Source: Gammaproteobacteria bacterium
GTDB taxonomy: Bacteria; Pseudomonadota; Gammaproteobacteria; UBA4575
DNA length: 47,134 nt
Direction: 5' to 3'
NCBI GenBank assembly: GCA_028285655.1
Contig: JANQOT010000090.1
Span: 1-47,134, forward strand
Shown: piece by piece, positions 1-47,134 of the stretch
Numbering within the stretch: position 1 is the stretch's first letter
How the letters are laid out: every line of letters starts with the position of its first letter
Translations under genes and position numbers: made by a program
The notes under the pieces: generated by a model
Databases searched by the model: none
What the model was told of the DNA's origin: nothing
What the model saw: the letters and a program-made list of their open reading frames with translations, nothing else

Positions 1-217
1 CAACCACACCGAGCGTTCGCACGCCGACACTTTCGGAGTTTGATTGAAATGCATCTTTAAGTGCAGCAGCAACCACCGGATTGCGCGCCTTGTACGCCGT
101 ATCCGGGCTGGACGCTACAGATTGCGCATTTGAAATATTACTTGCGGTTATATTCAGGCGAGCGGTTTGCGCACTTAAGCCGCTGCCGGAAATATCAAAA
201 ATGTTAAATAGCGACAT
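1..217 (-). CDS. flgC: Flagellar basal-body rod protein FlgC, partial (C-terminal part runs off the window)
   Basis: Reverse-strand translation from 217 gives MSLFNIFDISGSGLSAQTARLNITASNISNAQ..., typical FlgC N-terminus; directly downstream of flgB. Confidence 0.93.
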   Translation of the reverse strand, partial: MSLFNIFDISGSGLSAQTARLNITASNISNAQSVASSPDTAYKARNPVVAAALKDAFQSNSESVGVRTLGVV

Positions 218-221
218 TTAT

Positions 222-629
222 TTATTCACCTCGTAGCGTTCTGATAAACCCACTGATTCTTTTACTCAGAATCGATAAACTGATCTGGTAACGTAATGCA
301 TTCTCGGTAAATGCCGATTTTTCATGATCGCTGTCTACGGTATTACCATCCAAAGAAGCCTGTTCTGGAATGCGATAACGAATCGCGTTTGCAGCCAAAA
401 CTCCTGCGTTGTTAGATATATGTCCTGCCTGGCTGGCCGCAATTTTGACCGCGCCGGTATTTTGCAATCCCTGCATATCTTTCAAGGCCGCGCTAAAATC
501 AAAATCGCGTGCCTTGTAATTTGGTGTATCTGCATTTGCCAGATTAGCCGCCAGCAATTCGGCTCTTTGCGAACGCAGTTGCACCGATTGCGCGTGAATG
601 CCAAATAATTGATTAATCGGATTGGGCAT
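222..629 (-). CDS. flgB: Flagellar basal-body rod protein FlgB
   Basis: QLFGIHAQSVQLRSQRAELLAANLANADTPNYKARDFDF motif; adjacent flgC. Confidence 0.95.
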   Translation of the reverse strand: MPNPINQLFGIHAQSVQLRSQRAELLAANLANADTPNYKARDFDFSAALKDMQGLQNTGAVKIAASQAGHISNNAGVLAANAIRYRIPEQASLDGNTVDSDHEKSAFTENALRYQISLSILSKRISGFIRTLRGE

Positions 630-659
630 ATCGTTTCCAAAAAATTTCGTTGTAATCGT

Positions 660-686
660 TAAAGCAATCGCTGTGCCAGCCGATAA
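660..686 (+). promoter_or_regulatory. Candidate sigma-28 (FliA) promoter upstream of flgA-flgM-flgN
   Basis: TAAA-N15-GCCGATAA, exact match to the core consensus. Confidence 0.8.
663..678 (-). promoter_or_regulatory. Candidate sigma-54 (RpoN) promoter for flgBC
   Basis: Reverse strand reads TGGCACAGCGATTGCT: GG-N10-GC spacing, matches TGGCAC-N5-TTGCW; predicted start about 22-24 nt upstream of the flgB ATG. Confidence 0.8.
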
Positions 687-872
687 ACTACGTTCGGATC
701 TAAAATTCGACCGCTGATCCGCTTATTTGAAAATTCGAATTCAGAATTTGCCGGTGCCCGGCAAAGCTTGCAGCCCTGCAAATAAAAATTTCAGAAATAT
801 GCTCGATCAAACTTCCCGGCATGAACCTTGCTTATCATTAAACATGAGTAAATTTTTTGACGACGAAAAAAC

Positions 873-1610
873 ATGAGAACGTTTACCTTTCGCAACTGCC
901 GGTTGAATATTCCCTGCGCCACCTTATTAATAGGTATGAGCCTGACGTCCGTGGCTTCAGCAACTTCGAATCTCGAAAATATGCAGGATCATCAACAAAT
1001 AATTGATCAGACGGTAGCGTTTATCGAGCAAGATCTGCAGATTGATCCTGCTGATGCGACCGTTAGCGTGAAATCACTGGATCGACGTTTGCGCTTGCAT
1101 CAATGCTCACAACCCTTACAAATTTTCTGGCCGCCGGGTGCGCAAAAAATCGGTCACACGTCAATCGGGATTCGCTGTCAGGACTACAAGCCCTGGAAAA
1201 TTTTTATCGGGGCACACATTCAGAAATTTACCGATGTATGGGTAACCACCACCACCATTGGCCGCGGAACCATTCTTGAAGATCGGCACGTAAGGCTGGA
1301 ACGCCGCGATATCAGTAAATCCATAAGGCATTATTTTTCCAGCGAACAAAGCCCGGTAGGCTTGATTGCAAAACGACCCTTGCGAGCCGGCGATACGCTG
1401 CAAATGTCGGCTGTCGCCAAGCAAAAGCTTGTGAAACGCGGTGATCGAGTGCATGTTATAGGCAGGAAAAATGGTCTGGAAATTCGTACCGTCGCCACCG
1501 CTTTAAGCGACGGTGCAGATGGCGACCGGATTCGCGTCCGCAGCCTGACCACAAAAAAGGAGCTGGAAGGAATTTTGCGCCAAAATAGCACTGTATACGT
1601 AAATATTTGA
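873..1610 (+). CDS. flgA: Flagellar P-ring chaperone FlgA
   Basis: Signal peptide; C-terminal SAF-like region (RPLRAGDTLQMSAVAKQKLVKRGDRVHVIGRKNGLEIRT...); position before flgM/flgN. Confidence 0.9.
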   Translation: MRTFTFRNCRLNIPCATLLIGMSLTSVASATSNLENMQDHQQIIDQTVAFIEQDLQIDPADATVSVKSLDRRLRLHQCSQPLQIFWPPGAQKIGHTSIGIRCQDYKPWKIFIGAHIQKFTDVWVTTTTIGRGTILEDRHVRLERRDISKSIRHYFSSEQSPVGLIAKRPLRAGDTLQMSAVAKQKLVKRGDRVHVIGRKNGLEIRTVATALSDGADGDRIRVRSLTTKKELEGILRQNSTVYVNI

Positions 1611-1630
1611 ACCAGTAGCAAATTTTTGTA

Positions 1631-1657
1631 TAAAGATTTAATAATTTAGGCCGATAT
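1631..1657 (+). promoter_or_regulatory. Candidate sigma-28 promoter of flgM-flgN
   Basis: TAAA-N15-GCCGATAT, 7/8 in the -10, 28 nt upstream of the flgM ATG. Confidence 0.7.
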
Positions 1658-1684
1658 ATTTAATTCAGGAAAAGGTTAAACCAG

Positions 1685-2005
1685 ATGACTGATGTGATTA
1701 AGAATGTGAATACAAACCAGGTATCAGGAAGCAACGTAAAATCGACATCGCTGCCCGCAAAGGACGGTGACAAAGCCGTTGCGACCAATAAAGCGGAGTC
1801 TGCTGCGGTCGCCAGTAACGACCAGGTCGAACTCACCAGTGCTGCAAAAAAACTGGACGAAGTCGTCGCCGGTCTGGCCAGCGAGCCAGTAGTGGACCGC
1901 CAGAAAGTCGAAGCGGTAAAACAGGCGTTAGCCGACGGTAAATATCAGATCGACAGCGCCAATATTGCCCAAAAATTGATCGAAATCGACGACCTTCTTA
2001 AGTAA
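1685..2005 (+). CDS. flgM: Anti-sigma-28 factor FlgM
   Basis: 106 aa; C-terminal DRQKVEAVKQALADGKYQIDSANIAQKLIEID characteristic of FlgM. Confidence 0.93.
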   Translation: MTDVIKNVNTNQVSGSNVKSTSLPAKDGDKAVATNKAESAAVASNDQVELTSAAKKLDEVVAGLASEPVVDRQKVEAVKQALADGKYQIDSANIAQKLIEIDDLLK

Positions 2006-2029
2006 TATCAACTATTAAACAGGTGCACC

Positions 2030-2497
2030 ATGGACGGATACCATCCACATCACACCGCTGAAGAAGCGGTCAACGCATTACAAAAATGTGTTTCTATTTT
2101 CCTGGATCTGTTATCGGCAGAAAGAGATTTACTTTTAAACGGAAACGCCGAAAATCTTGCCGAAGTCACAGAAAACAAGCAGCAAGTGCTGAACGATTTG
2201 GCACTGCTGGAGAACCAGATTCGACCCCATATTGCGTCCTTGAATCAGGACAGTAACAATCAAGAAAACGGCATCTCGGCCGAATTAAAGCAAAAATGGA
2301 ATGGTGTCGTTGAAACGCTAGTCGAATGCCAAAATATCAATACTGAAAACGGCACTTTGGTAAATATGCTGCTTAATCAGTCCAAGAATGCGTTGCATCA
2401 ATTGTATTCACTATGCAACATCAACAGCGTGACCACCTATAATGAAAACGGCAATCAACACTTCCAGGCACCGTCGAACCGGTCAATTCACGTTTAA
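2030..2497 (+). CDS. flgN: Flagellar chaperone FlgN-like
   Basis: Small helical protein immediately after flgM; LLxxERDLLL...ENKQQVLNDLALLENQ pattern. Confidence 0.8.
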   Translation: MDGYHPHHTAEEAVNALQKCVSIFLDLLSAERDLLLNGNAENLAEVTENKQQVLNDLALLENQIRPHIASLNQDSNNQENGISAELKQKWNGVVETLVECQNINTENGTLVNMLLNQSKNALHQLYSLCNINSVTTYNENGNQHFQAPSNRSIHV

Positions 2498-2545
2498 GTC
2501 CTGAAATCGCTCGTAATTAAATATTAAAGCTCGCAATATTTGCCC

Positions 2546-2573
2546 TCGAATAGTCAATTATTTGACTATTCGA
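2546..2573. repeat. Perfect 12-bp inverted repeat (TCGAATAGTCAA-TTAT-TTGACTATTCGA)
   Basis: Direct reading; intergenic between flgN and the GGDEF gene. Confidence 0.85.
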
Positions 2574-2603
2574 ACTTACAATTGTGAAACATTGTGAACT
2601 TCA

Positions 2604-2626
2604 TAGTTAGAAATGTACTCTAACTA
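2604..2626. repeat. Perfect 8-bp inverted repeat (TAGTTAGA-N7-TCTAACTA), possible operator
   Basis: Direct reading; about 60 nt upstream of the 2689 ORF. Confidence 0.6.
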
Positions 2627-2688
2627 GTTAAAAAATTGTATATTTTTTTTAAATAAATTTATTTACTATTTAGTCCCATAAATACTTC

Positions 2689-3603
2689 ATGGCGCAACAT
2701 AAACATTCTGAAATAATTCGACCGCTATCGCATTATTCTATTACCGGCCAGGCAGACGAACATTCCGGCTCGGTGCTGCGGTTGATTTACGAATTTCAAA
2801 ATCAGCTATCCTTGCAAGAATTATTTGAAGTGTATGCGAACAATATTTGCGCTGCCTTACCGGTAAACGGCATACGGTACCGCTTCCCCCTGCTGGCCAT
2901 TAATCTTCAGCATGGCGTGGTGTCCAACCCTATTTGTAACTACCAGTTGAATACCGAACACGATGTTTGGGGGGATATAACAATTTACCGGGATAAAGGC
3001 TTTAGCAATGAAGAAATTCATCAGTTTGAATTAATTACCTCTTTACTGGTTCATCCTCTGAAAACAGCAATCCTGCATGCGTCGGCATCGCTATATACGG
3101 ACGACGGCGGAGTGGTCGGATTTGCAAACCCTGACCTGGTGGAACAATTGATTATTCGCGAAGCCAAACTTGCTGCCAGAGAACACGTGCCGATGTCCGT
3201 CATATTGTTTAACACCGACCGTTTCAAAAGAATCTGCGATAGTTTCGGACATATTCATGGCGATAAAATTTTGTATGACATTATGCAAGTGATGCACAGC
3301 AGGCTTAGAGATACCGATTTGTTGTTCAGATACCATGCCGATACTTTTTGTCTGATATTAAAAGGAGTAACCGGCGATCAGGCGATGATGATCAGTGAAC
3401 GAGTTCGTAGCGCTGTCGATGAATTTACTTTTCGTCAGGCAAATAACAAGAAACTACACATGACCATCAGCGGCGGAATTGCAGTGCTGGACAAACAAGA
3501 TTGTCTGGATTCGATTTTAAAAAGAGCTAATAATGCATTACTGCTGGCAAAAAATTCCGGACGCAATCAAAGTATTTTAGCTGACGGGTTTTTCATTAAC
3601 TAA
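2689..3603 (+). CDS. GGDEF-domain protein with degenerate A-site (HADTF) and retained I-site RDTD
   Basis: GGDEF fold (MSVILFNTDRFKRICDSFGHIHGDKILYDIMQVM...RDTDLLFRYHADTFCLIL); N-terminal GAF-like region. Confidence 0.88.
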   Translation: MAQHKHSEIIRPLSHYSITGQADEHSGSVLRLIYEFQNQLSLQELFEVYANNICAALPVNGIRYRFPLLAINLQHGVVSNPICNYQLNTEHDVWGDITIYRDKGFSNEEIHQFELITSLLVHPLKTAILHASASLYTDDGGVVGFANPDLVEQLIIREAKLAAREHVPMSVILFNTDRFKRICDSFGHIHGDKILYDIMQVMHSRLRDTDLLFRYHADTFCLILKGVTGDQAMMISERVRSAVDEFTFRQANNKKLHMTISGGIAVLDKQDCLDSILKRANNALLLAKNSGRNQSILADGFFIN

Positions 3604-4904
3604 GCCGCATTAACAAGTACTTCCACCCTGTTTCTTCCTGAACGTTTTGCTTTATACAGCGCTTTATCAGCACGCTCAAATATAGTCGTAGGCGTATCTT
3701 TTTTTACAAACGATGCCACACCGCAAGAAATGGTGACTTGCAATGGTTGTTGCTTATAAGTGAATTCGGTCGTTGCTATAATTTCTCGAATTTGCTCGGC
3801 TAGTTGTTCACCTTGTTCCAGATCCTTATTATTCAGCAGCATCACAAACTCTTCCCCGCCGAAACGTGCGACCATATCGCTCGCGCCGACACTGGCTTTA
3901 AGTTTTTGGGCCACCGACTGCAGCACTTTATCTCCTGCGGCATGGCCATAACGATCGTTTAGCATTTTAAAATGGTCAATATCCCAAACCAGCAAGGTGG
4001 CCTGTACACTGTTTTCTTTCCACTGCATCCACGCTTTCTCCAACGCTTGAATATATGCCGCACGGTTATACAGCTTTGTCAACGGATCCGTAATCGCTTC
4101 TTCATGTTTTAGGCGAATCGCATTCTCCAAATCGTGCGCATGTTCCTCCAGAGATTTCACTTTGTTGCTAAGCCCGGCAATTTTCTGCTCGAGCACCTGG
4201 GTTTCGTTTTCATCTTGTTCGAGTTCTTTTTCGACCTTATGTTGCAGTGCTTCCACTAATTGATTGAGCGTGTCCTTCAGTGAATGAACATCCTGATTTG
4301 AATTGATCGAACTTTTTAAATCCTGCACACCCTGCTCAAACGAAGAACGTATGTTATTTTTCGATTGACTGTTGGAACAAGTTTCGCGCGCTTCATTTAC
4401 TTCCAGGTAGATTGATTGCAGTTTTTCGGATATTCCCTGCAAGAATTGATAAATTTCCTGTTGATCTTCGTACGCACTATTGGCATGACTCATGAACAAC
4501 TGTTTAGCCCGTTTGGTACAGTCACCGAGATCATGACCGCTATCCAGATCTTCTTTCAGTTTTTTGGCGGTTTCCAGATACATCCCCGAATATGGAATCT
4601 TGACCAACAATTCACGCAAACTTGAAGTCCAGAATTTATTGTATTTTGCATCTGAAATTGAAGAACGCAAAACAAGTATCTGCATGTCAAAAATATCATC
4701 CAAATACCGAATTAAATCACGTTGGCCCAAATGCGACTGGATTTCACGATGGTCCTGGACTTTTTTCTTCAGCTCACGCTTGCTGCCGAATTGAGCATAT
4801 TTATCCAACAAGCCGTTTAAACTTTGGAAAGAAGCAAGCCCCTCGATTTGTTCTTTATTGAGAGTTTTATCGCCCGCAAATAGAGAAAGGAACTTGGTTA
4901 ACAT
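3600..4904 (-). CDS. Diguanylate cyclase (GGEEF) with long helical N-terminus
   Basis: DPLTKLYNRAAYIQALEKA...DIDHFKMLNDRYGHAAGDKVLQ...DMVARFGGEEFVMLL...SCGVASF. Confidence 0.93.
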   Translation of the reverse strand: MLTKFLSLFAGDKTLNKEQIEGLASFQSLNGLLDKYAQFGSKRELKKKVQDHREIQSHLGQRDLIRYLDDIFDMQILVLRSSISDAKYNKFWTSSLRELLVKIPYSGMYLETAKKLKEDLDSGHDLGDCTKRAKQLFMSHANSAYEDQQEIYQFLQGISEKLQSIYLEVNEARETCSNSQSKNNIRSSFEQGVQDLKSSINSNQDVHSLKDTLNQLVEALQHKVEKELEQDENETQVLEQKIAGLSNKVKSLEEHAHDLENAIRLKHEEAITDPLTKLYNRAAYIQALEKAWMQWKENSVQATLLVWDIDHFKMLNDRYGHAAGDKVLQSVAQKLKASVGASDMVARFGGEEFVMLLNNKDLEQGEQLAEQIREIIATTEFTYKQQPLQVTISCGVASFVKKDTPTTIFERADKALYKAKRSGRNRVEVLVNAA

Positions 4905-4942
4905 CGCTTGTATCGTCGAGTGGAATACTAAAAATTACCTGC

Positions 4943-6568
4943 TTATGAAGCTTGCTTGTTTTTATTCTCGTTGAGATTTTCAGAATCATGACCTTGATCG
5001 CCGGCATCCAGTGCGGCATGCGCGTCATCTGCCCAAGGGCGTGTGGACCAGTCTCTGCGTTCGTGCGTAAATAAAGGTTTTGGTTCTGAGTACAGTTTAT
5101 TTAACGGGATCGACAACCCATCGGCTTGCACAATTCGCGCATGAAAGCGATTTAAGTCTCTCAAATGTTTTACACCGCATGAATGCGCAATCATACCGAC
5201 TTCGTAGACCATATTCTGCACATAATGTTTTACACGTTCTGCTTTTACATAAGGATCCAATCCCCTCTGGAATTTGGCATCATGAGTTGTGATTCCAGTC
5301 GGACAAGTATTTTTATTACACTGTAACGCCTGGATACAACCAATCGAGAACATAAACCCGCGTGCTGACGTTATAAAATCCGCCCCCACGCATAAAGCCC
5401 AGGCAACATCTGCCGGCGTTATTAATTTACCCGAAGCGATAACTTTGATTCGATCACGCAAACCATGCTCAATTAGCTTGTTTACGACAATCGGTAAACT
5501 TTCATGCAAGGGAAGTCCCATATCGTCAAGCAAGGGAAGCGGCGCGGCTCCGGTTCCACCATCGGCACTGTCAACAGTAATAAAGTCCGGTGCATATTCC
5601 GCACCTCGCCGCAGAATGGCAGAACACAAATGGTCCAGCCAACTTTCCGACCCAATGACCGCTTTAAATCCAACTGGCTTTCCGGTCACGTTTCGTATGC
5701 GATTAATTACGTCCAGTAAATCATCGTCACACTTGATTTCCGGATGCCGATTTGGACTAATTGAATCTTTTCCTTCAGGAATACAGCGAATTTCTGCGAT
5801 TTCTTTGGTGACTTTATCACCCGGCAGTATGCCGCCTTTACCCGGTTTTCCACCCTGGCTTAATTTAAGCTCAAACATGCGAACCTGGTGGTGCCCAGCG
5901 ACTTCTTTTAATTTGTCATCGCTGAGTTTTCCGGTTTCCGGATCTCTGACACCGTATTTAGCAGTACCGATCTGAAACACAATGTCGCAGCCGCTTGCCA
6001 AATGATATTTAGATAAGCCGCCTTCCCCGGTGTTCAACCAGCAAGCCGCCTGTTTCGCCCCGAAAGATAAGGACTGTATTGCCGGCTTCGATAGTGCACC
6101 GTAACTCATGCCGGAAATGTTAAAAATCGAATTGGTGGTAAACGGCGTTTTGGCATATGGTCCGATAGTATCGTAGTCGGGAGCCGTCGCATCTTCGGAC
6201 ATGGTTGGATAGGGGCAATTGGAAAACAGTACAGTTCCGGCTTTGTTTAGATCGCGACTGGAACCAAAAGCTGCGGTGTTGGAGATATTTTTTGCCGCTC
6301 GATAAACCCAGGAGCGTTGCGCACGATTGAAGGGCATTTCTTCCCGGTCGGCAGCGAAAAAATACTGGCGAAAGAATTCTCCCAAATACTCGAATAAATA
6401 CCGAAAACGCCCTATTACCGGATAGTTTTTTCGAATGGCATGCTTTGTTTGAGTAACGTCAATCAGGTACAAAATTACGACGACACATACGGCTGTAACT
6501 AAGGCTAATGCCAGCGATACCTGTACGAATGAATTTATAGTAGAGGTCCAGCCGAGAAAGTATTCCAT
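4943..6568 (-). CDS. FMN-binding glutamate synthase family protein
   Basis: GltS-like motifs: ISGMSYGALSKPAIQSLSFGAK, GEGGLSKYH, TVDSADGGTGAAP, NKNTCPTGITTHD. Confidence 0.92.
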   Translation of the reverse strand: MEYFLGWTSTINSFVQVSLALALVTAVCVVVILYLIDVTQTKHAIRKNYPVIGRFRYLFEYLGEFFRQYFFAADREEMPFNRAQRSWVYRAAKNISNTAAFGSSRDLNKAGTVLFSNCPYPTMSEDATAPDYDTIGPYAKTPFTTNSIFNISGMSYGALSKPAIQSLSFGAKQAACWLNTGEGGLSKYHLASGCDIVFQIGTAKYGVRDPETGKLSDDKLKEVAGHHQVRMFELKLSQGGKPGKGGILPGDKVTKEIAEIRCIPEGKDSISPNRHPEIKCDDDLLDVINRIRNVTGKPVGFKAVIGSESWLDHLCSAILRRGAEYAPDFITVDSADGGTGAAPLPLLDDMGLPLHESLPIVVNKLIEHGLRDRIKVIASGKLITPADVAWALCVGADFITSARGFMFSIGCIQALQCNKNTCPTGITTHDAKFQRGLDPYVKAERVKHYVQNMVYEVGMIAHSCGVKHLRDLNRFHARIVQADGLSIPLNKLYSEPKPLFTHERRDWSTRPWADDAHAALDAGDQGHDSENLNENKNKQAS

Positions 6569-6700
6569 GTAAGCTTCCTGATAGAAATTTCTATTTATTC
6601 AAGAATTTATCGGCCAAATTTTGCTTAGCTTTAAGTGTCTCAGCATGGCCATGCGAAATATTCGTTCTGTCGCCGACAATCGGCCTTAGTTAGCTAATTG

Positions 6701-7546
6701 CTAGTGGACATTAATTAATGGATCTATTGCTTGTGTATTGGTCGAGATGAAAAATGCCGCATGATTGAAGGATGAATATTCCGCTTCGCGATGTAATCGA
6801 ACCACCTGGCCAGCCAAATCATAGGTTGCTCGACTGGCACTTTGATCTATGTGCGCGATTACCGGTTCGAGTTTGCCGGCGAATTCATCGGTTGCATAGC
6901 CCAGCTCCAGTGCTGAAATTAATTCGTACACCAGCACACTTAAACAAAGTCGCTTGGAATACGATGAATGCAGAAATATCTGCTGAATGCTGTCAGGTAA
7001 TTCAGGCATGTATTCGCTTTCAAACCGGTATAATTCCTGCAAACCTTCGATTGAATCCAAATAGCTGCTTTCAATTTCTCTTCGGTTAACTTCATTGTTC
7101 GCAACAATTTGGAAAAGCAAATTAGCGCCGGTAAACATAGACGCGCAATACAATTCCTCGATGTTCTTTTCACCCATATAATCAGCCCAAAAGCCGGTCA
7201 TGTTAGCCGCAATGAATATTCGATTGCGTACCAGTTTATAGGCAGACTGGTTATCTTTGGACAAATTCGAATCTTCGATACTCTTTATCGAAAGCAGCTT
7301 TTCCTTTAATACAGGCAAACCAAGCAAATTGATTGCTGCTTGCACAGTATTTACAACCGGACGATTTCTTTCCTGGAAGAATTGGTTTACCAGTAAAATT
7401 ATATTGATAAATACGACCGCATCTTGCAACGCAATTGCAGTAATATCGCGCAAATCGATTTCATCCTGATCCAGAACATTTTTCAATGAAGACGTAACCG
7501 CGGAAGTCGTCGGCAACAGTTCAATATTGACGGCTTGGGCACTCAT
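6701..7546 (-). CDS. HDOD-like/signalling protein, function uncertain
   Basis: DLRDITAIALQDAVVFINIILLVNQFF...VNTVQAAINLLGLPVLKEKL resembles the HDOD pattern; third gene after motA-motB. Confidence 0.55.
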   Translation of the reverse strand: MSAQAVNIELLPTTSAVTSSLKNVLDQDEIDLRDITAIALQDAVVFINIILLVNQFFQERNRPVVNTVQAAINLLGLPVLKEKLLSIKSIEDSNLSKDNQSAYKLVRNRIFIAANMTGFWADYMGEKNIEELYCASMFTGANLLFQIVANNEVNRREIESSYLDSIEGLQELYRFESEYMPELPDSIQQIFLHSSYSKRLCLSVLVYELISALELGYATDEFAGKLEPVIAHIDQSASRATYDLAGQVVRLHREAEYSSFNHAAFFISTNTQAIDPLINVH

Positions 7547-7559
7547 GCTCTAGGGCCGT

Positions 7560-8483
7560 TTACTCACCTTCAACCTCGTTATTATTATTATCTTGAATGC
7601 TTGCCACGTCATCCACGCTGAATTGATTATTTAATTCCATGAAAAGGTGCTCATTACCGGTAATGATTATTTCTACACGCCGGTTCTTGGCACGATTTTC
7701 CCAGGAATTATTCGGCGCCAAAGGCTCGGTATCCGCATGCGCGCGAATTTGCAGCCTTTCCGGCACAACCTTGCCCTTGGTCGTTAAGTAATGCACCACA
7801 TTTGCCGCGCGAGCCGCAGATAACTCCCAATTGGATTTAAATTCATAATTGCTAATTGGCACGTTGTCGGAATGACCGGCGACGACGATATTTCCATCTA
7901 CTTTGTTTAAGGTGTTCGAGATTCGTTCGATTACTTTAAAAAAAGTCGGTTTTAGTTTTGCCTCGCCGGAATTAAATGAACCACGCTCACGCAAACGTAC
8001 GGTAATTTCCGATTCCGACCACTCGACCTCCAACAAGCCTTGATCAATTTCTTCTTTTAATTCCGCTATCAGTTTTTCGGCTTCGTCGCGAATTCGTTCG
8101 ACAGCCGCCTCATATATTCTTTCCGCCATTTTAGCGGTTTCAGATTTATCGCCTTCGGCAAATTCCAGATTGTCTTTTGTATCGTCGGTGGTTTCCTGTT
8201 CAACCACTTTAAATGGCGTCGGTTGCGGAATACCAGGTGAGAACTCCTGAGTAACAATACTGGTACCCTTGGGAATTTCGTCGGCTTTAATATCCCGCTG
8301 CACGCCAAAAGCGTGCTTCATGGAACCCGATAATTGTTTGAATTTTTCCACATCCATTTCGGAAAATGCCAGCAACAATACAAAGAAGCACATAAGCAGC
8401 GACATTAGATCTGCAAATGTCATCACCCATGCCGGGGCACCTGTATTAGGTTCTTCTCGTACTACGTCTTCGTCATCACTCAT
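7560..8483 (-). CDS. motB: Flagellar motor stator protein MotB/PomB (OmpA domain)
   Basis: APAWVMTFADLMSLLMCFFVLLLAFSEMDVEKFKQLSGSMKHAFGVQ; C-terminal OmpA peptidoglycan-binding domain. Confidence 0.93.
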   Translation of the reverse strand: MSDDEDVVREEPNTGAPAWVMTFADLMSLLMCFFVLLLAFSEMDVEKFKQLSGSMKHAFGVQRDIKADEIPKGTSIVTQEFSPGIPQPTPFKVVEQETTDDTKDNLEFAEGDKSETAKMAERIYEAAVERIRDEAEKLIAELKEEIDQGLLEVEWSESEITVRLRERGSFNSGEAKLKPTFFKVIERISNTLNKVDGNIVVAGHSDNVPISNYEFKSNWELSAARAANVVHYLTTKGKVVPERLQIRAHADTEPLAPNNSWENRAKNRRVEIIITGNEHLFMELNNQFSVDDVASIQDNNNNEVEGE

Positions 8484-8493
8484 TTACTTGGCA

Positions 8494-9258
8494 CTACTCT
8501 TGTTTGTCCTCTATAACACGCTTGCTCTCGGGAAGGAACGTTAACAATAACTGCTCGACGACACGCGGATTGGTACCCGCCTGAATTGATGAAATGGATT
8601 CCAGAATGAGATTTTTATTAAGCTTTTCCTCGGCACTGATTTTTTTCAGTTTATCGGCTATGGGCAGTGCCACTGCGTTTGCGATAATTGCGCCATATAA
8701 GGTCGTCAATAGCGCGACCGCCATTGCCGGACCAATAGCTTTCGGGTCGTCCATATTAGATAGCATTTGCACAAGTCCGATTAGCGTTCCGATCATTCCC
8801 ATTGCCGGCGCCGCTTCACCGATCGCCCTGAACATTTGTATGCCGGTGATATGCCTCTCCAAGGCGAGATTTATATCTTTATTCAACATTTTCTGCACCA
8901 CTTCCGGCGCATGTCCGTCTATACAAAGATTAATACCTCGCTCCAGAAACGGATGAGCGATTTCCCGGCCTTCCAGCGCGAGAATTCCTTCTTTGCGTGC
9001 AATGTTTGCCAACTCTACGGCTTCTTCGATTAGCTGCATTGGATCAACACTTTTATGCAGAAGTGATTTAAGACCGACTTTAAATGAACCGAAAAATTGA
9101 CCCAAAGATATTCGCGCAAGCGTGGCACCGAAGGTACCGCCAATAACTACTGTCAATGACGGCGCATTAACAAATGTTCCGAAATCTCCGCCCAAAAGAA
9201 TGGCGACGCAGATAATCGCAATTGCTCCTATCAAGCCGACAAGTGTAGCCAGATCCAT
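8494..9258 (-). CDS. motA: Flagellar motor stator protein MotA/PomA
   Basis: MDLATLVGLIGAIAIICVAILLGGDFGTFVNAPSLTVVIGGTFGATL...PAMGMIGTLIGLVQML. Confidence 0.93.
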   Translation of the reverse strand: MDLATLVGLIGAIAIICVAILLGGDFGTFVNAPSLTVVIGGTFGATLARISLGQFFGSFKVGLKSLLHKSVDPMQLIEEAVELANIARKEGILALEGREIAHPFLERGINLCIDGHAPEVVQKMLNKDINLALERHITGIQMFRAIGEAAPAMGMIGTLIGLVQMLSNMDDPKAIGPAMAVALLTTLYGAIIANAVALPIADKLKKISAEEKLNKNLILESISSIQAGTNPRVVEQLLLTFLPESKRVIEDKQE

Positions 9259-9358
9259 ACTGTTCTTTCCTCCATAAACATAGCACTATGCGCCACCAGG
9301 CCAGGCGCAGGAATCCTACAATCTCGAACGAGCTGAACCGTTCTTATTGATTGTCTTT

Positions 9359-9385
9359 GTATCGGCAAGTTGGCGTTAATCTATA
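9359..9385 (-). promoter_or_regulatory. Candidate sigma-28 promoter of the motAB operon
   Basis: Reverse strand TATA-N15-GCCGATAC (3/4 and 7/8), about 100 nt upstream of the motA ATG. Confidence 0.6.
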
Positions 9386-9491
9386 TGCGGAAATAAGCGG
9401 TACAAAAAAAGAGATAAGATGCAATTTATGGAATGTTTGCGATTAAAATGGCTGCAAAAAATACAATACTGAAAATGTTTACAAGCTAGAT

Positions 9492-9902
9492 ATGCATCAG
9501 AATGATATTAGCTGGCTCAGCCGAGTTTACTTGTTATTAAATGAGTCGTACCCGGAAGCCCTGGACAAGCTCGATTATGATTTTCCCAATCAGGCAGTGG
9601 TGGCTGCCAATCTTCTGCATCCCAGCCAGGAAGCCGAATTTTCATGCAAAATCATCAGCGCATCGAATTCGGAATTCTGCTTCATACTCGACTTAAGCGC
9701 GAGAACCGGTCGTAGCAAAGGTGACTGGATTTGGATAAAGGAGATAAATATCGAAAGCGGGGATCTCAGCTTGCTGTCTTTTCCAGTAGCCAAACGCGTG
9801 GTTGATATTCCGTATTATAAGAAAAAAGTAAGCGCGCATTGTTTGATTAAAAATTTTCTGCCCGAGCTGATAGCGGCTGTAAAAAGAGAACTAGATATTT
9901 AA
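9492..9902 (+). CDS. Hypothetical protein
   Basis: 136-aa ORF with normal composition; no recognised family. Confidence 0.6.
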   Translation: MHQNDISWLSRVYLLLNESYPEALDKLDYDFPNQAVVAANLLHPSQEAEFSCKIISASNSEFCFILDLSARTGRSKGDWIWIKEINIESGDLSLLSFPVAKRVVDIPYYKKKVSAHCLIKNFLPELIAAVKRELDI

Positions 9903-10169
9903 GTTTTTGACATTCGAAAACTTGAAAAAATTTTCGCTGTGGCTCTCCTCTGCCAGAATTTGTAATTCATTTTCCAATATATACAACACCCATCCCGGAC
10001 AGGGTCTGGCGCTCACCAGGTCGGGCGCCGCACTCCACGATTGCACTGTACGTGCCGACAATGGATCTCCGGTAACTCTCGTTAACAAACTCGCAATATG
10101 GCGCGATGATTTGCCATATAAATGCATTAACTTTTTGAGTCTGTTTTTGTTTCTGTTCAAGTTATCCAT
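9891..10169 (-). CDS. Small helix-turn-helix-like protein
   Basis: KKLMHLYGKSSRHIASLLTRVTGDPLSARTVQSWSAAPDLVSARPCPGWVLYILE resembles an XRE/phage-type HTH. Confidence 0.5.
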   Translation of the reverse strand: MDNLNRNKNRLKKLMHLYGKSSRHIASLLTRVTGDPLSARTVQSWSAAPDLVSARPCPGWVLYILENELQILAEESHSENFFKFSNVKNLNI

Positions 10170-10263
10170 TGCACGTTAATAAATGAAAAACATTGTTAAA
10201 TTTTGCTTATAACTCTATGAAAATACGCACTTAATCAGGGTTACTGAAGTATAGTGGCGCCAG

Positions 10264-10323
10264 CCGTAACTTCCTTCCAGCCAGAAGGTTGCGGTTAGAC
10301 CCGGTGGCGTTTGCCGCCGGGTC
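10264..10323. ncRNA. Candidate structured RNA element: two adjacent hairpins
   Basis: 10264-10294 imperfect stem (CCGTAAC...GTTGCGG with CCTTC/GAAGG) and 10298-10323 GACCCGGTGGC-GTTT-GCCGCCGGGTC (11 bp including one G-U); no U-tract on either strand. Confidence 0.45.
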
Positions 10324-10332
10324 GCTAATTGT

Positions 10333-10357
10333 TAATTATTATAATATTTAATAATTA
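10333..10357. repeat. AT-rich perfect 9-bp inverted repeat TAATTATTA-N7-TAATAATTA
   Basis: Direct reading next to the two hairpins. Confidence 0.6.
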
Positions 10358-10390
10358 TATTTAACACGGTTAATTGCAACGCACAATGTG

Positions 10391-11299
10391 CTAGTGAATC
10401 TTGTTACTTCGATACAGGCGCCATAATAATGGCCAACAGAACAACCATGGGTACTTGCGCAAACGCCGGCTAACTTGAATAGATTCACCCGTATGACGAT
10501 GAATTTTCCAGGCGATATAGTCTATACCGTTTGCAAATGTCGCAGTCGCTTTTAATAAACGCAGCACCGACAAGCCCTTACCGACAATATTTCTGAATTT
10601 CCAGCGCAGCGTACACATTGTTTTATTTCGACGCGCGTCCAACTCTGAAAATGATTCTTTGAATACTGCCGTGGTAACTCCGTCGAAATAATCTGAATTA
10701 TTTGCATAAATTTCTTCCGCCCTGGTTTTTGTTTCGACCCTGAGTTCGGTACGATAGGTCAATTGCAAGGCATTAATCCACAACTGTTTACTCGTCCACT
10801 CCTGCTCCAGCATGCAGCCAACTTTGCGTATCATTGTTTGTACCGACTGTTGCTGGATAGTCACCAGCCATTGCAATACTGCCGGATTACTTACATGAAC
10901 TACTGCAATCGGCTGAGCAAACCGCGCCCAAAAATAAGGATGAAAAGCGGAACTTGCAGTTTTTTCACTTAAATCTATGCGACTGACCACTGCATATTTT
11001 GCCTGAATCTCATTTCCATTTAGTTTCACTTGCTCAAAATAAACATTGGGCGGCAAAAGTCTATTCAGAAATGCGTGCCACCTATTTTTGTATGCATTGC
11101 GATAACTATCTACAATGACATAAAAGTCCAGTACTGCATCATCATATTTACGGGTCCGCATGCAGGAACCGTAGAATACAACTGCAATTAATGCATCGGA
11201 ATAAGTTTTTCTAAATACTTTTACAATTTCTGCAAGTACGTCGTCATCCACCTCCTTCAGGCTGGTTGACAAATGTTGATGCAATGCAGAGTCACTCAT
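10391..11299 (-). CDS. Nucleotidyltransferase-fold protein (lipid head-group associated?)
   Basis: VVFYGSCMRTRKYDDAVLDFYVIVD resembles the NTase GS...D.D motif; overlaps the DAGK-family gene start. Confidence 0.6.
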   Translation of the reverse strand: MSDSALHQHLSTSLKEVDDDVLAEIVKVFRKTYSDALIAVVFYGSCMRTRKYDDAVLDFYVIVDSYRNAYKNRWHAFLNRLLPPNVYFEQVKLNGNEIQAKYAVVSRIDLSEKTASSAFHPYFWARFAQPIAVVHVSNPAVLQWLVTIQQQSVQTMIRKVGCMLEQEWTSKQLWINALQLTYRTELRVETKTRAEEIYANNSDYFDGVTTAVFKESFSELDARRNKTMCTLRWKFRNIVGKGLSVLRLLKATATFANGIDYIAWKIHRHTGESIQVSRRLRKYPWLFCWPLLWRLYRSNKIH

Positions 11300-12282
11300 G
11301 TTGTCAGGAAACTGACTTTCCCCACGGCATCCAGTTTAACTTCGGTAACAACGTCTGAATCTCCAAATAACTCGCCATCAAGAGTGAAACCATTTTCGAT
11401 TTCGATAGTAACGGCAGACAGACTATAGCTTCGATAATGTTCGGAGCCATGCTTCACGTCCGGAGCACGACCACGCAATATGTTTAACAATGCTCTGAAT
11501 GGACGTGGTGCATTTCGTTTGATAATCGACAAAGCCAGCTGCTCGGATTCTTTTTCTTTATGCCAGAAAGGATACACGCCCATCAACAGTCTATTTAGCG
11601 TTGTTGCTAAGATAATATTGAATTCTCCCGATAATTCGCTTTTATTTTCAATTTTTATTCTTGCACGCGCAGGCGTGGTTAATCTATTAAATGTAGCCCA
11701 ATCCAGTAAAAACCAGATCATTGCCAAAGACGGTCCCAGTTCGCCGCGAAGTCCTCTGGTATGCAACCTTTGCCTACAATACAGTATGCCGCTGTAAATT
11801 GCGCCCGCACCAAAAAATAAACCACAAACAGTTTGCGCATTTTTCGGCAAATGCATACGCAGTACCGGGCGTGAAACATTGTTTAAGTTATTCGGAGAAC
11901 CGGATGCATATGCTGCAACCTGTGCCAGCACATCTTCCAGAGTTCCTTTGCACCCGACATCGCCGAACGCCATGCTGGTCGTACCCGCTTTTAGCAAAAC
12001 GATTTTTGGCTGATAAGCTTCGCCACGAATATGTTGTAAATACGTTAATACCGTCTGCAGCGTGCCGTCGCCGCCGTTTAAAACAATCAGAGTAATATTG
12101 TCCTGTTCAAATTTTTCCAGCGCTGCCGTTATTTCCGCGGGACTGGTTACCGCGACATGAGGAATGTGCGGATATCGGGCGATTGCAGATTCAAATTTTG
12201 CAAAGGCTCCCCGTTTATTTTTTCCGCTTAGCGGATTGCTTAATGCTGCAATTTTGTCATCAGCCGACACAAACTCATCCAC
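11296..12282 (-). CDS. Diacylglycerol-kinase-catalytic-family lipid kinase
   Basis: NPLSGKNKRG...LIVLNGGDGTLQTVLTYL; C-terminal FTLDGELFGDSD typical of DAGK/sphingosine kinase family. Confidence 0.88.
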   Translation of the reverse strand: MDEFVSADDKIAALSNPLSGKNKRGAFAKFESAIARYPHIPHVAVTSPAEITAALEKFEQDNITLIVLNGGDGTLQTVLTYLQHIRGEAYQPKIVLLKAGTTSMAFGDVGCKGTLEDVLAQVAAYASGSPNNLNNVSRPVLRMHLPKNAQTVCGLFFGAGAIYSGILYCRQRLHTRGLRGELGPSLAMIWFLLDWATFNRLTTPARARIKIENKSELSGEFNIILATTLNRLLMGVYPFWHKEKESEQLALSIIKRNAPRPFRALLNILRGRAPDVKHGSEHYRSYSLSAVTIEIENGFTLDGELFGDSDVVTEVKLDAVGKVSFLTT

Positions 12283-12293
12283 AAAAATAAATT

Positions 12294-13526
12294 TTACGTG
12301 TCACTGCGCACTAGCGGAGCGATCGTTTTTATGGCCTGGTAACCGGTAAACCATCTGGTCGCCTGGTTCGGACTTCGGTTCAGCGGATCGATGCGTGCAA
12401 TCCATGACTCAAGCGGTCCGCTTAAAATTCGTGTAACGCAAGCATAAAAGAACCTTATCCCAAGCCATGCTGTGGATATAAGCGTCCACATAACAATCCA
12501 AATAAATCCCAGCACCGGATTTAACAACAGAATTGCAATTGAAAGTATGATTAAGCAGGGATTGCGGCGTGCTGTAATCAAACGATGATAGGAATCTATC
12601 GGTCTCCAGCAAAAAATGCTGATGTCGTTAAACATCAATTGAAACAAGCCTTCAAACACCCTTCCGCCTACGTAGGCTGCAAACATCACCCAGAACCAGG
12701 TCATTGTCGATGCCGTAAACCCAAATGCCGTAATCGTGTCGATATTTAACCCGATTGCCCAGCACCAATACCAAACGGGCGGGTGAATGATATCCAGGCC
12801 GTGATCCATAACGTGACCAATTTTACTGGATTGCAGGGTAACTCGCGCAAGTTTACCGTCGACGGTATCCAGGAAAGTCATAATCCACGCGCTTATCAAA
12901 CCGAATACAAAATATCCATAGTAAAACGCTACACCGGATAATATTGTAAGCAACCAACCAAAACCGGTAACCATATTCGGCGAAATGTTCAGCGCTACAC
13001 ATTGCCGCACCACCCATCTTGCCGGCAGCGGCCACCACCATTTAGTAACCAGATCCGTAATTCCCTTGTACGACTTATCGTACATATAGTTCTCTATGAT
13101 TTTTTGTTCACTGCCGGTTATTTCGACGACGTGAGATAAATCGAATTTACGCAATCGAGGGTCGTAGCCGCCGGTAAGCTCTTGTGGTGAAAATACAGGT
13201 GGAACAATCGACTCACTACCTGGTTTTAGTCGACTAAATATCTTCGCGATTTCATTGGCCTGCTTCCCGTCAATCCAGGCAGCCGCAATCACCTGTCCGG
13301 AAGAATCTGAAAGCATCGCTTGCGGGTGCTGCGTCAATTTCCCCAGCACATTGGCATCCAATAGATAATCGGCACGCACAAGTAAAACTTGTTCTTCGGC
13401 ACCGACGTGATCCAGTTGATCGATATGCTTGAAATTGCCAAGCTTGAGCATCGTTTTCCTGAATCGCTCCTGCTGCGAAACACCCCACAGGCGTACATCA
13501 CATTGATTTACTATGTAGTAATACAT
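12294..13526 (-). CDS. CDP-alcohol phosphatidyltransferase with N-terminal NTase-like domain
   Basis: DTVDGKLARVTLQSSKIGHVMDHGLD matches DxxDGxxARxnGxxxDxxxD; multiple TM segments. Confidence 0.88.
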   Translation of the reverse strand: MYYYIVNQCDVRLWGVSQQERFRKTMLKLGNFKHIDQLDHVGAEEQVLLVRADYLLDANVLGKLTQHPQAMLSDSSGQVIAAAWIDGKQANEIAKIFSRLKPGSESIVPPVFSPQELTGGYDPRLRKFDLSHVVEITGSEQKIIENYMYDKSYKGITDLVTKWWWPLPARWVVRQCVALNISPNMVTGFGWLLTILSGVAFYYGYFVFGLISAWIMTFLDTVDGKLARVTLQSSKIGHVMDHGLDIIHPPVWYWCWAIGLNIDTITAFGFTASTMTWFWVMFAAYVGGRVFEGLFQLMFNDISIFCWRPIDSYHRLITARRNPCLIILSIAILLLNPVLGFIWIVMWTLISTAWLGIRFFYACVTRILSGPLESWIARIDPLNRSPNQATRWFTGYQAIKTIAPLVRSDT

Positions 13527-13620
13527 TTTGATAAACGTCAGTTTTGAGTTACATTAAAATTTCACAGCAATCTGAATGCACCCTCTATAGCTTGAGGCCG
13601 ACAATCTTATTTAATTATTC

Positions 13621-14604
13621 ATGTTTAACGATAGCATCAATAGCGCCGCGCATCCTAATGACTCTTTTCGATTTGCGCAACTCTCTGACCTGCATTTGTC
13701 GTCACCGGCCGGTTTCAGTCCACTCCTACTGGTAAACAAACGCATTCTGGGGTATCTGTCCTGGCTACGAAACCGCAGGCATATCCACAAGCGTTGGGTA
13801 TTGGATCTGGCAATTCAGAAGCTACAAAGTTTACAAGTTGATCACTGTGTTATCACAGGAGATCTTACTCACATCGGTTTGCAAAACGAATTCACACAAG
13901 CTGCAAATTGGCTGCATCAACTCGGTGGCGCATACGATATTACCGTCATTCCCGGTAACCACGATTTGTATGTAAACGGACGCTGGGATCGAAGTTTTGC
14001 TTTATGGGAAGACTATATGCGCGGCGATAAGGAACTCGACAGCCAAGCAGCGATTACAAATAACGCAGAATTAAATCTGGAGAACATCTTTCCCAGCTTG
14101 AGAATACGAGGCAATGTGGCATTTATAAGTGTATCCAGCGTATTTGCCGCACCGTGGTTTCGTGCAACAGGACGAATTAATCAAGCACAGCTGGATAAAC
14201 TGCAACAGTTGCTTTCCGATCCGGAATTAAACGACTATTGCAAGGTACTGCTTATTCACCATCCCGTCACCGTGCATTCCATCAGCAATCGCAAGCGCCT
14301 GCTTAATCACATTCAGTTGACAGATCTTTTATATGAGCATCCGGTTCAACTCGTGCTGCATGGCCATGGACACAAAACGCATACGGAAAACATAGACTGC
14401 AAAAATGGCGCTTCTATTCCGGTAATCGGCACTGCTTCCGCATCAAGCACAGAAAAAAAACCCGGTCGCAAAGCTGAATTTTTGCTGTTTGAGGTCGCTC
14501 GGCAGGGTACTTCATGGAACATTGATATGTATACTTATCATCTGGATACCGCACAAAGATTATTTGCCAAATCCGGGAACTCTATCCTCACTACTCAGAC
14601 TTGA
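13621..14604 (+). CDS. Calcineurin-like metallophosphoesterase
   Basis: QLSDLHL, VITGDLTH, PGNHDLY, HHPV, LHGHGHKTH metal-binding motifs. Confidence 0.9.
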   Translation: MFNDSINSAAHPNDSFRFAQLSDLHLSSPAGFSPLLLVNKRILGYLSWLRNRRHIHKRWVLDLAIQKLQSLQVDHCVITGDLTHIGLQNEFTQAANWLHQLGGAYDITVIPGNHDLYVNGRWDRSFALWEDYMRGDKELDSQAAITNNAELNLENIFPSLRIRGNVAFISVSSVFAAPWFRATGRINQAQLDKLQQLLSDPELNDYCKVLLIHHPVTVHSISNRKRLLNHIQLTDLLYEHPVQLVLHGHGHKTHTENIDCKNGASIPVIGTASASSTEKKPGRKAEFLLFEVARQGTSWNIDMYTYHLDTAQRLFAKSGNSILTTQT

Positions 14605-15680
14605 AATTTTTTATTGCCGGCGAGGTAAAGAATAAACAAAAGTCCCAGCACAATTGCGGCCGGCAGCATGGCGATCAAGGTTGGCGGCAATTGCAGCAAT
14701 GTTCCCATATGCGTTATCAACTGTGACAATACATAAAAAGCTATCCCGGCCAACACACCCATTGTTATTCGTTTTCCCATCGATACATGCCGCTGCGATC
14801 CGAATACAAAACGCATACCCAGTAAAATCATGATCGCCGCAGCAATCGGATTCATCAGTTTTTGCCAGAAAATAAGCTCGTAACGATACGATTGCTCACC
14901 ACGTTGTTTAAGCCCGACAACAAAATGATACAAATCAGTCAACGACAACGCTTCCGGCTTCGAAACAATAATACCCAGTTGCGCGGCGCTGAGAAAAGAT
15001 TGCCACGGCATTTCGATTTCAGTACGCAATTGCATACTACCCGCCACCATTTCTTTTATTTGCACGGAGTGCAAAATCCACAGATTACTTTGTTGAATAT
15101 CCGCATGATCTGCAAACAGGTAGCGCTTCAGTTGATGCCGCTCATTAAATTCATAGATTTCGATATTGGTGGGCACGCGTCCGTATTCAATATCGCGCAC
15201 GTGCAAGAAACGACCGTTACTTTGCGACCAATAGCCGGTTTTACTTACAAAATCTCCAAACCCCTCGGTGGCAATTGTTTTGTCTACATTTGCTTTGTGC
15301 AGTGTTACCGGAACCACAAATTGAGCGATTGCCAATACTCCCAGCATTAATGCGACACCGGTGACGATAACTGCAAAAGTCACATTTTTCGGCGTGCCGC
15401 CGACACTTTCGACCGCTATCAACTCGTGGTGTCCTGCTAACGCGCCCAATGCGACAATCGAACCCACCAGACCTATAAATGCAGCAAAGTCCAATAAAAT
15501 CTTCGGCGTTTGCAATAGCACATACTGAATCGCCAGAGCCCAGGTATAACTACCGGTGCCAACGTCTTCCAGCTCTTCAATCAATAATAAAACGGCAAAC
15601 AATGACACCAGAATCAATGCCAGCAGGAAAAAACCGCGGATCACATTCAGTGCGATATACCGATGCAAAATGGACATCAT
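14595..15680 (-). CDS. lptG: LPS export ABC transporter permease LptG
   Basis: YjgP/YjgQ family; follows lptF in the same operon. Confidence 0.93.
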   Translation of the reverse strand: MMSILHRYIALNVIRGFFLLALILVSLFAVLLLIEELEDVGTGSYTWALAIQYVLLQTPKILLDFAAFIGLVGSIVALGALAGHHELIAVESVGGTPKNVTFAVIVTGVALMLGVLAIAQFVVPVTLHKANVDKTIATEGFGDFVSKTGYWSQSNGRFLHVRDIEYGRVPTNIEIYEFNERHQLKRYLFADHADIQQSNLWILHSVQIKEMVAGSMQLRTEIEMPWQSFLSAAQLGIIVSKPEALSLTDLYHFVVGLKQRGEQSYRYELIFWQKLMNPIAAAIMILLGMRFVFGSQRHVSMGKRITMGVLAGIAFYVLSQLITHMGTLLQLPPTLIAMLPAAIVLGLLFILYLAGNKKFQV

Positions 15681-16729
15681 GCACGCTCACGTCGAGCGAG
15701 TAACACGGTCAGCACTAATAACGCAATCACTCCACTCCACATCCCCGGAATAGTCGCGAGTTTGCCCTGCTCCACCCATGTTTTCATCACCAGATTACTG
15801 CTATGCACCACGAAAAACAGCAAGATACCCAACACCAGCTTTCCATATCGCCCCTGCCGCGGCGTAGTCTTGGCCAGAAATATCGCCAGCAAGGCCATTA
15901 AAAACGCTTTAAACGCGGAGGTCGTGCGCCATTGGTATTCTGCGACTTCTTCCGGCAACTCAGAACGAGCCAGTAACGAGCTGGCGGCGGCTTTACGCTT
16001 GAATTCTTCCGCAACAATCCCTTCAGGTTCGGGCAATACACTCAGCCGATTATAGGCAACGACAGTATCGGTACCGTCGATTTCAAATCGATAGGCGGTT
16101 CCGTCCAGAAAAACCATTATCGGTGGCTCTCCGCTTTCGGACGCTACATCGTAGGCCTGATTCGAATATATCACCTGTACATAGTCGTCTTTTAGCTCAT
16201 AGACGAAAATATCATTTTTAAGATTAGTCGCCGGATCGACTTGACTGACAAAATATACTCGACCGGATTCTTCATTTTCGTAGAAATACCCACTTTCCAG
16301 ACGATCAAAATCATATGTCTGCTCTGCTTGCTGTTTGGAGTCGTAACGTAATTCGTAGGCCCACGGACGTACATAAAGCGATACCAGGGCAGTAAGAACC
16401 GTGATGACCAGTATCAAGGGAAGAAGCGCTTTTATCAGGCCGAACGGACTCATTCCAGACGCTTGCAACGCGCTGATTTCCTGGTCGGAATATAGTTTGC
16501 CCAACCCAATTAATAAGGTGATATATAGTGCCAGAGGCAAAAACAGCTCAAATGCCGCTACCGTTTTCGCCAGAATTAAAATGGCTAAAAGTTGCGCAGG
16601 AATTAATTTGCTTGCCGCATCTGCAAGATACCCCAAAGCACTGTAGCTCACCATTAGCAGCAGTAAAACGCCGCATATAAGCACAAACGGCCGCAAAATC
16701 TCTCGAGTTAAGTAAGAAGAAATCAGCAA
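15677..16729 (-). CDS. lptF: LPS export ABC transporter permease LptF
   Basis: MLISSYLTREILRPF...SDQEISALQASGMSPFGL typical LptF. Confidence 0.94.
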   Translation of the reverse strand: MLISSYLTREILRPFVLICGVLLLLMVSYSALGYLADAASKLIPAQLLAILILAKTVAAFELFLPLALYITLLIGLGKLYSDQEISALQASGMSPFGLIKALLPLILVITVLTALVSLYVRPWAYELRYDSKQQAEQTYDFDRLESGYFYENEESGRVYFVSQVDPATNLKNDIFVYELKDDYVQVIYSNQAYDVASESGEPPIMVFLDGTAYRFEIDGTDTVVAYNRLSVLPEPEGIVAEEFKRKAAASSLLARSELPEEVAEYQWRTTSAFKAFLMALLAIFLAKTTPRQGRYGKLVLGILLFFVVHSSNLVMKTWVEQGKLATIPGMWSGVIALLVLTVLLARRERA

Positions 16730-16861
16730 AACTTAAGACCCGATGTTGTATTCAAATAATTTATCTACAACCGAGTATAGAGCAAAGTTATTATGGCCTT
16801 CATCTGGCACCCCAATACACATCAAGGTACACTGCAGCAGGTCTGATTTAGCCAGATTTTC

Positions 16862-17605
16862 ATGAAAGCAATCATATTATGTGCGGGACAAGGACGCCGT
16901 CTGCTTCCCTATACCGAATCTACCCCCAAATGTCTGTTATCGTTAGGTAACAAACATTTCATCGAATGGCAAATCGATACACTACTTGCGGCGGGTATCG
17001 ACCACGTAGTTGCAGTTGTGGGTTATGCGGCCGAGCGCGTAAGCAGCATTCTTTCCAAACGGTATGGCAACAAGGTAATCACCGTATTCAACCCGTTTTA
17101 CGAACTTGCGGACAATCTAGCCAGTTGCTGGATGGCTCGCGACCATCTGTGTGACGAATTTATATTGCTCAATGGAGATACCCTGTTTGAACCATCTATC
17201 GTCACACAACTTCTGAGTAAAAACGAACAACCGGTCATCTTGGTGACAGACCATAAAAGCACCTATGATGAAGACGACATGAAAGTCATTACGCAAGATT
17301 CACGCTTAATTGCAGTTGCAAAAAATTTACCGCTTGATCAAGTTACGGGCGAATCTATCGGCATGATGCGTTTCACACCGGCAGGATCGTTACTGTTCAA
17401 ACAGAGAGTAGATACGCGGATGTATGATCAGGAAGCGCTGCAACACTGGTATCTAACGGTGATCGACGAACTCGCCAAACAAGGGCATGTTGGAGTTTGC
17501 TCGATCCATGGAAAAGACTGGACCGAACTGGATTTCGTCCAGGATCTTGAGCAGGCTCAAGCTTTGGTTACAAAATGGCTGCGACCACTTGCCGCGCGCA
17601 TGTAA
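16862..17605 (+). CDS. Sugar/choline-phosphate-type nucleotidyltransferase
   Basis: MKAIILCAGQGRRLLPYTESTPKCLLSLGNK...FILLNGDTLFEP; NTP_transferase fold. Confidence 0.85.
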   Translation: MKAIILCAGQGRRLLPYTESTPKCLLSLGNKHFIEWQIDTLLAAGIDHVVAVVGYAAERVSSILSKRYGNKVITVFNPFYELADNLASCWMARDHLCDEFILLNGDTLFEPSIVTQLLSKNEQPVILVTDHKSTYDEDDMKVITQDSRLIAVAKNLPLDQVTGESIGMMRFTPAGSLLFKQRVDTRMYDQEALQHWYLTVIDELAKQGHVGVCSIHGKDWTELDFVQDLEQAQALVTKWLRPLAARM

Positions 17606-17613
17606 GCAAATGA

Positions 17614-18396
17614 TTATTCGTCTATGCTTAATTTTGCCTGCAATATCTTATAATCACTAACAGAATCTACATCGACAGCAACCTCGGGATAGGGTGTATC
17701 CACGATTTCGATATGCGCCGAAGTTTTGCGAGACAATTGCCGCGCAGCCTGTTGCAGGCTCAACTTCCCCAGCTTATATTGCAAAATACTAAAACCGCCT
17801 ACTTGACGGATAACTTCCAGCGGTTTTTTTCTGCTGCCTTCAATATTCTGCCAAAATTCGATTGCCCGCATACCCGATTCCGTCATCACCGAAAACAAGT
17901 TTGCAAAACACACCGACTGTACTCCGAACTGATAAGTCGTTTTTTTTAGTTCCGGTAAAAGATTTGAAATTCGCCGCGAATCCACCGCGCCGATTGCAAA
18001 ATCCGCATGAATATTATTCAGATTTTGACAGTATTTATCCACGAGATCGGCGGATAACAGGGGTAAATCACAGGTAACAATTAGTGTCGGATAATGCGAC
18101 GATGCCTGAACACCACGTAATGCACTTAAACTGGGGCCGATCTCGATCGGCAAGCGAGTCACATTGAATTCCTCAAACAGGGCGGCCACAGAATATTTAT
18201 CAGTAATGACATGCTCATCCGGCCCAACACAGTAAATTTCTTCTACGTATCGAGAATTTGCAAGCGCGGTTACAACACGACGTAATAGCATGCTTGATCC
18301 GATAGGCACCTCCGCCTTGCAGGATACGCCGGTGAATACAGCCACCGGATCATTTTGCGCGCGATCGCCCGCAAGAATTACCGCATTCCAACGCAT
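17614..18396 (-). CDS. MobA-like NTP transferase domain protein
   Basis: MRWNAVILAGDRAQNDPVA...VPIGSSMLLRRVV...LIVTCDLPLLSADLVD. Confidence 0.75.
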   Translation of the reverse strand: MRWNAVILAGDRAQNDPVAVFTGVSCKAEVPIGSSMLLRRVVTALANSRYVEEIYCVGPDEHVITDKYSVAALFEEFNVTRLPIEIGPSLSALRGVQASSHYPTLIVTCDLPLLSADLVDKYCQNLNNIHADFAIGAVDSRRISNLLPELKKTTYQFGVQSVCFANLFSVMTESGMRAIEFWQNIEGSRKKPLEVIRQVGGFSILQYKLGKLSLQQAARQLSRKTSAHIEIVDTPYPEVAVDVDSVSDYKILQAKLSIDE

Positions 18397-18469
18397 TAAT
18401 CTACACCTTCCCGATGTGTACTTTTATGTAAACTAAGACTCAAACAGAAACTGTTATGTATTTTTTTGC

Positions 18470-19600
18470 TTATAGCTGTTTTTCGAATACTCGATAAGTC
18501 TTATAACGATACCCCCCAAGACTTTCCAGAATTTTATTCAGCCTTACATTATCTTCCAGCACCCACGACATCTCATGCGTCACCAATCCATTTGCCAGCA
18601 TCGTTTGTTGCATTTCGCCGATCAACATAAAGGCGATTGCCGACCCCACCAACTGATTTTGAAATTTCTGCTTAATACCCAGCAACGGTACTCGCCCGGA
18701 GCTCGGAGGTGCAAATTTCAAACGCCATAAAAGTTTTAAAATTCCCGTAGGAAGCAACCTGCCGTTTAAATCTTCGATAAGCTCATTGATATTCGGCAAG
18801 GTAACAATCATCCCGACTGATTGTTGATCGTATTCAGCAATTTTGAAATATTCGGGCGGAAAAAACTGCAACATCTCCGCTCCTAAATGCAAGAATTCTT
18901 TCTCGGTAAACGGCACAAAGCCCCAGTTATTGATCCAGGCGTCGTTAAATATCTCTAATACGAGTTTCAACTCCTGTTTAGCCTGTTTTTTGTCGAGATT
19001 GCGAATGACGATGCGTCGATGGTATCTCTGCAGCAAGCGCTGCATGGCTGAGGGCCGCTTAAAGTCTGTTTTGTTAAACCAGGCATAGAGATCTTTCGCC
19101 TTTAGATAACCACACTCCGACAACAGGTCCTGGTAGTAGGGTTGCGCATGTCCCATCATAAAAAAAGGCTGGGTATCGAAGCCATCCACCAGCAAACCGC
19201 TCTCTTGATTAATCGATAAGCTAAACGGCCCTCGCACAATATTTCTACCGCACGCTTTTAGCCATTCTTCTGCACGGTTGAGCAATTCTTTAGCGAGCAC
19301 CCGATCGTTAATACACTCGAACATGCCAAAATATCCGATTTTACCCGACTCGTTTTTTGGCGATAATTGATCGACTTGAGCGCTTACGCGTCCTGCCGGA
19401 TCGCCGTTGCGTGTCGCCAGCCAGAATCGCGCGTTGGCGTGCTCAAAGTAAGGATGCCTGGATGAAAGCAAATCCAGCCGTTCTTTGAGTAGTGGAGGAA
19501 CCCACTTGGAGTTATCGCGATAAATACTCCAAGGCACGCGGATAAACTGCTTTTTTAGCTGCCGATTATCGACATCAAACGATTGAATAGAAAAAGACAG
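18470..19600 (-). CDS. YghO/GNAT-like N-acyltransferase; candidate bacterial ceramide synthase (bCerS)
   Basis: FIRVPWSIYRDNSKWVPPLLKERLDLL...FSLSINQESGLLVDGFDTQPFFMMGH; start extended from the ORF-track GTG to a CTG (or ATC) preceded by AGGAG, the upstream in-frame stop being TAG just before. Confidence 0.72.
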   Translation of the reverse strand: MSFSIQSFDVDNRQLKKQFIRVPWSIYRDNSKWVPPLLKERLDLLSSRHPYFEHANARFWLATRNGDPAGRVSAQVDQLSPKNESGKIGYFGMFECINDRVLAKELLNRAEEWLKACGRNIVRGPFSLSINQESGLLVDGFDTQPFFMMGHAQPYYQDLLSECGYLKAKDLYAWFNKTDFKRPSAMQRLLQRYHRRIVIRNLDKKQAKQELKLVLEIFNDAWINNWGFVPFTEKEFLHLGAEMLQFFPPEYFKIAEYDQQSVGMIVTLPNINELIEDLNGRLLPTGILKLLWRLKFAPPSSGRVPLLGIKQKFQNQLVGSAIAFMLIGEMQQTMLANGLVTHEMSWVLEDNVRLNKILESLGGYRYKTYRVFEKQL

Positions 19601-19649
19601 GATGGACTCCTAACAAAAGGAATGTATTTTTTAAATGGTTACGGAAATT

Positions 19650-20363
19650 TCAGTCCGAAGGCTGATTTAAATTTGCCACCCATGGGTACAAACGAGCTTC
19701 CTGATCGTCATAGCCAAGATTGAACACCGATGGACTTTTGATTTTATTGTTATGCTTATCGTAGTAGGTTCCAAACAATTTGTCCCAAAAATAATTAGTA
19801 ATTCCGTAGTTACCGGTTTCGTTTCTAAAATGATGTAATAAATGCAGCCGTTTTATATCGCGCAAAAAGGCACTTTTGGGTGTGTAGTGCAAGTGTTGAA
19901 TACAATGACAAAACTCGTAAAACATTGTTACCAGCACGCCGGAAACCATTCCGGCCACCGCTCCTTCCAACCCGGCCAGCAGCCAGCCAATCGGAATGCT
20001 AAACAGCGCAACGGTAGGTAAAGTCGTAATCAATGCGCCAAATAAAACCCGCAGATCATTTGGATCGCGATGGTGGTCGTAATGAATGCGCTTCCAGGTC
20101 TTTGCAAAATAGGGAGATTTATATAAAAAACGTCCATGCAATATAAATCGATGCAAAAGATACCAGACCAAAGGGTACACAAATGCAACCACGAATCCGG
20201 CAATAAATAGCAATATCGACCATGCTTTTTGATAGCCTACGTATGCGATCCCGACACAAGCAATCGTAAAATACGCTTGAATTGCAGGATATTGAATATA
20301 TGCCACGATGAGCTCTCGCAGGGTCATATCTTCCAAATGATATTTTTTACTAGTCCAAAACAT
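19650..20363 (-). CDS. Fatty acid hydroxylase/sterol desaturase superfamily membrane protein
   Basis: Histidine clusters LLHRFILH, HYDHHRDP, HCIQHLHY, LHLLHHFRNETGNYGITNYFWDKLFGTYY. Confidence 0.88.
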   Translation of the reverse strand: MFWTSKKYHLEDMTLRELIVAYIQYPAIQAYFTIACVGIAYVGYQKAWSILLFIAGFVVAFVYPLVWYLLHRFILHGRFLYKSPYFAKTWKRIHYDHHRDPNDLRVLFGALITTLPTVALFSIPIGWLLAGLEGAVAGMVSGVLVTMFYEFCHCIQHLHYTPKSAFLRDIKRLHLLHHFRNETGNYGITNYFWDKLFGTYYDKHNNKIKSPSVFNLGYDDQEARLYPWVANLNQPSD

Positions 20364-20573
20364 GGCGATTAAAGTTGGTTGTGTTGATGTAGCGCAGTGA
20401 GTTTAACTTGATGAATTAGTCATTATAATAGGCATCCTCGACGATCACTAGCTGCTTACATATTGTTCGCAACCGAGTGAACCATTATTTCACTCAAGTG
20501 GTAATGTCAGTACACCAGCGGTTTCAGTACCGCAACAGGGGACACGAATTACCAAAATAATCGATTCAGACAA

Positions 20574-21011
20574 ATGAATTCGACACTGAAAAAATTTGGT
20601 TATCCAGACTCAATAATTAATTCCTATCAATATTGGACAGTGTTATTACGCCCGCAACAAGTCACCTTGGGCTCCCTGATTTTGGGAATTAATGATGAAT
20701 CGACCCGTTTCAGCGACCTATCGACCGATGCGATGGTGGAACTTGCGACTGTGGTCAAGCACATAGAAAAAGTGCTAACTGATTGTTTTAGCTACAATAA
20801 AATCAATTATTTAATGCTTATGATGGTTGATCCGCACGTCCATTTTCACGTCATCCCCAGATACGAAACAACGCGCAAGTTTGATACGACTGAAGCACCG
20901 GATAGTGGCTGGCCAGGCCCGCCCGACTTGGGTAAATCTGCCGAATTGACTCAACAGCAGCACACGCAGCTATTGAACTATCTACGCGAAAACTGGGTCG
21001 CATACAGATAA
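20574..21011 (+). CDS. HIT family protein
   Basis: DPHVHFHVIPRYE histidine triad. Confidence 0.88.
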   Translation: MNSTLKKFGYPDSIINSYQYWTVLLRPQQVTLGSLILGINDESTRFSDLSTDAMVELATVVKHIEKVLTDCFSYNKINYLMLMMVDPHVHFHVIPRYETTRKFDTTEAPDSGWPGPPDLGKSAELTQQQHTQLLNYLRENWVAYR

Positions 21012-21318
21012 AATATTACCAACATGACCATTTATGCAGTAGAGTACGGCACCTTACTCCTAATCATGCACAACTCATTTAACTGATGTGTTTTTCTAGG
21101 CAGGCTTTAATAGGTAAAAAAGGTTGAAGTTCTTGCGAAAATACTATAAATGTTATGGTTTTAGCGGGAATATATTCATAGGTTTCTGGGAATCATATCT
21201 AACTACTATTTAAATTCAGTTTTGGCCCTAAAATTTGCACAATAATTATAACGTAGCAGACCTGTAAAAAATAACATAAGTATCTGAAATAAAAGACTTT
21301 TAGGAAACAAACTACAAC

Positions 21319-23094
21319 ATGACTGTGACCGCTACGCCCACACACAATCCGTTGCCATTGCGCGCGGCGACGTTTACAAATCTAGCCGAGGCCCTGGACT
21401 ACGCAGCCACTGGGACCACCGGGGCAAATTTTTACGGTAGCCGTGCCGAATTATACGAAGCGTTGCCATACACTCGACTTGCAGCAGAAGCCAAAAAACT
21501 GGCTCGTAAACTGATTGCAATGGAATTTAAACCTGGAGACCGGGTGGTCATCATTGCAGAGACTCACCCGAATTTTTTGCGCGGTTTCTTTGCCTGTCAG
21601 TATGCCGGCTTAATCCCGGTTCCCGTTCCCGTTCCCATTCAGCTGGGCAGCCGCTTTTCCTATATTCGTAAAACGCGGGATTTATTGATTAGCGCCCACG
21701 CAACTGCCGTATTTTCGCCGGAATCGATTTTACCGATGGTCAATGAAGCCTGCCAGGACATTGACATGAAGTTTGTGGGCGACATTCAAAGCCTGGTCGA
21801 GCAACCGGTTGATGAGTCGATAGAATTGTACTCCGCCAATCCTGAAGACACCGCTTATATCCAATTTACCTCAGGTAGTACCCGCTTTCCTCGCGGTGTT
21901 GTTATCAAGCAACGTGCTGTATTGAGCAATCTTGCCAGAATTATCGGCAACGGCATCAAAATGACGCGACGAGACCGTGTAATGTCCTGGTTACCCTTTT
22001 ATCACGATATGGGTCTGGTAGGACTGGTGCTGGTGCCCGTAGCCGCACAAACCTCTGTAGACTATCTAGATACACGCGACTTCGCTATGCGACCGCGTCG
22101 CTGGCTGGAGATAATGTCGGCCAATAAAGCCACTATTTCATTCAGCCCTCCGTTTGGTTACGAGTTGGTGGAACGACGAATTCGCGAGAACAAAAACCGA
22201 AATTATGATTTACATCAATGGCGCATTGCCGGCGTTGGCGCCGAAACCATTCGCCCTGAACCATTGTTGCGGTTTGCCGAAATTTTGAAAGAATGCGGTT
22301 TTGACAAAAAAGCATTTCTGCCCTGCTACGGAATGGCAGAATGTTCTCTGGCAATAAGCTTTGCCAACGTCGATCATCCGCTTACCGTAGAAGAAGTAGA
22401 CGGCGATCGTCTCGCGGAAGAAAACGTAGCGATCCCGGTTTCTAATGAAAATCCATGCCATCGAATCGCCAAATTTGTGGATTGTGGAAAACCTCTGCCT
22501 GATCATAGCCTGGAAATTCGCGATCATTTCGGAAATAGTCTGCCGGAAAGATCTGTGGGTGTAATTCATGTGAAAGGTCCCAGCGTAATGTCGCATTATT
22601 TCGACAATAGCGAAGAAACCTCCAATTCTCTGCGCAACGGCTGGCTAAATACGGGCGATCTCGGATTCGTTGTAGACGGCCGGGTATTCATCACCGGTCG
22701 GGAAAAAGACTTGATTATTGTTAATGGCCGTAACATCTGGCCACAGGACATTGAAGGATTGGCCGAGCAACAACCTGAAGTAAGAACCGGCGATTCTCTG
22801 GCATTTTCTGCTCCGGGATTTAACGGCGAAACCACCGTGGTAGTTGTAGTGCAATGCCGCGAGCGCGATGAATCTAATCGTGCTGATATTATCGAACGAG
22901 TTGAAACCGCAGTATTAGACGAAATCGGTATACGCTGTTTTGTCAAACTGGTCCCCCCGCATACATTGCCGCGCACCTCATCTGGTAAACTGTCGCGCTC
23001 TGCAGCAAGACGAGATTATATGGAGCAGCAAGGAATTTCCGAGCCCTATATCAGCGAGGCAGAACGTGCCGCGCATGCTCACACTGTCAGCTAA
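21319..23094 (+). CDS. Fatty acyl-AMP ligase (acyl-ACP synthetase type)
   Basis: AYIQFTSGSTRFPRGVVIKQRAV, SWLPFYHDMGLVG, LPCYGMAECSLAISF, GWLNTGDLGF; followed by an ACP gene. Confidence 0.9.
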   Translation: MTVTATPTHNPLPLRAATFTNLAEALDYAATGTTGANFYGSRAELYEALPYTRLAAEAKKLARKLIAMEFKPGDRVVIIAETHPNFLRGFFACQYAGLIPVPVPVPIQLGSRFSYIRKTRDLLISAHATAVFSPESILPMVNEACQDIDMKFVGDIQSLVEQPVDESIELYSANPEDTAYIQFTSGSTRFPRGVVIKQRAVLSNLARIIGNGIKMTRRDRVMSWLPFYHDMGLVGLVLVPVAAQTSVDYLDTRDFAMRPRRWLEIMSANKATISFSPPFGYELVERRIRENKNRNYDLHQWRIAGVGAETIRPEPLLRFAEILKECGFDKKAFLPCYGMAECSLAISFANVDHPLTVEEVDGDRLAEENVAIPVSNENPCHRIAKFVDCGKPLPDHSLEIRDHFGNSLPERSVGVIHVKGPSVMSHYFDNSEETSNSLRNGWLNTGDLGFVVDGRVFITGREKDLIIVNGRNIWPQDIEGLAEQQPEVRTGDSLAFSAPGFNGETTVVVVVQCRERDESNRADIIERVETAVLDEIGIRCFVKLVPPHTLPRTSSGKLSRSAARRDYMEQQGISEPYISEAERAAHAHTVS

Positions 23095-23139
23095 GCATCT
23101 CCTAAATTTTAGCGTCCTCCTCCCTATTACTCAGGCGTT

Positions 23140-24042
23140 ATGGCTCGCTCTGTTGCCCTAACAGGTGGCACCGGTTTTATTGGCAGTTCGGTCCTTTCAA
23201 AATTGCTGGCTGCCGGTCACTCTGTTCGGCTGTTGGCACGTAAGCCAGCTAAAATTCCTCTCAAATCCAATCAGCTTTATATAATTTCCGGTGATTTACA
23301 CAATCGGTCGGCGCTTACCGAGCTGATTGATGACGCAGATACGATCGTTCACTGTGCCGGTCGCGTGCGCGGGCGCAATCCGACTGAATTTAATTCCGAT
23401 AACGTAATTGCTACTCAGGCATTGTTAGACATCAGTAAAAACCATACTCACTTTGTGTATATGTCATCACTAGCGGCACGCGAACCCACCCTATCCGACT
23501 ATGCAGCAAGTAAAATGCAAGCCGAACGGCTAGTAAGAGCACAATCAACCGGCAACTGGACAATAATCCGACCGCCTGCCGTGTATGGCGCCGCCGATCT
23601 GGAAATTCGCCCCATATTCGATTGGATGCGACGTGGCATTTTATGGATACCAGGTAACCCCTCTAATCGCTTTTCAATATTGCATGTAAACGATCTGGCA
23701 AGTCTTGTTGCTTACATTGTGGAATGTGCCGGCCCAATGTCACAAATACTCGAACCGCACGATGGAGTAAACAAGGGATATCAATGGAGCGATTTGCAGG
23801 ATCTCGCCGCCAGCGTGTTCAACCGGAAAATTTACCCTTACACTATACCCAGGCGGATTCTAGACGCAGCAGCGCACACGAATATGCTATTCTCTACACT
23901 TACAAATCGATCACCCATGCTCACTCCTGGTAAAGTACGCGAATTGGTGCACAGCAACTGGGTATCGGACTCCGCTAAATCAGTTACCGGCTGGCAACCG
24001 CAAATTGATTTAAAGGCTGGACTAAAAAATTTGTATTCATAA
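23140..24042 (+). CDS. NAD-dependent epimerase/dehydratase (CerR-like reductase candidate)
   Basis: TGGTGFIGSSVLSKLLAAGH Rossmann motif; YAASKMQAE active site; between acyl-AMP ligase and ACP. Confidence 0.85.
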   Translation: MARSVALTGGTGFIGSSVLSKLLAAGHSVRLLARKPAKIPLKSNQLYIISGDLHNRSALTELIDDADTIVHCAGRVRGRNPTEFNSDNVIATQALLDISKNHTHFVYMSSLAAREPTLSDYAASKMQAERLVRAQSTGNWTIIRPPAVYGAADLEIRPIFDWMRRGILWIPGNPSNRFSILHVNDLASLVAYIVECAGPMSQILEPHDGVNKGYQWSDLQDLAASVFNRKIYPYTIPRRILDAAAHTNMLFSTLTNRSPMLTPGKVRELVHSNWVSDSAKSVTGWQPQIDLKAGLKNLYS

Positions 24043-24071
24043 GTACATTGACAGCATCACTTAACTACAAG

Positions 24072-24329
24072 ATGACTCAGGATTCGGACGTTTTACTCAG
24101 CCAGGTAATTGATATTCTTAGCGATTTTTCACCTGACAATACACCAATTACCAAAACGCACCATTTAATGAATGATTTAGAATTAGATTCCGTAAAAGTC
24201 ATGGAATTGATGATGATTCTGGAGGATCATTTTGACCTATCCATTCCTCTGAATATCCTGCCCAACGTAAATACCGTTGCTGATCTAGCAAACGAAATAG
24301 CCAATCTTGAACAACAAGCCGCGCAATGA
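24072..24329 (+). CDS. Acyl carrier protein
   Basis: MNDLELDSVKVMELMMILEDHFDLSI with DS(V/L) phosphopantetheine site; upstream TTG at 24048 is an alternative start. Confidence 0.92.
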   Translation: MTQDSDVLLSQVIDILSDFSPDNTPITKTHHLMNDLELDSVKVMELMMILEDHFDLSIPLNILPNVNTVADLANEIANLEQQAAQ

Positions 24330-25525
24330 AGTTACTTGACCGACTCCGAGCGTTTAGTCAAAAACACGCGATTGAAAATAGTGAATCTCTTTCGCCGTTA
24401 GGTGCAGTCATTGAGGATCTGTACTCGGCGACTGAAGGCAGTATTAACGGCAGGCGTACAATTTTAGTCGGTACCAATAATTACTTGGGCTTAAGTTTCG
24501 ACAATGAATGTATAAATGCCAGTCATCAGGCTACACGCAACTTCGGAACCGGCACTACCGGTTCGCGTTTGGCTAACGGATCTTATAGTTCGCATCAGGC
24601 ACTGGAACAGGAATTAGGCGAATTTTTCGGCTTACCACAGGCCATTGTATTTTCCACCGGGTATATGGCAAACCTCGGTATTATTTCCTCGCTGGTCAGT
24701 CCGGGCGATACCATTGTTCTGGATGAGCATTGCCACGCGTCAATATACGACGGATGTAAGTTAAGCGGCGCCAATATTATTCACTTTCGACATAACCAGG
24801 CACAGGACCTGGAGAAACGACTACGCAGGCTGGGGGAGCAAGCCCAGCATGCATTAATTATTGTGGAAGGCATATATAGCATGTTAGGGGATCGGGCAGC
24901 TTTGCAGGAACTGGTCGCCGTCAAACAGAAATACGATGCGCTTATGCTGATCGACGAAGCTCATTCGCTGGGAGTTTTAGGAGAAACCGGTCGTGGACTG
25001 GCCCAGGAAGCGGGCGTGGAAGAACATATCGACTTTATCACTGGAACATTCAGTAAAAGCCTGGCAGGAATCGGCGGATTTTGCGTCAGCCGTCATCCCG
25101 AGCTCAATATTATTCGCTATGCGAGTCGACCGTACATATTTACCGCCTCACCCTCACCTGCAACTATCGCGTCTACACGCGCTGCTCTGTCGATTATTCA
25201 AAACCGGCCAAATCTGCGCCACCAGTTGTGGGAAAACGCCACTACTTTGTACAACGGGCTGCAGTCGATGGGGTATGAACTCGGGCCAGAGATCAGTCCT
25301 GTGATTGCAATTCAAGTCGGGCCACGCGAAGAAGCATTATCCATGTGGCAGAAAATCTTCGACCGCGGCGTGTATGTAAATCTGGTACTTCCTCCGGCCA
25401 CACCTGACAGCAATTGCTTGTTGCGTTGCAGTGTAAGTGCCGCCCACACTCGCGCCCAGCTGGATGTAGTACTTGACGCGTTCGCTTATTTCCAAGATAA
25501 GTTACCGCAACAGCAACTCGCATAA
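24326..25525 (+). CDS. spt: Alpha-oxoamine synthase, serine palmitoyltransferase-like
   Basis: GTGTTGSRLANGSYSSH, DEHCHASIYDG, LMLIDEAHSLGVLG, PLP-lysine motif GTFSKSLAGIGGF (SPT type). Confidence 0.82.
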   Translation: MKLLDRLRAFSQKHAIENSESLSPLGAVIEDLYSATEGSINGRRTILVGTNNYLGLSFDNECINASHQATRNFGTGTTGSRLANGSYSSHQALEQELGEFFGLPQAIVFSTGYMANLGIISSLVSPGDTIVLDEHCHASIYDGCKLSGANIIHFRHNQAQDLEKRLRRLGEQAQHALIIVEGIYSMLGDRAALQELVAVKQKYDALMLIDEAHSLGVLGETGRGLAQEAGVEEHIDFITGTFSKSLAGIGGFCVSRHPELNIIRYASRPYIFTASPSPATIASTRAALSIIQNRPNLRHQLWENATTLYNGLQSMGYELGPEISPVIAIQVGPREEALSMWQKIFDRGVYVNLVLPPATPDSNCLLRCSVSAAHTRAQLDVVLDAFAYFQDKLPQQQLA

Positions 25526-25561
25526 ACCAACCGCCTGCACACCGGCAATGTAGAGTATTTC

Positions 25562-26608
25562 GTGACTGCTAATGTTCAATCCTGGCTTGATATTCCGTCT
25601 AAAAACAGCCCCTGCGCTGTAATTGCAGAAGTCGCGCAAAGCCATGACGGCAGCTTGGGGATGGCGCACGCTTTTATTGACGCGGCTGCAAACGCCGGCG
25701 CTAATGCAATCAAGTTTCAGACCCATATCGCAGATGAAGAAAGCTCGCCCAACGAACCCTGGCGCACACATTTTAGCCCTCAGGATGAAACCCGGCTTGA
25801 CTACTGGCGCCGAATGGAATTTTCCCGAGAACAATGGCAGCAATTAAAGCAGCACGCCGACGATGTCGACATTCACTTTTTAAGCTCTCCTTTTTCCATC
25901 AAAGCAGTGGATATGCTGCAAGATATCGGTGTGAAAGTATGGAAAATTGCTTCCGGAGAAATTAATAATACTCCGTTACTGGACCGTATAATTGCGACTG
26001 AAAATCCAATCATATTATCCACGGGTTTGAGCGAATTTACAGAGATCGCCGCATCCGCAAAATATATTTCCGCCGCCGGCAACCCGCTTGCGCTATTACA
26101 ATGCACCTCTCAATACCCATGCACGCCTGAAAACATCGGACTTAATGTGATTGAACAATTTCGGGAAATGTTTGATTGCGCAGTGGGGCTTTCCGACCAT
26201 TCCGGCACTATTTTTTCCGGCTTGGCAGCTGCAACCCGAAATATTCAGGTATTGGAAATACATATTGCACTAAGCCGGGAAATGTTCGGCCCCGATGTAA
26301 TTGCCTCAATCACCACCGATGAACTCAAATCCCTGATCGCCGGCGTACGCTATATCGAAACGATCAACCAACATCCGACGGATAAATCAAAAGTTGATGC
26401 CGAGGCACAAAACCTGCGCCAGATTTTTATGAAAAGTATTTTCACTACGAGCAGTATCGAACAGGGAGCGATAATCTCGGCAGAACATCTGACAACTAAA
26501 AAACCCGGCACGGGATTCGCTGCAAATAAGTTATCTCATGTAATTGGAAAAAAAGCGCGCAGAGACATTGCTGCGAATACCATGCTTTGCGAAGACGATC
26601 TGGAATAA
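25562..26608 (+). CDS. neuB: N-acetylneuraminate/nonulosonate synthase (NeuB family, SAF domain)
   Basis: VIAEVAQSHDGSLGMAHAFIDAAANAGANAIKFQTHIADE...KIASGEINNTPLL...C-terminal SAF. Confidence 0.9.
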   Translation: MTANVQSWLDIPSKNSPCAVIAEVAQSHDGSLGMAHAFIDAAANAGANAIKFQTHIADEESSPNEPWRTHFSPQDETRLDYWRRMEFSREQWQQLKQHADDVDIHFLSSPFSIKAVDMLQDIGVKVWKIASGEINNTPLLDRIIATENPIILSTGLSEFTEIAASAKYISAAGNPLALLQCTSQYPCTPENIGLNVIEQFREMFDCAVGLSDHSGTIFSGLAAATRNIQVLEIHIALSREMFGPDVIASITTDELKSLIAGVRYIETINQHPTDKSKVDAEAQNLRQIFMKSIFTTSSIEQGAIISAEHLTTKKPGTGFAANKLSHVIGKKARRDIAANTMLCEDDLE

Positions 26609-26615
26609 AACTGTA

Positions 26616-27770
26616 ATGCGAAAAGTTTGTGTAGTTATTACCGCCCGGCCGAGTTACGCGCGCATACGTTCATTGCTGCACGCCGTTCGCAATCATCCGG
26701 ATCTGGAGTTACAGCTTGTGGTAGCAGCATCCGCATTACTCGATCGCTACGGCAGCGCCGACAAAGTCATCGAAGACGAAGGCTTTAACATCGACCGGCG
26801 TGTTTACATGATTGTAGAAGGCGAAAATTGTGTAACTTCGGCTAAATCCACCGGGCTGGGGGTTACTGAGCTGGCCACCGTTTTTCATGATCTATCCCCC
26901 GACTTTATCGTTACCGTTGCCGATCGCTTCGAAACCATGGCCACCGCTATCGCCGCCAGTTATATGCATATTCCACTGGTACATGTTCAGGGCGGTGAAA
27001 TTACAGGCTCTATCGATGAAAAAGTCCGCCACGCCATTACCAAGCTGGCTGATATACACTGTGTTTCCGGAGAACAAGCCGCTCAGCGCGTGATCAGAAT
27101 GGGGGAACAATCTGAGCGGGTATTTATTACCGGATGCCCATCCATCGACCTGGCGATGGAAGCCTGCGAGAGAGATGACTTTTCAACCGCACACGCCATG
27201 CAGCAGTTAGGTGGTGTAGGCGCCAGCATCGACCTGGACCAGCCATTCATTATTGTTATGCAACACCCAGTCACCACCGAGTACACGCAGGCCAGAACCC
27301 ATGTCGAGAAAACATTAGCCGCAATTCATGAATACGACATACCTACATTGTGGTTTTGGCCCAATGTAGACGCGGGATCCGACGGCACGTCGGAGGGCAT
27401 TCGCGCATTCCGAGAAAATAATGCCTGCAACCATATACATTTCGTAAAAAATCTGCCTCCTGAAAATTTCATTCAGCTGCTGAATCGCGCTCAATGTATC
27501 GTCGGCAACTCAAGTGTAGGCATACGGGAAAGCACATTTCTGGGCGTACCTACGGTTAATATTGGAAGCAGGCAAATTGGTCGTGACCGAGGCCCGAATG
27601 TAGTCGATGTTGCATATGACAGCGCCGCAATCAAAGCTGCGCTGAAACAACAAATACAAAACGGCAAATATCAACCCAATTATCTATACGGTAACGGACA
27701 AGCTGGCATTCGCATTGCAGAGGTTATTGCCACTGCGCCGACCAGCACGGAAAAACGCCTACCCTATTAA
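26616..27770 (+). CDS. neuC: UDP-N-acetylglucosamine 2-epimerase (hydrolysing, NeuC family)
   Basis: MRKVCVVITARPSYARIRSLL...VTVADRFETMATAIAA...HVQGGEITGSIDEKVRHAITKLADIH; start moved to the ATG after the neuB stop. Confidence 0.9.
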   Translation: MRKVCVVITARPSYARIRSLLHAVRNHPDLELQLVVAASALLDRYGSADKVIEDEGFNIDRRVYMIVEGENCVTSAKSTGLGVTELATVFHDLSPDFIVTVADRFETMATAIAASYMHIPLVHVQGGEITGSIDEKVRHAITKLADIHCVSGEQAAQRVIRMGEQSERVFITGCPSIDLAMEACERDDFSTAHAMQQLGGVGASIDLDQPFIIVMQHPVTTEYTQARTHVEKTLAAIHEYDIPTLWFWPNVDAGSDGTSEGIRAFRENNACNHIHFVKNLPPENFIQLLNRAQCIVGNSSVGIRESTFLGVPTVNIGSRQIGRDRGPNVVDVAYDSAAIKAALKQQIQNGKYQPNYLYGNGQAGIRIAEVIATAPTSTEKRLPY

Positions 27771-27787
27771 GCTATCGCCACCGAGTA

Positions 27788-28843
27788 ATGAGCAACGCGC
27801 AATTGACCGGTACAGAGGTACATTTCGGCGGACCCGACCTTAGAAAAAATAATCTGCGTGATGTGTTATTGCAGTCGATCGACGCAATTCCTAAAGGGGG
27901 CAACATCGACTGGATGTGTTATTACCTGAACGATACGTCTATTCTGAATGCATTAATCGAAGCCGCTTCGCGTGGTGTAGCCGTTTCTTTATTAATCGAT
28001 GCCGCCCCTCGTATACCGAGCGTAAACGATCTCAGTCTTCGATATCTGCGCGAACATGCTGCTAGCAAGATAAATATCATTGCCGCACGTAAAAAGCCGG
28101 TGTGGGAATACCTGGGACTAAATTGGCACCCGCACTTTCACAGCAAGCTATATTACTTTTCCCATCCGAAACCACAAGTATATATCGGATCGTATAATCC
28201 CACTGCTGAAGCGAACGAATTGTCTCAAGAAATCATCAGCGAAATCGGCGACCATTCAATCAGTCACAACGTCCTGGTAAAAATTACAAACCAGGAAGTC
28301 GTTACAATTTTACATAAATATGCGCGCAATATGCGGCAACGCAGTTTCAGATCAGGCGCAAGACTACACCCCTGGCATAATCGCGCCCATTGCGCCAAAG
28401 GATGGAAAATTCAATTACTGCCGGCATTGAGCACTCATCCTATTCAAAATTTGCTGACTACAAATGAGGAAGCAGATATCAAATGCGCGATATCTCATCT
28501 CAAGGGACCGGGAATAAAGCGATTATTAACCGCAGCGCTTCGTTCGGGTAAAAATCTGGAAGTATTGCTGGAATCCACCGAACGCAGAGTCCCTCGACAA
28601 ATCTTGTCGTTTTTTGATAAAAACAAAATTCCATATCATCAGCCGAAACTGCCTGTTAATTGCCTTATGCACAACAAATATATTTTGTATAAATCCGCAA
28701 GGGAAAGTAAAGTTACTTTCGGCAGCTATAACTGGTCTACACGTTCCCGATATCTGAATCATGAAATTATCGTCACTACCGATAAACAAGACATCGTTGC
28801 CCACTTCGATTCGCGATGGAATCGAGTAGTTTCAATTAACTGA
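27788..28843 (+). CDS. Phospholipase D-like domain protein (two HKD-type motifs)
   Basis: HSKLYYF...YIGSYNPTAEAN and MHNKYILY...TFGSYNWSTRS. Confidence 0.82.
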   Translation: MSNAQLTGTEVHFGGPDLRKNNLRDVLLQSIDAIPKGGNIDWMCYYLNDTSILNALIEAASRGVAVSLLIDAAPRIPSVNDLSLRYLREHAASKINIIAARKKPVWEYLGLNWHPHFHSKLYYFSHPKPQVYIGSYNPTAEANELSQEIISEIGDHSISHNVLVKITNQEVVTILHKYARNMRQRSFRSGARLHPWHNRAHCAKGWKIQLLPALSTHPIQNLLTTNEEADIKCAISHLKGPGIKRLLTAALRSGKNLEVLLESTERRVPRQILSFFDKNKIPYHQPKLPVNCLMHNKYILYKSARESKVTFGSYNWSTRSRYLNHEIIVTTDKQDIVAHFDSRWNRVVSIN

Positions 28844-28856
28844 TTTATTTTCCCAC

Positions 28857-30233
28857 GTGTTCAAACAACTTCCATTATTGATTCCAGTAGAAAACCAGGT
28901 ACGGGAACTCGATCCTAAATTATTATTGGCGGTAGCCGCAACTAAAGCAGGATTCTGCAGTTATATCGGATACCGGACCGAAATGGATATCGTAATCTCC
29001 AAACTTCCGCGCAGTATTTATCTGGCAAAAAGCTTTACTCAACGCAGCGATAAAATGTTTCGTATTCTGTCGAAACTGGGCCACATTATTTGCGCCTGGG
29101 ACGAAGAGGCATTAGTGCACTATCCGCCGGATATTTATTTTACACGCAGGCTCTCGGAAAATGCACTACGCCATGTATCACATTTATTTGCCTGGGGAAA
29201 AGATAACGAAAATTTGTTTAGAGAATTTCCGCAATTTCCGGATCAATTACCGATTCATTTGGTAGGAAATCCAAGACTGGACTTATTAAGAAAAGAATTT
29301 GGTGAATTTTATCAAAATGAAATTTCCCGCATTCGACAACAGCATGGACAGTTTATCCTCATAAATACAAACTTTGGCAATGTAAATGCTCATCTTCCTT
29401 ATTTAAATCTGTTTACCGACAAAGACGAGCAAGGCAACTACTTGACCATGGGTAGAGGAGCGACCGGCATGAATCGCGAATACGCTGAAGGTCGAGCTAA
29501 ATTCAAGCAAACGATCTTTGATCATTTTAAATTATTGATTCCGCAGTTATCAGAAACATTCGGCGAACTGGAAATTATTATTCGCCCGCACCCGGTAGAA
29601 AACAAGCGCCCATACGAAGAACTTGCGTCCCAGCATAAGAATATCAAAGTAGTACAACGTGGCAACGTAATTCCGTGGTTGCGTGCCGCGAAAGCAATTG
29701 TTCACAGCGGCTGCACAACCGGCATCGAAGCTTATTTGTCCGAACGACCGGCAGTATCTTATGCCCCATTGGCAGATAAAAGATTTGGTTATGATGCACA
29801 ACTCCCAGATCAGCTTAGTTATGGTTGTGTCACAGCAGCAGAAGTCGTAGCCACCATTGAAAACATTATTGCAGGACAGCAGCCAGCGTTAACCTCGACG
29901 GCATTAAAGGATTATGTTGATTTTCATCAAGACACACTATGCTGCACAAAAATTATCGAAATTCTGCAGAAAATAAATTCTGATGCGAAAAACAACAAAC
30001 AACGACACAACCCGATACATGGGTGGCTGTTGGCCAATAAACGACGCCTGGTCAAACGCGTCAAAAGCTGTTCTCCGCATTCGAAGTATAATAAGTCGTT
30101 TCAGGAAGCGCGTTTTCCAACATTGGATGCGTCCGAGCTTACTTACAAAATTAACGCATTCTCCAAAGTGCTTGGAATAGATTCCCCGCCTATTATAAAA
30201 CCAATCTCTCCACATATTTTTTTAGTACAATAA
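28857..30233 (+). CDS. Surface carbohydrate biosynthesis protein, paralog A
   Basis: LLIPVENQVRELDPKLLLAV...IICAWDEEALVHYP...LFAWG...ILINTNFGNVN...RPHPVEN...SGCTTGIEA. Confidence 0.78.
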   Translation: MFKQLPLLIPVENQVRELDPKLLLAVAATKAGFCSYIGYRTEMDIVISKLPRSIYLAKSFTQRSDKMFRILSKLGHIICAWDEEALVHYPPDIYFTRRLSENALRHVSHLFAWGKDNENLFREFPQFPDQLPIHLVGNPRLDLLRKEFGEFYQNEISRIRQQHGQFILINTNFGNVNAHLPYLNLFTDKDEQGNYLTMGRGATGMNREYAEGRAKFKQTIFDHFKLLIPQLSETFGELEIIIRPHPVENKRPYEELASQHKNIKVVQRGNVIPWLRAAKAIVHSGCTTGIEAYLSERPAVSYAPLADKRFGYDAQLPDQLSYGCVTAAEVVATIENIIAGQQPALTSTALKDYVDFHQDTLCCTKIIEILQKINSDAKNNKQRHNPIHGWLLANKRRLVKRVKSCSPHSKYNKSFQEARFPTLDASELTYKINAFSKVLGIDSPPIIKPISPHIFLVQ

Positions 30234-30237
30234 TACG

Positions 30238-31026
30238 ATGACATATAGCGAATCTGCACTCGATCGACACGCCGAAATTCTGGCCAAAAAGGTGTTTCTG
30301 ACGGATCGCCTACCTCATTTCGAGCTGTTACTGCGTGAAATTCGAACACTGGCCAACGAAACCTCTGCAAATGCTACCGTAGTATCCCTTGAACGCGGAT
30401 TGCTATATGGGGGCTTAAGCCTGGTCGGCCCGTTTTTTCATGCTCAAAAATTTATCTCTATTGATTGCAGTCCTGCAAGCGCAGATCACCGTGGAGCATA
30501 TAATGAAGACAAAGTGATTGACGAACATTTTATCCGCGTACCGATCACTCAGCGCGCACCCATTGAAAACACCGGGCTAGATAGCGAATTGGCAGATTTG
30601 GTACTGGTCCCTAATTTGGTCCACCATGTCGCCGACCAGAATGCGCTGTTTAATGAAATGGCTCGTATTACCAAACCCGGTGGTATGGTGTTTGTTTTCG
30701 AACCTACACTAAGAGAACTTCACCAGATTCCAGACGACTATTTGCGTTATACACCTTATGGCATGCAGCAAATAATGCAGCGAGTGGGGCTGAAACCCGT
30801 TGATACCAAGCTCGAAGGAGGACCATTCAGCGCTGTGGGGTATTGCTGGTTACAGGCACTCGAATATTTTCCTGAAGAAAAAAGAAATGAAATTGAAACT
30901 TGGTACTATCAGGAACATTGGCCACAACTGAAAGAATGGGATCAACAGTACACAAAAAATTTAGCACGAAATCACACTAAATTTCCCGTCGGATTCTCGA
31001 TACTTGCACAAAAACCAAAAGCATAA
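30238..31026 (+). CDS. Class I SAM-dependent methyltransferase
   Basis: LADLVLVPNLVHHVADQNALFNEMARITKPGGMVFVFEPTLREL. Confidence 0.85.
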   Translation: MTYSESALDRHAEILAKKVFLTDRLPHFELLLREIRTLANETSANATVVSLERGLLYGGLSLVGPFFHAQKFISIDCSPASADHRGAYNEDKVIDEHFIRVPITQRAPIENTGLDSELADLVLVPNLVHHVADQNALFNEMARITKPGGMVFVFEPTLRELHQIPDDYLRYTPYGMQQIMQRVGLKPVDTKLEGGPFSAVGYCWLQALEYFPEEKRNEIETWYYQEHWPQLKEWDQQYTKNLARNHTKFPVGFSILAQKPKA

Positions 31027-31041
31027 CTGCCCAAATCAGAA

Positions 31042-31749
31042 ATGTCCTTAGAAAACAAAAATATTTTAGCGGTCATCCCTGCCCGTGGCGGCAGCAAAGG
31101 GATTCCGCGAAAAAACCTGCGTCAGATTTGCGGAAAAACCCTGATACAAAATGTAAATGAGTGCATACAACAATTGCCCTGGATCGATGCTGCTGTTTTA
31201 TCGACCGATGACGAAGAAATAGCTAAGCATAGTAAAAGCATCGGTATAGATACTCCATTTTTACGCCCGCCGGAATTAGCGACCGACAATGCGGAGTCAA
31301 TCGATGTGTGGATTCATGCTTGGTTGGCCAGCGAAAAACACTTTGACAAAATATTTGATATTTCAATTTTGCTGGAACCCACCAGCCCAATGAGGTTAGC
31401 CGAAGATGTTAATCAAACTGTACAAAAGTTAATACAAAGCAATGCCAATACAGTTGCGACTGTCAGCAAAACACCCGGTCACTATACCCCGCATAAAACT
31501 TTACAGCTGGCAAATGACGGCACCATAGAACCATTTATGCCAGACGGTATTCAATATTCAATCAGGCAAAAAATACCGGATTATTATCATCGTAACGGCA
31601 TATGTTACGCCGTTACCCGTAACAGTCTGATTGATTCTCGTAATTTAATGGAACATAACTGCTTACCATTAATAATCGAACGACAGGTTGTTAATGTAGA
31701 TGAAGAAATAGATTTAAAATTTGCCGAATTCCTTCTTGCCAACCCATAA
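31042..31749 (+). CDS. neuA: Acylneuraminate (CMP-nonulosonate) cytidylyltransferase
   Basis: ILAVIPARGGSKGIPRKNLRQICGKTLI...VLSTDDEEIAKHSKSIG...LLEPTSPMR. Confidence 0.92.
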   Translation: MSLENKNILAVIPARGGSKGIPRKNLRQICGKTLIQNVNECIQQLPWIDAAVLSTDDEEIAKHSKSIGIDTPFLRPPELATDNAESIDVWIHAWLASEKHFDKIFDISILLEPTSPMRLAEDVNQTVQKLIQSNANTVATVSKTPGHYTPHKTLQLANDGTIEPFMPDGIQYSIRQKIPDYYHRNGICYAVTRNSLIDSRNLMEHNCLPLIIERQVVNVDEEIDLKFAEFLLANP

Positions 31750-31754
31750 GCCAG

Positions 31755-33116
31755 ATGTTTTCTCAATTTAATACACTGCTTGTTCCGGTAGAAAGCCAGG
31801 TGCGCGAGTTAGATGGAAAATTATTACTCGCCTGCGTGGCGGCAGAAAAAGGTTACGAAGTAATTATTGGCTCACGCGCACACATCCATTTTTATGCATC
31901 GCGAGTTAGTAATGCGATTTATATTGCAAAAAGCATGCGGCGCTTCAGCAATAGAATGTTCAAAATCATGCACGACCTTGGGCATAAAATAGTTGCCTGG
32001 GATGAAGAAGCTCTAGTTCGTCTCCCTGATGAAGAATATTTTTTGCATCGGCTGTCACCCACAACGTTCAAGTATATTGAACACTTATTTGCCTGGGGAG
32101 ATAGTAACGAGCTAACGTTAAAGCAATTCTCTGGATACAGGAATCAGCCTATTCATACATTTGGCAACCCTAGAATAGATATTTTAAGACCGGAGCTAAG
32201 AAATTATTTTCTTCCCGAAGTAGAGCAAATTCAAAAAAACTATAAGAACTACATTTTAATAAATACTAATTTCGGCCAGGTTAATCATTTCATACAAACT
32301 CAGGGTTTAAAAGAAGCTATCCGAGATAAAAAACATGACTCGGTAGCTAATAACAGTTATATGAAAAACAGATTTGAACACAAACAAAAATTATTTACTT
32401 ATTTCCAAACTTTAGTTTTAGAGTTATGCAAAACCTTTCCAAATTTTAATTTTGTATTACGCCCCCATCCATCTGAAAACATAGACTTTTGGAATAATCA
32501 TTTAAAGAAAGTAGATAACGCCTTCGTTTCCAACGAAGGTAATGTAGTACCATGGATACTTGGATCGAAAGCTTTAATTTCCAATGGTTGCACTACTTCT
32601 ATTGAAGCAACTGTTTTAGAAGTACCCAAACTTGGTTACTATCCGGTTACTTGTATGGAAGTGGATGATGTTTTACCTAAAGCACTATGTGACGTTTCAG
32701 TAAACATTGAACAGCTCATAGAAAAAGTAGATCAAATAGAATCAAATACGTATAAAACCAACAATAAGAGCGATATCATACTTGCGCAGCATATTGCCAA
32801 TTTAAGCGGTACTCTGGCTTCAGATAGAATAATAAATTTACTATATAATTTTTACGCCAATGATATTACGAACTCTTCAAATAAATTTAAAAGGTTCGGA
32901 GGAAAAATACACAATGAAACCCGAACTTTGGTAAAACGTATTAATAGCAATAGAAAATCGCATCGAAATAGCAGCCAATATCATAAACATCGGTTTCCGG
33001 AAATTGACGAAAAATATCTCATAAATAGAATGAATCGATTCAACAAGTTAACAGGCCGATTCAACAATATTACTATTACTAATATCGCTAGCGATCTGTT
33101 TTATATTTCTGCCTAA
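31755..33116 (+). CDS. Surface carbohydrate biosynthesis protein, paralog B
   Basis: LLVPVESQVRELDGKLLLACVAAEKGY...IVAWDEEALVRLP...LFAWGDSNE...ILINTNFGQVN...RPHPSEN; paralog of 28857-30233. Confidence 0.78.
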   Translation: MFSQFNTLLVPVESQVRELDGKLLLACVAAEKGYEVIIGSRAHIHFYASRVSNAIYIAKSMRRFSNRMFKIMHDLGHKIVAWDEEALVRLPDEEYFLHRLSPTTFKYIEHLFAWGDSNELTLKQFSGYRNQPIHTFGNPRIDILRPELRNYFLPEVEQIQKNYKNYILINTNFGQVNHFIQTQGLKEAIRDKKHDSVANNSYMKNRFEHKQKLFTYFQTLVLELCKTFPNFNFVLRPHPSENIDFWNNHLKKVDNAFVSNEGNVVPWILGSKALISNGCTTSIEATVLEVPKLGYYPVTCMEVDDVLPKALCDVSVNIEQLIEKVDQIESNTYKTNNKSDIILAQHIANLSGTLASDRIINLLYNFYANDITNSSNKFKRFGGKIHNETRTLVKRINSNRKSHRNSSQYHKHRFPEIDEKYLINRMNRFNKLTGRFNNITITNIASDLFYISA

Positions 33117-33119
33117 ATC

Positions 33120-33947
33120 ATGAACCAGCCATTTAATTACTACTTTATAAAGGCCATGCATAGAAAGCTTCGGCTTCCACGATCGATAGTGTATTCTTTA
33201 TCAAGAAATTTTAATTCGGCCAATCACTTACATCGCACAAATAAAATATCCCGAAGTTCATATGCGATACCTGCCGCTCCTATTCCGCAATCTTCTGGAT
33301 TTAAGATATTTTCAGAAAATGAAACTTCGATCTTTAACGGTTTAATTAACGAATGTATTGCTATTTTTAAAGAAAATCGAGAAAAATACGATGATCAGTA
33401 TTTTATTAAAAATCCTAAAAAACGCTTTTTACTAACAATTGCCTCCGACGAAGAGCTGCTAAAGAAAACAGAAATTAATAAGTTTTTAAAATCTGAGTTC
33501 GTTAACGAAAATGTAAGCTATTACCTTAATCAATCGTACGTTCTCAGTACAGTCAGACTATGGTGGACGCCAGTAAACGACACTTCTATCTCTAGCCAAA
33601 AATTTCATTTGGATGAGGAAGACTTGACTCAATTGAAAGTTTTTATAAATATTTCTGAAGTTACACAAAACCACGGCCCATTCACATTTATATCCAGCGA
33701 TACTACTACAAAAATTATATCCGGCTTTAAAAATGGTAAAAGACGTTTTTCTGACGAAGATGTTTACAAGCATGCTTCCAGGGAAGAGTTAATCGAATTA
33801 ACCGGAAAAGCTGGAAGCGGTGCTTTTGTTGATACATCGAAATGCTTACATTTTGGCAGCCGAAATAATACTAAAGAGCGATTGGTATTAATGGCACAGT
33901 TTTTAAAGTTGAATGCACCATTACTTACAAAATCACTGCGATTATAA
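33120..33947 (+). CDS. Phytanoyl-CoA dioxygenase-like (2OG-Fe(II)) protein
   Basis: SSQKFHLDEEDLTQLKVFINISEV (HxD) ... GSGAFVDTSKCLHFGSRNNTKERLVLMAQF (distal His/Arg). Confidence 0.65.
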   Translation: MNQPFNYYFIKAMHRKLRLPRSIVYSLSRNFNSANHLHRTNKISRSSYAIPAAPIPQSSGFKIFSENETSIFNGLINECIAIFKENREKYDDQYFIKNPKKRFLLTIASDEELLKKTEINKFLKSEFVNENVSYYLNQSYVLSTVRLWWTPVNDTSISSQKFHLDEEDLTQLKVFINISEVTQNHGPFTFISSDTTTKIISGFKNGKRRFSDEDVYKHASREELIELTGKAGSGAFVDTSKCLHFGSRNNTKERLVLMAQFLKLNAPLLTKSLRL

Positions 33948-34016
33948 ATATTTTTAATTTTTTGATTAAAGCAAGAATGCGAGCAAATTTTTGCTCACTT
34001 GTCGGCGCTAAATGAA

Positions 34017-36602
34017 ATGCGATCAGTCACTATAATAATACCCACTCTAAATGAAGAAGATAATATTGATCCGTTGTTGGAAAAACTGTGCGGTGTTTCC
34101 ATTAATGACTGCAATATTGAATTTTTATTTGTAGACGATCAATCGACAGATTCAACCATCGATAAAATTAAGCAATGGCAAAATAGATTCAATAATATAT
34201 CCATTTTGCAACGGCAGGCCGCACCGGATTTGGCTAAATCTATTATTGAAGGAGCCAGGCTAAGCACATCAGACTACATCGCGGTGATAGATGCGGACTT
34301 AAGTCATCCAGTAGACAAGCTTCCTGATTTATTAGCACCCTTAGTCTCCGGTAATTATGATGTGGCCGTAGGTAGCCGCTACATCAAAGACGGCGGCATA
34401 GCCAACTGGCCAATACATCGCCGATTACTGTCCTGGGTGGGCGGTCTGCCCGCCCGCATGCTTACCGATATCAAAGACACAACATCCGGGTTTTTTGCCT
34501 GTAAACGCAGTTGTTTCGACAACATCAGCCCTGATGCGAAAGGCTATAAAATTCTGCTGGAACTGCTGGCTTCCGGCCTTGATCAGTTTCGCGTCATTGA
34601 AGTCCCGATTGTTTTTACCGATCGAGTGGAAGGACAATCCAAATTATCGAAAAAACAATTAATTGAATATTTTCAGCGATTAATAGAATTAAGCGGCGGT
34701 CGCTCTTCCTCTACCACGGCGAAAAGATTTTTATCGGTTGGTATTTTTGGAGTTATTATCGATGCATTCACTTTCTACTTTCTTCTTGATCTCGGCTGGA
34801 GGATAAGCAGTGCTCACATAACCAGCTTTTTTATAGCGGCAGTTACTAATTATTTCTTTAATTCAATCTGGTCATTTGAATACCATCACCAGTCGCTGCG
34901 TAGCTGGCTAAGCAAAGCTGTCAAGTTTATTTATTTCGCAGTAATTGCGCTAATTGTACGTGGTGGAGTACTTGCGATTTCAATCAAGCTGATCGGAATA
35001 AGTCCGGCGCTTGCGATCTATCCGGCGATTCTGGCAGCTGCGGCAATAAATTATTTTGCCGCTTCATATCTTGTTTTCCCGAGTAAGGACAACCGCAGCG
35101 GTCCTGCAATATCGATTTCCTGGCGAGTCGTATCAGTTTTTACAATCGGCTTCATGCTGATATTGCGTTTTTTGTATCTTGGCACTACAGAACTAATTCC
35201 GGATGAGACGTATTACTGGAATTACACACAATTTCTGGATATTGGCTATCTGGACCATCCTCCACTGCTTGCTTGGGTACTTTGGCTAAGCACTGCATTA
35301 TTTGGTGACAATGAATTCGGTGTGCGCATTGTGGCATTTTTGTGTGGATTCGGAGTAATATTTTTTATGTATCAATTGACCAAGTTATTGTTTGATCGCA
35401 CGTCAGCATATATAGCCGCATTTCTCACATCCTTTATTCCCTTTACAGTTGCTGCAGGCTTTTTAACCACGACAGATGCACCGTTGTTACTTTTCTGGTC
35501 AGCCGGTTTATATTTTCTGGCGATCGTCGCAGTAAAAAAATCGTCAATTGCATGGGTTGGCGCAGGCTTGTGTATCGGCCTGGGTATGCTTTCTAAATAT
35601 ACGATGATTCTGTTCGTGTCAGGAATCATTTTATACCTGGTGCTAAGCTCATCTTTACGCTATTGGTGGAAACGTCCCATTATTTATGCGTCAGCAATTC
35701 TTTCGATTATTTTGTTTTTACCGGTAGTCTATTGGAATGCTCAACACGATTGGAGCTCGTTTATATTTCAAACCGGCAGACGATTGGACCGTACCAACGA
35801 GTTTTCGACACATTACTTACTATTACACTTTTTAGTTTTACTAACGCCAGTCATTTTGTATTTGTTTATAAAGTCTTTGAAAAACGTAAAAAAAATAATT
35901 ACTACTCCCATTGTTCGAGAGCACACTGCTTATATAAACTACTTTACTGTTTTTTCTCTTGTTCCAATTAGTGTTTATTTCATTTTCAGCCTCACGCATT
36001 ATCCGCGATTTCACTGGACTGCGCCTGCATGGCTCGTATTAATTCCTCTAGCCGGGTATGCGCTTAGCCCAACATCAAATTTTTTACCCACAAACAGCAA
36101 ACTTTCGAAATATGCGCTTTACTCTGCAGCGCTACTTTGTCTTTGCTACGGAGCATTGCTTCATTACGCTGCTCTGGGGTTGCCATTTAACACTCCGTTA
36201 CGATTTTCGGAGCACTATTTTTGGAAGCAAACTGCGCAAAAAGTTCATCAACTGGAAATTGAAGTAGAAAAATCATCCGGACAATCTCCACTAATAGTCG
36301 GACTTAGCAAGTGGTCAATTGCAAGCGCTTTGCGTTTTTACGATGTGGATAACAACGTTACTAACATTATCTCCAGAAATGCGGTTGGGCGGCCTGCCAC
36401 GATGTATGATTACTGGACAAGCCCTGAGCAATGGAGCGACCGCCCCGTCGTATTTATCGCCCTTAACCCCAATGATTTAGTGGCCAAAGAAGTGGAACAA
36501 CACGCCGACGGACTGCAGGCGCCGCAAATAGGAATTATTATCTTGAATAACAAAGAGTTACGATACATTCACTATCGCATTGCAGAACGCTATTTACCTT
36601 AA
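34017..36602 (+). CDS. Fused GT2 (polyprenyl-P mannosyl/glucosyltransferase-like) - GtrA - GT39/ArnT-like glycosyltransferase
   Basis: VTIIIPTLNEEDNIDPLL...DADLSHPVDKLPDLL; GtrA-like four-TM block (FLSVGIFGVIIDAFTFYFLLDLG...AAAINYFAASYLVF); PMT/ArnT-like LIPDETYYWNYTQFLDIGYLDHPPLLAWV. Confidence 0.88.
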   Translation: MRSVTIIIPTLNEEDNIDPLLEKLCGVSINDCNIEFLFVDDQSTDSTIDKIKQWQNRFNNISILQRQAAPDLAKSIIEGARLSTSDYIAVIDADLSHPVDKLPDLLAPLVSGNYDVAVGSRYIKDGGIANWPIHRRLLSWVGGLPARMLTDIKDTTSGFFACKRSCFDNISPDAKGYKILLELLASGLDQFRVIEVPIVFTDRVEGQSKLSKKQLIEYFQRLIELSGGRSSSTTAKRFLSVGIFGVIIDAFTFYFLLDLGWRISSAHITSFFIAAVTNYFFNSIWSFEYHHQSLRSWLSKAVKFIYFAVIALIVRGGVLAISIKLIGISPALAIYPAILAAAAINYFAASYLVFPSKDNRSGPAISISWRVVSVFTIGFMLILRFLYLGTTELIPDETYYWNYTQFLDIGYLDHPPLLAWVLWLSTALFGDNEFGVRIVAFLCGFGVIFFMYQLTKLLFDRTSAYIAAFLTSFIPFTVAAGFLTTTDAPLLLFWSAGLYFLAIVAVKKSSIAWVGAGLCIGLGMLSKYTMILFVSGIILYLVLSSSLRYWWKRPIIYASAILSIILFLPVVYWNAQHDWSSFIFQTGRRLDRTNEFSTHYLLLHFLVLLTPVILYLFIKSLKNVKKIITTPIVREHTAYINYFTVFSLVPISVYFIFSLTHYPRFHWTAPAWLVLIPLAGYALSPTSNFLPTNSKLSKYALYSAALLCLCYGALLHYAALGLPFNTPLRFSEHYFWKQTAQKVHQLEIEVEKSSGQSPLIVGLSKWSIASALRFYDVDNNVTNIISRNAVGRPATMYDYWTSPEQWSDRPVVFIALNPNDLVAKEVEQHADGLQAPQIGIIILNNKELRYIHYRIAERYLP

Positions 36603-36704
36603 TAATTAGTCTATTTAACAATTAATTGCGACTAATTTCTAATTTAATTTTTCAACAAAGCTTCATGATTCTCGCCAAGCGGCCGATAAAGTGCCGAGGG
36701 CCCC

Positions 36705-36866
36705 ATGAATCATTTAGTCAGAACCGAAGCCAAACGAATTTATTTGAAAATTCGTCGCAATCTCGCCAATACTGATGCAGAGCGCATTAGTGACACTGCT
36801 ATCGAGCAACAGTCATTATCGCGTTTCAACGAATTCAAACCAGTCAAGAGTAATTCTCAAAAATAG
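36705..36866 (+). CDS. Possible small basic protein (53 aa), not in the ORF track
   Basis: GAGGG 4 nt upstream of ATG; MNHLVRTEAKRIYLKIRRNLANTDAERISDTAIEQQSLSRFNEFKPVKSNSQK. Confidence 0.4.
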   Translation: MNHLVRTEAKRIYLKIRRNLANTDAERISDTAIEQQSLSRFNEFKPVKSNSQK

Positions 36867-36887
36867 TAATATTTCATTTATACAATA

Positions 36888-36916
36888 CTGAAACTCTTAG
36901 GCAAGTTTCGTATAAT
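36888..36916 (+). promoter_or_regulatory. Candidate sigma-70 promoter for the sox operon
   Basis: CTGAAA-N17-TATAAT, about 30 nt upstream of the likely soxX ATG (36947). Confidence 0.45.
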
Positions 36917-36946
36917 GTGTGTTTATTACTTACAAGCAATAAGACC

Positions 36947-37279
36947 ATGTATACAAAATATACTTTGGTTATATTATTACTATTGTACTCACCACTTTCT
37001 GTAGCCGATACCAGCAGCAACGGAAAAGATATTGCTTTTGATCGCAATAAAGGAAATTGCCTGGCTTGCCATATTATTGCCGATGGAGAAAGCCCGGGAA
37101 ATATCGGTCCTGAACTATCTAATATGAAACAACGTTATCCGGATAGAAACTTGTTACGCAAACGGATATGGGATGAAACAGAATTTAATCCCGCAACGGT
37201 AATGCCTCCATTTGGTAAACATCAAATTTTAACTGAAAATGAAATCGATAAAGTTGTCGAATTTCTTTATACACTATAG
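36947..37279 (+). CDS. soxX: Sulfur oxidation c-type cytochrome SoxX
   Basis: Signal peptide; KGNCLACHIIADGESPGNIGPEL CxxCH; C-terminal Met ligand region TVMPPFGKH; SoxY/SoxA neighbours. Confidence 0.88.
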   Translation: MYTKYTLVILLLLYSPLSVADTSSNGKDIAFDRNKGNCLACHIIADGESPGNIGPELSNMKQRYPDRNLLRKRIWDETEFNPATVMPPFGKHQILTENEIDKVVEFLYTL

Positions 37280-37286
37280 TTGGCAT

Positions 37287-37748
37287 ATGATGACTAATAC
37301 AAATAAACGAAATTTTATTAAATATACAATATCTATATTTATTACCACAACAATTGCGAGTGCAGCGAAAGTTTTTGCTGCGTGGCCTCAAAATTTATTC
37401 AGCGAAAAAAACAGCGATAACGCCATAAATTCCTTAGTGAACAATGGCGATGTAAAAGAAAGTGAGCAAATTACCATCAAAGCACCTGATATTGCAGAAA
37501 ATGGCGGAGTTGTGCCGGTCACTGTAAGCACAGATCTCGAAAATGTTAAGAAAATTGCAATTTTCGTTGAAAACAACCCCACCCCACTGACTTCTTCCTT
37601 TGATTTCAACCAACATTTAACTCCGTTTGTTTCCACTCGAGTGAAAATGGCAAAAACATCAAATATTATTGCAGTCGTAACTACCGGAAATGGAAATTTT
37701 CGTGCGTCACGCAACATTAAGGTTACCATCGGTGGTTGTGGCGGTTAG
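37287..37748 (+). CDS. soxY: Thiosulfate carrier subunit SoxY
   Basis: Tat-like KRNFIK signal; C-terminal IGGCGG carrier-arm motif. Confidence 0.93.
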   Translation: MMTNTNKRNFIKYTISIFITTTIASAAKVFAAWPQNLFSEKNSDNAINSLVNNGDVKESEQITIKAPDIAENGGVVPVTVSTDLENVKKIAIFVENNPTPLTSSFDFNQHLTPFVSTRVKMAKTSNIIAVVTTGNGNFRASRNIKVTIGGCGG

Positions 37749-38577
37749 CATAAAAACTTTTAGCGCTTTGTTGATAGCCGCATGGGTTATACAAGCCGCT
37801 TGTTTGGCAGATACTAATATCCCTGAAAATCTGGCCGATCTTGAGAAAATTCAGCAATATTTTGAAGATCGCTTTCCGGACGTACCAAAGCATGAATTTG
37901 CTAATGGCGTATATGCACTTGATTCTGTTGCACGCGATAACTGGGAAGCCCTGGAGGAGTTTCCGCCGTATGAAATTTATATTGATAGTGGCGAAACTCT
38001 CTGGAACCAACATCAAAAACAATACCTGGAATGCTTTCCTGATGGCCCTGGCATAAAACACCGCTATCCCCGCTGGGACGAACAGCTAGGAACCGTGATT
38101 ACACTGGCGTACGCAATTAATTTATGTAGAGAAAAGCATAATCTCGCCACTTATGATTATATGGGAGAAACACTGAACAGTTTAATCGCATATATGGCTT
38201 ATCTTAGCCGCGATAAAATTATCAATATCACGGTTCCCAACAAACAAGCATTAGGCGCATATCTAGATGGCAAGCGTTTTTATTTTTCCCGCCGCGGTCA
38301 GCTAAATTTTGCGTGCTACCATTGCCATTTCGAAAATGCCGGTAAGCGATTGAGAACAGAGACGCTCGGGCCTGCGTTAGGACAAACAACAGGTTGGCCT
38401 ACTTATCGCAACAAATGGGGATACCTGGGACCATTGCATAAACGTTACATAGGGTGCAATCAACAGGTACGGGCAGCACCATTTGCGCCACAAAGCGAAG
38501 AATATCGAAATCTTGAATATTTTCACACGCATATGAATAACGGATTACCAATTAACGGGCCTTCGGTTCGAAGATAG
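37732..38577 (+). CDS. soxA: Sulfur oxidation c-type cytochrome SoxA
   Basis: Single CYHCH heme motif; KRYIGCNQQVRAAPF (cysteine-ligand region); GTG start overlapping soxY 3' end, or upstream ATG 37690. Confidence 0.88.
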   Translation: MVVAVSIKTFSALLIAAWVIQAACLADTNIPENLADLEKIQQYFEDRFPDVPKHEFANGVYALDSVARDNWEALEEFPPYEIYIDSGETLWNQHQKQYLECFPDGPGIKHRYPRWDEQLGTVITLAYAINLCREKHNLATYDYMGETLNSLIAYMAYLSRDKIINITVPNKQALGAYLDGKRFYFSRRGQLNFACYHCHFENAGKRLRTETLGPALGQTTGWPTYRNKWGYLGPLHKRYIGCNQQVRAAPFAPQSEEYRNLEYFHTHMNNGLPINGPSVRR

Positions 38578-38578
38578 T

Positions 38579-38890
38579 ATGTGTGTAATATTCAGAATAT
38601 TTGTAATATTTTTTATCTACATCTTCTTATCGATCAGCCATATCTTCGCCTCCGACTGGCAAACAGCAATTGCGGAAACAGAGGCACTTATCACGCAGAC
38701 AAAAACCGCAGGGGGATTATGGCGAGACACAGAAAAGCTGCTGGCACAAGCCAAGGAATTCCAATCGAATGGCAACCAGCAAGAAGCTTACACATTTCTG
38801 CACAAAGCCAAGCAACAAGCTGAACTAGCTCATCAACAGGCAACCAAACAGCTAGATAATCTTTTAATCCCTTATTATCTTAAGCACTAG
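38579..38890 (+). CDS. SoxXA-binding protein (SoxK-like)
   Basis: Small secreted helical protein directly after soxA; AETEALITQTKTAGGLWRDTEKLLAQAKEFQSNGNQQEAYTFLHKAKQQAELAHQQA. Confidence 0.75.
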   Translation: MCVIFRIFVIFFIYIFLSISHIFASDWQTAIAETEALITQTKTAGGLWRDTEKLLAQAKEFQSNGNQQEAYTFLHKAKQQAELAHQQATKQLDNLLIPYYLKH

Positions 38891-38912
38891 CCTGGACTGT
38901 CTTCTAAAATAT

Positions 38913-41300
38913 TTAAAGCAACTCCTTCAATTTACTCTGGGCACGTTCCTTGCCTGTATAATTTTGTTCAGAATTTGCCGCGATTGTAAGATGCTCTTTG
39001 GCTTTATCCACACTTCCCTGATCAGCATAAGCCATTCCCAAATGGTAATGTAATTCAGCGGCTTCAGGTGCCAGCGCGACTGCTCGTGTAAGCACTTCCA
39101 CAGATTTGTTCAACTTGCCGGCTCTATAGTATACCCAACCGACAGTATCCAATGAGGCTGCCTCTTCTATATTTTCCAAATCGGAAATATACTCCAGTGC
39201 TTTGTTAATGTTATCTTCTGTGGCGACATCATCGACCAGAATCATGGCCAGATTATTTTTGGCCAGCACTGAGTTAGGCACCTTGTCGATAATATTTTTA
39301 TAAGTCTTGATCGCCCGGCTTCGCTCACTATAGCGGTATTGCATTAATGCAAGATCGACACCCAGGCGTTCAATATTTGCACCATTATCTATCCCGCGTT
39401 CCAATGCCTGCATAGATTCATTTATCTTTTTTTGTGCCGCATAAACGAGCGACAAGCCTCGATACGGTACCCACCATTCGCTATTTATGCTTATTGCCTT
39501 TTCAAAGCTTTGAATAGCCAAATCATAATTTTTGGTCGCGATACCAATTTCCCCACGCAAGTTATATGGGACAAGATAATCAGGATCCTTTGCAATAATA
39601 CTATCCAGATACTCCAGCGCTTTATCTGTTTTCTTTTGGCTCAAATATAACTTTACAAGCCCGGACAAAGGCTCGTTCGCGCGCGGATTTTTTTCCAGCG
39701 CCGTCAAGTATTCCTTTTCCGCTTCATCAAATTTTTGTTCGCTTTGTAACAAAACACCAGACAAATAGTATCCTAAAGGGTTGTCGGCAGACGAAAGTTT
39801 TATTTTTTCCGCGGATTCCTTGGCGCCGCTGTAGTCTTTGCTGGCGACTTGCAGATCGAATAGTGTCTTAATCGAAGCAATATCCCCTTCATCATTTACC
39901 AATACTTCATTTACCGTTTCGATCGCTGATTCATATTCCTTATCACTTCCCTGCAAACGAGCATACAACAAGTTCAAATCTTTATTACTTGAATCGACCT
40001 CTACTGCTTTCTGCAGGACATCTTTTGCCAGGTCTTTTTGCCCGTTTTGAATATACGCAGCCGCCAGTTGCCGAATGACGGTTAAATTATTGGGTTGATC
40101 TCGAAGAATAGTTCTGAAATCGCTAATGGCTCGGGGCGCATCCCGGCGCGAAAGAGCGATTGTTCCACGCAATATTAAGGCACGGGTATTGGTTGGGCTT
40201 TCCTCAAGCACTTCTTCAACCAACACTAGCGCACTATCAACTTTGCCGTCTTTCAGGTCCAAAAAGGCAAGCTGATTTTTTGCAGCATTAGCTTCGCTGA
40301 GACTATTCCCTTGTGCCAGTTCTGCAAATATGTTTTTAGCAGCTGTATTATTATTTGCATTCAGATAGCGCCGTGCGAGCGCTAATTTAAGCTTCGGCTT
40401 GCTGTCTTGATTATTGACATGCTTTTCTAGTTCTGCCGTGGCCGCTTCGGCGCCTCGAAAGTTATGTATATAAGCGATATACGACAGCATTCGATTACTG
40501 TCATAGCCGCTGTCTTCTACCGCCTGCAATAATAATGCCTCACCTTTCTCCAACTGATTATTATTTGCATAAATTGCTGCCAATTGGTTAGTATACTGTA
40601 ACTCATCTGGATATTTTTCAATCAGACTTTCAAAAATCGGTATCGCCTGATCTAGCTGCTTGTTTTGACTATACAAACCAATTTGTAAAATCTGCAATTC
40701 CTTTTGTTCTCTTTTATTTAATCCAGTGTTTTTCAAGGTGCTGTCGACCAGCTTGATTGCCTCCCCCGCTTTACCGTCTTTTAATAAAATCGCCGAGTTC
40801 AGCGTAACCGCAAGAAGATCGGTGTCATCGTGCAACAATGCTTCCTGAGCATCCTTGCGCGCAGCAACCAATGTACTGTTTTTAATATGAAATATTCCAC
40901 GTAGCGCAACCGCACCGGCATGATTTGGATTTGAATTTAAAATTTCACTAATAAGTTCATATGATTTATCGCTTTCACCGGCAAGAATATAAAACTTTGC
41001 AAGATCAAATTTAGCTTCTATATGATTCTCATTGTCGGCGATCACGGATTGCAATAGTTGATATACTTTACGCCATTCCTGCTCCTGCGTTAGACAACGC
41101 GCTAATCCAACACGGCCATCGGTGTCTTTGGGGTCAATCTGCAATACGTTTTTATATTCCAACTTCGCTTTGGCGCAATCGTCGTTATTGTAATATTTGT
41201 TTCCACTTTCCAGATATTTTGCTTTTCTCGATTCAGCGCCTCCGCAAGCAACTACTACGCACGAAATCGTAATTATCAAAATTAATCTAATACTTTTCAT
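38913..41300 (-). CDS. TPR-repeat lipoprotein of exosortase/PEP-CTERM type EPS locus (PrsT-like)
   Basis: Lipobox CVVVACGG; about 15 TPR-like repeats; adjacent to exosortase locus. Confidence 0.8.
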   Translation of the reverse strand: MKSIRLILIITISCVVVACGGAESRKAKYLESGNKYYNNDDCAKAKLEYKNVLQIDPKDTDGRVGLARCLTQEQEWRKVYQLLQSVIADNENHIEAKFDLAKFYILAGESDKSYELISEILNSNPNHAGAVALRGIFHIKNSTLVAARKDAQEALLHDDTDLLAVTLNSAILLKDGKAGEAIKLVDSTLKNTGLNKREQKELQILQIGLYSQNKQLDQAIPIFESLIEKYPDELQYTNQLAAIYANNNQLEKGEALLLQAVEDSGYDSNRMLSYIAYIHNFRGAEAATAELEKHVNNQDSKPKLKLALARRYLNANNNTAAKNIFAELAQGNSLSEANAAKNQLAFLDLKDGKVDSALVLVEEVLEESPTNTRALILRGTIALSRRDAPRAISDFRTILRDQPNNLTVIRQLAAAYIQNGQKDLAKDVLQKAVEVDSSNKDLNLLYARLQGSDKEYESAIETVNEVLVNDEGDIASIKTLFDLQVASKDYSGAKESAEKIKLSSADNPLGYYLSGVLLQSEQKFDEAEKEYLTALEKNPRANEPLSGLVKLYLSQKKTDKALEYLDSIIAKDPDYLVPYNLRGEIGIATKNYDLAIQSFEKAISINSEWWVPYRGLSLVYAAQKKINESMQALERGIDNGANIERLGVDLALMQYRYSERSRAIKTYKNIIDKVPNSVLAKNNLAMILVDDVATEDNINKALEYISDLENIEEAASLDTVGWVYYRAGKLNKSVEVLTRAVALAPEAAELHYHLGMAYADQGSVDKAKEHLTIAANSEQNYTGKERAQSKLKELL

Positions 41301-41344
41301 TGTTAAGACTCCAATGCTTTAAACTTCGCACACCCCATTTTAAA

Positions 41345-42973
41345 TCATGATGTAATGCTTAAAATTACTGGGACACTTGCGCATGAAATAATAGCAAGTC
41401 GAACTACCCACCATCGTCGATCCAGATTAAATAATATAAACTCCACACAGTAAAATAACGCTATAAGCTTTAATGCCAGGTAACTTAAACCCGGGTCAGA
41501 TATTGGCGACCCCGGTAAATTGGGCACAAAAAACGCGATCACAACTAATAAAAAATCCAAAGGCGAGCCAGAAAATTTTTGCTTGGTCCGGCTTAGCAGC
41601 ATTAAACCGATTAGTATAAAACACGTAACTATTAAAATAGCCTGAGCATTATTAAGGTATTGCGTATCTTGCTCCCCAAACATTACACCCATATAAATTG
41701 ACAACACTATTAACACGTGTATTGCAACACGTTCCAACCAGTTGCACGGCTTGTTTCTAAGAAACAAAAGAAACAATATACCCATAATCGCAACGCCGGA
41801 AAGTAACAAAAAAATATCGTTGCTGATTGAAACCGGAACCCATGCAGCCAAAATTGCATAGATAACAATACATAAAGACGCTATTGCAAACAGCATGGTA
41901 TTAAACCTGGCGGCAAAGTATCGAATACTCGAAAACAGCGTGTCATTTATACAGGAAAGCAATTTTAGCTCCAGCACCTGTTGCCAGGGTATTAATCCAA
42001 TTAAAAGTGCAATGAATGAGATGACTACGAAGGCCAAAACAACGGTGGCATCCAATTGATATCGCATAAAATAGGCCGAAAGCACAAAAATACCCTGCAC
42101 TACATAGATTACCAAGACACTTTGGTAATGCTTTAACCCCCTGTCGAGAAGTCTGTGATGCAAATGATTTCGATCCGCAGTAAATGGTGATTGTTTTTTT
42201 ATTAACCTGACGATAATAACCATCAGGGTATCAAATACAGGCAACCCAACCAGAAGTAACGGTAAAGTCTTGGCGTAAGCCGATGCTTCGCCGTAAGTCA
42301 ATGCGACACTCAACAAACCCAACATAAAGCCAAGAAACAGACTGCCGGTATCTCCCATAAAGATACGGGCGGGATAAGTATTAAATCTCAGGAATCCAAA
42401 TACTGCGCCCATTACTGCCAACACAATCGTCAATACAGTAATGTTAGAAGACTCATACGCCAGCAAACCAATAATACTGAAGGACAATAAAGCCTCACCC
42501 CCGGCCAGCCCATCGAGTCCATCGGCCAGATTTACCGCATTGGTTACACCTAGTATAAACAACAAATAAATGCCGCCCAGCAATATCGTGGGCAGCAATG
42601 CTTGCGACACATAATACGCCTGCGATGTATCGATAAACCCGAAACTGAATACCAGAAAAATAGCAGCTATTTGAATTAAAAACTTGACTTTATAATTCAG
42701 GTTTTTGATGTCATCGATAATACCAAGCACGAATAACAGCGCCATACCCAACAATATACCCATTAGCCCCATGCTAATGTTTATCCATATAAAAACCGGA
42801 ATAACACTTGCTATAACGATTGCGATTCCACCCACCCTGGGCACAGGCGTTTTGTGTACTTTGCGCGGGGACGGCATATCGAAAATACCCAGTTTCTGAT
42901 ACGCAAAAGTGAGTGGGGGTATCATGAGAATCGCCGCAAACATGGCAACCAGAAAACTTGAGTAATAAAGCAT
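41345..42973 (-). CDS. MraY/WecA-family undecaprenyl-phosphate glycosyl-1-phosphate transferase with extended C-terminal TM region
   Basis: RKVHKTPVPRVGGIAIV, DDIKNLNYKVKFLIQ, NLADGLDGLAGGE, ARIFMGDTGSLFLG, RNHLHHRLL. Confidence 0.88.
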   Translation of the reverse strand: MLYYSSFLVAMFAAILMIPPLTFAYQKLGIFDMPSPRKVHKTPVPRVGGIAIVIASVIPVFIWINISMGLMGILLGMALLFVLGIIDDIKNLNYKVKFLIQIAAIFLVFSFGFIDTSQAYYVSQALLPTILLGGIYLLFILGVTNAVNLADGLDGLAGGEALLSFSIIGLLAYESSNITVLTIVLAVMGAVFGFLRFNTYPARIFMGDTGSLFLGFMLGLLSVALTYGEASAYAKTLPLLLVGLPVFDTLMVIIVRLIKKQSPFTADRNHLHHRLLDRGLKHYQSVLVIYVVQGIFVLSAYFMRYQLDATVVLAFVVISFIALLIGLIPWQQVLELKLLSCINDTLFSSIRYFAARFNTMLFAIASLCIVIYAILAAWVPVSISNDIFLLLSGVAIMGILFLLFLRNKPCNWLERVAIHVLIVLSIYMGVMFGEQDTQYLNNAQAILIVTCFILIGLMLLSRTKQKFSGSPLDFLLVVIAFFVPNLPGSPISDPGLSYLALKLIALFYCVEFILFNLDRRWWVVRLAIISCASVPVILSITS

Positions 42974-42998
42974 GCTATTGAATATCCTTACTCAATAT

Positions 42999-44597
42999 TT
43001 AATCGGGCACGTATTCAGGTAATAGTGGTAAAACATGTTGCATAAAACCTTGAACTACCTGATCGCTTTCTTCTATATTGCCACCCGTTGCAAGTGGATA
43101 AATAATACGCACCAGAGCTCCGTCGGTTCGGTTTTTAGTAAGCGCATCCCAGAATAAATACCATTTAACCAAATACTCATTGGAAAGATGTCGATTTCTT
43201 TGTTTAAACCAATAGTAGGTAAGAAAACTAGCATCCCCGCGTTTAACCAGCATTCGGTTAACACCGATCACCTTAGTACTGCCACTTGCATCGACATATT
43301 CAATTGATTCTCGTGTTCTATCTTCGATTTTCCAGCCAGCGCCTGGCAGACACGACCGAGGAGAGTGAGCCGATTCACCTTTTCGTTGCGAATCGTAATA
43401 CGCAATGTAAAACTCCAGCCCCTGATTGTCGCGGTTAAAATTAGCCAGCAAGTAGTCTTCAAACCTCAATGCATTAATATATTGAAGCTCCATAGTTTTG
43501 GTATCGCCACGCCAATTTTCTAATAATAATGGAAAACCGGCTAATGATTGACGCGCCGGAATTTCTTCCTGTCTTTCCGGCAATGCAAAAGACAAAACGG
43601 TGACACCAATTACACTTACAGTTGCAAAAATGAAGGGTAGCGGCAGACCTCTGCTTTTTAAAGCCGCATGGTTTATTTTTTCTATTTGCGGTATATCGAT
43701 GCTTAGCACGTCGCGTAACGACCGACCACTGCCAAGTTTTGTAAGCAGCCACATTTCTATTAACAAAATCGCAAAACAAGCCATAAAAATTACCCAGCCT
43801 TCGAAATCATGCAGAAATCCTTCCGCCATTTCGATCCCCCAATATTCGACTAATACACCGATGATTCCGATACGAAGACTATTCATTAATACGGTAATCG
43901 GAACTGTCGATATAACAATAACTACTTTCTTCCACCAGGAATCTCTGTAGAAGTATGAAGTAATGACACCCAACGCCACTAATGGAAACAAGTATCGCAG
44001 GCCATTGCATGCTTCCACCACTTGCAATTTATAGTTCCCAAGATCTATTACGTTTCCTTCAAGATAAACGCTGATGCCGAATAAACGAATAACTTCTACA
44101 CCTAGCTTGGAAGAAACCAACTGTAAATAAGCAGACAAACCGTTATACAGAAAATTAGGCAGCGGAATAGTAAAAAACAGCAAAAAGACCGGAATCAGAA
44201 ACAGGCTGAATTTAGATACCCCCACCAGTGAAATCAGCAATCCACACAACACTATCAGCAAGGAGTACTGAACAATTATATATAGCGTACTGAAATCGCC
44301 TGCCAGTAACATTAGCAAACCGAAAAGCAATACCAGAACTCCCAGCCACGCTCCGGTAAACCGGCTGCGCCGAATTTTTGGATAATTTTGAAACAGAATA
44401 AATAACGATATAAAAGGAATCAGGTAAGCATGGCTATATTCGGGGCTGTCCCACTTGTCTAATGCATGTTTAATTCCATCTTGGTATAAAAAATACAAGC
44501 TAACTGCAATTAACAGGAAAACCCCTAGTTGTAAAAAACTAAATCTCCATACTGAATTACCGGTTGTAGAATCTATGTTTTGCTCAGTTACATTCAT
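42999..44597 (-). CDS. Exosortase with C-terminal EpsI domain (XrtA/XrtD-like)
   Basis: VVEACNGLRYLFPLVALGV (catalytic Cys) ... VLMNSLRIGIIGVLVEYWG (catalytic Arg); EpsI-like C-terminus with SPRSCLPGAGW. Confidence 0.9.
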   Translation of the reverse strand: MNVTEQNIDSTTGNSVWRFSFLQLGVFLLIAVSLYFLYQDGIKHALDKWDSPEYSHAYLIPFISLFILFQNYPKIRRSRFTGAWLGVLVLLFGLLMLLAGDFSTLYIIVQYSLLIVLCGLLISLVGVSKFSLFLIPVFLLFFTIPLPNFLYNGLSAYLQLVSSKLGVEVIRLFGISVYLEGNVIDLGNYKLQVVEACNGLRYLFPLVALGVITSYFYRDSWWKKVVIVISTVPITVLMNSLRIGIIGVLVEYWGIEMAEGFLHDFEGWVIFMACFAILLIEMWLLTKLGSGRSLRDVLSIDIPQIEKINHAALKSRGLPLPFIFATVSVIGVTVLSFALPERQEEIPARQSLAGFPLLLENWRGDTKTMELQYINALRFEDYLLANFNRDNQGLEFYIAYYDSQRKGESAHSPRSCLPGAGWKIEDRTRESIEYVDASGSTKVIGVNRMLVKRGDASFLTYYWFKQRNRHLSNEYLVKWYLFWDALTKNRTDGALVRIIYPLATGGNIEESDQVVQGFMQHVLPLLPEYVPD

Positions 44598-44614
44598 AAG
44601 TACGCGCTTTAATC

Positions 44615-45436
44615 CTAAAGTATCCCCAGTGCTCCCATATTCTTCTTGTCTATCGCAACCTGCATGACCGTTTTCCAGTCGACTTTATACAGGCCATCTG
44701 CGTAGGCATACACCAACGCCATATCGCAAAAGGAATTCGCAATCCGTGGAATACCTCGACTGAAGTTATAGATCATTCGAATCGCTTTCGCTGTAAATAA
44801 CTCTTCTGCCGAACCGGCGACCGCAACACGGTGCTTGATGTACTGCGCCAATTGCTTATAGCTTAAAGGCTCTAGATGAAAATCAGATGATATGCGCTGA
44901 GCAAATTGCTTCATTTCCGGGAGTTTCAGTGTATCGCGAATTTCCGGCTGTCCGGTTAATACCACCTGAATAAGCTGGTCTTTATCTGCATTTATATTGG
45001 AAATTACCCTCAACTCTTCAAGCATTTCAGGCGTGAGATTTTGCGCTTCATCGATAACTAAAACGGTATTACGCCCCTGGCTGTACTGGTTAATCAGAAA
45101 TGATTCGAAGATATGATATTTTTCAGTATTTGATTTATTTGCATAATCCAGGTCAAAAGACAGCAATATAAGATCTATTAATTCGCCAAACGATGCATGC
45201 GTATTACTGACCAGACCAACTGTATGTTTTTCGCTTAAGTTAGCTAAAAAATGCCGAATAAGTGTAGTTTTTCCACAACCCACTTCACCGCTGATCAAAG
45301 TAAAGCCCGAGCGGCTTTCCACGCCATATTCAAGCATGGTTAAGGCGAGCTTATGTCCTTTGGAAAAGTATAAAAAGCCAGGGTCCGGCGATAAGCTGAA
45401 CGGTTTTTCTTTTAGACCAAAATGCTGTTCGTACAT
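44615..45436 (-). CDS. ExeA-like AAA ATPase of exosortase/EPS locus
   Basis: MYEQHFGLKEKPFSLSPDPGFLYFSKGHKLALTML...GEVGCGKTTLIRHFL...VLVIDEAQNL. Confidence 0.9.
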   Translation of the reverse strand: MYEQHFGLKEKPFSLSPDPGFLYFSKGHKLALTMLEYGVESRSGFTLISGEVGCGKTTLIRHFLANLSEKHTVGLVSNTHASFGELIDLILLSFDLDYANKSNTEKYHIFESFLINQYSQGRNTVLVIDEAQNLTPEMLEELRVISNINADKDQLIQVVLTGQPEIRDTLKLPEMKQFAQRISSDFHLEPLSYKQLAQYIKHRVAVAGSAEELFTAKAIRMIYNFSRGIPRIANSFCDMALVYAYADGLYKVDWKTVMQVAIDKKNMGALGIL

Positions 45437-45470
45437 GAAATATTCTTTTTTGCATTACGCAGCTAATAAT

Positions 45471-46283
45471 CTAGTAATAGCCCAGCTCAGTGGGTTCGAT
45501 AGAATCGTTCAGAACCACGCCCGCAATGTTGATGCTGCTTAATAATTCCAGTGAACGCTGTATATCTTTTTTAGTCGTACTGCCTTCCCGAATCACCAGC
45601 AATACTGCATCTATAAATGGACTAATTGCGATTGCATCGTCGCTGACAAGAATCGGCGGTAAATCCAGTAAAATCAATGCATCGGGATTATATTTTTTTG
45701 CCTCTGCTATTAATGCAGCACTTTTATCGCTTGCCAGATATTCGGATGAGCCTTGCAATGGTCGCACTGTGGGTGCAATTGCGAGGTTTTCAATTCCCGG
45801 TGAAACCAATATTTGGTTTAATGCTATATCATTTTCAAAGTAATCATCCAGACCGTATTCAGGCAAGTAATCGAAATAAGAATGAACCGACGGGGTTATC
45901 AAGTCCAGATCCAGCAATAAAGCATTATGATGCAGGCCTTTGGCGATGCTTAAAGCCAGATTAATCGCCACAGTAGTTTTGCCATCGTCCTTGGTTGGAC
46001 TTAAAACCGCAATTGTCGACCAGTCTTTCTCCTGCGCGATATGCATCAAGCGTGTACGCAACACTTTAAATGGCTGCACTACTTCTTTTCTGGACGAATT
46101 ATTAATAATTCGGTTTTTTTCAAGTATCCAAGGGTCCGGATTGAAGCTGGAGATTTGTTGAGCAAACCCGTTTTTTTTCCCGAGTTGCCTGTTCGCTTTT
46201 CTCTGCTCGGTATTACTTACAACTTTTTCATAGCTATAGCGTTGTTCGCGCGCCTGGTCCAATGCTTTTTTTATTTTTTCCAC
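45471..46283 (-). CDS. Bacterial tyrosine kinase-like (CpsD/CapB family) ATPase
   Basis: LRTRLMHIAQEKDWSTIAVLSPTKDDGKTTVAINLALSIA...LLLDLDLITPSVHSYF; C-terminal ELGYY. Confidence 0.88.
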   Translation of the reverse strand: MEKIKKALDQAREQRYSYEKVVSNTEQRKANRQLGKKNGFAQQISSFNPDPWILEKNRIINNSSRKEVVQPFKVLRTRLMHIAQEKDWSTIAVLSPTKDDGKTTVAINLALSIAKGLHHNALLLDLDLITPSVHSYFDYLPEYGLDDYFENDIALNQILVSPGIENLAIAPTVRPLQGSSEYLASDKSAALIAEAKKYNPDALILLDLPPILVSDDAIAISPFIDAVLLVIREGSTTKKDIQRSLELLSSINIAGVVLNDSIEPTELGYY

Positions 46284-46309
46284 GTTATATTCTCTAAATC
46301 AGTGCGCAG

Positions 46310-47134
46310 TTAAATATTTCTAAGTATCTTGTAATACAGCACGTCCAGCGGCAAATAAAACAAATGTATTAATAACAAACATGCTGCAATAAGCATAATG
46401 ATTAATAATCCAATCAGTAATTTTTTGTATTTACTTTTTGATAGTTCATCTGCTGTGTAGATCGTGGGCAATACTGCAATCGGCATCAGTCCTGTTACCG
46501 CCAATACCGTGGCTCTATCATATATTGCATCGTCCAGCATTTCTCTGATTAGTGCTACACCGAATGCTAAAGCGGCACTCAACAAAATACCTAGTAATAA
46601 AATTGCAGGGCGATTCGGACTAACGGGTTGCTGCGGGTACAAAGGCGGCTCAATCACCGTAAATTTCTCGCTTTGTTTACCCATTTCCAGTGATTCACCG
46701 ATTTTTGCTTCTGACAATTTTGCTTTAACGTCAACATATTTAGCCCTGGCAGTATCATACTCTCGGGCCAGCGCACGGTATTCACGCTCCACTTCCGGAG
46801 AATCGAGCAAACGTCGCTCCAGAGTGCCAATTTTTGCCTGCAATGAAGCGCGGGATACTTTTAAGCTGCTGATTTCAGCATTGGCGGCTTCCAGTTGCGC
46901 AAGTAATTGTGAATACGCCGGATTGGAAATTTCAGAGCGTTGCGGATAGGCAGGAGCGACGGGATTATTCGCCAGCGCCTGCTCCATGGAACGTATCGAC
47001 CTTTCCAAAGATTTAACATCCGGGTGATCGCCGGAATACTTCAGTTTTGCATCCTGCAGCTGTTGTTGTAGTGCCTGTAATTCGGTTCGCATATCTTTAC
47101 TGCTGGTAGACGCGCCGCCTTCTTCTGATTCCAA
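46310..47134 (-). CDS. Wzz/GumC-type chain-length determinant protein, partial (N-terminus outside window)
   Basis: Coiled coil, PxxPxxPNRP (VSPNRPAILLLGILLSAALAFGVALIREMLDD) and terminal TM segment. Confidence 0.85.
   Translation of the reverse strand: MESEEGGASTSSKDMRTELQALQQQLQDAKLKYSGDHPDVKSLERSIRSMEQALANNPVAPAYPQRSEISNPAYSQLLAQLEAANAEISSLKVSRASLQAKIGTLERRLLDSPEVEREYRALAREYDTARAKYVDVKAKLSEAKIGESLEMGKQSEKFTVIEPPLYPQQPVSPNRPAILLLGILLSAALAFGVALIREMLDDAIYDRATVLAVTGLMPIAVLPTIYTADELSKSKYKKLLIGLLIIMLIAACLLLIHLFYLPLDVLYYKILRNI

Follow-up and report, generated by a model that had tools for sequence, protein, structure and literature searches.

The shut-off of early flagellar genes after hook completion is less well explained than the activation of the late ones. 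A divergent flagellar locus of a gammaproteobacterium raises this question in compact form. In the window analysed here (the whole stretch of 47,134 nucleotides of contig JANQOT010000090.1), the intergenic region between flgB and flgA holds a 27-bp block that matches a sigma-28 promoter on one strand and, nested within it, a sigma-54 promoter on the other. Such a layout asks whether the two holoenzymes could compete for one site and what this competition would mean for the two operons. Our reading, which we hold at a probability of about 55 %, is that the block combines an early and a late promoter whose use is mutually exclusive, with a role in the handover between the two phases.

Results

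Two flagellar promoter matches interlock within 27 bp

The calls of flgC and flgB on the minus strand and of flgA, flgM and flgN on the plus strand were upheld by Pfam (Table 1). The genome of the window (G000; 275 contigs, 86 % complete) encodes both rpoN and fliA, and its FliA matches TIGR02479 over the cut-off.

Table 1 Genes and predicted regulatory elements around the nested block
Feature	Position	Strand	Description
flgC	2-217	-	Pfam Flg_bb_rod; cut by contig edge
flgB, proximal rod	222-629	-	Pfam Flg_bb_rod
Sigma-28 promoter facing flgA	660-686	+	TAAA-N15-GCCGATAA, perfect match
Sigma-28 -35	660-663	+	TAAA
Sigma-28 spacer	664-678	+	15 nt
Sigma-28 -10	679-686	+	GCCGATAA
Sigma-54 promoter of flgB	663-679	-	CTGGCACAGCGATTGCT, read 679 to 663
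Inverted repeat	748-764		TTGCCGGTGCCCGGCAA, TTGCCG-N5-CGGCAA; between the flgB and flgA sigma-54 promoters
Second inverted repeat	768-781		TTGCAGCCCTGCAA; adjoins the first repeat; direct reading
Second sigma-54-type promoter, flgA-proximal	816-832	+	CCGGCATGAACCTTGCT, score 14.3
flgA, P-ring chaperone	873-1610	+	Pfam ChapFlgA
Own sigma-28 promoter of flgM	1631-1657	+	TAAA-N15-GCCGATAT
flgM, anti-sigma-28	1685-2005	+	Pfam FlgM
flgN	2030-2497	+	Pfam FlgN

The original prediction had placed a perfect sigma-28 promoter in the block, with an antiparallel sigma-54 promoter of flgB inside its spacer. On re-reading, the sequence and coordinates proved exact, and both putative promoters are genuine consensus matches. 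The full TAAA-N15-GCCGATAA pattern of sigma-28 is present, with a predicted start at about 692-697 (+). On the minus strand, from 678 to 663, the sigma-54 core reads TGGCAC-AGCGA-TTGCT (TGGCAC-N5-TTGCT), with the GG-N10-GC core and TGGCAY-N5-TTGCW pattern before flgB, a known RpoN-regulated gene; its predicted +1 is 652 (-). A sigma-54 promoter also calls for an activator site some 80-150 bp upstream, for which the inverted repeat at 748-764 is a candidate.

The sigma-54 core (663-678) occupies the whole sigma-28 spacer as well as base 663 of the -35, and position 679 is both the sigma-54 -27 pyrimidine and the first base of the sigma-28 -10. Read from the sequence, the recognition elements overlap by 17 bases, as an exclusive promoter pair requires. 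Simultaneous occupancy by both holoenzymes therefore appears sterically implausible from this geometry, which supports the exclusive binding that had been predicted.

Both matches exceed chance expectation. The flgB site is the only perfect TGGCAC-N5-TTGCW match in the 47-kb window. It scores 19.1 of 21.9, against 14.3 for the next best site in the 47 kb, with weight matrices that approximate published consensus sequences. Pattern counts are independent of these matrices, and genome-wide promoter ranking used patterns only. For sigma-28, five matches with at most one mismatch were found in the window vs 0.57 expected. Among 4000 sequences simulated under a first-order Markov model of the intergenic region (243 bp), a sigma-54 site scoring at least 17 arose in 4 sequences, a sigma-28 site scoring at least 18 in 2, and an overlapping antiparallel pair in none.

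flgM and flgA have promoter candidates of their own

The sigma-28 promoter of flgM lies 27 nt upstream of the flgM start codon, and an flgM with its own sigma-28 promoter also occurs in the relatives G002 and G134. The sigma-54-like site at 816-832, with a predicted +1 at about 843, is likely the sigma-54 promoter of flgA; the closest flagellated relative, G003, has TCGGCATGAACTTTGCA at the matching place.

Other features of the window

Sigma-28 matches also lie elsewhere in the window. A perfect promoter match at 6607-6633 (-) stands 38 bp upstream of the gene for a 541-aa protein (4943-6568) which by eye resembles an FMN-binding enzyme of the glutamate-synthase family; such a target of sigma-28 is unexpected. 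Another perfect match, at 2111-2137 (-), runs antisense within flgN. Beside flgN are two GGDEF-type genes, 2689-3603 (+) by Pfam and 3600-4904 (-) by eye, which overlap tail-to-tail by a few bases.

The block is conserved in register in a close relative

The host order consists of one family with 19 genomes, 6 of which have flgB. G003 belongs to a different genus and shares 61 % FlgB identity with the window's genome. Its block is identical at 26/27 positions vs 123/226 (54 %) in the remaining intergenic region, and the TTATCGGC octamer, which lies outside the sigma-54 core, is kept as well. The conservation test that had been proposed for relatives thus came out in favour of the pair, both elements being co-conserved in register. 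The single change in G003 turns the -35 from TAAA into TATA, which may weaken its sigma-28 promoter, and in four genomes of the same family, all from genus g3, the sigma-54 promoter is retained and the sigma-28 -10 is missing. Such decay would fit an account in which the sigma-54 promoter alone is functional, the sigma-28 match having survived as a relic or arisen by coincidence. We consider that account improbable in view of the class-wide results below.

Across the class, sigma-28 sites concentrate at a single offset

Allowing at most 2 mismatches, the composite pattern had 6 matches in 370 gammaproteobacterial genomes, 5 of them directly upstream of flgB (G000, G003, G129, G134 and G095); the reversed control pattern had 1 match in the same 370. 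A two-mismatch match in G371, away from flgB on another contig, was put down to chance.

For a test of register, 129 flgB upstream regions of the class were chosen without selecting on the pattern, and a sigma-54 promoter faces flgB in 116 of them. Sigma-28 sites scoring at least 16 and facing away from flgB were counted at 201 offsets, from -100 to +100. Only seven such sites exist among the 116 promoters, and five sit at offset 0, the exact register of the window. The -35 motif (TTTA on the flgB strand) is present in 4/5 promoters that have the -10 and in 3/111 that do not (Fisher 2.4e-5). Every one of the five carriers has a divergent flgA, which was detected in 31/129 regions overall (Fisher 6e-4). 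Both the register-locked recurrence and the -35/-10 association speak against a relic.

The composite is nevertheless rare, being present in just 5 of the 116 promoters, and in a FlgBCD tree (displayed with no support values) all five carriers belong to a single clade of about 13 genomes, non-carriers among them. Because the carriers occupy one part of the tree, shared descent adds to the counts above; one old gain followed by several losses would be the simplest reading of their distribution. FliA was found in G000, G003, G134 and G095. A search of carrier G129 (98 % complete) did not find it, a point for the relic account; sigma-28-type promoters precede fliC and flgK in that genome.

The octamer could instead serve a different regulator as its operator, or extend the contact made by sigma-54, as the distance between TTATCGGC and the adjoining -24 element is fixed. 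This we regard as very improbable: the octamer matches the FliA -10 exactly, is found again ahead of fliC and flgK in G129, accompanies TAAA exactly 15 bases away, and is missing from more than 95 % of flgB sigma-54 promoters.

A candidate enhancer lies between the two sigma-54 promoters

The centre of the repeat at 748-764 lies about 104 bp upstream of the start predicted for flgB and 87 bp from that predicted for flgA. Across the Gammaproteobacteria, 85/116 regions have such an inverted repeat (up to 2 mismatches allowed) in the 250 bp that precede the flgB sigma-54 site, vs 7.5 expected, and class-wide the positions of the repeat hexamers show a sharp peak 50-100 bp before that site. Because of this excess and the sharp distance peak, the repeat is most likely the binding site (UAS) of the class III activator, presumably of the FlrC/FleR type, and this candidate enhancer may serve both the flgB and the flgA sigma-54 promoters. 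The adjoining repeat at 768-781, which has a counterpart, TTGCATGCAA, at the corresponding place in L003, is a possible tandem activator site.

The interlocked layout recurs in another phylum

Scanning 84,980 species genomes for TTATCGGC joined to the sigma-54 core, with the -35 left free, returned 52 matches. An intact -35 is present in exactly four, and all four are flagellar: two at flgB and two at flgD. The flgB pair, both with a divergent flgA, are L028 (= G129) and L047 (= G134). The other two (L026 and L068) are Lentisphaerota in which, with gene names assigned by eye from translations, the composite lies upstream of flgD-flgE-motA and a response-regulator gene is divergent. Both encode FliA; in four other members of that Lentisphaerota order the composite was not found. 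Since gene, phylum and spacer sequence all differ, the Lentisphaerota composite is probably of independent origin. An interlocked layout at flagellar genes of such distant relatives is therefore probably no coincidence, and the recurrence at flgD counts further against a relic.

The 52 matches do not amount to a widespread element. About 30 are one stretch, apparently coding and devoid of the -35, with the common context CGTTATCGGCTGGCA... followed by TGCATAT or TGCATGT, mostly in Burkholderiales-type genomes (Oxalobacteraceae, Comamonadaceae), and these were discarded. A site in a Spongiibacteraceae flgB-flgA region (L053, 5283-5306) was not counted, as its TTATCGGC-TGGCAC arrangement faces flgA and lacks the sigma-28 -35. 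In Erwinia oleae (L063, 1467-1490 on the minus strand) the -10 abuts the sigma-54 element, with a TATA -35, upstream of an apparent hrpL-type sigma gene, possibly by chance.

Discussion

A model for the early-to-late handover

If both promoters are active, the layout suggests the following sequence of events. Early in assembly, the RpoN holoenzyme would park at the minus-strand -24/-12 element, and the flgB rod operon would be transcribed when an activator on the 748-764 repeat fires. The weaker flgA-proximal RpoN promoter would share the same enhancer. Later, with the hook complete and FlgM exported, FliA would be free, and its holoenzyme would bind the block in the opposite direction and keep the RpoN holoenzyme off the flgB promoter. 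The late transcript would reach flgA-flgM-flgN after crossing the enhancer and the sigma-54 promoter of flgA. The net outcome would be less initiation at the rod operon and at the early flgA promoter, with flgA, flgM and flgN still expressed. Occlusion of flgB by FliA together with read-through would thus constitute an early-to-late handover. Should FliA bind only transiently, it might not hold the site long enough to shut flgB.

The original prediction had proposed a different switch, in which early RpoN occupancy blocks FlgM and later FliA occupancy raises it. The flanking elements lend this no support, given the sigma-28 promoter that flgM has of its own and the second sigma-54-like site at flgA. 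With further promoters at flgM, and probably at flgA, the supply of FlgM should not hinge on the nested promoter, and we rejected a requirement for the nested promoter in FlgM feedback on account of the flgM promoter at 1631-1657. More plausibly, the switch is a late turn-off of early rod and P-ring transcription.

Both promoters might work and their exclusion still be incidental. The nested sigma-28 promoter would then merely add late expression of flgA-flgM-flgN, its position being one that evolution could reach at little cost. The sequence after the -12 (TTGCTTTA), rich in T, already supplies the sigma-28 -35: where TTTA comes directly after the invariant GC of the -12, the complementary strand has TAAAGC. 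TTTA stands behind the -12 in 7/116 promoters, well above the random 1 in 256. The fixed length of the sigma-54 element also equals the fixed sigma-28 spacer, so the composite evolves easily. With the -35 prepaid by sigma-54 geometry, only GCCGATAA therefore had to arise. Sigma-28 sites that face away from flgB without being nested (L171 and L012) fit this account too. We nonetheless find it rather doubtful: long co-conservation in one register suggests more than added late expression, and late flgM is already provided by its separate sigma-28 promoter.

Comparison with known systems

Sigma-factor competition at overlapping promoters is known. In E. coli, the sigma-54 holoenzyme represses overlapping sigma-70 promoters in vitro via binding competition (PMC4551910), and PMC4591121 also cites repression by sigma-54 where promoters overlap. 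The E. coli cases (argT, chaC, mdfA and patA; PMC4551910) resemble the flgB/flgA block in that holoenzymes compete at overlapping sites. They differ in that sigma-54 is paired with sigma-70 and its site is mainly a blocker, whereas here two canonical flagellar promoters serve opposite operons and the sigma-54 core lies inside the sigma-28 spacer. Overlapping RpoN/RpoD promoters at crl, where the use of one sigma silences the other, were reportedly described by Zafar et al. in 2014, a study that PMC4591121 and PMC4551910 cite. Unlike the flgB/flgA block, these reportedly face the same direction, pair sigma-54 with sigma-70 and do not serve divergent operons.

The hierarchy of the polar flagellates Vibrio and Pseudomonas, with flgB as a class III sigma-54 gene and flgM under its own late sigma-28 promoter (PMC3930126, PMC8036289), is matched here on both points. 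The V. cholerae flgA promoter is reported to be independent of RpoN and FliA (PMC3930126); Pseudomonas flgA belongs to class II, and its flgM to classes II and IV (PMC8036289). Here a sigma-28 promoter is predicted ahead of flgA and within that of flgB, an arrangement that was not found in the papers searched. More generally, the literature searched, a set outside which most subscription papers fall, yielded no account of a sigma-54 promoter that lies antiparallel within the spacer of a sigma-28 promoter.

Conclusions

The composite can be detected in other genomes by a simple sequence pattern, and the promoter-pair model predicts specific and separable phenotypes for point mutants. More tentatively, and with the odds somewhat against so broad a claim, the register-locked sigma-54/sigma-28 composite may have evolved repeatedly at divergent flagellar operons, where the release of FliA at hook completion would shut rod-gene initiation by exclusion and by read-through of the enhancer. 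If this is true, free FliA that excludes the RpoN polymerase from the rod operon would provide a repressor-free answer to the question of early-gene shut-off.
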